Virus record (IMG/VR): IMGVR_UViG_3300028840_002513
Span: 1-46,302 of that record
Direction: 5' to 3' (one strand)
Source: a virus
Length of the DNA: 46,302 bases
The notes beneath the pieces were generated by a model. The model had not been told where the DNA came from. It made no database searches and worked only from the letters and a program-made list of their open reading frames with translations. The number at the start of each line of letters is the position of its first letter. Position 1 is the first letter of the stretch. This document shows positions 1 through 46,302 of the stretch, piece by piece. The translations under genes were made by a program, and so were the position numbers.

Positions 1-144
1 ATCTTCCTAATGAAAGGGAGGAGTTGTCAACGGATATTGGCCAAGAAGAACAAGAAGCTTGGGAATCTCCTTGGTTGACTAAATTCATTGATGGTTTGCT
101 AAAGAAAATGAATATAGTTAGCAAGGATGCTGACACACCTTTCA
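1..144. repeat. Terminal direct repeat, left copy
   Basis: The first 144 bases are identical to 46159-46302. The repeat lies wholly inside one open reading frame that stays in frame across the junction, so the simplest reading is an assembler overlap of a circular or circularly permuted genome of 46,158 bp. A physical terminal redundancy, as in T7, is possible but less likely inside a coding sequence. Confidence 0.95.
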
Positions 145-2840
145 ATCCAAAAGACTTTGCTGACATTAAAAAATATCTCTGGATGCCTAATTATATAGCT
201 ATGGAATGGGATGGATTTCGTCCTCTTTACTATGCTGCAAGAGAAAGAATGGTTTCACGAACTATTTTAGCACATACTTTAGATAGAATGTTTTCACCAT
301 ATTCCAGATTATCAGCCAAAGACCGTAAGCAATTAGATGAAGTTTTGGTAGAAGTAGAACAGAATGTTAATGATTGGTCTGTAAAGAGGGAGACAGGAAC
401 AAAAACTGTATTTGCTGTAATTAAAAAAGATGGAAAGAAAGCCAGTAAGGTTTTTGATACAGAAGAAGAAGCACATGAGTATCGAGATTCACATTTGGAA
501 ACAGAGTATAATGTTGAAGAAAAAGAAGTAAAGACCTATGAAAGAATACCTATAAAATTTGAGAGTGCTTCTGGACAAAGAAAACTCAAAGAAAAAGGTC
601 TGGCTGAAAATCAAATTGAAGCAGCAATATCTTGGGAAAACACCTTTGAATTTATGGACAACCTGCTTATTGAAAAGATGAAAGAGCTTGGGATTGCAGA
701 AGATACCATTAATCAATATCGTGGTCAACATCTTCACTATCTGCCACACAGATGGTATGGAAATTGGATAATTCAAGTGAAGGATGGAAAAGGAAAGACT
801 GTTCTATTAAATAGTGCAAAGACACAAGTTGGGGCACAGAAAAAAGCTGAAGAATTAAGAAAAGAACACAAGGGTCAAGAAGTAAAAGTCTTGAAATCTA
901 AAGAGTGGCCGTCCATTGCATTTGAGGAGTCTCCAATTTATGCTGTTAAACAGATGGTTGCTGAGGTTTTCAATCAAATGAATCTTGAAGAAATGGATGC
1001 CGATGAACAAACAAAAGATGAGATACGACAGGCAGCTAATCAAACTTTATCAGATATTTATAAAAACAGGGGTTTTGGCAGAGTATTTAAAAAAAGAAAA
1101 AATGTTCCGGGATATACCAAGAATTTACTGAAACCGGGTGCTGATTATATTAATGGGTTTACTGGATTCATTACCAAACTGGATTTGATGCACTCTTTGG
1201 CTGATGGTTTAAAGGGAATCTCTAAAGATAAACTTCCCGGACTATTTAAATATAGTGTTGAATATGCTAAGTATCAAATTGGAAACAGCAGTGAATTTCA
1301 AAATATGAAGAAACTGGCTTATGTGTTCTATTTGTATATGAACATAAGTGCGGCTTCTTTAAACTTAACACAGTCCTTTATTCTTGGGTGGCCTGAGCTT
1401 TCTAAATATACAGGAAATTCCTTGATGAAAATATCTCAAGCATTGGGTGAAGTAGCTTGGGATTCAACTGTAGGAAAAATTAGCAAAGCACCTAAATTTA
1501 TTACAGAGTCAGAGTGGCAAGAGATAGATAAATTTAGAGCATCAGGTTATATAGACCCAAGACAAACAATGGAATTGTCAGGGGCAACTGGAAACCTAAT
1601 TCTACGACCTATTAATAAAAAGATTAGTAAGTTAGTGAAATTTTTTGATGTCTTTAGACACGCTGAAATGTTAAATAGAGAAGCTATGTCTCTTGCTCTT
1701 ATTCGTTCTGGAATACACGCTGATACGCCTGTCATGGCTACTGGTGGAACAATGATTCCCGGAGGAAAGTTAGTTGATAATGCTCACTTTATGTATGGTA
1801 AGGCCAATAGGCCAAGTTTAATGAGAGGCGGATTATCGGCCATTATGGTATTCAGAAGTTTTGGTATTCATTATCTGTTTTGGGCAAAAATCCAAATAGA
1901 TGCTGTAGCCAAAAAAGATGGTAAGGCCGCAGGGGCATTAGCTCGTTCAGCTGTAGCTTTATTTTTCTTTGGTGGATTCAGTTCATTCTTTGGAATGAAA
2001 TGGTTGGCTTACATTTGGAGAAGATTATTTGGAACAGAAATAGAAGCGGAATTAATTGAAGCATTAGGTGCAGTTGGTGAGTCATTATGGAATGGGCCAT
2101 TTTCAGTTATTAGTGGAATCTCATTTTCTCAAAGAGTTTCACCAACACAATTACCAACACCAGAAGATTTTCAGACTTGGCCTGAAGCCATACAAACCAT
2201 TGGTGGAGTATTTACAGATATTCCTATAAGAACAGCCAAAGTAATGTCTGATATTAATTCAGGTGATTGGGAACGAGCCTTGGAAGATTTTTCCCCACAA
2301 ATAGCAAAGAATGTTTTAGCGGGTGATAGATTAAGAACCAAAGGAATGAGGGATAGAAGTGGCCGTCCAGTGATGGATTATACAACCAATAATACCTTTG
2401 GGGAAACACCTTTTAGATTAAACATGCACGAATCCATTTTGAAATCTGTAGGATTCCAGCCAAGAAGAATGTATGTGCAATGGAAATTAATTGATGCAAT
2501 AAGGGCACAACAGTCATATAGAAATGCACGAAAACAAAGATGGGCTGACAGATGGAACTTAGCACTTATTAATGGTGATAGACAAGAGATAGATAAAATT
2601 AGACAGGAATTAACTAACTATAATTTAAAAATGGCTCGGTTGAGGAAGGGAAATGATATAATTCCATTTAAAGAGTTAGCACAGATGATTTTAGGCAGAC
2701 AAAATCCCAACATACCACCTGAATATATGTGGCAACATTTCTTTGAATTGAGAGAAAAGTATTATGGTGATAATATTTCACCAGATTTAAAAAACAAATC
2801 CATTGATTTTTGGTTGAAAATGGCAGAGGAAAAAGAATAA
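1..2840 (+). CDS. Giant internal virion protein, C-terminal part (continues from 46158)
   Basis: This is the 3' half of the gene that starts at 43608; it is open from base 3 and ends at TAA 2838-2840. Joined across the circle the protein is 1,796 residues, and this part supplies about residues 852-1796. It contains two copies of a small beta-beta-alpha domain (bases about 401-550 and 762-905, beginning KTVFAVIKKDG and NWIIQVKDGKG). It also has a hydrophobic stretch with NISAASLNLTQ (about 1316-1400) and a second one around AVALFFFGGFSSFFG (about 1936-2033), then a charged C-terminus. The N-S-A-x-L-N-L-T-Q region resembles the PLxRFG/large polyvalent protein C-terminal domains seen in giant podovirus virion proteins; that match is from memory. 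Likely role: ejected inner-capsid protein that helps DNA cross the envelope. A TTG at 24 is not the real start because the frame is open upstream. Confidence 0.85.
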   Translation, partial: LPNEREELSTDIGQEEQEAWESPWLTKFIDGLLKKMNIVSKDADTPFNPKDFADIKKYLWMPNYIAMEWDGFRPLYYAARERMVSRTILAHTLDRMFSPYSRLSAKDRKQLDEVLVEVEQNVNDWSVKRETGTKTVFAVIKKDGKKASKVFDTEEEAHEYRDSHLETEYNVEEKEVKTYERIPIKFESASGQRKLKEKGLAENQIEAAISWENTFEFMDNLLIEKMKELGIAEDTINQYRGQHLHYLPHRWYGNWIIQVKDGKGKTVLLNSAKTQVGAQKKAEELRKEHKGQEVKVLKSKEWPSIAFEESPIYAVKQMVAEVFNQMNLEEMDADEQTKDEIRQAANQTLSDIYKNRGFGRVFKKRKNVPGYTKNLLKPGADYINGFTGFITKLDLMHSLADGLKGISKDKLPGLFKYSVEYAKYQIGNSSEFQNMKKLAYVFYLYMNISAASLNLTQSFILGWPELSKYTGNSLMKISQALGEVAWDSTVGKISKAPKFITESEWQEIDKFRASGYIDPRQTMELSGATGNLILRPINKKISKLVKFFDVFRHAEMLNREAMSLALIRSGIHADTPVMATGGTMIPGGKLVDNAHFMYGKANRPSLMRGGLSAIMVFRSFGIHYLFWAKIQIDAVAKKDGKAAGALARSAVALFFFGGFSSFFGMKWLAYIWRRLFGTEIEAELIEALGAVGESLWNGPFSVISGISFSQRVSPTQLPTPEDFQTWPEAIQTIGGVFTDIPIRTAKVMSDINSGDWERALEDFSPQIAKNVLAGDRLRTKGMRDRSGRPVMDYTTNNTFGETPFRLNMHESILKSVGFQPRRMYVQWKLIDAIRAQQSYRNARKQRWADRWNLALINGDRQEIDKIRQELTNYNLKMARLRKGNDIIPFKELAQMILGRQNPNIPPEYMWQHFFELREKYYGDNISPDLKNKSIDFWLKMAEEKE

Positions 2841-3943
2841 TGTTTGGTGGTAGAAGTAGATATGACTATGAAGAATATCTGACTCAATTAGCAGATGATT
2901 TAACCCCTGTTCTTGGTGGCGACCTTGATTGTGGTGGATATAATATCACAAACATAGAAGATTTGTCTTTAGATGGCGCTTTGACCGCAGACGACACCAC
3001 CGAAACCCACCAGATAGGTAATGTTACTTTTAATAACAATACTATCTCATCTGCCACAATTATTGGCAACGCTCTTACTCTTGAAAGCGGATGGGGAAAT
3101 ATAGTTATCAATGATGGCTGGACGGCTTCTGGCCAGACCTGTGAAGATTTGGGTACGGTTACTACCGCTGTGATAACTAATGCCGACATAAACAGCGGGA
3201 CTATGGATAATGTAACCATAGGCGGAAGCGTAGCGGCGGCGATAACCGGAACTACTATTACCGCAAGCACCAAAGTCGTCATCCCAAGAGGAACGGAAGC
3301 TGCACCATCTCTGGCCTTATCAACGGAGTCAGGTTCGGGCTTATATAATGCCAGTTTAGCTAATGACGACATTAGTATATCAATAAAAGGGTCTTTGGTA
3401 GCTGGCTTTGGTTCAACTCTTGTTGGAATTGATTTTTATCAACCTTTGGATATGAACGACAACGACATCACAGGTGTCGAAGACCTTGACGCTGATACGG
3501 TAACTATAGGCACTGGCAATGCTTTATATGAGTTTATGGATGGGTATGTAAGTAATATCCTTGCCGTGCAATGCACACAAACCAATCAGCACGCCCATCT
3601 GATGCTTTACCCCAAAGATGATGACGGCAGTAAGGCTTCAAGCATCTGGCTTCATACCATAGGAACTCCAACGTCAAACACAAATCAACAATACTTACGC
3701 CTGACTTCTGGAACAACGGCAAGTGATGCCTCCACAATTTTTACTGGAAGCAGTGGCTCTGGAGACACTCCTTACCTACAACTAAGGGCTGGCAGTCAAA
3801 CCAACCAGATTAAATGTGCCACTGACGGCGGAGTTTTAATGCAGCAACTAAAATCAGGAACATCACAAGCCAATGCTGGTGCTGCTCAATATGAATTATG
3901 GGTAGATACAGATGATGACAATACAGTTAAATGGGGAACATAA
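2840..3943 (+). CDS. Probable tail fibre protein
   Basis: A 367-residue protein whose ATG overlaps the stop of the giant gene (TAATG), with AGAGGA about nine bases upstream. A short N-terminal segment leads into low-complexity beta-rich sequence full of T, S, N, G and D (LDGALTADDTT, NVTIGGSVAAAITGTT), as in trimeric fibre shafts. Phrases such as GGDLDCGGYNITNIEDL and the C-terminal YELWVDTDDDNTVKWGT recur in phage fibre and viral-metagenome tail proteins (family recollection). The first half is clearly richer in GC than the flanks: hand counts give 30/60 for 3121-3180 and 33/60 for 3181-3240, against 21/60 for 2641-2700 in the preceding gene. That suggests a recombined host-range module. Receptor unknown. 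Confidence 0.7.
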   Translation: MFGGRSRYDYEEYLTQLADDLTPVLGGDLDCGGYNITNIEDLSLDGALTADDTTETHQIGNVTFNNNTISSATIIGNALTLESGWGNIVINDGWTASGQTCEDLGTVTTAVITNADINSGTMDNVTIGGSVAAAITGTTITASTKVVIPRGTEAAPSLALSTESGSGLYNASLANDDISISIKGSLVAGFGSTLVGIDFYQPLDMNDNDITGVEDLDADTVTIGTGNALYEFMDGYVSNILAVQCTQTNQHAHLMLYPKDDDGSKASSIWLHTIGTPTSNTNQQYLRLTSGTTASDASTIFTGSSGSGDTPYLQLRAGSQTNQIKCATDGGVLMQQLKSGTSQANAGAAQYELWVDTDDDNTVKWGT

Positions 3944-4167
3944 TGAAAATAACAATAAATATACCCGATGAAGATATTCAGGAAATTTTAGAAGTAGAAC
4001 CAATTCCTATAGATGATATTACGGAACAACCTAAACATACCACCGAAGATTGGATTATCAAGTTGATAGATAGAAAGCTAACGCCAATGTATAAAGGCGG
4101 CAAGAGAAAGAAAATGGAACAAAGTTTATCATTGAAAGAATCTATTGTAAGTAAGGTAAAGAAATGA
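3943..4167 (+). CDS. Small acidic/basic protein of unknown function
   Basis: A 74-residue protein starting at an ATG that overlaps the fibre stop as TAATG. The N-terminal half is acidic and hydrophobic (MKITINIPDEDIQEILEVE) and the C-terminal half basic (YKGGKRKKMEQSLSLKES). No domain recognised. It is translationally coupled to the fibre gene and overlaps the next gene by ATGA, so it belongs to the end of the late operon. An in-frame upstream start at 3931 would overlap the fibre gene and is less likely. Confidence 0.6.
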   Translation: MKITINIPDEDIQEILEVEPIPIDDITEQPKHTTEDWIIKLIDRKLTPMYKGGKRKKMEQSLSLKESIVSKVKK

Positions 4168-4346
4168 AAAAAATAGAAAGAGAATTACAAAAATTGTGGG
4201 CGGATTTTGGTAAGTTGTCGGAACAGCAGGAAATATTACAGTTACAATTACAACAAACCATAAAACAAAAAAGAAATATATATGCCCAAATCAGGAAATT
4301 GGAACAGCCACAGGAGAAAGAAGATGAACAAGGAAAAGAAAACTGA
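4164..4346 (+). CDS. Small coiled-coil protein
   Basis: Sixty residues, almost entirely a predicted heptad-repeat helix (RELQKLWADFGKLSEQQEI, then LQLQLQQTIKQKR). The start overlaps the previous stop by ATGA. No signal peptide or membrane segment. Its place just before a one-helix membrane protein at the end of the late operon would suit a lysis or virion accessory role, but that is inference from position only. Confidence 0.6.
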   Translation: MKKIERELQKLWADFGKLSEQQEILQLQLQQTIKQKRNIYAQIRKLEQPQEKEDEQGKEN

Positions 4347-4509
4347 GATTAGAGGGTGGGTTATATTAGGGATATGTGTGGCAACCCTTCTATACAATAT
4401 AATATCAACCTTTGCTATTCGTGGAAATGACCTTGAACATATAAGCCAAGGATTGAATAACCTCACTAAAAGGGTTGAACGAATAGAAAACTTCCTTATG
4501 GGAGATTAA
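4324..4509 (+). CDS. Small membrane protein with coiled-coil tail
   Basis: Sixty-one residues from ATG 4324, preceded by a GGAGAAAG ribosome site inside the previous gene. A short basic N-terminus, one transmembrane helix (about residues 11-28, GWVILGICVATLLYNIIS) and a heptad-rich C-terminus (LEHISQGLNNLTKRVERIE). The layout fits a spanin-like or pinholin-like protein, but no diagnostic motif exists. Its last codons and stop lie in a palindrome shared with the opposing gene at 4506-4868. Confidence 0.65.
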   Translation: MNKEKKTEIRGWVILGICVATLLYNIISTFAIRGNDLEHISQGLNNLTKRVERIENFLMGD

Positions 4510-4514
4510 TCTCC
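4501..4514. repeat. Perfect palindrome at convergent stop codons
   Basis: GGAGATTAATCTCC reads the same on both strands. On the plus strand it gives Gly-Asp-stop for the gene ending at 4509, and on the minus strand Gly-Asp-stop for the gene ending at 4506. It marks the point where the two genome-wide transcription blocks collide. As RNA it could form a 5-bp stem with a TTAA loop, but there is no U-run on either side. Confidence 0.9.
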
Positions 4515-4868
4515 GTGTGCAAAGAAATGTCCTGCAAGAGCCCACAAAATCATAGCTTGATACATTTGATGATTATGGATAGGGAATACCCATCTGAAAT
4601 GAATCCAAGCTATAGAAACACCTGTCATTATTCCAAGAGCAATGAGATCGTGTTTAGGTTTCCACTGTTTTTGAATCCAGTGGCTAATCACTAACTTCTT
4701 GTTCTTAATAAGAATCCACTCTATCAATAGTGATAATCCCAATAATATCCAACACCAGTATCTATTAGGTTCTGTCTGTCCAAGCCAAGCTATCCAAGCA
4801 CAAAATATTAAGAAAAATCCCAAGATACTCAGCCAGTGTTTTTTTATTTCATTGATTATTTTATTCAT
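4506..4868 (-). CDS. Multi-span membrane protein (holin candidate)
   Basis: A 120-residue protein with a strong AAAGGAGAT ribosome site. Hydropathy by eye gives a basic N-terminus and three or four membrane helices (about residues 13-30 ILGFFLIFCAWIAWLG, 37-54 CWILLGLSLLIEWILI, 74-90 LIALGIMTGVSIAWIHF and 100-117). Trp-rich. It is the last gene of the leftward block. Size and topology are compatible with a holin, but early-block genes are usually not lysis genes, so an unknown membrane protein is equally likely. Confidence 0.65.
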   Translation of the reverse strand: MNKIINEIKKHWLSILGFFLIFCAWIAWLGQTEPNRYWCWILLGLSLLIEWILIKNKKLVISHWIQKQWKPKHDLIALGIMTGVSIAWIHFRWVFPIHNHQMYQAMILWALAGHFFAHGD

Positions 4869-4884
4869 TTTTTATCTCCTTTGT

Positions 4885-5133
4885 TTATCTATAACAATAC
4901 ATTATCTCCGACTCAAGATAACCTGAGCCACTACGTTGATTTAACATACACATTGTCATATCAAAATTGCTTTTAGGCTCCCAATCAAAAATACTGAACT
5001 TATTCATTTCAGGCAAAATATCCAAATATTTGATGGGCATTCTCAGTCCACATCTTCTGCATTTTGCAAACCAATAAATTTTGCCCATCGGGCTTGGTAT
5101 CTCAACTTCAGTTATCCACTTATGCTCTTTCAT
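4885..5133 (-). CDS. Small protein with Cys pair
   Basis: Eighty-two residues, start chosen at ATG 5133 because it overlaps the upstream stop as ATGA; the longer open frame to 5175 runs into the neighbour. It contains a CRRCG pair and the segment PSPMGKIYWFAKCRRCGLRM, which resembles half of a zinc ribbon. Function unknown. Part of a tight run of small genes downstream of the DNA polymerase. Confidence 0.6.
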   Translation of the reverse strand: MKEHKWITEVEIPSPMGKIYWFAKCRRCGLRMPIKYLDILPEMNKFSIFDWEPKSNFDMTMCMLNQRSGSGYLESEIMYCYR

Positions 5134-5384
5134 TTCCTTTTTGGTTCTCCTTTCAGGGCTTGTTTGGCAACACACATAATTTCTCCATAGATTTTAAATT
5201 CTGGCATTCCTGCACCTTCCATCCAATCAAAACAATATCCTTCTATGAAACTCAACGCTTCCCACAGGCGTTTGTTCTCGGCCTGCAACTCAACAAAGCA
5301 ATCATAGGCGTGTTGCAGGATTTCTTCCTGTCGCTCTCTGGGCTTGTCCCAGAAATGGTTGACTAAGTTATCAGGTATGCTCAT
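5130..5384 (-). CDS. Small unknown protein
   Basis: Eighty-four residues, with AAGGAGATAGAAA directly before the ATG, the same leader used by the next two genes upstream. Acidic and helical (RQEEILQHAYDCFVELQAEN), with a short KRLWEALSFIEGYCFDW segment. No domain recognised. The stop overlaps the next start by ATGA. Confidence 0.6.
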   Translation of the reverse strand: MSIPDNLVNHFWDKPRERQEEILQHAYDCFVELQAENKRLWEALSFIEGYCFDWMEGAGMPEFKIYGEIMCVAKQALKGEPKRK

Positions 5385-5387
5385 TTT

Positions 5388-5735
5388 CTATCTCCTTAAT
5401 TCTGACAGCCGACTTTGTTTTGTGGCTATATCTTTTTCTAATGTTCTTATTTCTTCTTGTCGCTTGACTTCTTGTTCTCTTTGTATTCTTGCTTGTTTCT
5501 GTGCCTCTGTTTCAGAAGGAACTGCCGAAAAAAACCTTTGCCCTTTTTCCAAAGGTCTAACTGTTGTGGAATCAAAGCCCATTTTTTTGCCTAACTTTTC
5601 CCATGCTCGATTAGCATTTTCTTGTGGAGTTGATGGTGTATATCCCCCAATCATCATACAAGTTACTGGCTCACAAGCATCTAACAATTCCTTTAAATCT
5701 TCTTCTGTCATTTCATATTCAATTCTTGGGTTCAT
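5388..5735 (-). CDS. Conserved phage protein of unknown function
   Basis: A 115-residue protein. Its core (MMIGGYTPSTPQENANRAW, then EKLGKKMGFDSTTVRP, then KGQRFFSAVPSET) matches a widespread uncharacterised phage family that I recognise by pattern but cannot name. The C-terminus is a charged coiled coil of about 35 residues. AAGGAGATAGAAA precedes the start. The gene begins 17 bases inside the end of its upstream neighbour. Confidence 0.75.
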   Translation of the reverse strand: MNPRIEYEMTEEDLKELLDACEPVTCMMIGGYTPSTPQENANRAWEKLGKKMGFDSTTVRPLEKGQRFFSAVPSETEAQKQARIQREQEVKRQEEIRTLEKDIATKQSRLSELRR

Positions 5736-5910
5736 TTTCTATCTCCTTAATTTCTGAATATTTATACAAAAAACGTTCCCCGTGCGTATATTCAATAACA
5801 CAATCTTCTCGTCTGTCTCTGTGCATAGCTCTGTGTCTTGCTATACCTAAATAATGAAAATACTTTCCACAGGTTTCACAGCAACAAGTTTTGGTTTTTG
5901 GCGTTTTCAC
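5719..5910 (-). CDS. Small C2H2 zinc-finger-like protein
   Basis: Sixty-three residues from a GTG start, with GGAGATAGAAA before it. Residues about 10-29 (CETCGKYFHYLGIARHRAMH) have C-x2-C-x11-H-x3-H spacing, the classical C2H2 finger arrangement. Basic overall, so nucleic-acid binding is a reasonable inference. It lies between a 47-residue gene and the conserved protein at 5388-5735 in the same operon. Confidence 0.7.
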   Translation of the reverse strand: MKTPKTKTCCCETCGKYFHYLGIARHRAMHRDRREDCVIEYTHGERFLYKYSEIKEIENEPKN

Positions 5911-5913
5911 TTT

Positions 5914-6057
5914 CTATCTCCTTTTATTTTCTTCAATAACTTTCTTTCTTAAATCCTTAGAGATTTTATCCAAGTTTCGTAATCCATAGGTTGCAATAAG
6001 GATAGTAAATAAATCATCAACTGCTTTTTTCAGCAGATTTTTCTTCAGTAATTTCAC
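5914..6057 (-). CDS. Small basic protein after DNA polymerase
   Basis: A 47-residue open frame (VKLLKKNLLKKAVDDLFTIL and onward) starting at GTG that overlaps the polymerase stop (GTGA). GGAG sits about ten bases upstream. It ends in KRR-stop, and those codons form the AAAAGGAGATAG ribosome site of the next gene, which supports real coupled translation. Helical and basic; function unknown. Gene callers with a 60-codon limit will miss it. Confidence 0.6.
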   Translation of the reverse strand: MKLLKKNLLKKAVDDLFTILIATYGLRNLDKISKDLRKKVIEENKRR

Positions 6058-7892
6058 TTAGATTCTCCATAACTTTTACCTATTCCAAATTCTACAGTAA
6101 ATGGGACTCTTGTTTTAACCACATTTTCCATAGTTTGAACTACCAGATTAGCAGATTCTTCAGCAAAGTCCTCATTGACTTCATACACTAATTCATCATA
6201 TATTACAAGAATAAATTTGGCATCCCATTCAGGGTTTTCCTGAAACAGATTGTGAACAGCGGTTGCAGCCAGTTTTATCTGACTTGCACTCGGAGACTGA
6301 ATCAGGAAGTTGAAACCCTGCCTGTAAGCCCCATTCAGGTCTGAGACATCCAACCTGCGAATCCGACCGAACCAATCGACCACCTGAGCCGTTTCGTCTA
6401 TCTGGTGATGGCACTCGGCAATCCGCTTCTTCACATCAGGATAAAGAGAGAAGAACCCCCCAATCCATCCTTCGGCTTCTTCTCTGCTGATATTAAATTC
6501 CTGAGAAATTCCATAAGAAGTTTTACCATATATGAGTGGGAAATTAACACCATTTTTCCCAATATATCTTTTATCCTTATACTTCTTTTTTATATCAGGA
6601 TAATCAGGGTGGTCTGTATAAAGATAACATTCAGGAATACCTAACTTAAAAATAGTATTTGCAGTTGTCAGGTGTAAGTCTTTTCTGTCTTTAATGGCTC
6701 GTATAAGATTCTTATCGCCTGTAACTTCACCTAACCAACACAATTCCTGTCCTGCATAATCAGCACTAACAATGAGTTTCCCTGTTGGTGCTATGAAACA
6801 AGACCTGAAATCAAAAGGTATGTCCAGTTGTGCCTTATCTCTTGGAAGCTGTAACAGGTTTGGTTTGGTTGCAATAATCCGTCCTGTTACTGCATTAGTA
6901 TTGTGCCAGTTACATCTGATTCTATCATCCTTATCTATAAAATCAGGGAATGTAGCAACAAAACTGTTGTTCAACTTGGTTGCTTTTTTATAAGTTGACA
7001 ATAAGTCTATAAATGGATGTTGGCCTTTCAATTTCTTCAGGCTTTCTTTCCCAACACTCGGATTCTCTTTGTCAGTAAATACAGTTATCTTCAAACCCAA
7101 CTTGTTCTGAATTAAATCTACCAGTTGTGGTGAACTGCCAAAATTTATATCCGTTATCAAGGTATCATTATCAAACATATTTTGTTGATAATAATACTCA
7201 ATTCCTGCACTCTCACACATATCCACCTGTAGTTGGTTTAATATAGACAACAGCTGTTCCTGCAATTCAGGCAGTTTATCTCTGTCAATAAGTATGCCGT
7301 GAGTTTCCAACTCGACCTTGACTCTTTGGAAAGGCATTTCTACTTTGGTGAATATATCCAATAGATTATTCATCCGCAGTAATGGGTAAAACATCCTGAA
7401 TAAATCATTGGCTACCTTCGCATCATTCATCCCATATTCGTAAAATTCCTGCGAATGATAACCCAACTCTTTCACATCAGACCACTCTTTCATAGGTTTA
7501 TCCAAATATCTATCGGAAAGATATGAAAGCTTTTTGGGCTCATTTTCGTTCAATAAATGGGCTGCAACCTGTGTATCGAAGAATACAGCATCTTCCTTTG
7601 GAAATATTCCATACTTATCTATTACCTTTAAATCGTATGATATATTCTGACCAATTAGGACATCAAATTCCTTCGCAAATAATTCTCTTAAATAGTCTAA
7701 AATCTGCGAAGCTTCTTCATTCTCCCACAGGTCAATATAACAAACGAAAGGTGGGGCACAGAAGCTTATCCCCACCAATTCAAGGGTCAGATAATCTAAA
7801 GAGGTTGTTTCAGTGTCAAACGTTATAATAGGAAAAGTAAAGGCAAACCATTCTTTGACTTCATTATATGTTTTTAAAACTGATTTTTTCAT
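6054..7892 (-). CDS. polA: Family A DNA polymerase with 3'-5' exonuclease
   Basis: A 612-residue replicative polymerase without the 5'-nuclease domain of bacterial Pol I, as in T7. Exonuclease motifs: Exo I FDTET (D26, E28), Exo II NISYDLK (D87), Exo III YGMND (Y153, D157). Polymerase motif A is DYAGQELCW (D378, steric-gate E383); motif B has R442, K446, F451 and Y455; motif C is IYDELVY (Y565, D566, E567). All catalytic carboxylates are present. Odd points: motif A has Cys where Arg usually follows E-L, motif C has Tyr instead of the common His before D-E, and K446 to F451 is one residue longer than the usual K-x3-F. Most likely the phage replicase, working with the nearby primase, helicase and SSB. 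Confidence 0.97.
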   Translation of the reverse strand: MKKSVLKTYNEVKEWFAFTFPIITFDTETTSLDYLTLELVGISFCAPPFVCYIDLWENEEASQILDYLRELFAKEFDVLIGQNISYDLKVIDKYGIFPKEDAVFFDTQVAAHLLNENEPKKLSYLSDRYLDKPMKEWSDVKELGYHSQEFYEYGMNDAKVANDLFRMFYPLLRMNNLLDIFTKVEMPFQRVKVELETHGILIDRDKLPELQEQLLSILNQLQVDMCESAGIEYYYQQNMFDNDTLITDINFGSSPQLVDLIQNKLGLKITVFTDKENPSVGKESLKKLKGQHPFIDLLSTYKKATKLNNSFVATFPDFIDKDDRIRCNWHNTNAVTGRIIATKPNLLQLPRDKAQLDIPFDFRSCFIAPTGKLIVSADYAGQELCWLGEVTGDKNLIRAIKDRKDLHLTTANTIFKLGIPECYLYTDHPDYPDIKKKYKDKRYIGKNGVNFPLIYGKTSYGISQEFNISREEAEGWIGGFFSLYPDVKKRIAECHHQIDETAQVVDWFGRIRRLDVSDLNGAYRQGFNFLIQSPSASQIKLAATAVHNLFQENPEWDAKFILVIYDELVYEVNEDFAEESANLVVQTMENVVKTRVPFTVEFGIGKSYGESK

Positions 7893-8151
7893 AATTATTT
7901 TTCAAACTCATTTTACTTTTTTGGATATGTTTTATCATTTCATCCAATCTATCTTGCAAGAGTAAATATATATAATCTGAAACTCTATCAAATTCTTCTA
8001 TAGAGCTGTATATATCAAAAAAATATGAAGAAATATTTAATATATCTTCTAACCGAAGTCGTATCACAAAGTTAAAATTCTTAGTATCATATTCAGTTTC
8101 AGCATCAGGAAATAAACTTAAAACAATATGTTGAAATTTTTTATAGGTCAT
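7864..8151 (-). CDS. Unknown protein upstream of polymerase
   Basis: Ninety-five residues, helical, rich in aromatic and hydrophobic residues (FVIRLRLEDILNISSYFFDI, then YLLLQDRLDEMIKHIQ). Its end overlaps the polymerase start by 29 bases, so expression of the two is coupled. The ribosome site is weak. No domain recognised. Confidence 0.6.
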   Translation of the reverse strand: MTYKKFQHIVLSLFPDAETEYDTKNFNFVIRLRLEDILNISSYFFDIYSSIEEFDRVSDYIYLLLQDRLDEMIKHIQKSKMSLKNNYEKISFKNI

Positions 8152-8154
8152 ATA

Positions 8155-8892
8155 CTATATACTCGTCCTTCCTTCTTTAACATATTTTCTTATTCTTAAA
8201 TATATCTCATCACATTGTTTAACATCTTTTTCATTATGGTCAACAATATAATCTATTGCTGACTTTCTTTCTTGTGGTGTTCCAAACTGTATTTCCAACC
8301 ACTTGTCAGGATGAATCCTTGTTTTAATATCCTGATTCAACACTGTTTCAGCTATTGACCCTTGGCGATTGCTATGTAATCTCAATTTTCTTTTAGCAAT
8401 TTTCCAAACATCAGTGTGATAAATAGACCCTTCACAGGGAAAGTCAAGGTCATGCTTCTCTGCTCTCGTCCTAATAAATGGTAAGTCAAAATATGTTCCA
8501 AACTGAGTAACCAATCTGTCAAACAGCTTTAGGTGTTCAATTACAGAAACAGTTATTCGCTTATCCTTTAGACCCTTGTGTATATCAGAAGGAGTTATGT
8601 AATCCTTATAGACAACTTTACTCCCACTTACCTTAATACACCAAGATAAGATTATACCAAAATCACCATGTAGGTTAGAAGTTTCAATATCCAAAACACC
8701 AACCTTTTCTATCTGATTATCTGGTGCATTTTTATAACAGGAAGGGTGAGTAAAAGCAGAGTGCTTGTGTTCACATCTAAAGTTGACTATTTTCAACAAG
8801 TCCTGTTTGGTGCATATATTTAGATTAATCCCAAGGTCTTTTATTTGTTGACCATAATCTCTAAGTAAATCTCTTTTTAGTATCTTAGCCAT
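8155..8892 (-). CDS. RNase H-fold DEDD-type exonuclease with Zn-like N-terminus
   Basis: A 245-residue predicted 3'-5' exonuclease. It has VLDIETSNL (D68, E70), GTYFDLPFI (D136), HTDVW (D161) and HNEKDV (H219, D223), the order expected of DEDD nucleases of the YprB/RNase_H_2 type. The usual Tyr of Exo III is His here. The N-terminus has CEHKHSAFTHPSCY (C40, H42/H44, H49, C52), which looks like a small metal site preceding the nuclease fold. GAGGAATAAATA precedes the ATG. Likely DNA or RNA processing during replication; substrate not determinable. Confidence 0.8.
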   Translation of the reverse strand: MAKILKRDLLRDYGQQIKDLGINLNICTKQDLLKIVNFRCEHKHSAFTHPSCYKNAPDNQIEKVGVLDIETSNLHGDFGIILSWCIKVSGSKVVYKDYITPSDIHKGLKDKRITVSVIEHLKLFDRLVTQFGTYFDLPFIRTRAEKHDLDFPCEGSIYHTDVWKIAKRKLRLHSNRQGSIAETVLNQDIKTRIHPDKWLEIQFGTPQERKSAIDYIVDHNEKDVKQCDEIYLRIRKYVKEGRTSI

Positions 8893-8895
8893 TAT

Positions 8896-9255
8896 TTATT
8901 CCTCATTTTCAAAATATTTAAATAAATCTTCTGCACAATCAAAAACTGGAATCTCATTTTCCTCTGCCCTAACTATTTCTCTCTTTGTTCCTTCACTGGT
9001 TTCCCATCCCGGAACTAAAAACATGGCATCACATCTTTCAAGGATAACTTGATTATTGTCAAAGTATTCATTATAATCCCAATCACCTGCAAGCAACCCA
9101 CCAAGAAAATCATATCCCGGACAGAATGTGCAGAATCCAAGTTTTCTTATTTTATCATCCCAATAAATCATATTATGCAGGTTAGAAATATAACCACAAG
9201 CATCATCATTCAACTTTCCTGCAATATAAATCAATATATGTTTTTTATGAGGCAT
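8896..9255 (-). CDS. DUF4406/nucleoside deoxyribosyltransferase-like protein
   Basis: A 119-residue Rossmann-like protein. It begins with IYIAGKL after a basic leader and has GFCTFCPGYDFLGG, CDAMFLVPGWETSEGTKRE and a conserved acidic end. The [I/V]YIAG...D...PGWE.S.G...E pattern is that of DUF4406, related to nucleoside 2-deoxyribosyltransferases. Possible role in nucleotide salvage or modified-nucleotide metabolism; activity unproven. An AAGGAG site lies within the end of the upstream gene, which it overlaps by 11 bases. Confidence 0.75.
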   Translation of the reverse strand: MPHKKHILIYIAGKLNDDACGYISNLHNMIYWDDKIRKLGFCTFCPGYDFLGGLLAGDWDYNEYFDNNQVILERCDAMFLVPGWETSEGTKREIVRAEENEIPVFDCAEDLFKYFENEE

Positions 9256-9574
9256 CCTGATACTCCTTCAATAATGCTAACAATAAAATATTATAGTTTA
9301 TGTTATCAATGGATTTTTCCATCCACCAATCCATAGACCTCATTGGTTTGCCAGAATGTAATTCATCCAAACCTTGTCTCAATGAAGCCCTATGTTTTCG
9401 CCAATTACCCTCTAATGCTTCAAATGGAGTAATTCCATCCATTCTTGCTTGTAATTTAAAATTATATAACTTATCTCCACCATCAGAGTAATCAGCGGAT
9501 TTACTGCTTAAAGTTTCTTGAATCCTTGATAAAATTTCATTGATTAAAAATTCATCAAATGTTTCGTGTTTCAT
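9245..9574 (-). CDS. Conserved phage protein, DUF1599/MazG-like pattern
   Basis: A 109-residue all-helical protein with KSADYSDGGDKLYNFK and GNWRKHRASLRQGLDE, the K-x2-D-Y...NF...KH pattern of phage proteins often placed near MazG/DUF1599-type nucleotide enzymes. GGAG stands seven bases before ATG. It sits next to the DUF4406 protein and the methyltransferase, consistent with nucleotide metabolism, but the assignment is by pattern only. Confidence 0.6.
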   Translation of the reverse strand: MKHETFDEFLINEILSRIQETLSSKSADYSDGGDKLYNFKLQARMDGITPFEALEGNWRKHRASLRQGLDELHSGKPMRSMDWWMEKSIDNINYNILLLALLKEYQDAS

Positions 9575-9587
9575 AATTTAACTCCAA

Positions 9588-10196
9588 TCATATTAAATAA
9601 TTTTGTGCTAATCTATTTTCAGCAACACCACAATATTTTTCAGAAATATCTATACCTATATAATTTCTGCCTAATTGTTTAGCAGCTACACAAGTTGTTC
9701 CAGACCCAACATTTGGGTCAACTACTAAATCACCTTCTTTAGTAAATGCATCAATAAAAAACATTGCATCGTCAACAGACTGTTCCCAATTATCAGTTCT
9801 GTGAGATTTAGATTTTTCTGTTGACAACAAATTACAAACCCAATTTAATGGTTGAGATTTACCTTTAGTAAAAACCATTATAGTTTTTGCCGCCTGAAAA
9901 ATCTTTCTTGGAAACACACTATTATGTCCACGCCTGTTCAAAATATGAAACAAGTAAAAGAAATTTAAGTTTTCACACACAGGAATAAATGTTTCTTTAA
10001 ACCAATAATCCGAGGCATAGAAAACAGCAAAATGACCTTCCTTTAAAACTCTTTTTGCCATTTTAGATATATTAATGTAGTTAGATATACCTTCTTTTCC
10101 ATAAGGTGGGTCAACAAAAATCATATCTATGCTGTTCTCAGGCCAATCTTTCATTACTTCTAAAAAATCACCACATATAATCTTATTTGGAATCAC
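9588..10196 (-). CDS. DNA methyltransferase, beta-class (N6-adenine or N4-cytosine)
   Basis: A 202-residue protein from a GTG start with GGGAG upstream. Motif IV DPPY (residues 29-32) comes first and the SAM-binding motif DPNVGSGTTCVAAKQLGR (about 157-174) comes last, the permuted order of the beta class. The FxGxG-type motif carries Asn-Val instead of the usual Phe. N-terminal GDFLEVMKDWPENSIDMIF is typical for the family. No restriction enzyme is encoded beside it, so it most likely methylates phage DNA against host restriction. Confidence 0.9.
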   Translation of the reverse strand: MIPNKIICGDFLEVMKDWPENSIDMIFVDPPYGKEGISNYINISKMAKRVLKEGHFAVFYASDYWFKETFIPVCENLNFFYLFHILNRRGHNSVFPRKIFQAAKTIMVFTKGKSQPLNWVCNLLSTEKSKSHRTDNWEQSVDDAMFFIDAFTKEGDLVVDPNVGSGTTCVAAKQLGRNYIGIDISEKYCGVAENRLAQNYLI

Positions 10197-10198
10197 AT

Positions 10199-10612
10199 TT
10201 AACTCCCATTCTTTAATTTTTCAATTTCCTTCTTATCTTTAGGTTTGCTAATTAACAAACTGCCTAATCCAAATCCACCCAATGCAGGTATTAACAAACC
10301 TATCGGGCCTTCTGGTGAAAATAATCTCTGCTGAAAAGCTTCTGATACTTCCATACTTTTGTTCAATAAATTCTTATGCAGTAAATATTGAAATTCCATT
10401 TTTGTCCTCACATACTTGGCATCAAACAAAGAAGTATATGGCATCCATTTCAGTATAGGAATGTTGACATCCGTAGTTTCTATAATTTCATTAGGAATAT
10501 AACAAGGTGTAACTGCATCCTGAAATGAGGAACATCCAATCATAACAGTAAGAACAATGGCACAAACAAATGTAACAGAAGTAGTAAATATTTTTTTAAG
10601 TTTTTCTTTCAT
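10199..10612 (-). CDS. Putative lipoprotein/membrane protein
   Basis: A 137-residue protein. The start at 10612 is chosen because it overlaps the upstream stop by ATGA and has GGAGAGAG nine bases before it; the ATG at 10627 would place that site inside the gene. A basic N-terminus is followed by a hydrophobic helix ending in VMIGCSS, close to a lipobox (Met at -3 is atypical), so Cys acylation is possible. A second hydrophobic segment, GPIGLLIPALGGFGLGSLLI, lies near the C-terminus. Function unknown; superinfection exclusion or envelope interaction would be guesses. Confidence 0.6.
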   Translation of the reverse strand: MKEKLKKIFTTSVTFVCAIVLTVMIGCSSFQDAVTPCYIPNEIIETTDVNIPILKWMPYTSLFDAKYVRTKMEFQYLLHKNLLNKSMEVSEAFQQRLFSPEGPIGLLIPALGGFGLGSLLISKPKDKKEIEKLKNGS

Positions 10613-10989
10613 TTCTTCTCTCTCCATACATCGTTTCCTGTACCACTATTAACTAACTTATCAACAAATGATTTGGTAAGTTCGTGTCCCTTTTTCTTTT
10701 TTACAGGTTCAGTCCATCTGTTACCATTCTCAATAGATATTAAACCATATTTATCACTTGCCACTTGGGATAAAATATAAGTATCCCATCTGTGACAATC
10801 AAATATCTCAATCCTGTCTCCTATACTATAAGTTTTCTCTGGTTTCTTCTCGGCCTTCTTCTTTTCGTCCCTTTTCTTCTTAATTGATTCTATTTTTGCT
10901 TCAATATCTTTTTTAGAGTTTTCTAAAAAATTCAACTCATCCCCAGAACCAACATACATTAATTCAAATTCTTCTGCTGTTTTTGTCAT
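10609..10989 (-). CDS. Unknown charged protein
   Basis: A 126-residue protein with a lysine- and glutamate-rich coiled coil (about residues 25-50) followed by a globular part (TYSIGDRIEIFDCHRWDTYI) that looks like a small SH3-type barrel. It overlaps the resolvase-like gene upstream by 26 bases and the next start by ATGA. No known family recognised. Confidence 0.55.
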   Translation of the reverse strand: MTKTAEEFELMYVGSGDELNFLENSKKDIEAKIESIKKKRDEKKKAEKKPEKTYSIGDRIEIFDCHRWDTYILSQVASDKYGLISIENGNRWTEPVKKKKGHELTKSFVDKLVNSGTGNDVWREKK

Positions 10990-11296
10990 TTTTCAATTCC
11001 TTTGCTAAATTAATTAAATCTTGTTCATCTATAATAAAGAACCTTCCACGCTGTCCTTTATATTTTAATTCACCCACACCAATCTTTCCTTCTTTGGCTG
11101 ACTTAATCCTGACTTCTTCCATCAAGACCTGCAACCATTTAGGTATAGTTTTCCTGTATTTACACTCAATATATAATCTATCGTGTATTATATCACCCCT
11201 TGTATGATAAGAGCTTCCACCTGATAATGGTGTTCTCCTTGCACTAAATAATTTAGCTGTATCTCTTTCATTTACTTTCCAAGATTTATCAGACAT
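10964..11296 (-). CDS. Putative Holliday junction resolvase-like PD-(D/E)XK nuclease
   Basis: A 110-residue protein. ERDTAKLFSARRTPLSGG is followed by TRGDIIHDRLYIECKYR, giving D...E-x-K with the spacing of small phage and archaeal resolvase-type nucleases. A basic helical C-terminus follows. Strong AAGGAG before the ATG, formed by the last codons of the tiny gene upstream. Context in a replication/recombination operon supports branch resolution, but a structure-specific endonuclease of other type is possible. Confidence 0.7.
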   Translation of the reverse strand: MSDKSWKVNERDTAKLFSARRTPLSGGSSYHTRGDIIHDRLYIECKYRKTIPKWLQVLMEEVRIKSAKEGKIGVGELKYKGQRGRFFIIDEQDLINLAKELKNDKNSRRI

Positions 11297-11299
11297 TGG

Positions 11300-11449
11300 T
11301 TACTCCTTTTTCCTTAATTGTTCATTAGATGATTTATTAATTTTGTGTGAAAGTTCTGCACAAGATTTTATGGCATAAAATACTCCTAAAAAACATATTA
11401 ATATACATGCTGACAAAAAAATTCCACAAGCATATCCACTACAACCCAT
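11300..11449 (-). CDS. Tiny Cys-rich membrane protein
   Basis: A 49-residue open frame (MGCSGYACGIFLSACILICF...). It has one transmembrane helix (about residues 8-27) rich in Cys, then a hydrophilic tail. An AGGTGGAG-like ribosome site overlaps the upstream gene's end, and its own last codons (AAGGAGTAA) form the ribosome site of the resolvase-like gene. The dense fit argues for a real gene. Function unknown. Confidence 0.55.
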   Translation of the reverse strand: MGCSGYACGIFLSACILICFLGVFYAIKSCAELSHKINKSSNEQLRKKE

Positions 11450-11454
11450 AATTT

Positions 11455-11664
11455 TTAAACTCCACCTTTCGTAACATCAGGGGTTAGTGCAAGATAAGCA
11501 TTATATTCAAGGTCTAAAATACTTCCATCAGAGTGTTTCTTCTTTCCACACACAGGACAAATCTTTACCTGCTCGTCCATATAATAAATTATAAACCAAT
11601 GTTTCCCATTTTTACAATTTTTTATACATCCTTCAATAAGCCAATCAGTTACATCCATTTCCAT
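11455..11664 (-). CDS. Small zinc-ribbon-like protein
   Basis: Sixty-nine residues from ATG 11664 (an ATG at 11706 would overlap the tiny gene upstream). CIKNCKNGKHW and VKICPVCGKKKH give Cys pairs arranged as a small zinc ribbon. Acidic C-terminus with LDLEYNAYLALTPD. The ribosome site is AAAGG about a dozen bases upstream, so the exact start is uncertain. Function unknown. Confidence 0.55.
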   Translation of the reverse strand: MEMDVTDWLIEGCIKNCKNGKHWFIIYYMDEQVKICPVCGKKKHSDGSILDLEYNAYLALTPDVTKGGV

Positions 11665-11674
11665 TATAACACCA

Positions 11675-11785
11675 TTACCTTTTCTTTTTATTATAATATT
11701 CAGCAATAATACGTTCTACTAACACTCCAATTAAAATACCAAACCAGAGACCAATAATCATTATTCCTATATTTTCCATGTTCAT
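11675..11785 (-). CDS. Tiny membrane protein coupled to primase
   Basis: A 36-residue open frame whose ATG overlaps the primase stop (ATGA). It is essentially one transmembrane helix (IGIMIIGLWFGILIGVLV) followed by ERIIAEYYNKKKR. Basic C-terminus inside, by the positive-inside rule. Below the size limit of most gene finders. Function unknown; see the finding on micro-membrane genes. Confidence 0.55.
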   Translation of the reverse strand: MNMENIGIMIIGLWFGILIGVLVERIIAEYYNKKKR

Positions 11786-12585
11786 AACAACATTACCTTT
11801 TCAAAATAACTTAATAACATTTCCTTATTTAATGATTCCTTATTAGACCACTTTCTTAAATCCTTATATGGTGGAATAATAACCTTAACTCTCTTTCCTA
11901 TTCCTTTCAAAGCATTGCCCAAGGTGTATGCCCCATTCTGTCCCGCTCTATTCTCATCATTGTCTGACATTATTATAACTATTGAAACATCACACAGGTT
12001 CATTATAATTTTATTTCCTGATGAATTATTTAGCCGTCCCACAGCGTTCAAACCTAAATCAAGAGCAGCAGCAGTATCAGATGTTCCTTCGGTGATTACC
12101 AATGGCTCTCTATACAGCTTGTGATTTGTTGGAAGAAACACACCTATCTTAGAACCCTTAACCATCAACTTCCTCTCCTGATTCTGTCTCTGAATACCAA
12201 CTATATCAAAATTTTCATTGCGAACAGGGAAGGTATAATATTCTCCATCAAAACCAATCCCTAATCTTAACAATGATTTAGGCTTCAGACCTTTTAATGC
12301 TCCGAATTGTTGAACTCGCCAACTCTCACAGTTTCTCATATAGGAAGTATTTAATGAGTCCCAATTTATAGGTGTATAATATCCAGCTTTACTGCCATTA
12401 ACTTTCACCTTAATTTTTGAAATTTCGTGAACTGTTCCTTTCTGGCTATATTCAGGAATTCTTGAACACTTGGCATATTTTCCATCTGAAGAAACCATAC
12501 ACCAGTCCGGCTTCTGACACACAGGACAGTTGATATCTAAATCACCAATTCTTATCCATTTCTTAGTCATAATTTCAACAATCAT
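11782..12585 (-). CDS. DNA primase (T7-type, zinc finger plus TOPRIM)
   Basis: A 267-residue primase. The N-terminal zinc finger uses C20, C23, C29 and C40 (CPVCQKPDWC...KC). The TOPRIM domain has ITEGTSDTAAALDLG (about 163-178) and MSDNDENRAGQNGA (about 207-220), giving the catalytic Glu and Asp-x-Asp. Length and order match the primase half of T7 gp4, but the helicase half is a separate gene upstream. It makes RNA primers for the lagging strand. The first ATG (12585) has GAAGG close by; ATG 12570 (MTKKW) is an alternative. Confidence 0.92.
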   Translation of the reverse strand: MIVEIMTKKWIRIGDLDINCPVCQKPDWCMVSSDGKYAKCSRIPEYSQKGTVHEISKIKVKVNGSKAGYYTPINWDSLNTSYMRNCESWRVQQFGALKGLKPKSLLRLGIGFDGEYYTFPVRNENFDIVGIQRQNQERKLMVKGSKIGVFLPTNHKLYREPLVITEGTSDTAAALDLGLNAVGRLNNSSGNKIIMNLCDVSIVIIMSDNDENRAGQNGAYTLGNALKGIGKRVKVIIPPYKDLRKWSNKESLNKEMLLSYFEKVMLL

Positions 12586-12787
12586 TTAACCTTCGGATTG
12601 CTCTTCGTTCCAACCAGTTTGCTGTTTTTTGTTTAGTATAACCACAAATTTTACATTTTAATGTCATTTCATAATCAACTGGCCCACCATAATATCTCCC
12701 AACTGTTCTATATTCAATTAACTTAAATTTATGTGTCTTATTATCAACACATTTTGCTAAATCACTAACACTAATATTATTTTCCAT
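12575..12787 (-). CDS. Small Cys-pair protein between helicase and primase
   Basis: Seventy residues with AAGGAATATT before the ATG. It contains CKICGYTKQKT, a zinc-knuckle-like pair with an upstream Cys/His (KCVDNKTHKF), and a basic C-terminus (ERRAIRRLND). Overlaps the primase start by 11 bases. Location suggests a replisome accessory; no family recognised. Confidence 0.55.
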   Translation of the reverse strand: MENNISVSDLAKCVDNKTHKFKLIEYRTVGRYYGGPVDYEMTLKCKICGYTKQKTANWLERRAIRRLNDC

Positions 12788-12805
12788 AATATTCCTTTCT
12801 TATGT

Positions 12806-12877
12806 TTATTCAAATAGAAAAAACAAACTTATTAATAACATTATAATTCCCAAAAACACTAATATTCCCATATCCAT
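12806..12877 (-). CDS. Tiny membrane peptide coupled to helicase
   Basis: A 23-codon frame whose ATG overlaps the helicase stop (TAATG). The peptide is one hydrophobic helix, MDMGILVFLGIIMLL and onward to FLFE. No charged domain. The position and stop/start coupling repeat the pattern at 11675 and 22797. Could be chance in AT-rich DNA, hence modest confidence. Confidence 0.4.
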   Translation of the reverse strand: MDMGILVFLGIIMLLISLFFLFE

Positions 12878-13728
12878 TACTTGAATACCTCACTTTCTTT
12901 TTTGTAATCTTCAAACCTTGCTAATCCTTTATTGAAAAAACAGTTGACTTTTCCTGTTGGCCCATTCCTATTCTTGGCCACTATTATTTCTGCATTTCCA
13001 TCATCAAGATTTGGCTTGTAGTAATCTTCTCTATATAGAAATAATATAATATCTGCATCTTGTTCTAATGAACCAGAATCTCTCAGGTCAGATAAAAATG
13101 GTCTGTGGTTGTCTCTTATATCCGGCGACCTATTTAGTTGAGAAAGCACCACAACAGGTTTATTTAAATTTAAGGCCAGTGCCTTTAATCTACGAGATAT
13201 ATCTGACATTTCTTCTACTCTGCCAACATTATTACCACCTGTTCCACCCATCAGTTGTATATAATCAATGATTACCATATCAATATCATCAACTCTTGAT
13301 ATTTTATTAGCAATCGAGTTTGGTGTAATATAAGATGAGTTGTCAAACCAAATATCTCTCCTCTCCAGTTCCTTCTTAGCCATCTCCAGTTTGCCAAAAG
13401 CAGAATCCAATAATTGTCCGTGATAAAACTTATACAGATTTACCTCTGCTAAGTTTGCCAACATTCTTTGAACAACCATAGTTGGACTCATTTCAATGCT
13501 AAAAAATACTACTCTATTTTCCTTCCCGGATTCAAGAGCAATATCTACAGCTAAACTGGTCTTACCCATTGATGGCCTTGCAGCAATAATAACATACTCC
13601 GCTGGTTTCAATCCTCTAATCTTATCATCTAACTGATACAATCCAGTTGGCAACCCATCTTTTCTATCATTAATATCTGAAAGAGCTTTACCCGAAATGT
13701 CTCTAACTGAAATAATTTCATCGCTCAT
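12877..13728 (-). CDS. DnaB-family replicative helicase (RecA domain only)
   Basis: A 283-residue helicase, shorter than bacterial DnaB because the N-terminal primase-binding domain is missing. Walker A ARPSMGKTSLA (49-59), Walker B MVIIDYIQLM (151-160), VLSQLNRSP sensor motif, DLRDSGSLEQDADIILF and the loop AKNRNGPTG near the C-terminus are all present. AGGAAGATAA precedes ATG. It unwinds the fork 5'-3' and pairs functionally with the separate primase gene downstream, together equivalent to T7 gp4. Confidence 0.95.
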   Translation of the reverse strand: MSDEIISVRDISGKALSDINDRKDGLPTGLYQLDDKIRGLKPAEYVIIAARPSMGKTSLAVDIALESGKENRVVFFSIEMSPTMVVQRMLANLAEVNLYKFYHGQLLDSAFGKLEMAKKELERRDIWFDNSSYITPNSIANKISRVDDIDMVIIDYIQLMGGTGGNNVGRVEEMSDISRRLKALALNLNKPVVVLSQLNRSPDIRDNHRPFLSDLRDSGSLEQDADIILFLYREDYYKPNLDDGNAEIIVAKNRNGPTGKVNCFFNKGLARFEDYKKESEVFK

Positions 13729-14239
13729 TTATCTTCCTAAAACATTCAACACAATATTTTACTTGATATATGCAGTCATCAAGAGCATTATGGGTTTTCT
13801 CATTTTTTGATTTATCATATACTACATTTGACAAATCCACAAGAGTTCTTATATCCCTCATTTTTCTGTAAGGTATTGGTTGTTTCAGTTTCATTAGATG
13901 ATAAGCATTAGTTAGTATAGGAAAATCAAATGTAGCGTGTGCCCAAGCAGCATCAAATTGATTAACCTTACAAAATGTCTGGAAATGTCCCAAGACTTTA
14001 GTAACAGGCTGAGCATTACTTATCATTTTATTAATCACATCTTTATCCTGCTCAAACCACCACTTTATTGTATCTCCCCTGACCTCAAACCCATTATCCA
14101 AGCTATCTTGTATCTGTATATTTTCACAAAATGTCCAAGTTATTTCACCAGTGTCTCGGTCAAAATAGCAAGCACCTATTTGAGTTATAAGTGCTTTTGT
14201 TCCTGTTCCCAAAGTCTCTATGTCCAACATTAAATCCAT
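13718..14239 (-). CDS. DEDDh 3'-5' exonuclease (RNase T/Rv2179c-like)
   Basis: A 173-residue RNase H-fold nuclease. LMLDIETLGTG gives Exo I, WAHATFDFPIL gives Exo II, and KTHNALDDCIYQV gives the H-x4-D Exo III of DEDDh enzymes. W-F-E-Q-D-K-D and RDIRTLVDL are typical of the Rv2179c-like exoribonuclease group. Could proofread, trim nucleic acids or supply nucleotides. AAGGATTAATT precedes ATG; the end overlaps the helicase start by 11 bases. Confidence 0.85.
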   Translation of the reverse strand: MDLMLDIETLGTGTKALITQIGACYFDRDTGEITWTFCENIQIQDSLDNGFEVRGDTIKWWFEQDKDVINKMISNAQPVTKVLGHFQTFCKVNQFDAAWAHATFDFPILTNAYHLMKLKQPIPYRKMRDIRTLVDLSNVVYDKSKNEKTHNALDDCIYQVKYCVECFRKINER

Positions 14240-14259
14240 AATTAATCCTTATTTAAAAA
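14240..14259 (-). repeat. 20-nt repeat spanning gene end and ribosome site, copy 1
   Basis: The same 20 bases occur at 14425-14444. In both copies they carry the upstream gene's stop, the AAGGA ribosome site and the spacer to the next start, but in different reading frames: here they encode FLNKD-stop. Confidence 0.85.
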
Positions 14260-14424
14260 TATCCTAAACAAATCATTCATTTCTGTTTGGAAAAAACACT
14301 GTTGTCTAATTTCATTTAATTCTTTTTCTGTTAATATCTTAGTCTGGAAGCTACCATCAAAATAAATTGTTTGAGTATAAACACCTTTATCTGTTTTTCG
14401 TATAATTGTATTTTTACAATTCAC
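14242..14424 (-). CDS. Small unknown protein
   Basis: Sixty residues from a GTG start with AAGGATTAATT upstream. Sequence includes GVYTQTIYFDGSFQTKILTE and a helical acidic C-terminus ending FLNKD. No domain recognised. It lies between SSB and the DEDDh exonuclease, and both of its borders carry the same 20-nt sequence. Confidence 0.55.
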   Translation of the reverse strand: MNCKNTIIRKTDKGVYTQTIYFDGSFQTKILTEKELNEIRQQCFFQTEMNDLFRIFLNKD

Positions 14425-14444
14425 AATTAATCCTTATTTAAAAA
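14425..14444 (-). repeat. 20-nt repeat spanning gene end and ribosome site, copy 2
   Basis: Identical to 14240-14259. In this copy the frame encodes the SSB terminal FK-stop before the AAGGATTAATT ribosome site. Confidence 0.85.
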
Positions 14445-14799
14445 CATCTTCATCATCAGAATTATTCTTAGAGTTACTATTCTTCCCTAAATTTCCAGTA
14501 AATTGAAAAGAATTAACATTAATTTTAATTCTTGACCTGTTTTGTCCCTGTTCATTTTGCCATCTATCTTGCTGTAATCTTCCTACAACAAAGATATTAC
14601 TTCCCTTACTAAAGTATTTCACAATATTTTCACCAGTTTTTCCAAAAGCAGAGCAACTAAAAAAGGAAGTATTTTCATATTCGCCACTTTTAAAATTAAC
14701 TGCAATATCAAAATTAGCTACTGGTTTTTGATTTTGTGTGTAGCTTAATTCGGGGTCTCTTACTAAGTTTCCTGCTAATACCACTTGATTAAAATTCAT
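14434..14799 (-). CDS. ssb: Single-stranded DNA-binding protein
   Basis: A 121-residue OB-fold SSB. MNFNQVVLAGNLVRDPELSY is the standard opening, followed by VANFDIAVN, FFSCSAFGKTGENIVKYFSKG and VVGRLQQDRW. A Ser/Asn linker leads to an acidic tail DDEDVFK; unlike the usual SSB tip, which ends at Phe, it has an extra terminal Lys. It coats ssDNA for the polymerase, helicase and ERF protein in the same operon. GGAG eight bases before ATG. Confidence 0.95.
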   Translation of the reverse strand: MNFNQVVLAGNLVRDPELSYTQNQKPVANFDIAVNFKSGEYENTSFFSCSAFGKTGENIVKYFSKGSNIFVVGRLQQDRWQNEQGQNRSRIKINVNSFQFTGNLGKNSNSKNNSDDEDVFK

Positions 14800-15023
14800 T
14801 TTTGTTTCTCCAATTTTTCAATAGTTTTTTTGATTAATGTTAGTGCTCCATCCTTTCTATGATGTTGAACAGCACAAGATGAAATAACACCATTATCTAT
14901 AAATCCCTTAACTGAATATGAATATAAGTCCGGGTCAGTTGCATCCCAATAAACTTTATGTTCATTGTGAATATTCAAAAATCCAATTAATTGACCATTT
15001 ACTTTTATCTCTACATTTAACAT
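14796..15023 (-). CDS. Small unknown protein next to SSB
   Basis: Seventy-five residues; ATG 15023 overlaps the upstream stop (TAATG) and the end overlaps the SSB start (ATGA). Beta-rich N-terminal part (LNVEIKVNGQLIGFLNIHNE) and a helical C-terminus. No known family. Tight coupling suggests a role with SSB or the recombination proteins. Confidence 0.6.
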   Translation of the reverse strand: MLNVEIKVNGQLIGFLNIHNEHKVYWDATDPDLYSYSVKGFIDNGVISSCAVQHHRKDGALTLIKKTIEKLEKQK

Positions 15024-15445
15024 TAGTAACCTTTCCACCAATTATCAGCAGGATGAACATCTGCACCCAATTCAATTCCATAATGATACACTTTATTTAT
15101 AAATTCTGAAGTTTCAGCTCTGTTCAATCTACTTAAATCCCTAACATAATATTTCCCTATCCTTGCATCTGGTTGAAACTTGGTCAGGAATTTCTGCTTC
15201 AAACAATAGTGAATATATTCTTCATTATTTTCACCTATTGTCTTGCATATCTCAGGAATTAAATGCCCCCAATAATATCCCAACTGATTGGGAGTTTTAC
15301 ACTTATCCCTTGGTTGGATTATTACATTTATTTCCTGCCCAATATGATTAGGTAGAGACAGAAACTTATCCAATATCCTTGCATCTGGTTTAGGATATTC
15401 AATACCTAAATCTGTAATTGTAGCTGATACTTTTAAAGTTTTCAT
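15023..15445 (-). CDS. NinB-like recombination-associated protein
   Basis: A 140-residue protein with KTPNQLGYYWGHLIPEICK, YIHYCLKQKFL and SEFINKVYHYGIELGADVHP, the Q-x-x-Y-Y-W-G...LK..FL...ef...i..G pattern of phage proteins annotated as NinB or recombination proteins. The lambda relative (Orf/NinB) is a recombination mediator. Start overlaps the ERF stop by ATGA, and the pairing with ERF and SSB fits a recombination module. Confidence 0.6.
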   Translation of the reverse strand: MKTLKVSATITDLGIEYPKPDARILDKFLSLPNHIGQEINVIIQPRDKCKTPNQLGYYWGHLIPEICKTIGENNEEYIHYCLKQKFLTKFQPDARIGKYYVRDLSRLNRAETSEFINKVYHYGIELGADVHPADNWWKGY

Positions 15446-16185
15446 TCATCTATATCCTTGAGAAAATCATTTTCTACTGAAACTTTATCAATACCCAAAT
15501 CATCAATAATGTATTTAATGACTACATCACCATATTTGTTCTCTGATGGATATTTTCCATACTTCTCCAATATAGCTTCAGTAAGTTTCTTGACATTTAT
15601 AATATGATTATCTTCAACTTTCGTTGCAAGAGATTCAATGATATAATTCAACACTTTTTTCTGTTCAACACCAACTTCTACATCATTTTTCTGTTGTGGT
15701 TTCGTGGCAGTTTTTGGTTTGTTATTCTTATTATTTCTGTTGTCCATATCATCAGGGTCATTTACATCATTAATTGCAAACAAACCATTAAGAGCATATT
15801 TCCTTGCATAAGATGAAGCTGAACCAGTTACTTGTGAAGTATCCATCTTAGGTTTAGTTTCTTGCTCTCTTGCATAAGCACTAACTTTAATCGAATTACC
15901 ATCCTGTTTTGGCTCAAATAAACTGACTGTTGCTTTAACATATATTCTGCCACCAACTTCAACTATATCATCTGTAATAGTTAAACAACTTACAGTTTCA
16001 TCCAACAATGGTTTTACACCTTCAAGAATATCTTCACAAGAGCGATAGTAATAATCACCAAACTTATTGTATTGATTCTTTGGTGCTTCAAGATTCTGCT
16101 GAATATATCTTAACTTGTCCCATATATTCATGTTTGACTTGCCAGTATTCTTTCGTGTAGTTTTTTTAGTTTGTTTTGTTGTCAT
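15442..16185 (-). CDS. ERF-family single-strand annealing protein
   Basis: A 247-residue recombinase. After a basic leader come NKFGDYYYRSCEDILEGVKP, a beta region and GSASSYARKYALNGLFAIND, then DVNDPDDMD, the classic ERF signature. An Asn/Lys-rich linker leads to a helical C-terminal domain. It anneals complementary ssDNA, probably with the RecB-like nuclease that begins the operon and with SSB. AAAGGA seven bases before ATG. Confidence 0.92.
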   Translation of the reverse strand: MTTKQTKKTTRKNTGKSNMNIWDKLRYIQQNLEAPKNQYNKFGDYYYRSCEDILEGVKPLLDETVSCLTITDDIVEVGGRIYVKATVSLFEPKQDGNSIKVSAYAREQETKPKMDTSQVTGSASSYARKYALNGLFAINDVNDPDDMDNRNNKNNKPKTATKPQQKNDVEVGVEQKKVLNYIIESLATKVEDNHIINVKKLTEAILEKYGKYPSENKYGDVVIKYIIDDLGIDKVSVENDFLKDIDE

Positions 16186-16205
16186 TTCATTATCCTTTAA
16201 AATAT

Positions 16206-16550
16206 TTATTCGGAATTCTCATTTGGACTCAACACTTTAATTATTTCTTCTAATCCACAATTATTATCATGTCCAGACTCTCTGCTAAAGTTGCAAACAG
16301 GACAAACGTTTCGTCCAGTTGAAAGACTAAATCTTTTGCTCCACTCAAGACGATGAAGTAAAGTTATTGCTTTGTTTAATTTTTTCACAAGATTTTTATT
16401 ATGTTTAAGAATGTTTTTCATTTCTTCTATTACCTGTTCTATTCTTGGTTGTATATCATCTCTGATTTGAATCTTGCAAAGAGATATTTGATTGGCTCGC
16501 CTTGCAGATTTACAATAAATTAAGGAATCTTCTAATAATTTTGTAACCAT
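16206..16550 (-). CDS. Zinc-motif protein between nuclease and ERF
   Basis: A 114-residue protein, mostly helical and basic, with a C-terminal CPVCNFSRESGHDNNCGL motif (C-x2-C...GH-x4-C-x-L) that is common in small phage proteins and probably binds zinc. ATG overlaps the nuclease stop (TAATG). Function unknown; recombination operon context. Confidence 0.65.
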   Translation of the reverse strand: MVTKLLEDSLIYCKSARRANQISLCKIQIRDDIQPRIEQVIEEMKNILKHNKNLVKKLNKAITLLHRLEWSKRFSLSTGRNVCPVCNFSRESGHDNNCGLEEIIKVLSPNENSE

Positions 16551-17476
16551 TAAAATAATTCTCCCTTATTTTTTGGTGCAAAAGGGCAAACACTTCTTAC
16601 TGGACAATAATGTAAGCATCTTGTTTTCTCACCTTTTCGCACTTCTATTTTATACATTTTATCTTTATGCTCATTCATATAATTATGAGCGTCATTTACA
16701 TCTTCAAAAACTCTAACAGCTCTTTTATTATTTCCTTTTTTAACCGCATAAGTAGTTGGTTTTTCCCACTTTTCTTCAGCACTACATTCGCAAGGTTCTT
16801 CCTTATATTTTTGTATTCTCTGCGAGATAAAATTATATTGCTCTTTAGTTTTCCACTGTTTAACAGGCAGTGAAATGAATGGCATCTTTGGATAATTTTT
16901 ATCCCTATATGTTTTAGTTTTTGTCCAGTCTCTTAATATAGCATCAACATATATTTCATTTATTGGAAGCCCATTATCCTGACACATATAATCATATATA
17001 TTTAATTGTTGTATCCATTCTTTTTTCAGCCCATACATAAAAGACCAAACAGAAGTAATTTTAAAGTCTCTAATTATACCAACTTCTCTGAAGTCTATTT
17101 TTCCCCTTATTCTAACTCCATTAATTGTGGACTCAATAGATTTTTCAGCATAATGAGAATCATATAATGTTTTTATATCATCATAATCAATACTATCCAC
17201 ATCACACCCAAAAGGATTTTTATGTGATTCAAGAATTTTATTCATATCCCTCATTATACCTGATTTTTCAAATGCTGAATGAACAGCACTTCCTAAAACC
17301 ATCCACAAAAAATCACTTGCATTTTGCTCTATTGTGTCCCAATGTTTTATCTGCAAGTGTTTTATTAGTGGTGGATTTATGAGTTGTGTTACAGTCAAAT
17401 AATCAGGATTAGGTTTATATAACCCATCTTCAATTAAGCGACAATAAACATCTGGAATATCTTTGATTATTTTCAT
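16550..17476 (-). CDS. RecB/Cas4-like PD-(D/E)XK exonuclease with Cys cluster
   Basis: A 308-residue nuclease. LGSAVHSAFE supplies the RecB-family His, IRGKIDFREVGIIRDFKIT supplies the two acidic residues and D-x-K core, and WIQQLNIYDYMC the Q-x3-Y motif. Cysteines at CECS and CLHYCPVRSVC near the C-terminus could hold an Fe-S cluster, as in Cas4/AddB. A small domain (TYAVKKGNNKRAVRVFED, then A-H-N-Y) sits just before the last cysteines and resembles segments of the giant virion protein. It is the first gene of the operon behind the minus-strand promoter at 17492-17520. AAAGGAAAG precedes ATG. Likely resects DNA for ERF annealing. Confidence 0.88.
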   Translation of the reverse strand: MKIIKDIPDVYCRLIEDGLYKPNPDYLTVTQLINPPLIKHLQIKHWDTIEQNASDFLWMVLGSAVHSAFEKSGIMRDMNKILESHKNPFGCDVDSIDYDDIKTLYDSHYAEKSIESTINGVRIRGKIDFREVGIIRDFKITSVWSFMYGLKKEWIQQLNIYDYMCQDNGLPINEIYVDAILRDWTKTKTYRDKNYPKMPFISLPVKQWKTKEQYNFISQRIQKYKEEPCECSAEEKWEKPTTYAVKKGNNKRAVRVFEDVNDAHNYMNEHKDKMYKIEVRKGEKTRCLHYCPVRSVCPFAPKNKGELF

Positions 17477-17491
17477 TTCTTTCCTTTACTA

Positions 17492-17520
17492 TCTATACGA
17501 ACAAAACTCACATTTGTTCG
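17492..17520 (-). promoter_or_regulatory. Leftward phage promoter with overlapping palindromic operator
   Basis: On the minus strand CGAACA (17520-17515) is separated by 17 bases from TATAGA (17497-17492), with TTCG directly before TATA and A/T tracts upstream. The same box architecture recurs at 17640, 24408 and 24646. Here it also forms a perfect inverted repeat, CGAACAAA and TTTGTTCG about seven bases apart, which could bind a dimeric regulator. It lies just upstream of the RecB-like nuclease and so probably drives the replication operon. Confidence 0.7.
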
Positions 17521-17639
17521 CTAAAAACTAAAAAAATTTAAAAAATTTTAACATTATATTCTGGACAAAAGATTATTGTTTGTTTGTGTTCGTTTCATAA
17601 ATAATTCTTAAAAAAATTTTAAAATATCCAATTTTTTAC

Positions 17640-17669
17640 CGAACAAAAGTAGTGTTTCCTTCGTATCCT
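17640..17669 (+). promoter_or_regulatory. Rightward member of the CGAACA promoter family
   Basis: CGAACA (17640-17645), 18 bases, TATCCT (17664-17669), with TTCG before TATC. It shares ATTTTTTACCGAACAAA with the promoter at 24408. It is divergent from the promoter at 17492-17520, yet all annotated genes to its right are on the minus strand. A ribosome site and short frame follow immediately. It may make a leader or antisense RNA. The 234-nt gap 17477-17710 otherwise holds only A/T tracts and further GAACA/TGTTC half-sites. Confidence 0.55.
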
Positions 17670-17682
17670 ATACAGGAGGTAT

Positions 17683-17739
17683 ATGGTATATTTAACATTG
17701 TTGATAGAATTTATTCTGAAACTAATAACTTACACATAA
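17683..17739 (+). CDS. Possible 18-residue peptide behind rightward promoter
   Basis: ATG at 17683 is preceded by a perfect AGGAGG five to ten bases upstream and ends at TAA 17737-17739 (MVYLTLLIEFILKLITYT, hydrophobic). It overlaps the end of the minus-strand gene at 17711. No conservation evidence is available, so it may be chance or a leader peptide. Confidence 0.3.
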   Translation: MVYLTLLIEFILKLITYT

Positions 17740-17863
17740 AATCTTCAAAGTATGTTGAAATTATATGTTTCTCTTTGTTTCCATCTTCATCATCTATATG
17801 AACTATCACATTATGTTCTTCATCAAATGTTCTTAAATGATTTATCAATTCTTTGACTGTCAT
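17711..17863 (-). CDS. Small conserved phage-type protein (MTVKEL family)
   Basis: Fifty residues from ATG 17863 with GGAGA seven bases upstream; the longer start at 17896 would overlap the neighbour. MTVKELINHLRTFDEEHNVI is the typical opening of small phage proteins of unknown function that have a helix followed by beta-strands ending in a D-D-E-D-G-like turn. Confidence 0.65.
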   Translation of the reverse strand: MTVKELINHLRTFDEEHNVIVHIDDEDGNKEKHIISTYFEDFMCKLLVSE

Positions 17864-17888
17864 AACATTTCTCCGATTATTTGATTTT

Positions 17889-18059
17889 TCAATCATAAGT
17901 TATTTTACTTTTATTTACTAAAACTTCCTGTTTATTATCATCCACCCAAGCAAGCGTTCCTTTTATTTTACATATTGGACATTTATCCTGCATTAATTGA
18001 ACATAACCTTTAAAATTACAATTACAACATTTAACCCAATCTGCTATAATTTCACTCAT
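17889..18059 (-). CDS. Small zinc-ribbon protein
   Basis: A 56-residue frame with CAGGAG just before ATG. WVKCCNCNFKGY and DKCPICKIKG give two C-x2-C knuckles 13-16 residues apart, a compact zinc ribbon. Its end slightly overlaps the possible upstream start of the next gene. First of several Cys-rich small proteins in 17.9-22 kb. Function unknown. Confidence 0.65.
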   Translation of the reverse strand: MSEIIADWVKCCNCNFKGYVQLMQDKCPICKIKGTLAWVDDNKQEVLVNKSKITYD

Positions 18060-18061
18060 GA

Positions 18062-18328
18062 TTACTCCTGATTAATAATATTCTTTTTTAAGTTTTTGTG
18101 AAATCTTTTTAGTGCCTTATTAGATGACATAAAATGTTTACAAACAGGAAGATTTCGTGCTGTTCCAGCGTGTTTGGTTGGTTTTCTGCGAATTGAACCA
18201 AACTGTCTAATGTTTGGATTCATACAAACATATTCATAATGCCCGTGTCTATTAATTCCATTTTTTTGTATCTCTTGTAGGTAGTAATGTTCACAAAACC
18301 AACAATTTAGATAACAATGCTTTTTCAT
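18062..18328 (-). CDS. Cys-rich small protein
   Basis: Eighty-eight residues with six Cys and several His: CYLNCWFCEHYYLQ, HYEYVCMNPN and LPVCKHF. The pattern C-x3-C-x2-C...C...C-x-H suggests a metal site. Basic C-terminus ending NIINQE; those last codons (AATCAGGAG) form the ribosome site of the following gene. A related end and border sequence occurs in the gene upstream at 18338. Function unknown. Confidence 0.6.
   Translation of the reverse strand: MKKHCYLNCWFCEHYYLQEIQKNGINRHGHYEYVCMNPNIRQFGSIRRKPTKHAGTARNLPVCKHFMSSNKALKRFHKNLKKNIINQE
18065..18082 (-). repeat. 18-nt repeat at gene border (also 18341-18358, partly 22134-22150)
   Basis: On the minus strand AATATTATTAATCAGGAG occurs here and at 18341-18358. 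A copy lacking the last base pair (AATCAGGAA) lies near 22134-22151 before the gene at 21836. In the first two it encodes the C-terminal NIINQE and supplies AGGAG for the next gene. It may be a duplicated coupling module or a protein-binding site. Confidence 0.7.
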
Positions 18329-18337
18329 ACTTTAAAT

Positions 18338-18496
18338 TCACTCCTGATTAATAATATTTTCTATAAATGATTCAGCACATTTATCACACTTTCCATCATC
18401 ACAATCGTGAACACATAACATATCTGGACAAGTTGCAATAAAATGTTTCTTTAAATACTCTTTTAATAACTCATTTTCCTTTCTGATGTTTTCCAT
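18338..18496 (-). CDS. Small Cys-rich protein
   Basis: A 52-residue frame. A helical, charged N-terminus (MENIRKENELLKEYLKKHF) is followed by CPDMLCVHDCDDGKCDKC, five Cys in 18 residues, and ends SFIENIINQE. Probably a small metal-binding domain. GGAG lies about 12 bases before ATG. Too short for many gene callers. Its C-terminal NIINQE matches the downstream neighbour. Confidence 0.6.
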   Translation of the reverse strand: MENIRKENELLKEYLKKHFIATCPDMLCVHDCDDGKCDKCAESFIENIINQE

Positions 18497-18515
18497 AAGA
18501 GAATTTACTCCATAA

Positions 18516-18701
18516 TTATTTTTTTCTTTTTACAATTATAATGTTATCTTTCAAGGGACATTCATCATAGCCCAATCCACAACAATAATCATCTAATATT
18601 GTGCATTTACTGACCCAATCAACTGTATATTCTGAGAATTGATATTCTTCATAAAAATAAAAAGGACAATCTATATTAAATTCTACTTCTAATGTTTTCA
18701 T
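18516..18701 (-). CDS. Small Cys-rich protein
   Basis: Sixty-one residues from ATG 18701. An in-frame extension to 18779 would translate through tRNA-His and is rejected. Cys at positions 12, 33, 40, 41 and 48 (IDCPFYFYEE, CTILDDYCCGLGYDECPL) suggest a zinc site of a type seen in short phage proteins. The start is only three bases from the 3' end of the tRNA. Function unknown. Confidence 0.6.
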   Translation of the reverse strand: MKTLEVEFNIDCPFYFYEEYQFSEYTVDWVSKCTILDDYCCGLGYDECPLKDNIIIVKRKK

Positions 18702-18703
18702 AA

Positions 18704-18779
18704 GAGAACTGATGGGGCTCGAACCCATATCCCAAGAACCACAATCTTGTGCTTTATCCATATTTAAGCTACAGTCCAC
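18704..18779 (-). tRNA. tRNA-His (anticodon GTG)
   Basis: Folds by hand into a full cloverleaf. D stem GCTT/AAGC, anticodon stem CAAGA/TCTTG with loop TTGTGGT (anticodon GTG) and T arm ATGGG-TTCGAGC-CCCAT. It has the histidine-specific extra G at -1 facing C73. The acceptor has a T1:T72 mismatch but six other pairs. CCA is not encoded. Co-directional with the leftward block. Confidence 0.85.
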
Positions 18780-18788
18780 ACTAACAAC

Positions 18789-19391
18789 TTACTTGATCAA
18801 ATTTTCAGTAAACCATATATCGTCCTCCAAAGTAAAATGTCTAAACCATAAAAACAAATCTTCACCTAAATCTTTAGGGTTTTTACAAGTATCTTCTCCG
18901 ATATGTTGAATATATGTAACTTTATTCCAAATCCACACATCATTTAATGTTACTATGGGATAATCACCAAAATCTAATGAACTAATCCAGACCAATTTAA
19001 ATGATTTATTTTTATATAGAGTTGGATTATGTTTTTTATAATCATTCAATAAATAAGTGAAATCTATATATTGATGTATATCTTCACAACTAACATCTTT
19101 ATGAATGGTATAAGTAATTCCATCTATGAAATTTAAAATATCTTCCAACATTACATCATATCTTGAAATATATAAATATATCTTTTTATTTAGGTATCTT
19201 TCCCTGATTGATTTTATTAAATAGTAGGTTTGTATTGGGAAATCCATTGGCTCACCACCTGTTAAAATAATTTCATCATACTTTTTAAGACCTTCAAAAT
19301 CTATAGTGTCCAAAGTATTATAAAAATTATTGGCACAGTATGAGCAATTCCTTTTACACTTCTTTGTTATTAATATTCTTGTCTTATTCAT
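18789..19391 (-). CDS. Radical SAM enzyme of unknown specificity
   Basis: About 200 residues from ATG 19391, with GAGGAA about 11 bases upstream; an ATG at 19409 lacks a site and overlaps more of the neighbour. C12-x3-C16-x2-C19 (KKCKRNCSYCANN) binds the 4Fe-4S cluster, and ILTGGEPMDFP (about 43-53) is the GGEP SAM motif. The rest is a short TIM-barrel-like sequence without a recognisable SPASM or auxiliary Cys domain. Candidates include a QueE-like, activase-like or peptide-modifying enzyme; none can be chosen from sequence. It overlaps a peptidase-like gene and is followed by small Cys-rich proteins. Confidence 0.85.
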   Translation of the reverse strand: MNKTRILITKKCKRNCSYCANNFYNTLDTIDFEGLKKYDEIILTGGEPMDFPIQTYYLIKSIRERYLNKKIYLYISRYDVMLEDILNFIDGITYTIHKDVSCEDIHQYIDFTYLLNDYKKHNPTLYKNKSFKLVWISSLDFGDYPIVTLNDVWIWNKVTYIQHIGEDTCKNPKDLGEDLFLWFRHFTLEDDIWFTENLIK

Positions 19392-20484
19392 AGACCATAG
19401 TTTCCTCATTTAATTCAAGCTCTTTTGGTTTATCATTCACATCAAAGAATAATTCTCTACAATCAGGACAAAATAAGACATATATGTTACTTCGGTGTCC
19501 ACAGTTGTAACACTCATAATAATGTTTTTCCTTGCAATAAGTATCTTCCTTACAGGGAACATCTTCTTCACCTAAGTCAATAATATATCCATCTGACTGG
19601 TCAATGTCTCTTTCCAATATTAAATAACAATCAGGGCAGATATACCATTGTTCGTGTCCAACTAATATTAGTCTTGGATGTTTTGTTATAGGTTGTTTGC
19701 AGAACACACAAGTTTGATATGTTGGATTGGTAGAATTATTAACAGTATCACCTTTTAATAAATAGCCAGTCTTATTTTTATTTGTTCGATTATTTAACCA
19801 GTTTCTATCATAATAATCATCATAATGATAATTACCATAATATGAATATTGTTCATCCCTTATAAACTTATCATCTTTATATTTTTTAAAGAATTTTCTA
19901 AACTTATGTATTTGGCCATAAGTAATGGATAAATCTGCTTCACTATTAACACTATGCTCAAACCGAACACCTGTGCCAATATTAGCACAACAAGATTCAG
20001 TTTCCAGAAAGGAAATATCTGAAAAACTTCCCCAGCCCCTGTCTGGATAAAATTCTTTTAATGCATTTTCCCATTCTTTACTTCCACATTGATAGAGCAC
20101 AAAATCACTTCCACGTCTATCAAATTCAACTATCCAGTTATAATTCTTCAGGATATGATGCTGTCCTGTTGAACGACCACTTTCCTCTAAATCTGTTAGC
20201 AATAAATCAGTTTGTAACTCCATAGATAAATTATATGACATCCAACAACCTATTCTATCGTCTATTCCTGAAGCATATAAAGTATTGTCATAAATAGAAT
20301 AAAATTGCGGGGCATGCACAGTATCTAAATGTGCCAATAATAAAATCTTTGAATCTCTGTCAATAAAGATTCGTCTATGCCACAGATTATTGTATTCATA
20401 AACATCTTCCTTAAAATCATTAAAGATAAGATATTTAGCCTCAAACCAATTATAAAGTTTTCTATATTTTTTTCTATTATTCAT
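19384..20484 (-). CDS. M20/M28-like metallopeptidase with C-terminal zinc ribbons
   Basis: A 366-residue protein from ATG 20484 (a TTG at 20493 is also in frame). LLAHLDTVHA (H52, D54), SGIDDRIGCW (D75/D76), TDLEESGRSTG (E100, E101), FDRRGSDFV (D127) and FEHSVNSEADL (H177) follow the metal-ligand order of M20/M28/M42 di-zinc exopeptidases, and the DRRGSD and FSDISFL segments resemble a phage branch of these. From about residue 260, CVFCKQPI...CPDC and CYNCGHRSN...CPDC form two zinc ribbons. Substrate unknown. Overlaps both neighbours, so it is expressed with the radical SAM enzyme. Confidence 0.75.
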   Translation of the reverse strand: MNNRKKYRKLYNWFEAKYLIFNDFKEDVYEYNNLWHRRIFIDRDSKILLLAHLDTVHAPQFYSIYDNTLYASGIDDRIGCWMSYNLSMELQTDLLLTDLEESGRSTGQHHILKNYNWIVEFDRRGSDFVLYQCGSKEWENALKEFYPDRGWGSFSDISFLETESCCANIGTGVRFEHSVNSEADLSITYGQIHKFRKFFKKYKDDKFIRDEQYSYYGNYHYDDYYDRNWLNNRTNKNKTGYLLKGDTVNNSTNPTYQTCVFCKQPITKHPRLILVGHEQWYICPDCYLILERDIDQSDGYIIDLGEEDVPCKEDTYCKEKHYYECYNCGHRSNIYVLFCPDCRELFFDVNDKPKELELNEETMVYE

Positions 20485-21829
20485 TATTGTCAAGACCTAT
20501 ATAATTATTAAGTATAATATTTTGAAATTCTACCTCGGTTGGTTCACAATCACGAGCAACAAATCTTGTAGATTTTACTTGATAATTTTCACTTTTTTCT
20601 TTTTCATCTGTTGATTCCTCTTTTATTTTCTCTTTTTCCTTTTTTTCTTCTTCTTCTTTTTGAACACATTCATGACATTTGGTTGGTTTATCATCATCAT
20701 TATAACTAACGACAATAAATTTTCTTCTTCCCTGAAATAATCCAAGTTTTCCACAAATTGAACATTTTTTACAATATCTATCAACACAGGTATTACATAC
20801 TTTCATTGTTCCAACTATTGTTTTGACACCAGTAATAGGATGATGTAATCTTTCAACTACATAAACTTCAACTGCATCATCCTTTTTTACCCAGTTTCCA
20901 CAATAATCACATGCAGTAAATAATTCTGAAGTGCATCTATCACAATAAAATCTTCCATCTATATGTCTCAAATATCTTGTATCATAAATTTCCCCACAGT
21001 AATTACATTGCTCATAATCAGGAATATCTATTACTCCATTTGTTCTATCTAAAGTAATATCATATCCTGATATGCAATCACTGGACAGATTTAATAAATT
21101 TTTCTTTATATCAACTTTTCCATATATAAATGTATCCATATATGGAACACAACCTTGCTCAAAAGTTAAATTTGAAACAAACATTCTATCTAATGAGTTT
21201 CTTTTATTAAAAGAATAAAATCCTTTCTTTTCTATAAAATCTCTTAAATCTCTGTTGATAGAAGATGCATTATCATATATTCTATCAGCATATTTATGGC
21301 CACAATCCAGTGTCCATAAAATACATCTTGCTTGATTAGTCCCATTTTCTGCACAAATCATTTCTACTTTGTCAGGATTCATTTCATATAATAATGTATA
21401 TTCATAATGGTGATTAGTCATACAAGATTCATTTCCGAAAGCATCTTCATACATACAGCTTATTTCTGAACCATTTATTATATTAAATGATGGTGCTTTA
21501 AATAAATCTCTATCAATTCTGTCTGATATTTTCTTTATTTCAGAGCTTGTTATATGAGTATTAAATAACTTTGAAAGATTTAATTGTCTTGTTAAAAATC
21601 TTGCGGTTGTAAGTCTATATCTTTTTTCTACAAATTTTCCATCTTTATTTTTAGTTTTTCTACTGAAAGATATAAATCCCTTTTTTCTTCCAATTGAATA
21701 TGATGGATTTAATTCTTTTAATCTTTCCACAAAATTAGTCCAACTAAATGCACCACCACAGCTATAAAACTCAGCAGACAAGTGGCTATATATAGCATCA
21801 TAAACTTTTTTATCTTTTGGATGAAACAT
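20477..21829 (-). CDS. Large zinc-ribbon protein of unknown function
   Basis: A 450-residue protein. The first 240 residues form an unknown globular domain with ISCMYEDAFGNESCM, YEMNPDKVEMI and ARCILWTLDCGHKYADRIYD, phrases I associate with uncharacterised phage proteins. From about 275 there are several zinc knuckles (CNYCGEIYDTR, FYCDRCTSE, CDYCGNW, CNTCVDRYCKKCSICG, CHEC), resembling chained LIM-type fingers. A Glu/Lys coiled region of about 30 residues precedes the C-terminus. The ribosome site is weak. Coupled to the peptidase gene by overlap. Confidence 0.7.
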   Translation of the reverse strand: MFHPKDKKVYDAIYSHLSAEFYSCGGAFSWTNFVERLKELNPSYSIGRKKGFISFSRKTKNKDGKFVEKRYRLTTARFLTRQLNLSKLFNTHITSSEIKKISDRIDRDLFKAPSFNIINGSEISCMYEDAFGNESCMTNHHYEYTLLYEMNPDKVEMICAENGTNQARCILWTLDCGHKYADRIYDNASSINRDLRDFIEKKGFYSFNKRNSLDRMFVSNLTFEQGCVPYMDTFIYGKVDIKKNLLNLSSDCISGYDITLDRTNGVIDIPDYEQCNYCGEIYDTRYLRHIDGRFYCDRCTSELFTACDYCGNWVKKDDAVEVYVVERLHHPITGVKTIVGTMKVCNTCVDRYCKKCSICGKLGLFQGRRKFIVVSYNDDDKPTKCHECVQKEEEEKKEKEKIKEESTDEKEKSENYQVKSTRFVARDCEPTEVEFQNIILNNYIGLDNNE

Positions 21830-21835
21830 ACTTAT

Positions 21836-22117
21836 TTAATCCTCTAATTTTATTTTATAATATCCATTTTTCTTATCATATAAATAATAATTATCCCGCC
21901 ACAAATCTTCTGATAAAAGAATCTTTGGGCCACCATTAATAGGTTCTATCTGTCCAGACAATAATGCAATCTGGTAAGCTTTTTTTCTATCTACAAATCT
22001 GCCCTCATTTGTTACAAATCCCTGCACAATAGTTTTGTCCTGCCTTGCCATTTTTTCAAAACATATTGCATGGTGCATTCCTTTAATTAATAATGCTGCA
22101 TGGCTAATTTTTTCCAT
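21836..22117 (-). CDS. Conserved phage protein of unknown function
   Basis: Ninety-three residues. ALLIKGMHHAICFEKM, GFVTNEGRFVDRKKAYQIAL and GQIEPINGGPKILLSEDLW match a widespread small phage family (G-x-x-H-H...GFV...G-R-F-V-D-R-x-x-A...SEDLW). Function unknown. It lies between the big zinc-ribbon gene and tRNA-Glu. The AGGAA site is rather distant, so the start is moderately certain. Confidence 0.75.
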   Translation of the reverse strand: MEKISHAALLIKGMHHAICFEKMARQDKTIVQGFVTNEGRFVDRKKAYQIALLSGQIEPINGGPKILLSEDLWRDNYYLYDKKNGYYKIKLED

Positions 22118-22200
22118 TTAATTTTTTTGCTTTCCTGATTAATAATATTTTCTGTTTTAAATACATTTATTCATTTAAATTGTTTTCAAAAATAAAAAAA

Positions 22201-22274
22201 CAACCCCAGCCGGATTCGAACCGACATTATTGCATTGAGAGTGCAACATCCTATTCCTGTTAGAAGATGGGGTC
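22201..22274 (-). tRNA. tRNA-Glu (anticodon CTC)
   Basis: Cloverleaf by hand: acceptor GACCCCA/TGGGGTT with discriminator G, a D arm like that of bacterial tRNA-Glu, anticodon stem TTGCA/TGCAA with loop CTCTCAA (anticodon CTC), T arm GTCGG-TTCGAAT-CCGGC. CCA not encoded. Reads GAG, a rare-type codon in AT-rich genes. The 98 bases to its right (22275-22372) hold nothing I can identify. Confidence 0.92.
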
Positions 22275-22372
22275 AATAAAAAATATATTAGCAGTATTTA
22301 ATTGTTGTTAAACATAATATTTTATTTCAATCTGCCAATATATTAAATTTTAAAAGAACTGATGTTTATTAA

Positions 22373-22552
22373 TTATTCATTATTTTCTATCAAAATTTCA
22401 GTTTCGTGTTCTAATCCAAAACTATTTCGAGTATTTTCTTTACTTATATTTCCTGTTTTATGTTGCACATATATCCTTACTTCATCCAACGTTTTCATTA
22501 TACAAATCTGGTTTTTTAAAATCTGAATTAATAGTTTTTTTATGATGTTCAT
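22373..22552 (-). CDS. Small unknown protein
   Basis: A 59-residue frame whose ATG is one base after the upstream stop (TAAAATG). Basic, amphipathic N-terminus (MNIIKKLLIQILKNQ) then MKTLDEVRIYVQHKTGNIS and an acidic end. The internal ATG at MKTLDEV is an alternative start. No domain recognised. Confidence 0.5.
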   Translation of the reverse strand: MNIIKKLLIQILKNQICIMKTLDEVRIYVQHKTGNISKENTRNSFGLEHETEILIENNE

Positions 22553-22553
22553 T

Positions 22554-22790
22554 TTATAATTCCATACATTTCATAAGTTTATCTTGTATTTTTTGTGGAT
22601 TAGGACTGTCGTGATATAATTGACATTTAACAAGAAATTCTCTGCGAAAGTGTGAAGCTAATCCACATTCACAAACTTCTTTTATTAAAAACATTTTATC
22701 TGATATTTTTTCACAATCAATTATTTGTTTATTGTCTGTTATAGGCAATAAAAAAACAAGTCCAACTAAATATTTTGGATATTGTCGCAT
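22554..22790 (-). CDS. Small unknown protein with Cys/His
   Basis: Seventy-eight residues, AAGGAAATAAAAAGCA before ATG. Hydrophobic N-terminal stretch (YLVGLVFLLPI) then DCEKISDKM, VCECGLASHFRR and KCQLYHD, which could form a metal site. The N-terminal hydrophobic part is short for a membrane anchor. Function unknown. Confidence 0.55.
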   Translation of the reverse strand: MRQYPKYLVGLVFLLPITDNKQIIDCEKISDKMFLIKEVCECGLASHFRREFLVKCQLYHDSPNPQKIQDKLMKCMEL

Positions 22791-22796
22791 TGCTTT

Positions 22797-22859
22797 TTAT
22801 TTCCTTATGTTATATACTACTAAAATAAAAACAATAATTATAGGAATATAAGTTTCCAT
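22797..22859 (-). CDS. Tiny membrane peptide
   Basis: A 20-codon frame (METYIPIIIVFILVVYNIRK) whose ATG overlaps the upstream stop as TGATG. One hydrophobic helix with a basic end. Its last codons (AGGAAATAA) form the ribosome site of the next gene. Same design as the tiny genes at 11675 and 12806. Confidence 0.4.
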   Translation of the reverse strand: METYIPIIIVFILVVYNIRK

Positions 22860-23152
22860 CAACTAACTTTCCTAATCTCATAAATAGTATCTTGAACGAT
22901 TAAAGGTAAATGTTTTTTAGCTGTTTGTAAATCTGGAGCATAAATATAAGTAAACTTTTTACCTTTATATCCGTATCTAACAACGAACGTGTGTGCTTCA
23001 TTAATAAAACCATAGTATTTTAAATTAAATCCCTCAAATTCGAGTCCAAAAGACTCATAAAATTCAAAAACAGCTTTATCAACATCTTTTACTTTTTTGA
23101 AAAAAGATGCTCTCCTGTTTTCAATATCATTTAAACTATTTTCACCGTCCAT
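22859..23152 (-). CDS. Unknown protein behind pseudoknot leader
   Basis: Ninety-seven residues, with AAAGGAAATAAAAAATA before ATG. A helical N-terminal half (VKDVDKAVFEFYESFGLEFE) and a beta-rich half (TFVVRYGYKGKKFTYIYAPD) ending in a helix. No family recognised. It is the first gene after a structured RNA (23203-23271) and may be regulated by it. Confidence 0.6.
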   Translation of the reverse strand: MDGENSLNDIENRRASFFKKVKDVDKAVFEFYESFGLEFEGFNLKYYGFINEAHTFVVRYGYKGKKFTYIYAPDLQTAKKHLPLIVQDTIYEIRKVS

Positions 23153-23194
23153 TATTTTTTATTTCCTTTTATTTTCTATAAGAATATAATTGCG

Positions 23195-23271
23195 AAAAAA
23201 AATAGCGGGATTATTTTACTGAATAAGATGGTTTGTATTATAGACTGAAACCCCGCTAAAACAGTCTATAA
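23195..23271 (-). ncRNA. Candidate H-type pseudoknot followed by U8
   Basis: On the minus-strand RNA a 10-bp hairpin (TTATAGACTG, 23271-23262, with CAGTCTATAA, 23247-23238) has a loop containing TAGCGGG (23258-23252). Twenty-eight bases further on lies its complement CCCGCTA (23209-23203), followed directly by eight U. Stems of 10 and 7 bp with loops of about 3, 4 and 28 nt make a regular H-type pseudoknot; the 7-bp pairing plus U8 could alternatively be an intrinsic terminator. It lies in the 144-nt gap between 23297 and 23152. Confidence 0.6.
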
Positions 23272-23296
23272 GAATAGAAAATATAAAATAGGGTTA

Positions 23297-23524
23297 TTAA
23301 TCTTCAAATTGAAAACCTGTAGATGTTTCTTTCCCAGATTCGACCGCTTTATGTAGTATTTCATTCTCTTTATCAGCAACAGCTAAAATCTGTTCTTTTT
23401 CAGACTCGGTCGAAAAATAGTTACTGTTGAATAGATTACATAGTAACCTATTTTTTTTAATCATTGAATCAACACGTTTTGGAGCAAGTTTTCTGAACTT
23501 TTGATGTTTGTCATTGTCATTCAT
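23297..23524 (-). CDS. First gene of leftward block, unknown
   Basis: Seventy-five residues. Basic N-terminus (KHQKFRKLAPKRVDSMIKKN), then RLLCNLFNSNYFSTESEKEQ and an acidic helical end. The pattern recalls short proteins of plasmids and phages with a basic helix, possibly DNA binding. Being the first gene from the control region it may be an immediate-early regulator; that is inference. The ribosome site is weak (CGAGAAAAA). Confidence 0.55.
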   Translation of the reverse strand: MNDNDKHQKFRKLAPKRVDSMIKKNRLLCNLFNSNYFSTESEKEQILAVADKENEILHKAVESGKETSTGFQFED

Positions 23525-23585
23525 ATTTTTTCTCGTTTCTATCTTATCCAGTATTAAAATGTCAAAGAACCATAAATCTTAAATA

Positions 23586-23658
23586 TATACCTAATATATC
23601 CCGCCCTAAATGATATCCCAAATATAACACCAAATTGTGTTATCCCATATTAGGTATA
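23586..23658. repeat. Nested inverted repeats (possible cruciform/operator)
   Basis: TATACCTAATAT (23586-23597) pairs perfectly with ATATTAGGTATA (23647-23658). Between them ATAACAC (23624-23630) pairs with GTGTTAT (23637-23643). TATCCC occurs three times in the same stretch. It sits about 60 bases upstream of the first leftward gene, so it could be an operator. Confidence 0.7.
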
Positions 23659-24002
23659 ATTAATAAAACCAGATATGACGTTTGATTTGATAAGCCGATT
23701 CATCCCGAATATGTGTGGACTTATAATCATAACCGAGATATCCAGTAGTATTAGGTTTTACAAAGAACCTTCGATGATATCATTCTATCACAAACAGTCT
23801 ATCACGTCAAGAAAAAAATCCTGTTTTGATGAAAATTGTTGTAAGTCCTTATCTCATAAAGACTTATAAGAAAAAAATTTTTAGGTCTAATGAAATGTTA
23901 GGATAGACTAACAAAATGTTGTGATTTCCTAACAAAATTGTCAAAATAATCAGACATTGATATAATCTGATATAAATAGGACTAACTACTAAATAAGATA
24001 AG

Positions 24003-24047
24003 TTCTTGAATAGGATATATTCCTGAATAGGATATATTCTTGAATAG
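24003..24047. repeat. 17-bp tandem repeat, 2.6 copies
   Basis: Units TTCTTGAATAGGATATA (24003-24019), TTCCTGAATAGGATATA (24020-24036) and partial TTCTTGAATAG (24037-24047). Each unit has GAATA and TATTC half-sites. Iteron-like, compatible with binding of an initiator or regulator. Confidence 0.85.
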
Positions 24048-24407
24048 TAGTGAATCCTAACTACAATCTCAAGATATCTCCAGATATATGTGAAAATAGA
24101 TAAGCACATATAACACCATATATTTATATAAAATCTATCCAAATATAGGATATATGTATGCTTATATCATTGACCTGTATGTGAAAATAGGTAATCCTGT
24201 ATATATGAGCAATAAAAAGAATTATTATTGATAGGGGGGGTACACCAAAAATCAGGGGAAATCTCACAATTTACTAACCAATCTAGTGATAAATCGATTT
24301 TAATAAAAACAAGACTATTTTTATCCAATTCTTTTATTTCCTATCTTACCAAATGTAAAGTATTTTTGACAATTTTTAAAAATTTTTAAAGATTTTCCAT
24401 TTTTTAC

Positions 24408-24436
24408 CGAACAAATTTCATTTTCAGTCGTATAAT
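24408..24436 (+). promoter_or_regulatory. Rightward CGAACA promoter 1 of late block
   Basis: CGAACA (24408-24413), 17 bases, TATAAT (24431-24436), with TCG before TATA and AAAAATTTTTAAA tracts upstream. Shares ATTTTTTACCGAACAAA with the site at 17640. A second possible -35, TTGACA at 24366, lies further upstream. Confidence 0.7.
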
Positions 24437-24645
24437 AAAGTAATTATTTATTAATTTATTACTTTAAAGTAAATAATTCAAATTTCCCAAATAATAGGAA
24501 ATTTGGTTATTCTCCTATATTAATATAATCGGACTATGAGACTCTAATCTGTAAAAAAACTTTTTTCCTGAACCTTAGTTATTTCCCTGAAAACAAGGAT
24601 TTACTGAAAAAAGTTAAAAAATTTTAACATTTTTGCAAAAAATAA

Positions 24646-24674
24646 TGAACAAATTTGGATTTCATTCGTATATA
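24646..24674 (+). promoter_or_regulatory. Rightward CGAACA-type promoter 2 of late block
   Basis: TGAACA (24646-24651), 17 bases, TATATA (24669-24674), again with TTCG before TATA and an A/T tract upstream. It is followed within 20 bases by a structured leader and then the first rightward gene. Confidence 0.7.
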
Positions 24675-24691
24675 TAATTAGCGGAATAATC

Positions 24692-24785
24692 TTTAAGGTG
24701 TAATTTTGGCGCCTTAAACTAAGAACTTTGCAAGGAGCAGAGCCTACTGCTTTGGGTGGCTATACAAGGCAATACGTAACCACCC
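24692..24785 (+). ncRNA. Structured 5' leader with three hairpins
   Basis: Hairpin 1 is TTTAAGGTG (24692-24700) with GCCTTAAA plus C (24710-24718), 9 bp. Hairpin 2 is AGCAG/CTGCT (24736-24740, 24747-24751). Hairpin 3 is GGGTGG/CCACCC (24754-24759, 24780-24785). The segment is notably richer in G and C than its surroundings and lies just after a promoter. AGCC in loop 2 could pair with GGCT beside hairpin 3. It matches no riboswitch class I can name. Confidence 0.45.
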
Positions 24786-24839
24786 AGACAAATATTATCT
24801 TGGAAACAAGTTATGATAGATAGAAAGGCAGGCAGAAAG

Positions 24840-25061
24840 ATGTTTGTAAGAATTATGAAAGAAACTACTAAAGATGATTGGTTTGATAAAACAATCGAGT
24901 GTAACGTGGCACATGTAATGACAGAGAAGAATGAAAATGGAAAAGCAATTGGAATACTGCTTATTGTAGATGGCGATGTTACATATTCCTTGGACAAAGG
25001 TGAAGTAATTTATTATATGAATAATCAAGGAAAAACTATTCATAAAGCATGTTTTCTTTAA
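24840..25061 (+). CDS. First rightward gene, unknown small protein
   Basis: Seventy-three residues from ATG 24840 (MFVRIMKETT...); ATG 24813 is an alternative nine codons upstream. A small beta-rich protein with GKAIGILLIVDGDVTYSLD. No family recognised. It is the first gene after the late promoters and leader. Confidence 0.55.
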   Translation: MFVRIMKETTKDDWFDKTIECNVAHVMTEKNENGKAIGILLIVDGDVTYSLDKGEVIYYMNNQGKTIHKACFL

Positions 25062-25128
25062 TTTTATGTTTAAAGAGTATCAGTTAAGCGAACTTCCTGT
25101 TAGAAGATAGTTTTGTGGGATGTATTAA

Positions 25129-25479
25129 ATGCCTAATAAAAAGAAAGATAAGAAGAGTGGGCGGGCTTCAAAAGGCATAGAGTTGCCAAAATCTGTTCAT
25201 ATCTATGGAATGGATTTTCCTGTTAAATTGAACCCAAAACACAATGGTGGCTCAATCAACTATGAATGTATAGAAATTGGAACAGATACTCCGGGTTTGA
25301 TTTTACAGACCTTTTTACATGAAGTTATTGAAGGTATTTTGGATGTAAATGGTTTGCGTTATCAGTCAACAGACCATGATAATGGTAATGATGACATAAT
25401 GTTTATATTTAGCCACAAGGATTTTGAAAATATAGTTCCTCAAATTGTTACTGCAATAAAAGATATTATTAAGGAATGA
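25129..25479 (+). CDS. Protein with HEVIE motif, metallopeptidase-like fold suspected
   Basis: A 116-residue protein. After a Lys-rich start, IYGMDFPVKLN leads to ILQTFLHEVIEGILDVNGL, an H-E-x-x-E helix reminiscent of zincins, but without the second His of HExxH. Such phage proteins with LHE.xE are common and of unknown function. The weak ribosome site makes the start uncertain; overlaps the next gene by ATGA. Confidence 0.6.
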   Translation: MPNKKKDKKSGRASKGIELPKSVHIYGMDFPVKLNPKHNGGSINYECIEIGTDTPGLILQTFLHEVIEGILDVNGLRYQSTDHDNGNDDIMFIFSHKDFENIVPQIVTAIKDIIKE

Positions 25480-25781
25480 AAAAGTTTATTATATTTTGTT
25501 TTATTTGCTTGCTTGGATTAACTTCCTGTGAGACAGTCTCTAAATCTACAGAAGAAACAATCAAGACATCTTTTGTTGAGAATCACATAACTTATAAACA
25601 AAGCACTTGTTTATGGGAATATAAAAGAGGTTTTGAATCTGGAAGATTTGATGCACGAAAAAAATATTTAATGAAATATTATAAAACTTATTGGAAAACA
25701 GCTTCAGAATGTTGGAAAGCTGGATACAGAGAAGGATATAAAACAAGTCTTTGGAATGTCTGTAAAAATGACAGAAGATAG
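25476..25781 (+). CDS. Small lipoprotein
   Basis: A 101-residue protein with a clear lipoprotein signal: MKKFIIFCFICLLGLTSCE, lipobox LTSC with Cys at 18. The mature part is basic and Tyr/Trp-rich (YKRGFESGRFDARKKYL, KAGYREGYKTSLW). Outer-membrane or membrane anchoring expected. It lies before the terminase genes. An o-spanin role is conceivable but it lacks a Pro-rich region and is not paired with an obvious i-spanin. Confidence 0.7.
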   Translation: MKKFIIFCFICLLGLTSCETVSKSTEETIKTSFVENHITYKQSTCLWEYKRGFESGRFDARKKYLMKYYKTYWKTASECWKAGYREGYKTSLWNVCKNDRR

Positions 25782-26157
25782 AATACCTGAAACCAGAAAA
25801 GAATATGTTAATCCTAATCTCCCAAGGAGATCTGATGGGACTCTGCTTCCCGGGCATGGTTCACTGAATCCGGGCGGAGTCTCTAAAGACCAGAGGACGG
25901 CTCAGAAGAAACTTCACGAAGCTCTTACTCTGGTAGAGGGTTCTAAAGGGATTTCCTTTCTTCAACATTATATTGAGGAAGCTTGGGATGATAGGACAAT
26001 GGCTATTGCTTTATTGAAAAAAATAGTTCCTGACCTGAAAGCTATGGAACTAAACACAGAGGCCAAACAGAATCTAAACATTATCTTGCAGTCTTTTGCT
26101 GAAAAGGAAATGCAGGAAAGTAATGAAAGAGTTGATGTTATAAACGAATCGGATTAA
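25768..26157 (+). CDS. Putative small terminase-like DNA-packaging protein
   Basis: About 129 residues from ATG 25768; ATG 25756 is also in frame. RRSDGTLLPGHGSLNPGG is a Gly-rich opening common in phage proteins next to the large terminase, and the helical rest (AIALLKKIVPDLKAMELN) ends acidic. Position one gene before the large terminase supports a small-subunit role, but no helix-turn-helix is obvious. Confidence 0.5.
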   Translation: MTEDRIPETRKEYVNPNLPRRSDGTLLPGHGSLNPGGVSKDQRTAQKKLHEALTLVEGSKGISFLQHYIEEAWDDRTMAIALLKKIVPDLKAMELNTEAKQNLNIILQSFAEKEMQESNERVDVINESD

Positions 26158-26169
26158 CAGGGTTGTGAA

Positions 26170-26673
26170 ATGGCAGAAGTAAAGAATAGAAGTTTGTCAA
26201 CTGAACATCTTGAAGTTTATAACGTTGGAACTATTGATGCAACAGCAGCAGATGCAGATGCATCCCTTCTTTATGGGGAGAGATTTTATGGAACACTGGT
26301 TGCTCTTGATAATGGAGTTGGGATAGAGATTCCAAACCACATAAATGGGGCTGAATGTAGATTTAAATTATCTAATAATAATGATGATGCTGTTGTAGAT
26401 GTTTGGGCATGTAAGAAAGGTGATGATAATTTAAGATTAGTTTGTTCTATTACTCTAAAAGCAGGAAACCAAACTTCAAGTGATGGATATAAATATGCTG
26501 ATACAGGAACAGTCAGTAAAGATGATGGTTGGCCAAAAACACCTAAATGGAAAGTAACTGATGAAGATTATATGGGAGTTTTAGTGTTTGATGCCTGTGG
26601 TTGTAATAGAATAGCTTTTCATGGACATACTACATTTGATTCTGATTGTATTGTTGAAATAAGTGGATACTAA
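26170..26673 (+). CDS. Probable virion structural protein
   Basis: A 167-residue, beta-rich protein with TEHLEVYNVGTIDATAADAD, SLLYGERFYGTLVAL and a Gly/Asp-rich end, typical of small head or tail decoration proteins. Stop overlaps the terminase start (TAATG). No specific family recognised. Confidence 0.5.
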   Translation: MAEVKNRSLSTEHLEVYNVGTIDATAADADASLLYGERFYGTLVALDNGVGIEIPNHINGAECRFKLSNNNDDAVVDVWACKKGDDNLRLVCSITLKAGNQTSSDGYKYADTGTVSKDDGWPKTPKWKVTDEDYMGVLVFDACGCNRIAFHGHTTFDSDCIVEISGY

Positions 26674-28028
26674 TGAATATCGAAGTTCCCTATAAATTTA
26701 AACCAAGAGATTATCAAGTCCCCTTCTGGAGAGCAATGGATTCTGGATTAAAGAGAGGTATTCAGGTATGGCACAGGCGTTCTGGAAAAGATAAGAATGA
26801 TATAAATTTTATGGTCAAGAAGATGTTTGAGAGGGTTGGATTGTATCTATACTACTTTCCAACTATGACTCTTGGACGAAAGGCTCTTTGGGATGGGTTA
26901 GACAGGGATGGATTTCCAATGTTAGGCCATTTCCCCAAAGAAGCTATGAGGGGAAACCCCAATAATCAGGAAATGAGAATCCGAATGAAGAATGGTTCTA
27001 TCTTTCAGGTGGTTGGGACTGACCGCTTGGAGGTCGTTGGAACTAACCCAATCGGTGTGGTGTTCTCGGAGTTTTCCAAACAGAATCCAAGGGGATGGGA
27101 GTATGTCAGACCAATTCTAAGGGAGAATGGTGGATGGGCAGTATTCAACTTCACCCCAAGAGGGAAGAATCATGCTTATGACCTGTTCAAGATGGCTCAG
27201 AACAATGATGACTGGTTCTGCCAACGGCTAAGTATTTTGGATACAGGTGTTCTCACGGAAGAAGATATTGATAAGGACAGGCAAGAGGGAATGTCTGAGG
27301 ACATGATTCAACAGGAATATTATTGCAGCTTTGATTTAGGTGTTGAGGGTTCATATTATTCCAGATATATGTCAGAAGCTTTGACTGATGGACGAATTGG
27401 AGTAGTTCCTTATGATGAAGCAGTTCCAGTGTTCACCTTTTGGGATTTAGGGGTGTCAGATGCTACTGCAATTTGGTTTGCTCAGTTTGTAGGTAAAGAA
27501 ATTCATTTGATAGACTATTATGAGAATGTTGGTGAATCCATAACTCATTATATAAAGAAGGTTCGGGAAAAACCTTATTTGTATGCACAACACTTTGCAC
27601 CACATGATGTAATTGCAAGACACTTATCAACTGGAGGCTCTACTTGGGATATTGCAAAAGGAAAGGGATTTACTTTTGAGATAATGCCTAAACCACCTTC
27701 AAAACAAGAAGGAATAGAACTGGTTAGGTCGATACTGCGTCAGTGCTGGTTTGCTGAAAAGAAGTGTGAAAGAGGCATTAACTGTTTAGAAAATTATCGC
27801 AAGGAATACAATGAGAAAACCAGAGCATATTCAGTTAATCCAAGACATGATGAGTTTTCAAATGGGGCTGATGCTTTTAGGATTTTAGGAACAGCTTACA
27901 GACAGGGGATGATAGATTCGCCTGATGTAAAGTTTGGTAATTCTTCATTAACTGAAAATCTTATTAGAAGTGTGAGAGGCAGACGAAAAAGGAATTATGA
28001 TGTTTTAAATTATGGGATGAGTATTTAA
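26673..28028 (+). CDS. terL: Large terminase subunit
   Basis: A 451-residue DNA-packaging motor. Walker A variant WHRRSGKDK (33-41) is the form with G-K-D common in P22/T7-related terminases. Walker B/catalytic Glu is IGVVFSEF (E133). The nuclease domain has FTFWDLGVSDATAIW (D258), HFAPHDV and FSNGADAFRIL. It translocates and cuts phage DNA at the portal. Coupled to genes on both sides by one-base stop/start overlaps. Confidence 0.95.
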   Translation: MNIEVPYKFKPRDYQVPFWRAMDSGLKRGIQVWHRRSGKDKNDINFMVKKMFERVGLYLYYFPTMTLGRKALWDGLDRDGFPMLGHFPKEAMRGNPNNQEMRIRMKNGSIFQVVGTDRLEVVGTNPIGVVFSEFSKQNPRGWEYVRPILRENGGWAVFNFTPRGKNHAYDLFKMAQNNDDWFCQRLSILDTGVLTEEDIDKDRQEGMSEDMIQQEYYCSFDLGVEGSYYSRYMSEALTDGRIGVVPYDEAVPVFTFWDLGVSDATAIWFAQFVGKEIHLIDYYENVGESITHYIKKVREKPYLYAQHFAPHDVIARHLSTGGSTWDIAKGKGFTFEIMPKPPSKQEGIELVRSILRQCWFAEKKCERGINCLENYRKEYNEKTRAYSVNPRHDEFSNGADAFRILGTAYRQGMIDSPDVKFGNSSLTENLIRSVRGRRKRNYDVLNYGMSI

Positions 28029-28387
28029 TGAAAGAATGGAAAAAATTAAATGGTGAATTGTTGGAAGCCTCAGATTTTGCCATTCAACATTATCCTGAAT
28101 TTAGTAACATTCCAAGAAGGCTTGTTGAAAATGTTTTTAAGAAATATAATGATTACACTTATCTTTTGTTTGAAGATGGATTTATAAAAGGGTTTGTTGT
28201 ATTTCAAAATTATAATAAATTTTATAATGGATTTATGGTTTGTTTACCTTTTGGAAAATTGGAAAATCATGTAAAAGAACTATTGAGTTTAAAGCCATTG
28301 ATTCCCAAGAATGTCAAAGAAATAACATGGTTTGATGAAAATAAAATGAAGGGTCGAAGAATTAAATTGAATAGAGAGGATAAGTAA
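28028..28387 (+). CDS. Unknown protein, GNAT-like pattern
   Basis: A 119-residue protein starting at the terminase stop. YTYLLFEDGFIKGFVVFQNY, then NGFMVCLPFGK and VKEITWFDENKMKGRRIK, give a strand-turn-strand arrangement like GNAT acetyltransferase-fold proteins found beside terminase in other podoviruses, but the acetyl-CoA loop is not evident. Function uncertain. Confidence 0.5.
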   Translation: MKEWKKLNGELLEASDFAIQHYPEFSNIPRRLVENVFKKYNDYTYLLFEDGFIKGFVVFQNYNKFYNGFMVCLPFGKLENHVKELLSLKPLIPKNVKEITWFDENKMKGRRIKLNREDK

Positions 28388-28710
28388 TGCCTGTAGTTGG
28401 AGCAATAGCAGGGGCAGCAATAGGGGCAGCAGCTATGCCTTCTCTTGTAGTTGCCGGAACATCAATTCCAGCAATGGCAGTCATGGGTGGAATTGGTGGA
28501 GCTTTTTTGGGACAGCACATGCAGAAAATGATGACTGATGATATACCACTTCCAGATGAGACAGCTGAACGAATAAGAGAGGTTGATGACACACAAGGAT
28601 GGGCATCATTATCTAAGAGAGCAAGGGGCAGAAGGGCAACAATTTTAACAAGTCCTCAGTTGGCTCAACAAGAAGCTGGAACTAAGAAAGCCACTTTGTT
28701 AGCGGGGTAA
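28387..28710 (+). CDS. Small hydrophobic protein upstream of portal
   Basis: A 107-residue protein. The first 45 residues are a Gly/Ala-rich hydrophobic hairpin (GAIAGAAIGAAAMPSLVVAG, then GGIGGAFLG). The C-terminus has RGRRATILTSPQ and KKATLLAG, the G-R-x-x-T-I-L-T-S...K-x-T-L-L-G ending seen in many podovirus proteins encoded just before the portal. Likely a minor head protein. Confidence 0.65.
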   Translation: MPVVGAIAGAAIGAAAMPSLVVAGTSIPAMAVMGGIGGAFLGQHMQKMMTDDIPLPDETAERIREVDDTQGWASLSKRARGRRATILTSPQLAQQEAGTKKATLLAG

Positions 28711-28713
28711 TAG

Positions 28714-28854
28714 ATGCCATTACCTAAACCAAGACCAAGTGAACCAAGCAAGGAATTTATTAAACGCTGTATGGATTCGGAAGTTATGAAAAAGGAATTT
28801 CCTGAACATAAACAAAGATTAGCGGTTTGTCATTCACAGTTAAAGAAGAAATAA
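28714..28854 (+). CDS. Small conserved phage protein (MPLPKP...QRLAVC type)
   Basis: A 46-residue frame. MPLPKPRPSEPSKEFIKRCM, then EFPEHKQRLAVCHSQ, matches a small family widely seen in tailed-phage head clusters. Function unknown, probably head-associated. Stop overlaps next start (TAATG). Too short for a 60-codon cutoff. Confidence 0.75.
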   Translation: MPLPKPRPSEPSKEFIKRCMDSEVMKKEFPEHKQRLAVCHSQLKKK

Positions 28855-29009
28855 TGGCCCAACTTAGAAAAATGAGTAGATGTTTGCAAAGACCTGCGTG
28901 GTCAGAAGAAGGAAGATTGTATGCTTTTAAACATAAGCATACTACAGATAAAAGGGGCAGACCAAAAATAATTTATAATTATTATGAAAAGACAAAGGGT
29001 TTAGATTAA
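28854..29009 (+). CDS. Small basic protein before portal
   Basis: Fifty-one residues from the ATG in TAATG. Very basic (KMSRCLQRPAWSEEGRLY, then KHKHTTDKRGRPKIIYNYY). Coupled to the portal by another TAATG. No family recognised; nucleic-acid contact is plausible by charge only. Confidence 0.55.
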   Translation: MAQLRKMSRCLQRPAWSEEGRLYAFKHKHTTDKRGRPKIIYNYYEKTKGLD

Positions 29010-30700
29010 TGCCAGAGGAAAAAAAGGATTCTACTTTAGTAGATAAGATAATCAAGAGGCAGAAAGTCTTAGAGGACATTCGCAGACCTTATGAATCTAT
29101 TTGGGATGAGGTATCATATTTTGGTTGTAGCAGGAGACCCGGATTTGAAAATTGGGATGAGCAGGTTAAGAAACATGGCACAAGAATATATGATGGAACT
29201 CCAGCTGCTGCACTGAATTTGTATGTTGATGGTATTCTTGGATATTATATATCTTCCGCACTTGATTGGTTTAATTATAGGATAGGTGGGTATCACCTTA
29301 AACATTTGAATGAGGATAAGGATGTCAGAATTTGGACTCAGGAAATGAGGGAAGCAGTTTATTGGGAACTGAATGAGTCTAATTTCTATGATGCAATTCG
29401 TGAGGTATTGTTGGATGATGCTTCTATTGGAAATGCTAACTTCTTTATTGATGAAAACATGTCTGACCAGTCTATAGATTTTATTGTCAGGCATCCAAGG
29501 GAACTATATTTTATTACTGATTCTAAGGGTGAAGTAATTGGGATTCATCGAAAGTTTAGGTTAAATGCACGTCAGGCAGTAGAAGATTTTGGAAAGGAAA
29601 AAGCTTCTGTAACCATAGAAAATAGTTATGAGCAGGATAATATGGATAGAAAGTTTGAGTATATTCAAGCCATTTATCCAATCAATGATTATATTCCAAA
29701 AACTTTTGACAAGGAAATTGGAAAGAGGAGAAAATTTCATCAATTTGTGTCTTATTATATTGAGGTTGCTGGAAAGAATTTGGTGAAGCGTGGTGGATAT
29801 AGGACTTTAAATCCTATTATATGGCGAATGAGAAAATATTCGGATGAACCTTATGGCAGAGGATTGTTGGGAGACTCTATTTCAGAGGTAAAGAGATTAA
29901 ATAGTGCCAGTAAAACTCAAATGCAAGTTGCACAGCTTTCAGCTGAACCACCTTTGAACATTCCATTTGAAATGAAAGATGATGTGGATATGTCTCCACA
30001 CGGCCCAAATTATTATAGGGATGCAGGACGAATTGTTCAGCCAATCCCAACAGGCATAAATTATCCAGTAACAGAAGATTATATTAATCGGTTGCAACAG
30101 GCCATTGAGAGACATTTTCAGGTTGAGTTTTTCTTAATGCTGTCAAGAGCAGAAAAGGTTATGACTGCAACTGAAATAATTGAGAAACAGGGTGAGAAGG
30201 TCGCCTTAATGAGTTCTCAGTTGAGCAAGATGTCTAAGAGACTGGATGACACACACAATCGAGTATTAAATATAATGTATAATCAAGGCAAGTTACCACC
30301 GATTCCAGAAAAGTTATTAGTTGCAACTGGTGGATTCTTTGAAATTGATGTAGATTATATTGGCCCACTTCCTGAAGCTCAAAAGAGATTGTTTAAGGCG
30401 AGAGGAATCCGGCAAAGTTTAGAAGTTGCTTTACCTTATGTTGAAGTAATTCCCGGAATTATGGATGTGTTAAAAGGACAAGGTTCAGAAATTGGTAGAG
30501 AATTGTTCTTGTCTCATGGTATGCCAGCAAAAGTTATGAATACTAAAGAAGAAGTGGCTGCAATTCAGAAACAGGAAGCTGAGATTGCTAAACAACAGTT
30601 TGAAATGGAAATGGCTGAGAAGGAAGCCAAGATTGTAAAATCTTATGGAAAAGAAGTTGAACAAGGTAGTGTTATAGATAAATTGGAGAATGAGGTATAA
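29009..30700 (+). CDS. Portal (head-tail connector) protein
   Basis: A 563-residue protein of the T7/P22-like podovirus portal family. RRPYESIWDEVSYFGCSRRP, YDGTPAAALNLYVDGILGYY and GRGLLGDSISEVKRLNSASK, then MTATEIIEKQGEKVALMS, are characteristic. A helical acidic C-terminus (QKQEAEIAKQQFEMEMAEKE) follows. Forms the dodecameric vertex through which terminase packs DNA. TAATG overlap with the gene before. Confidence 0.92.
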   Translation: MPEEKKDSTLVDKIIKRQKVLEDIRRPYESIWDEVSYFGCSRRPGFENWDEQVKKHGTRIYDGTPAAALNLYVDGILGYYISSALDWFNYRIGGYHLKHLNEDKDVRIWTQEMREAVYWELNESNFYDAIREVLLDDASIGNANFFIDENMSDQSIDFIVRHPRELYFITDSKGEVIGIHRKFRLNARQAVEDFGKEKASVTIENSYEQDNMDRKFEYIQAIYPINDYIPKTFDKEIGKRRKFHQFVSYYIEVAGKNLVKRGGYRTLNPIIWRMRKYSDEPYGRGLLGDSISEVKRLNSASKTQMQVAQLSAEPPLNIPFEMKDDVDMSPHGPNYYRDAGRIVQPIPTGINYPVTEDYINRLQQAIERHFQVEFFLMLSRAEKVMTATEIIEKQGEKVALMSSQLSKMSKRLDDTHNRVLNIMYNQGKLPPIPEKLLVATGGFFEIDVDYIGPLPEAQKRLFKARGIRQSLEVALPYVEVIPGIMDVLKGQGSEIGRELFLSHGMPAKVMNTKEEVAAIQKQEAEIAKQQFEMEMAEKEAKIVKSYGKEVEQGSVIDKLENEV

Positions 30701-30701
30701 T

Positions 30702-30899
30702 ATGAAATTATTTAAAACCAAAAAATCACAATTTAATATTGGATTAAGATATTGCCCAAAGGTTGGAGAAATTGGTCTTGGTTTTAGATTATTTAAACAG
30801 AAAAAAAGTTGGAAAATTAAAGGGCCAATTAAGTTTCTTTTTACTTTATATTTAATTATATTTTCAATAAATTTATCAAAAATCCAAAAGGGAGTATAA
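30702..30899 (+). CDS. Small basic membrane-associated protein
   Basis: Sixty-five residues from ATG 30702, with GAGG upstream. Basic N-terminal part with repeated F-N-I-G-L/G-L-G-F-R-L-F phrases and a C-terminal hydrophobic helix (IKFLFTLYLIIFSINL). Ends one base before the next ATG. Unknown function. Confidence 0.5.
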   Translation: MKLFKTKKSQFNIGLRYCPKVGEIGLGFRLFKQKKSWKIKGPIKFLFTLYLIIFSINLSKIQKGV

Positions 30900-30900
30900 T

Positions 30901-31167
30901 ATGGCTAACCAAGACAGACAAGCTATGTCGGATGAAGAAAGAAGGGAAGCAGCCAAGCAGGATGCAAGAGTATTGGCTGAAGCTGAAGTTATTCGACAGA
31001 ATCCAGAGAGGCTGCAGTTGGCACAATATGTGGCAGGTGAAATGGCTTTGGAAAATGCAGAGTTGTCCCAAGCCTTTCAGGGTGTTGCAAGTTCTGCTTT
31101 AAGATACCCTGAAATGGAAAGGGAAAGAGCAGAAGCTGAAAATAGAGGGCCATCTTCGGGGATATAA
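30901..31167 (+). CDS. Helical head-cluster protein
   Basis: Eighty-eight residues, almost wholly charged helix (MSDEERREAAKQDARVLAEA, QYVAGEMALENAELSQAF). Ends PSSGI. Lies between the portal and the Bbp19-like gene, so probably a head morphogenesis factor. No family recognised. Confidence 0.6.
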   Translation: MANQDRQAMSDEERREAAKQDARVLAEAEVIRQNPERLQLAQYVAGEMALENAELSQAFQGVASSALRYPEMERERAEAENRGPSSGI

Positions 31168-31168
31168 T

Positions 31169-31450
31169 ATGTTTTTAAAAAGAGATAAAATAACAAGTGT
31201 ATTGCCAGAAAACCAAATCAAGGATTATTATAGACAGGTGTTCAGCACTCCACAGGGACAAAAGGTTTTATGTGATATGTTAATTGACCTTTGTTTCTTT
31301 GATGAGATTGAAGAAAACAATAGCGTGGATGTTGAGGAACAAAACTATTTGAGAAATTATGCAAATAAAGTGTTGAGAAAGTGTGGGATATTGAATCCCA
31401 AGAATGTTGAATTGTTAGTTAGAGCATTGGTAAAGATGCCAATGAAATAA
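31169..31450 (+). CDS. Bbp19-like head-cluster protein
   Basis: Ninety-three residues. DYYRQVFSTPQGQKVLCDML, then a short acidic insert and NYLRNYANKVLRKCGI, follows the F-x-T-P-x-G-x-x-V-L...R pattern of the phage Bbp19 family (Bordetella phage BPP-1). Encoded before scaffold and capsid genes as in relatives. Role unknown. Confidence 0.65.
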   Translation: MFLKRDKITSVLPENQIKDYYRQVFSTPQGQKVLCDMLIDLCFFDEIEENNSVDVEEQNYLRNYANKVLRKCGILNPKNVELLVRALVKMPMK

Positions 31451-31487
31451 TGTTAATTGCCACCTTACCTATTGAAAGGAGAAGATA

Positions 31488-32255
31488 ATGGCTGAAACAT
31501 TACAAGAATTATTACCTGAAGATTTGCAATCTGATTCTGGTTTGCAAAAAATTAAAGGGGACGACCTGAGTGGTCAGGTTACTAATTTGTATTCTTCCTA
31601 TAAAGAGTTGGAATCCAAATTAGGTAAGATAAATACTGAGCATGAAGAATCAATGAAAGGGATGGTAAAGATTCCGGGTGAGGATGCTGATGAAGCTTCT
31701 CGCAGGGAATTTTTCTCTCAGCTTGGTTGTCCTAAAACTCCACAGGAATATCCTGATATAAAATTGGATGGTGTTCCTGATGAGGGTCAGCCTGATAATA
31801 AGTTTTTTGAAAATATCAGGAAGAAATGCCACGAGCGTGGTGTTTCGTCTGAGGTATATCAGGATGTTATGACCTCAGTGATGAAGGAGCAGTTGGTTCA
31901 GCTTGATGAGTTTATCAAGAAGGATGAAGCTGCTGAAAAAGAAGCTGTTGCTCAATTAACTAAGGATTGGGGAGGAGAGGATAATTTTAATAAGAAAGTT
32001 GAGTTAGGCAAACGCCTAATAAAACACTATGATGGTGAAGATAGTAAGTTACAAGATTTTCTTATTGACACCAGATTAGGTTCTTATGCTCCCTTGGTAA
32101 AAATGTTGGGTGATATTGCTTCTGATATGATAGCAGAAGAAAGCACTTTTTCTGGTGAGACACCTCCATCCAGTGATTCAAGTAAAGTTGAGTTGTCCAA
32201 AATAACTGGACAGCCAATGCTTAGATATGATAAATCGCCAGAATTAAAAGATTAA
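31488..32255 (+). CDS. Scaffolding protein
   Basis: A 255-residue, acidic, mostly helical protein between portal and capsid genes, the usual scaffold position. Features: coiled-coil start (SYKELESKLGKINTEHEESM), FFSQLGCPKTPQEYP, a Gln/Glu/Lys helix and a C-terminal Ser/Thr/Pro linker with a short basic end. GCPKTPxxY is a phrase of podovirus scaffolds. AAGGAGAAGATA before ATG. Confidence 0.75.
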   Translation: MAETLQELLPEDLQSDSGLQKIKGDDLSGQVTNLYSSYKELESKLGKINTEHEESMKGMVKIPGEDADEASRREFFSQLGCPKTPQEYPDIKLDGVPDEGQPDNKFFENIRKKCHERGVSSEVYQDVMTSVMKEQLVQLDEFIKKDEAAEKEAVAQLTKDWGGEDNFNKKVELGKRLIKHYDGEDSKLQDFLIDTRLGSYAPLVKMLGDIASDMIAEESTFSGETPPSSDSSKVELSKITGQPMLRYDKSPELKD

Positions 32256-32263
32256 TTTAGATT

Positions 32264-32335
32264 GGGGCTATAGTATAGTTGGGAAAACATATCGCTTGCA
32301 ACGATAAGTCCAAGGTTCAATTCCTTGTAGCTCCA
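32264..32335 (+). tRNA. tRNA-Ala (anticodon TGC)
   Basis: Acceptor GGGGCTA/TAGCTCC including the alanine-specific G3:T70 wobble and discriminator A. Anticodon stem TATCG/CGATA with loop CTTGCAA (anticodon TGC), T arm CAAGG-TTCAATT-CCTTG. The D stem has one mismatch. CCA not encoded. Sits between scaffold and capsid genes on the late transcript. Confidence 0.92.
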
Positions 32336-32534
32336 TTAAAGGTTTAACAGACCCGAAAGGACAATTTGTTAAACAAATACAGGCAATTTATAATTGGAAT
32401 TAATTGCTGTCAGAAATTAAGGAAGATTATAAATCTGGAAGAACCTTCTATGCAGAAGCAAAATGCTTTGTGGGCCTGCTTGGGTGCAGATAACCTGCTG
32501 ATATTGACAACTTATTTGAAAGCGAGTAGGTATT
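32336..32534 (+). other. Structured 199-nt gap before capsid gene
   Basis: No gene seen. The hairpin GTTTAACA/TGTTAAAC (32342-32349 with 32367-32374) encloses CC-CGAAA-GG. GCAATT/AATTGC, AAGCA/TGCTT and GCAG/CTGC hairpins follow. TTGACA at about 32506 has no good -10. May be a processed tRNA trailer and capsid leader affecting mRNA ends or stability. Confidence 0.45.
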
Positions 32535-33551
32535 ATGGCTGATGCGACTTATGCATTACGAGACCAATTAACTCTTGTTGAATTGGCCAAAAGGACTCTT
32601 GATGGTCAACATTTGGCCGTTGCAGAAGTTCTGGCTGAAACCAATGAAGTCTTGACAGATGCAGTTTGGATTGAATCCAACCAACCTACAAGTCATGTTA
32701 CCACAAAGAGAACCAGTTTACCATCTGGAACTTGGCGTAAGATTAATGGTGGTGTTAGCCGAGAAGCATCCAATACGCAGCAAATCGTAGAAACTATAGG
32801 TCTCTGCGAAGCTTATAGTATTGTTGATAAATTCTTGGTGGACATTGCTCCTAATCCAAGAGAATTTCGTTCTTCGGAAGATTTGGCTTTTGTTGAGGGT
32901 TTATCCCAAACATTAGCAGATGTTCTCTTTAAGGATGATGACAACACTATTCCGGGTGATATGTCTGCTGCACCAGAGAAGTTTAATGGTTTTGTGATTC
33001 GTTACAATTCTATTAATGCTTCTGGTAATGTGCAGGATGAAGGTGGGGATGCAACTGCTGGCGATACCACAAGTCTTTGGATAATTCAGTGGGGGCCAAG
33101 TATGGTTCACATGATTTATCCAAAGGGCAGTAAAATGGGTATCGAAGTTAGAGACTTAGGTGAGCAGACTGTTTCTGCAAGTGATAGTCCTTCCAGTTCG
33201 CCGTCCGAATATCAGGCTTACAGAACCCACTTTAAAGTGGCTGCTGGTCTGGTTGTTCGTGATGATAGATGTGTCCAGAGACTTGCTAATATTGATGACT
33301 TGGGTGATACTTCACCATTGGATGAAGATAATGTCATTATAATGCAAAACAAACTGCCTTATCAGGGAAAGAATGGCGTTATTTATTGCAATGCTGACAC
33401 TAAAACTCAGTTAGATATTTTAGCTAAAGATTCTGGAAACTTGGCGGTTGCTTCTGTTGAAGATGCTTTTGGTCGTCCTGTAACCGTGTTTAGAGGTATG
33501 CCTGTTCGCAGAGTAGATGCTATTACTAATACCGAGTATGGTATTGCTTAA
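32535..33551 (+). CDS. Major capsid protein
   Basis: A 338-residue protein in the canonical capsid position (after scaffold, before cement). TYALRDQLTLVELAKRTLDG, VLTDAVWIESNQPTSHVTTK and YGNADTKTQLDILA-like phrases belong to an HK97-fold capsid family found with Bbp16-type cement proteins, as in BPP-1 relatives. No protease domain or cleaved N-terminal delta region is apparent. Would form the icosahedral shell. Confidence 0.88.
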   Translation: MADATYALRDQLTLVELAKRTLDGQHLAVAEVLAETNEVLTDAVWIESNQPTSHVTTKRTSLPSGTWRKINGGVSREASNTQQIVETIGLCEAYSIVDKFLVDIAPNPREFRSSEDLAFVEGLSQTLADVLFKDDDNTIPGDMSAAPEKFNGFVIRYNSINASGNVQDEGGDATAGDTTSLWIIQWGPSMVHMIYPKGSKMGIEVRDLGEQTVSASDSPSSSPSEYQAYRTHFKVAAGLVVRDDRCVQRLANIDDLGDTSPLDEDNVIIMQNKLPYQGKNGVIYCNADTKTQLDILAKDSGNLAVASVEDAFGRPVTVFRGMPVRRVDAITNTEYGIA

Positions 33552-33569
33552 TAGATAAGGAGAATAATT

Positions 33570-34007
33570 ATGGCTATTCTTGATGAAAAACTTGAACTCT
33601 GTGATGCACAGGCGATTACTGCAACTGACCGTTCTGAAGGACAAATAAATTTGGGTGCGGCAAACCTGCAAATTGGTGCTGGCACTCCACTGTATTTGAA
33701 CATTAGAACAAATACAGCATTTACTTCTTCTTCGGAAACTATTACTATTGACCTTTACACACATGATGCTTCTTTTGATGAAACTCAAGGAACAAAGATT
33801 CTTGAAGTTCTTGCTGCCACAGCAGTTTCGGCTTCTCCGTTTGCTACTGCTGGCACTTGGATTTTTAGAGGAACAATTCCTTATGAGGCTTTACAGCAAT
33901 ATGTAGCATTAAGATTTACTTGTTCGGATACACCCGCAGCAGGTAAAATTGATGCTTGGATTAGTTTGGACGCTCAAAGCTCTTATGGCATTTCAGCTGA
34001 AGTTTAA
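33570..34007 (+). CDS. Bbp16-like capsid cement protein
   Basis: A 145-residue, jelly-roll-like beta protein. MAILDEKLELCDAQAITATD, INLGAANLQIGAGTPLYLNI and TITIDLYTHDASFD match the Bbp16 cement family of phage BPP-1, which stabilises the capsid surface. Strong AAGGAG site. Followed directly by a terminator. Confidence 0.85.
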   Translation: MAILDEKLELCDAQAITATDRSEGQINLGAANLQIGAGTPLYLNIRTNTAFTSSSETITIDLYTHDASFDETQGTKILEVLAATAVSASPFATAGTWIFRGTIPYEALQQYVALRFTCSDTPAAGKIDAWISLDAQSSYGISAEV

Positions 34008-34012
34008 GTCTA

Positions 34013-34050
34013 AAATAGGGTGGGTTTCGGCCCACCCTTTATTTAATTTT
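34013..34050 (+). terminator. Intrinsic terminator after capsid/cement genes
   Basis: AGGGTGGG (34017-34024), loop TTTCGG, CCCACCCT (34031-34038), then TTATTTAATTTT. An 8-bp GC-rich stem and T-rich tract give a textbook rho-independent terminator, probably partial so that tail genes are still read at a lower level. Confidence 0.92.
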
Positions 34051-34075
34051 AACAATTTATTTATAGGGATATTTG

Positions 34076-34768
34076 ATGAAAAAACTTATGACAAAAATTA
34101 AGAATATGAGAAATTGGTTACTAACCGGATTTTTGGTTGGACTAATTTTTGCTATGACTTTTGGTGCTATGACACAAAGCATTGATGGTAATCCCAAAGC
34201 TCGTTGGTGGCACGGCGGCTCAGGCGATGAAGCTTGGACATGGGCGAAAGAAGTTGAGACTATTATTGAACAGTGGAACTTAGAAGATTATAGTGATGTG
34301 GTCTTTGAGGGTTCAACTGCTGATGCCTATGAAACTACAATTACCGTTACTGACCCTACTGCTGACAGGACAGTTACTATTCCAAATAGAAATGGAACTG
34401 TTTTATATGAGCTTTATCAGGTAGAAAATGTTACTGCTGATGATACAATTACTACTTCGGAAATAGGAAAAGTATTTGTAGTAGAGAATGATACAGATGG
34501 CATTTCTCTAACCCTTCCTGCTGTTGGTTCAGATGATGATGGAATGTGGTTTGTTGTTTGTGATGTTAATGAAACTGCTGCTTCTGATGTAACTATTGAG
34601 CCGGGAACAGGTGATAGTATTAATGGTGCTTCTGCAAATGTTGGCTTTTCGAGTGATGGTGCAGATGAATTGCCTTGTAATGTAATTCTTATTTATGACC
34701 ATTCTAATACTAATTGGATTGCTTTGCCTATGCAACTTACCACAGCATGGGATTCTGATGGTTCATAG
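34076..34768 (+). CDS. Virion protein with N-terminal signal/anchor
   Basis: A 230-residue protein from ATG 34076 with AGGG upstream. A basic, hydrophobic N-terminus (NWLLTGFLVGLIFAMTFGAM) is followed by beta-rich sequence including VFEGSTADAYETTITVTDPT, then ADRTVTIPNRNGTVL, which recurs in phage tail-associated and viral metagenome proteins. Likely surface fibre or decoration protein; the hydrophobic start is unusual for a virion protein. Confidence 0.6.
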   Translation: MKKLMTKIKNMRNWLLTGFLVGLIFAMTFGAMTQSIDGNPKARWWHGGSGDEAWTWAKEVETIIEQWNLEDYSDVVFEGSTADAYETTITVTDPTADRTVTIPNRNGTVLYELYQVENVTADDTITTSEIGKVFVVENDTDGISLTLPAVGSDDDGMWFVVCDVNETAASDVTIEPGTGDSINGASANVGFSSDGADELPCNVILIYDHSNTNWIALPMQLTTAWDSDGS

Positions 34769-34769
34769 T

Positions 34770-34946
34770 ATGAATAATTCTAACTTAGGTCTTAGTAAAA
34801 AAACCAATATTGCAATTGCTGGTGTAGGGAGTATCGCACTGGCTAAGGATGCTCCCTATGCTATTTTAGCAATTCTGATAATTGTATTAGTTGGACAAAC
34901 ATATCAATTTATGATTGATAAAAAGGATTGTAAAAATGCCAAATAA
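34770..34946 (+). CDS. Small membrane protein (holin-like candidate)
   Basis: Fifty-eight residues from ATG 34770, one base after the previous stop. A membrane helix (DAPYAILAILIIVLVGQTYQ) and a Lys-rich end (DKKDCKNAK). Single or double hydrophobic segment, so a small holin or an unrelated membrane protein. Overlaps the next gene by 11 bases. Confidence 0.55.
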   Translation: MNNSNLGLSKKTNIAIAGVGSIALAKDAPYAILAILIIVLVGQTYQFMIDKKDCKNAK

Positions 34947-36099
34947 AATGATGGAAGATTTTTGGAAAGCTCGGAAGGAAAGTGGTTCATTTATTGTTAT
35001 AGGAATCCCACTTCCTATAAATTTGAAACTGGATTTAAGATTAAGTGTGTGGGCTTCAGCAATGTGTCAGAGAGATAACACTATTATTAAATATGAAGCC
35101 AGCAGATTTTGTATGGAAGGGATGAATAGAATCATTCACTATGTTTTGAAAAATATTCCTCAAGCTACTCATATCTTATTGCTAAATGCAGATGAAGCTC
35201 CAATAAACAATAATGCTTTGGACGAAATGCTTAAATTAGATAAGGATATTGTAGTTGGGGTTGCCCCAATAGTTTTTGAAGGAATTTTCTGGAAAACCTC
35301 TAAGTGGACAGGAAAAAATGATTTGGCAGGTGTCTTTGAACCTATTCCTTATGATGAGCTTCCTAAAGAACCATTTAGAGCTTTTGATTCGGCTGGCCCA
35401 TATTTGGTCAAGAGAGAAGTGTTTGAAAAAATGAGTTGGCCTTGGTTTCAAGATGTTTGGAGTCCAGAGACTTCACAGAGAATTTTAGCTCAAGATTTAT
35501 ATTTTTCACGGAAAGCTTCAGAGTATGGGTTTGAAATGTGGTGTCAGCCTAAAGCTGTTTTTGAACATTACAAACATGTTGGATTAAAACACATTACTGA
35601 AATTATTAAAAATCCTTATGGTTTTGTTTGGGGTGGATGGTCGATTGAAAAGGAAGATTGGGAGTTTATTGAGCAACTTATTGATGATGAAAAAATAGAA
35701 AGTGTTTTAGAATTTGGTTGTGGTTTATCTTCACTGTTAATGTCTGAATTGTGCCAAGTGAATAGCTATGAAACAGATTTACCATATCTGAAAAAGATAG
35801 AAGCTAAAAATAAAAGTGATAATTTAAAACTTAATCTTTGGGATGGAGAACACTTTGATAAACCCAAAGAAAAACCTGATTTAGTTTTTGTAGATGGCCC
35901 TCCGGGTGGTGCATTTATGGATGCTGGTGGCAAAGGACGAAAGTTTTCTATCAAACATGCTTCCGAGATTGGAGATAAAGTTGTAATTCACGATGCACAA
36001 AGAGAAGATGAAAAACGATGGCAGGAAGAATATTTTAAACCAAGTTTTGATTTAATTAAATCCAATGAAAAATGTAATTATTGGAAAAGAAAGGAATAA
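34936..36099 (+). CDS. Fused glycosyltransferase and SAM methyltransferase-like protein
   Basis: A 387-residue protein from ATG 34936 (AAGGA upstream; a TTG at 34915 is in frame). Residues about 1-225 look like a GT-A glycosyltransferase: HILLLNADEAPINN supplies the D-x-[D/E]-type site, followed by FDSAGPYLVKREVFEKMSWP and LAQDLYFSRKASEYGF. Residues about 250-387 carry a Rossmann methyltransferase-like core: ESVLEFGCGLSSLLMSEL, YETDLPYLKKIE and DLVFVDGPPGG. Placed among tail and capsid genes, it may modify virion proteins or host surface sugars. Confidence 0.75.
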   Translation: MPNKMMEDFWKARKESGSFIVIGIPLPINLKLDLRLSVWASAMCQRDNTIIKYEASRFCMEGMNRIIHYVLKNIPQATHILLLNADEAPINNNALDEMLKLDKDIVVGVAPIVFEGIFWKTSKWTGKNDLAGVFEPIPYDELPKEPFRAFDSAGPYLVKREVFEKMSWPWFQDVWSPETSQRILAQDLYFSRKASEYGFEMWCQPKAVFEHYKHVGLKHITEIIKNPYGFVWGGWSIEKEDWEFIEQLIDDEKIESVLEFGCGLSSLLMSELCQVNSYETDLPYLKKIEAKNKSDNLKLNLWDGEHFDKPKEKPDLVFVDGPPGGAFMDAGGKGRKFSIKHASEIGDKVVIHDAQREDEKRWQEEYFKPSFDLIKSNEKCNYWKRKE

Positions 36100-36102
36100 A
36101 TA

Positions 36103-36507
36103 ATGGCAGCTGAAGCTACAGTTACATTGAAAGTTGAAGTGTCTGGTCTTGGTGTAACTTCCAATTTGCCTATTGAATTTACTCATTCTGTTGCACCAGA
36201 AGAAGTTTTTCATGGATATGCAGTAATTGGTAACACAGCCAAAGACTTGGATTTAGGAACGATTGCTCCCGAAGATGTTCTTGGTATATTGATTATAGCA
36301 AGAGTAGATGCTACAAGTATTCAAGTGTCAACTGATGGAACAGGAACTCCTGCAAGTGGTGTAGATATTACTATAGAGGGAGATAGTAATGAATCCACTT
36401 ACCTTAACTTCACTGATGGTTTGACAGATACGAATGGCAGTATTAGGGTAAAGGGTGATGCTGCAACCGCAGCTATTGAATACTACATTTTCGGACAAGA
36501 AGCATAA
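36103..36507 (+). CDS. Beta-rich virion protein
   Basis: A 134-residue protein, AGGAATAAATA before ATG. Alternating beta pattern (ATVTLKVEVSGLGVTSNLPI, TASTDG-like turns, VDITIEGDSNESTYLNF). Size and place before tail tube A suggest a head-tail or decoration protein. No family recognised. Confidence 0.55.
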   Translation: MAAEATVTLKVEVSGLGVTSNLPIEFTHSVAPEEVFHGYAVIGNTAKDLDLGTIAPEDVLGILIIARVDATSIQVSTDGTGTPASGVDITIEGDSNESTYLNFTDGLTDTNGSIRVKGDAATAAIEYYIFGQEA

Positions 36508-36522
36508 TATAAGGAGAGTAAT

Positions 36523-37119
36523 ATGGCTACTACATCCGTAGATATTGCTAATCTTGCTTTGTATGAAGCAGGAACGGACACTATTGATGCTCTCACTGAT
36601 AGTAATGAGAGAGCCAGATTGTGTAATGAGTTTTATGACCAATCTCGTCAGGAAGTGCTGGCAATGACCAAACCTAATTGGACTTCGGCTATGAAAAGTA
36701 TTCATATTGAGCCGGATAATTCTGAGCCACCTTTTGATTATGATTATAAATTTAGATTGCCTGATGATTGTATCAGACCAATTTATCCAACGGACACTAA
36801 TGGAAATCCTTGGCGTGGTGATTGGGCAAGGCGTGGAAACTATATTCTAATGAATGATGAAGATTGTTATTTGTTTTATATTTATGATTTAGATGATGTA
36901 AAAGAAATGTCCCCACTTCTGATTCAAGCAATAAGTTTGCAGCTGGCGTGGCACATTATTCCAAAGCTGAAGCAGTCCAAGGTCAGACGAGATACTATAA
37001 AAATGGATTTGGCTCAGACCTTGCTGTTGGCAGAAGGAACAGAAGGAAGCCAGAAGGCAGCCCAAGACCCTGCTAAAGTCAGACAAACATTGAAAAAGAT
37101 GTGGGTGGACGAAGAATAA
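36523..37119 (+). CDS. Tail tubular protein A-like (T7 gp11/P22 gp4 type)
   Basis: A 198-residue adaptor. VDIANLALYEAGTDTIDALT, then RLCNEFYDQSRQEVLAM and FDYDYKFRLPDDCIRPI, is the standard pattern of the podovirus gatekeeper/tail tube A protein that joins the portal to the nozzle. Strong AAGGAG. Followed by a small gene and the nozzle-like protein. Confidence 0.88.
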   Translation: MATTSVDIANLALYEAGTDTIDALTDSNERARLCNEFYDQSRQEVLAMTKPNWTSAMKSIHIEPDNSEPPFDYDYKFRLPDDCIRPIYPTDTNGNPWRGDWARRGNYILMNDEDCYLFYIYDLDDVKEMSPLLIQAISLQLAWHIIPKLKQSKVRRDTIKMDLAQTLLLAEGTEGSQKAAQDPAKVRQTLKKMWVDEE

Positions 37120-37130
37120 GGAGCAGTTAT

Positions 37131-37367
37131 ATGTCTATTAGAGAAGAAGTTCCGGCAAATGCTACTTATGCAAAAGAGTTCGTTAAAAAAGTTACAAGGG
37201 GTGGAAATTTATATCCAAGAGGGAAAAGAAAAGCCTTGTATGACCTTGGTTATGAGCTTTGTTTTGGAGACATAACTTGGGAAGAATATGAGAAGAAGAA
37301 AAAAGAAATAGAAAAGATATTTGGTGAATCTGATGCCAACCGAACAAATAACTCAAATGATAAATAA
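37131..37367 (+). CDS. Small protein between the two tail tube genes
   Basis: Seventy-eight residues from ATG 37131 with AAGGAG. Basic, helical (ATYAKEFVKKVTRGGNLYPR, EEYEKKKKEIEKIFGE). Overlaps the next gene by 35 bases. Unknown tail-associated function. Confidence 0.55.
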   Translation: MSIREEVPANATYAKEFVKKVTRGGNLYPRGKRKALYDLGYELCFGDITWEEYEKKKKEIEKIFGESDANRTNNSNDK

Positions 37368-40300
37368 TTTCAACGCTGGGGAATTGTCCCCAATGTTGGA
37401 TATGCGAACAGACCTGAAGAAGTATATGACAGGTTGTTTGACACTCAAAAACTTTATCCCAACTGTTTATGGTGGAGCAGTTCGCAGACCGGGAACATAT
37501 TATATTGCTGAAACCAAACACAGTAAAGATGATGATGATAAGGTTTCCAGACTGATTCCTTTTGAATACAATGTTGAGCAAGCCTATGTTCTTGAGTTTG
37601 GAGAAGAATATATAAGGTTTTTCAAAGATGGTGGACAAATTTATGACCCAAGTGGCACAGAAAGTGAAATCTCTGACTTAGATAATCTGATTGCTCACTG
37701 GAAATTGGATGATAATTCTCCAGCTGCTAATGATGTAGATGATGATGAGGAAAACCATGATGGTGAATTAGTGGATGCTGATGATTCATCTGTTACAACT
37801 GATACTGTCTCAGAAGAAGGAACTGTTGGCGATAGTTGTTTTAATTTAGATGGACAATATACAGTTGATATAAATGACCATGCTGATTTTACTTTTTCTG
37901 ATTTTTCTATTGGTTGTTGGGCATATTTGATTGATTCACCAACAAGTTTTCAAGTTTTAGCATCTAAATGGCAAAACAATGCTTCAGCAAGAGAATGGAG
38001 ATTTGGATTAAATGCTAACAAACAATTAGAATTAAGATTAGCACAATCGGAAACTGACTTGTCTGGTGATTTAATTGCTCAATGGAAAATGAATGATGAT
38101 GCAGCAAATGACCATGTAGATGATTCAGAAGAAACTCACGATGCCTCTTTGAAGGGAGGTGATGACACAGCAGATAAGTCCGAAGCTGGAAAAATCAATG
38201 ATTGTTTGCATTTAAATGGAAGCGATGATTATATTGAAGTAGATGCAGATAGTAATGAACTATCATTTGGCGATGGAAGTGATGATAGTGCATTTTCAAT
38301 TTCAGCTTGGGTATATTTTGATACATTAGATAGCAATGGTGCTATCATAGGAAAGTGGGATGAAACCTCTGGTTCGGAAGATAGAGAATGGCTGTTGTAT
38401 GGAAAGTCAAATAAATATATTAGATTTTATTTAAAGGATGAAAGCTCAAATGGTTATTTCTATGCACAAACTGATAATAATACTGTAGAAACTGGGAAGT
38501 GGCATCACATTGTTGCAACTTATAATGGGACTTATGAAGATGGTGGAATTAAAATTTATATAGATGGAGAGGAAAAAGATGTAGATACTTATGGTCTTAT
38601 GTATACTGCAATGGAAAATGGGTCAACTAAAGTTTTAATGGGAGCTCTAACTGGCAGTGGAGGAGATAAAGAATCTTTTCTTGATGGAAAGTTAGATAAT
38701 GTGTATTTAATTGGGAAGGAACTTACTTCTGCAGAAGTTTTAGCATTATATAATGGTGGGGATGGAACAGAAGATTTATCAAGCACTGAAGCTGAAATCT
38801 ACGCTACTTCAGATGATGTGATTGGTTCTGGATGGCATTTCTTTGCTGCAACTTGGGATGAATCAGAGGGAGTATCAGGAATAACCTTATATGTGGATGG
38901 AGAAAGTGTTGATGTAACAACTGTAGATGATGATAATTTTTCTTCTATAACCAATACAGCACAAGAAGTAAGAATAGGAAGCCAACGAAACACTGATGAT
39001 GATGCAAATGAAAATTTTTGGCAGGATAAAATTGATAATGTATTTATTACATCAGATATAATTTCATCAAGTGAAATTTCTACCATATATGATAATCCAG
39101 CTTATGAAATAGAGTCACCATATCAAGAAGAAGATTTATTTGATATTCATTTTGTTCAATCTGCTGATGTTCTATATTTAGTTCATCCAGAATATGCTCC
39201 AAGAAAATTAGAAAGAAGTGGACATACATCTTGGACATTATCAGAAATAGATTTTACTTGGGGTCCATTCAGAGATAAAAATGAAGATAACACAATTACC
39301 CTTACTCCTTCTGCTACTACTGGTGATGGAATTACCTTAACTGCATCAGAAGATTTGTTTGTTCCAGACCATGTTGGTGCATTATTTAAATTAGCTCATC
39401 CAAAGACTGATAATTCTCAATATGGAACCTTGTCTGGTACTGGTACGAAAGATGCAAAAACATTAAAAAATACCTGTAGATTTAGAACAACAGATGCTGG
39501 GGGGGATTCTACTCAATATAAAATTCAGAGAAAATTATCTGATGATACTAATTATCATGATTTTAAAATCTTTCGTGGGGGAGTTAATTATGATATTAGC
39601 TGGGAGGAAGAAGAAAAAGATGGAGCAATTTATAGAATAAACTGCACAAATCATGGAGCTGGCTCAGACCCAGCATACACTCTTTCTTGTGAACAAAATT
39701 TTGATGTGGGATATGTAAAAGTAACTGCTGTAGCAAGTGCAACTTCTGCTACTGTTGATGTTATAGAAGATTTAGGCTCAACAGATGCAACTTGGCATTG
39801 GGCAGAGGGTTCTTGGTCAGATTATAGGGGCTGGCCAAGAAGTGTAGAGTTTTATCAAAACAGGCTGTGCTTTGCTGGAAACACTTATGAACCACTGACA
39901 ATATGGTTATCTGAAAGTAAAGAGTTTGAAGGTTTTCGAGCAAAAACTCTGGCAGAAAATGATGATTTTGATGATGATGCTTTGGTTTTCACCATATCAG
40001 CTGCACAGCAGAATATGATAAGGTGGTTGATTTCTCAAGAAGCATTATTGGTAGGAACTGCTGGTGCAGAAGGAAAGATGCAAAGTTATAATAGGAGTTT
40101 GCCACTTTCACCAACCAATGTTCCTGAATACAGGAGACAGAGTTCCTATGGAAGTAGCTCAATTCAACCATTGATAGTTAATGATTCCACACTGTTTGTC
40201 CCAAGAAACACAAAAAGGTTAAGAGAGTTTAAATATGACTTTGATTCAGATATTTTTGTTGCCAGAGATTTGACAGTTTATTCTGAACACATAACTGGTG

Positions 40301-41148
40301 ATGGAATAGTTGAGATTGCTCATCAACAAAACCCAGACCCAATTCTTTGGGCTGTTCGTGATGATGGAGTCTTGCTCGGAATGACTTATGAAAGGTTAGA
40401 GAATATATATGGATGGTTTAGAGTTGTTACAGATGGGGAGATTGAAAGTGTAGCAGTTATTTCTTCCGCTGGACAATCTGGAACAGAGGATGAGGTGTGG
40501 GTTATTGTAAAACGAACTATTGATGGAGACACAAAAAGATATTTAGAATACTTTCAACCAAGAGATTGGGGTGATACAGATACAGATGTATTTTTTGTTG
40601 ATAGTGGATTATCAGCTGCTGGTTCAGATGGAAATACCTATGTTGGTGGATTAGACCATTTGGAAGGGGAAACTGTTGATATTCTTATTGATGGTAAAGT
40701 TGGAGACCAACAAGAGGTTGGAACAGGAAATGGTGATACTGCTGGATATGTTGACCTAAAAATTGGTGGGACAGCAGTAACTTCTTCCACTAAGGTTCAT
40801 GTTGGATTAAATTATGAATCTGAATTACAGCCAATGAAGCTTGAAATCTCAAACCAATATCAAGGGGTTAATACAATAAGAGGAAGAAAGAAACGGATTC
40901 ATGAGGCTGTTATATCATTCAAAGATACTCTTGGCGGAAAATATGGGCGAGACGCTTCAAATCTTGATGAATTAGACCACTCTGTTACAGGAACTGATGG
41001 TTCAATGACAGAATTTAAAACAGAAGAAGAAACAGTAGTTTGGCCCGGAATTGATGAAACCGAAGGAAATATTATTGTTAAACAAACTTATCCACTGCCA
41101 ATGACTGTTCGTGCAATAATTCCTAAATTAGATATAACGGAGATTTAA
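37333..41148 (+). CDS. Tail tubular protein B-like with nested LamG domains
   Basis: A 1,271-residue protein from ATG 37333 (a TTG at 37321 is in frame). INNFNAGELSPMLDMRTDLK, VRRPGTYYIAETKH and, after the insert, SPYQEEDLFDIHFVQSADVL and HPEYAPRKLERSGH, then GPFRDKNEDNTITL, are the T7 gp12/P22 gp10 nozzle family. Between FFKDGGQIYDP and NPAYEIESPY lies an insert of about 480 residues: the N-half of one LamG/jelly-roll (about 119-240), a complete second LamG (about 247-476; HWKL-type WKMNDD, WHHIVATYNG, GIKIYIDGEE), then the C-half of the first (about 485-588; WHFFAATWDE, GITLYVDGES). The jelly-rolls probably decorate the nozzle and bind glycans. Confidence 0.88.
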   Translation: MPTEQITQMINNFNAGELSPMLDMRTDLKKYMTGCLTLKNFIPTVYGGAVRRPGTYYIAETKHSKDDDDKVSRLIPFEYNVEQAYVLEFGEEYIRFFKDGGQIYDPSGTESEISDLDNLIAHWKLDDNSPAANDVDDDEENHDGELVDADDSSVTTDTVSEEGTVGDSCFNLDGQYTVDINDHADFTFSDFSIGCWAYLIDSPTSFQVLASKWQNNASAREWRFGLNANKQLELRLAQSETDLSGDLIAQWKMNDDAANDHVDDSEETHDASLKGGDDTADKSEAGKINDCLHLNGSDDYIEVDADSNELSFGDGSDDSAFSISAWVYFDTLDSNGAIIGKWDETSGSEDREWLLYGKSNKYIRFYLKDESSNGYFYAQTDNNTVETGKWHHIVATYNGTYEDGGIKIYIDGEEKDVDTYGLMYTAMENGSTKVLMGALTGSGGDKESFLDGKLDNVYLIGKELTSAEVLALYNGGDGTEDLSSTEAEIYATSDDVIGSGWHFFAATWDESEGVSGITLYVDGESVDVTTVDDDNFSSITNTAQEVRIGSQRNTDDDANENFWQDKIDNVFITSDIISSSEISTIYDNPAYEIESPYQEEDLFDIHFVQSADVLYLVHPEYAPRKLERSGHTSWTLSEIDFTWGPFRDKNEDNTITLTPSATTGDGITLTASEDLFVPDHVGALFKLAHPKTDNSQYGTLSGTGTKDAKTLKNTCRFRTTDAGGDSTQYKIQRKLSDDTNYHDFKIFRGGVNYDISWEEEEKDGAIYRINCTNHGAGSDPAYTLSCEQNFDVGYVKVTAVASATSATVDVIEDLGSTDATWHWAEGSWSDYRGWPRSVEFYQNRLCFAGNTYEPLTIWLSESKEFEGFRAKTLAENDDFDDDALVFTISAAQQNMIRWLISQEALLVGTAGAEGKMQSYNRSLPLSPTNVPEYRRQSSYGSSSIQPLIVNDSTLFVPRNTKRLREFKYDFDSDIFVARDLTVYSEHITGDGIVEIAHQQNPDPILWAVRDDGVLLGMTYERLENIYGWFRVVTDGEIESVAVISSAGQSGTEDEVWVIVKRTIDGDTKRYLEYFQPRDWGDTDTDVFFVDSGLSAAGSDGNTYVGGLDHLEGETVDILIDGKVGDQQEVGTGNGDTAGYVDLKIGGTAVTSSTKVHVGLNYESELQPMKLEISNQYQGVNTIRGRKKRIHEAVISFKDTLGGKYGRDASNLDELDHSVTGTDGSMTEFKTEEETVVWPGIDETEGNIIVKQTYPLPMTVRAIIPKLDITEI

Positions 41149-41149
41149 A

Positions 41150-41626
41150 ATGTTAGAAGCACTTGCTATTGGGGCTCTTATTGCTGGCACAGGTATGCAA
41201 GCTTTTGGTCAATATCAAGAAGGAAAAATGACCAAGGAGTTATATCAGAGAAATAGAACAATTTCACTGAGATACGCCCGAGCTATCAGGGAAATTCGTG
41301 CTTGGGAGATAGGACAGTTTCTTAAAGAAGCGGCACAAATTGTTCCCAAACAAAGAACAATTGCTGCTGTTGCAGGTTTAGAGGAATCTGGAACAGTATT
41401 AAGTGTTATGAATACCACAAGACAAAAAATAAGAGAACAGGCCAAAATAATGGAAGCTGAAAGGGATATGGAAATTTCAAGAATTAAATCAGGTGCAGCT
41501 ATGTCTGAATATCAAGGTGAGCTTGCTTATAAGTCTGCAAAAGTTGGTGCTTTTTCCACTCTGCTTGCTGGTGGAGGACAGCTTGGTATGTATGGATATA
41601 AACAAGGTTGGAAGATAGGAGTATAA
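41150..41626 (+). CDS. Internal virion protein, small
   Basis: A 158-residue protein. A hydrophobic N-terminus (LAIGALIAGTGMQAFGQYQE) is followed by a long helix with QRTIAAVAGLEESGTVLSVM, typical of the podovirus internal protein encoded just after tail tube B (position of T7 gp14). GGAG before ATG. Likely ejected first into the cell envelope. Confidence 0.8.
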   Translation: MLEALAIGALIAGTGMQAFGQYQEGKMTKELYQRNRTISLRYARAIREIRAWEIGQFLKEAAQIVPKQRTIAAVAGLEESGTVLSVMNTTRQKIREQAKIMEAERDMEISRIKSGAAMSEYQGELAYKSAKVGAFSTLLAGGGQLGMYGYKQGWKIGV

Positions 41627-41628
41627 AA

Positions 41629-43626
41629 ATGCCACAACTACCAACACCAAAACGAAAACAATCTTTTAGGGTAACTCCCCCACTAACTCATTCACCCGAA
41701 CAAACGGCTGCAACGGCAACCAGAGGGACTAAACAAATGGGACAAGCCCTTCAGGGAGTTTCTACTGCCTTTCTAAATGAAATTTCTCAAAACAGGGCTG
41801 CTGAACAAATAGCTTCTGCTGAGAGACAGATTGAAATGTTGTATGGGGAAACAGTTCGTGGATTAGAGAATATATCTGACCCAAAAAACTATGTTGACGT
41901 ATTCAATAATTTTGATTTACAGGCACAGGGAATAATTGATAAAATTTCACATAGGGGAGCTAAATCTAATATAAGAAAATGGTATGGTTCAAATGTAGCT
42001 AACTTTCAAAACAGTATATATCATACTGGTTTAACAGCAGAGTGGCAACGGCAACGAACAGAAGCAATTAAAACCATTACTCATAAGACAAATAATTTTA
42101 TTCCTGATTCAACTATTGAAGGGCCAACTGTTGATGCATTAGCTGCAGGTATGTTTGACCATATTTCTGAGACTGAAAAACTAATTGATAATTATAACAA
42201 GACTGTTCTTGGTGGAAGGCAAGTTTTAAGTAATGAGGAAGCTCAAACTCACATTAATCGTATGCATGAGACACTGCCTAAAAGCTTGGCTACACAGCAA
42301 GCCTTTCCACTTGGACGAATAGAAGGAACTAAGTGGTTAGAAAAAAATTACAAAAAGTTTGGTCTTAGTTTGAAAATGGCTAATGAAGTTCGTGATGAGC
42401 TAAATAAAGCTTGGAAGGACAGTGAAGCAGTATTAAAAGAGGAGCAGGAAAAACAAAAACAATCTACTTTGAAAGATATTGCTAAGGATATAGAAAACAA
42501 TGAGTTTTCTCTTTTGGCCATAGAGATTAATGAAGCCAATATATCCAAAAACGACCAAAAATTAATAAAATCTGCTTATGAGATTGGTCGGGAAAGAAGG
42601 GCACAAGCTAAAATAGCAGGGAAAGATTTGCAACCCAACTCTTTTGTTTATCAAAACTTGGTAGAGTTAAATCAAGAAATCCGAAAGGGAAATATCACAT
42701 TAGAAAAAGCAAAAGCTCAGGTAAATCTGGCTTATATTCAAGGTGATTTAGGAACTGGTTCTGTTGGCCGAACAAATTATAAAACCTTAAATGCTTTGTA
42801 TATGAGAGACATAGAGTCTGATAAAGAACAAGCATTGAATGATTTATTCACTTATGCCAAACAAATGATAATTACCACTGGAACAGATGAAACAGCCTAT
42901 GAACGATTTTTAACTCTTGGACAAGAAGCAGGACTTGACCCTGAAGTCATTGGAACTAAACATCAGGAAGAATGGACAAGATTTAGAATGTTTCAAAATG
43001 CAATTAATAGTTCTAAATTGATTCAGGAAGCTTCTCCAACGGATATCGCTAAGGTTGGTGAGCAAATATTACAAAATTATGTTGAACATTCTTATGGAAA
43101 AGAGATATTAGATGACTCTTATGAAGCTTGGAAAAAGCGATATGGTGTAACCCCTGAAGCTATTGAGCTTGGTGATTATGATTATAGGTCAGCTTTTAAG
43201 TCTGGTGTTGTTCCACGAAGATGGGACACTCTGCCATTAGAAGAACGGAGAGAAGATTTTGCTCAATATCAAAGAGGAGAAAGAGAACTTATTCATCCGG
43301 GAACTTTTATGTGGCCTGATGAGTATAAAACTGATAAGCACAAAATACCACCCAAACAAACCCAAGCCATTGATTCAGATGCTCTAATAATGTCTCCTGA
43401 ATTACAATTACAAGTTTTAAGGTCTCAAGGTGGTGTGGCTATAAATAAACAAATTGATTTTTACATAAATGCAGGTTTACCAGTCGAGGACATTGTAGAA
43501 GCAATAAAATATACTTCTCCAACACAAATAAATAAAAAACCTTGGGACTTAAATGAAGTTAGAGAAGATAAAAAAACAGGCAAAGAAATTAGGTGGAATG
43601 GAACAAAGTGGGAACCAATCAAATAA
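41629..43626 (+). CDS. Internal virion protein, large helical
   Basis: A 665-residue protein from ATG 41629, AGGAG upstream. Nearly all helix, with EQTAATATRGTKQMGQALQG near the start and many coiled stretches. The place between the small internal protein and the transglycosylase matches T7 gp15. Near the end, TGKEIRWNGTKWEPIK is a short WNG/W turn seen in phage structural proteins. The last 19 bases overlap the next gene's GTG start. Confidence 0.8.
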   Translation: MPQLPTPKRKQSFRVTPPLTHSPEQTAATATRGTKQMGQALQGVSTAFLNEISQNRAAEQIASAERQIEMLYGETVRGLENISDPKNYVDVFNNFDLQAQGIIDKISHRGAKSNIRKWYGSNVANFQNSIYHTGLTAEWQRQRTEAIKTITHKTNNFIPDSTIEGPTVDALAAGMFDHISETEKLIDNYNKTVLGGRQVLSNEEAQTHINRMHETLPKSLATQQAFPLGRIEGTKWLEKNYKKFGLSLKMANEVRDELNKAWKDSEAVLKEEQEKQKQSTLKDIAKDIENNEFSLLAIEINEANISKNDQKLIKSAYEIGRERRAQAKIAGKDLQPNSFVYQNLVELNQEIRKGNITLEKAKAQVNLAYIQGDLGTGSVGRTNYKTLNALYMRDIESDKEQALNDLFTYAKQMIITTGTDETAYERFLTLGQEAGLDPEVIGTKHQEEWTRFRMFQNAINSSKLIQEASPTDIAKVGEQILQNYVEHSYGKEILDDSYEAWKKRYGVTPEAIELGDYDYRSAFKSGVVPRRWDTLPLEERREDFAQYQRGERELIHPGTFMWPDEYKTDKHKIPPKQTQAIDSDALIMSPELQLQVLRSQGGVAINKQIDFYINAGLPVEDIVEAIKYTSPTQINKKPWDLNEVREDKKTGKEIRWNGTKWEPIK

Positions 43627-46302
43627 ATAATTTTGACCAATTATTAGAATCTATTGCTACAGTTGAGAGCAATAACAATCCTCAAGCCTATAACAAAAAG
43701 GAAGATGCTGTTGGTCTATACCAAATTAGACCTATTTATCAGAAAGATGTTAATAGGATTCTTGGGGAAGAAAAATACACTTCTCAGGATAGATGGAATC
43801 CAATTAAATCAAGAGAAATGGTAGAGATATATTTGAACCATTATGGGAAGGATAAGAGTTTTGAAGAAATGGCCAGAATCCATAATGGTGGGCCAAGGGG
43901 ACATGAAAAAGAATCTACCCTTGATTATCTGGAAAATATTATTGCTGCTGCTACTCTACCAGAGGGATTTGAAGCAAAGGGTGAGGAAATTGTTCCTGAA
44001 GATTTTGAAGAATATACTATAATCAAAAAACCAGATTATGCAGAATTACCTGTGTTTTCTGAGCCACTTCCATTTGAAGAACAACGTAAGGATGCTTTAG
44101 CTAAGTTGGAGTCTGTTCTGAAGGCCGAAGAAACTGAATTAAGAAGGATGTTTAGACCACCTAAATATAAAGGAAAATTAGTCCCGAAGATGGAGTGGAA
44201 AGATATTCTGGAAATGGGTTCTGAAGGACTAATGGCTGAATTTCCATCTGGTTTTCCTGATGAGGAAACAGCAAATGAATATTTAGAAAAGGTTCAAAGA
44301 ATTGTTAATATTGATGAGGGTAGAGAACAAAGGCAACAAGAAGCGATTGAAGCTTTTTATCGAGAACACCCTGATAAACGCCCACGAAAGTATAAAAATT
44401 TCATTGATGATTGTTGGAGAAATTTGGCTGGTGGGACGATGTATGGTGGTGCTGCTTTTTTCCATTTATTATCACAAGCGTCAGAAGCCAGCATGTTTAA
44501 CCCTGATACTTTTATGGAGTGGAGCACTGGATTATATGAGAAATCAGTTTCAAATAAATATGGGCCATCAGTAGGGGGTGGTTGGAAAGGATTTATTAGT
44601 AACACTGTAGCAAGAAATGTTCCATATTGGGCAACTGCTATTGGTGTTAGTTATTTCACTGGTTCTCCACTTGCTGGTGCTGGTGTAGCTTTTGGATATG
44701 AGGGAGAAGAAGCATATAGAAGTGCTTTAATGTATGGGGCAACTGAAGATGAAGCTCACATGGCTATGTTTGTTACTGGTGTTGTTAATTCTGCTATAGA
44801 ATATATACAAATCAACCAAATTATGAAGTTTGGCAAGGGAGCTTCGAGTGCCAAAAATGTTGTCAAAATGGCTTCAAAAAGAGCTTTGAAAAGAATTGCT
44901 GAATATGGAAAACAGGTTACACTTCAATATGCTGCTCTAATGGCTTCTGAAGCATTACAAGAGGTGTTGCAAGAAATTACTCAAATCACAGTTGAATCAC
45001 AATTCAATCCTGATGCTTGGGACAATGCTTTGGAAAGAATTGGAAGTGCTGGTGCTGGTGGCTCACTGATGGGATTAATTTTTGGTTTTGGTGGAAGGGT
45101 AGTTGGTGGAAGGGTTGTTTTGCCAACCACTGATTCCTTACAAAAAGCTTTGATTGACCAACATGATTTATCAGAAGAATTGGCAAAAACATTAATAAAT
45201 CAAGCTGAGGAGGGTGCAAACTTAAACCACTTGGAAAGACAATTTTTTACAATGAAACTTACAGGGAAAACTCTTGAACAAATTCAAGAAGAAAATGCTA
45301 AGACTGAAAAAGAAAAAGACACAACTAAAACTGAAGAAAAACCCAAAACTACCAAAAAATCAATAAATAAACAGATTCTTAAACTAAGTGATGAACTTAC
45401 GAGACAATTAGCTAATATTAACAGAAAAGGAGTAGAATCCTTTTCCATTGAAGATAGAAAAAAATTAGAGGCAGTTTTTGCAGACAAAGAAAGGAGAACT
45501 GGACAACCAATAACTCCTACTGAACAACAGAAAATAATGAAACAGTTTGTGAGTTTGAAGTTCCAAAAAGAAATTGATAAATTAAAAAAAAGTTTGTCAG
45601 TTTTGTCGGAAGAAAATCAACAACAAAAAGCCAGAAAACTAATCCATGAAACTAATGTTGACAGTCAAGCCAATTTAGAAAAAATTGGAAATACAATATC
45701 TGAAGTTCTTGGTGTTGGGGATAAAATATTGTGGGTATTTAAAAAACTCAATAACCAAGGTATCACTGGCACACATATAAAATTAACTGGAAAATTGGGT
45801 TATGGGCACCAAATAACAATTCGTATAGGAAAAAAACCAGTTAAAATAACAAACCAGAGAGATATAAATTGGGCAAGAAAAAATCTTGGGTGGGAGGTTA
45901 AAGTTGGTGATGTTATATATCCTGAAGGTGGATTAAATACTAAAGAAGGAAATGAATATGCCAAAAGAGTAGTCTTGCACGAATTAACTCATATTACTTC
46001 TGCACCAATAAGAAAAGCTGGGTCAACAAGAAGAACAGTTCACGGCCCTGATTTTGTAAAAACTCTGAAAGAAGAAGTTGATTTTTTGATAGATTCTATC
46101 CAGCCGGGACATGAAAGTCAAAAGTATTTAGATGAAGGTGCTGAATCAGCATTAAAAAATCTTCCTAATGAAAGGGAGGAGTTGTCAACGGATATTGGCC
46201 AAGAAGAACAAGAAGCTTGGGAATCTCCTTGGTTGACTAAATTCATTGATGGTTTGCTAAAGAAAATGAATATAGTTAGCAAGGATGCTGACACACCTTT
46301 CA
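43608..46302 (+). CDS. Giant internal virion protein: transglycosylase plus zincin (N-terminal part)
   Basis: Starts at GTG 43608 with AGGTGG about 11 bases upstream, inside the previous gene; continues past the window end to 2840 on the circle (1,796 residues in all). Residues about 8-100 are a lytic transglycosylase: LLESIATVESNNNPQAY (catalytic Glu), AVGLYQI and ARIHNGGPRG. Hydrophobic Gly/Ala stretches lie at about 275-290, 338-364 and 479-500. Residues 791-816 read HELTH, then HGPDF 17 residues after the second His, matching the HExxH...HGxxF layout of SprT-type zinc proteases. The order parallels T7 gp16 (N-terminal muralytic, rest membrane conduit), with an added protease. It probably opens peptidoglycan and may cleave a protein during DNA entry. 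Confidence 0.88.
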   Translation, partial: MGTNQINNFDQLLESIATVESNNNPQAYNKKEDAVGLYQIRPIYQKDVNRILGEEKYTSQDRWNPIKSREMVEIYLNHYGKDKSFEEMARIHNGGPRGHEKESTLDYLENIIAAATLPEGFEAKGEEIVPEDFEEYTIIKKPDYAELPVFSEPLPFEEQRKDALAKLESVLKAEETELRRMFRPPKYKGKLVPKMEWKDILEMGSEGLMAEFPSGFPDEETANEYLEKVQRIVNIDEGREQRQQEAIEAFYREHPDKRPRKYKNFIDDCWRNLAGGTMYGGAAFFHLLSQASEASMFNPDTFMEWSTGLYEKSVSNKYGPSVGGGWKGFISNTVARNVPYWATAIGVSYFTGSPLAGAGVAFGYEGEEAYRSALMYGATEDEAHMAMFVTGVVNSAIEYIQINQIMKFGKGASSAKNVVKMASKRALKRIAEYGKQVTLQYAALMASEALQEVLQEITQITVESQFNPDAWDNALERIGSAGAGGSLMGLIFGFGGRVVGGRVVLPTTDSLQKALIDQHDLSEELAKTLINQAEEGANLNHLERQFFTMKLTGKTLEQIQEENAKTEKEKDTTKTEEKPKTTKKSINKQILKLSDELTRQLANINRKGVESFSIEDRKKLEAVFADKERRTGQPITPTEQQKIMKQFVSLKFQKEIDKLKKSLSVLSEENQQQKARKLIHETNVDSQANLEKIGNTISEVLGVGDKILWVFKKLNNQGITGTHIKLTGKLGYGHQITIRIGKKPVKITNQRDINWARKNLGWEVKVGDVIYPEGGLNTKEGNEYAKRVVLHELTHITSAPIRKAGSTRRTVHGPDFVKTLKEEVDFLIDSIQPGHESQKYLDEGAESALKNLPNEREELSTDIGQEEQEAWESPWLTKFIDGLLKKMNIVSKDADTPF
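46159..46302. repeat. Terminal direct repeat, right copy
   Basis: Exact copy of bases 1-144. Coding frame continues unchanged into base 1 onward when the circle is closed. Confidence 0.95.

Follow-up and report, generated by a model that had tools for sequence, protein, structure and literature searches.

In the window, a virus record of 46,302 bases analysed over its whole length, the minus-strand stretch from 23271 to 23195 carries two crossing RNA stems that end in a tract of eight U residues, and this RNA anatomy is real and not a product of chance. The element is best read as a predicted intrinsic terminator that may be pseudoknotted and that follows the first gene of a leftward operon. 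It may act there as a transcription attenuator, a function to which we give a substantial chance that stops somewhat short of probable.

Genomic location and anatomy of the element

Terminase and portal place the window among diverse tailed phages (identity up to about 44%). Leftward genes, including those for a DNA polymerase and an exonuclease, extend from about 23.5 kb down to 6 kb, and may be called "early" by analogy only. The N-terminal part of one minus-strand ORF (18789-19409) shows 33-37% identity to HxsC-like radical SAM maturases from Bacteroides phages. Rightward structural genes begin at about 24.8 kb. The region from 23.5 to 24.8 kb is a long non-coding stretch with promoter-like sites in both directions, the best of which, TTGTCA-17-TATAAT at 23938, is directly followed on the plus strand by tandem 17-nt repeats (ATAGGATATATTCTTGA; 23975-24054), a possible origin or operator. 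A 68-nt repeat (24367-24434 and 24605-24672, plus strand; 71% identical, GAACAAATTT...TTCGTATA) lies upstream of the rightward genes and possibly represents tandem promoters. The candidate promoter for the leftward genes is TTGACG-17-TAGAAT (23782-23810, minus strand; 10/12 matches), with TG before the -10 hexamer; as a class, promoter-like sites occur here at chance frequency, and this promoter and the transcript start are predictions.

The first leftward ORF (gene 1; 23297-23524, minus strand) encodes an N-terminally basic protein of 75 aa that is predicted to be all-helical. Gene 2 (22859-23152, minus strand; 97 aa) is the first gene past the terminator and is preceded by the SD sequence AAAGGAAAU at about 23170-23161. 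No family was found for either product (for gene 2, no match in Pfam, PHROGs or PADLOC at the cut-offs used), and the structure models (pLDDT 69 for gene 1 and 58 for gene 2) were too uncertain for fold searches.

The element is located in the 144-nt gap that separates the two ORFs. The gene-1 stop lies 25 nt 5' of its first stem, and the gene-2 SD about 25 nt 3' of the U tract. Its order on the minus strand is UUAUAGACUG-UUU-UAGCGGG-GUUU-CAGUCUAUAA-28 nt-CCCGCUA-UUUUUUUU. Stem S1 is a hairpin of 10 bp (23238-23271; UUAUAGACUG at 23271-23262 with CAGUCUAUAA at 23247-23238) with a 14-nt loop and an energy of -10.3 kcal/mol when taken alone. Stem S2 (23203-23258) crosses S1 and consists of 7 bp between UAGCGGG (23258-23252) and CCCGCUA (23209-23203). 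Pairing of GUU (23251-23249) with AAU (23212-23210) extends it to 10 bp, in which case it spans 23258-23249 / 23212-23203, and this version is the nested minimum-energy fold (-13.0 kcal/mol). The two crossing stems leave loops feasible for an H-type pseudoknot: L1, UUU (23261-23259, 3 nt); L2, GUUU (23251-23248, 4 nt); and L3 (23237-23210, 28 nt). The U8 tract (23195-23202) follows directly 3' of S2. A sequence-only reading had described S1, S2, U8 and loops of 3, 4 and 28 nt, and all coordinates and lengths proved correct on the minus strand when rechecked; its placement of the element in the early leader did not, as the element lies behind the first ORF of the operon and outside its initial 5' leader.

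On the minus strand, TATTCTTATAGA occurs as an exact 12-nt direct repeat on either side of the pseudoknot (23265-23276 and 23175-23186, 90 nt apart), its upstream copy overlapping the 5' arm of S1. ATAGACTGTTT is seen again in the spacer of the candidate promoter (23802-23792).

Phages and plasmids, searched at the DNA and the protein level with the region and the ORFs on either side, yielded no relative covering the site. The same was true of viral-contig scans with gene 2, a 450-aa gene, exonuclease, terminase (single or aligned), portal and capsid, and one genome scan with terminase gave no match. The nearest relatives (L002, L084, L092, L085 and, at 100% identity, L083) are short contigs that end before the leader, and other phages with about 50% terminase identity do not share the leader or the neighbouring leftward genes.

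Predicted terminator signal and crossing stem compared with chance

S2 provides a GC-rich stem of 7-10 bp with GCGGG that runs directly into U8, as expected of an intrinsic terminator. Its nested loop of 36 nt is not short, and stem energy per length is not high; the d'Aubenton-type score of -1.7 is that of a poor terminator. This weakens the case for a canonical terminator but leaves that for terminator-like action as it was. The element was absent from the list produced by a consensus terminator scan of the window, and cmscan independently placed S2 and U8 on the terminator in the model of the L20 leader (RF00558), far under threshold.

GC-rich long-range stems followed by a T-run (7 bp or more, 5 or more of them GC) were found once in the real window, compared with 0.017 expected per shuffled window. 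T8 runs are depleted in the window (3 observed vs 25.5 expected), so that the position of U8 exactly at the end of S2 is telling. The nested fold of the element was only modestly unusual (z -1.8), because such a fold cannot contain both stems. When scored as a simple H-type pseudoknot, the element reached -21.4, a value that none of 3000 dinucleotide shuffles of the 77 nt equalled (best shuffle, -14.4) and that ranked first in the entire window, level with a single coding site that lies in the polymerase gene. ViennaRNA does not score pseudoknots; these energies carry a flat penalty of 9 kcal/mol, and differences of a few kcal/mol fall within the error of the pseudoknot model. With S2 held fixed, a 10-bp crossing stem such as S1 arose in 1.2% of shuffles (0.012), and in 0.12% (0.0012) when tight loops (at most 8 nt) were demanded. 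Formation of the pseudoknot is plausible, with the chances about evenly divided.

That the element is no more than an intrinsic terminator following gene 1, with the 10-bp S2 and U8 stopping part of transcription and with S1 and a match to the leader (see below) coincidental or secondary, is a possible but rather doubtful reading. S2 with U8 is the strongest single signal, and long-loop stems of the type TAGCGGG...CCCGCTATTTTT occur without a crossing stem in other phages and in bacteria. The low probability of S1 given S2 (p = 0.012-0.0012) speaks against this reading, as does the leader match (0/3000 shuffles). Moreover, 1.88 Mb of phage DNA contained 11 long-loop terminators, of which no other had a strong crossing stem. 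A scan of viral and genome contigs for the S2+U pattern gave 31 places, none in a relative, and a strong crossing stem was absent from all except one in contig L069 (7-bp crossing stem); S1 is thus no automatic companion of such stems.

Complementarity to the gene-1 leader

Upon folding of the transcript from the likely promoter to gene 2, a long-range pairing was noticed; since its tests were made after it had been seen, the p-values are post hoc and are discounted. One strand of the element (23204-23229, minus strand), consisting of AUCUUAUUCAGUA (block A), AAUA and AUCCCGCU (block B), is complementary in two blocks to the leader of gene 1. Block A (23229-23217) lies within L3, and block B (23215-23204) holds most of the 3' arm of S2. 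The partner of block A, A' (UACUGGAUAAGAU; 23541-23553, minus strand), forms 13 bp with one G-U and ends about 7 nt upstream of a weak SD-like GAGA of gene 1. The partner of block B, B' (GGCGGGAU.UAUU; 23593-23605, minus strand), forms 8+4 bp. The 39 nt separating A' and B' fold into a hairpin of their own, and both sites are positioned 300-400 nt upstream of the terminator, beyond the whole of gene 1. A' and B' thus offer the terminator arm a mutually exclusive upstream partner, as in an attenuator, and the 3' arm pairs almost equally well with B' (-15.4) and with the 5' arm of S2 (-15.2).

The summed duplex energy of the two blocks was -31.0 vs -15.8+/-3.9 in shuffles, and no shuffle reached it (0/3000 with the leader shuffled, 0/3000 with the segment shuffled). 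None of 3976 placements of the same geometry elsewhere in the window reached it (best, once, -30.1). Throughout the 46-kb record, block A has no better non-self partner than the gene-1 leader, and gapped alignment of the leader with the reverse complement of the element revealed no broader duplication. For the transcript 23775-23195, the long-range state was 5.9 kcal/mol better than the upstream fold plus pseudoknot. With shuffled leaders the balance favoured the pseudoknot by +4.4+/-1.9 kcal/mol, and none of 400 was as good as the real -5.9. In transcripts cut back past B' or A', starting at 23597 or 23540, the pseudoknot was favoured, by 2.5 and 5.5, respectively. Pair probabilities of the long-range helices were 0.72-1.0 in the nested ensemble; in the leader alone, A' and the 3' part of B' are already partly paired. 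A long-range antiterminator is plausible, if a little short of an even chance, and as no relative covering the locus was found, we infer the switch from the sequence.

The attenuator or terminator that had been proposed earlier gains from S2 with U8, from the position after the first ORF and from an antiterminator-like competitor in the upstream leader. The idea that pseudoknot and terminator are alternatives did not hold: S1 and S2, be it of 7 or 10 bp, have no base in common. The pseudoknot therefore contains the terminator stem, base pairing forces no choice between the two, and S1 does not qualify as an ordinary antiterminator.

The attenuator model builds on the anatomy, the non-chance pairing and the model energies, and termination, antitermination and control would proceed as follows. 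In the terminator state, S2, either built onto S1 to give the H-type pseudoknot or by itself as a hairpin with a long loop, would act with U8 to release RNA polymerase before gene 2. Block A emerges earlier than the 3' arm of S2; its pairing with A' could therefore start early and pass the arm on to B'. Block B would then zip onto B' and capture the arm, so that transcription would run into gene 2 and beyond. The balance might be set by ribosomes at gene 1 that cover A', by a protein or by the RNA start site. A' sits directly 5' of the ribosome site of gene 1, so that ribosomes loading there could mask it and shift the outcome towards termination.

The more specific proposal, in which a terminator stem that is half of a pseudoknot has its 3' arm captured by a bipartite leader site across gene 1 and so controls read-through of the operon, is unlikely; the decision would there fall to gene-1 translation or to the RNA released by termination. 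If true, this long-range pseudoknot attenuator would be a form without earlier description, and the phage would gate its leftward genes via RNA pairing across the first gene, without needing a dedicated protein. The element would also offer a test of pseudoknotted terminators; standard terminator finders, limited to short loops, overlook them.

The lambda tL1 region has the layout promoter, leader, small gene, terminator and rest of the early operon, and by position, after a first small gene, tL1 is like the present element; unlike in lambda, no N-like family could be assigned to gene 1. Known attenuators likewise have an alternative partner for the terminator arm and two exclusive states. They differ from the arrangement proposed here in that its antiterminator strand lies 330-400 nt upstream, on the far side of an entire gene, and its terminator stem belongs to a possible pseudoknot.

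GGTTCTTTG, which we take to be boxA-like, occurs exactly twice in the window (23769-23761 and 23571-23563, minus strand), both times in the 250-nt leader. A nut-type site based on the direct repeat GGTTCTTTG...GGATA was rejected, the repeat alignment not being significant (165/2000). GGAT, considered with a CsrA-type reading in mind, is present six times in the leader and only mildly enriched (99/2000 shuffles reach six).

Other readings and known RNA classes

Functionally, the main competitor of the attenuator is a small RNA directed at the gene-1 leader. The element would be the 3' end of an RNA of about 80 nt or more, pseudoknotted and with a U8 tail, which could arise from its own promoter, by processing or as the terminated leader RNA, and whose exposed 26-nt loop/arm would pair in two blocks with the gene-1 leader, repressing or activating gene 1 in trans. 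This is quite unlikely. L3 would be single-stranded in the pseudoknot and act as seed, and its block A has its best non-self partner in that leader. A weak promoter-like site, TTGAAG-16-TATATT, ends at 23280, but such sites occur only at chance frequency, and the C4 family gave no match. Precedents are RydC (PMC4337610), IsrK and P4 CI RNA (PMC4825925) and C4 RNA (PMC5320573). RydC shares with the element a pseudoknot fold, unpaired segments that are exposed and a tail rich in U at the 3' end (PMC4337610); it is, however, a 5'-seed Hfq sRNA of enterobacteria and unrelated in sequence to the element. P4 CI RNA and IsrK of Gifsy-1 (PMC4825925) and C4 of P1/P7, which pairs via its two loops (PMC5320573), are short phage RNAs with a target in their own operon; they are complementary to sequence near a start site and linked to termination or read-through. 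A terminated RNA or a short element RNA might pair in trans with the gene-1 leader in like manner. Unlike these RNAs, the element would lie 3' of the gene that it targets, and it has a U8 end of its own.

That the pairings are due to chance, or are inverted repeats near gene 1 that serve at the DNA level as recombination or protein-binding sites without an RNA role, is improbable. The AT-rich intergenic DNA, the 12-nt direct repeat flanking the element, the further copy of ATAGACTGTTT in the promoter spacer and the post hoc nature of the tests would fit this view. Against it, the matches are placed where RNA function needs them (U8 beside S2; one arm with two partners), and the gapped alignment showed no broader leader-element duplication.

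The preQ1-I riboswitch has an H-type pseudoknot fold. A metabolite-sensing riboswitch of this fold type, also that of SAM-II (PMC9373788), was an option of the sequence-only reading and is very improbable: searches with Rfam 15 classes (SAM-II, preQ1, fluoride and others) gave nothing at the gathering threshold and nothing at E up to 10 either, there was no ligand clue and no conserved sequence class, the element sits between two genes of unknown function, and leader complementarity explains L3 better. SAM-II, a pseudoknot before a gene that terminates transcription in some members (PMC9373788), shares with the element the position 5' of a gene, but neither sequence nor ligand clue.

No Rfam family fitted the element. 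Three further classes did not match, of which (i) and (iii) were rejected: (i) the L20 leader (RF00558), with 21.5 bits vs a gathering threshold of 58.7, an alignment mainly on the terminator part and a downstream gene without a family, where an L20 leader precedes the L20 operon; (ii) C4 antisense RNA (P1/P7, P4 CI type), without an Rfam match though the element does show bipartite complementarity to the region of a start site; (iii) a type III antitoxin of the ToxI type. Such antitoxin RNAs consist of pseudoknots repeated in tandem ahead of a ToxN-like gene; here the pseudoknot is single, and the 97-aa product of gene 2 had no match in Pfam, PHROGs or PADLOC at the cut-offs.

Several terminator-like arrangements were seen elsewhere. 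Upstream of tRNA-Glu (22343-22285, minus strand), an 11-bp long-loop stem (UAUAUUGGCAG/CUGCUAAUAUA, loop about 37 nt) is directly followed by U6. A hairpin followed by T8 inside gene 1 (23419-23458, plus strand) is terminator-like in antisense and probably arose by chance from Lys codons. In nine viral contigs (L064-L068, L072, L075, L076 and L080), a nearly identical 68-nt stretch (TAGCGGGTATTTC...GATACCCGCTATTTTT) follows the end of a Lys/Ala-rich gene and represents a conserved branched terminator-like RNA. The unrelated viral contig L069 (500-640) has an arrangement like that of the element, GTAAGC..GACCAGC / GCTGGTC..GCTTAC crossing TAGCGGGA / TCCCGCTA with U5, just 5' of a start codon.
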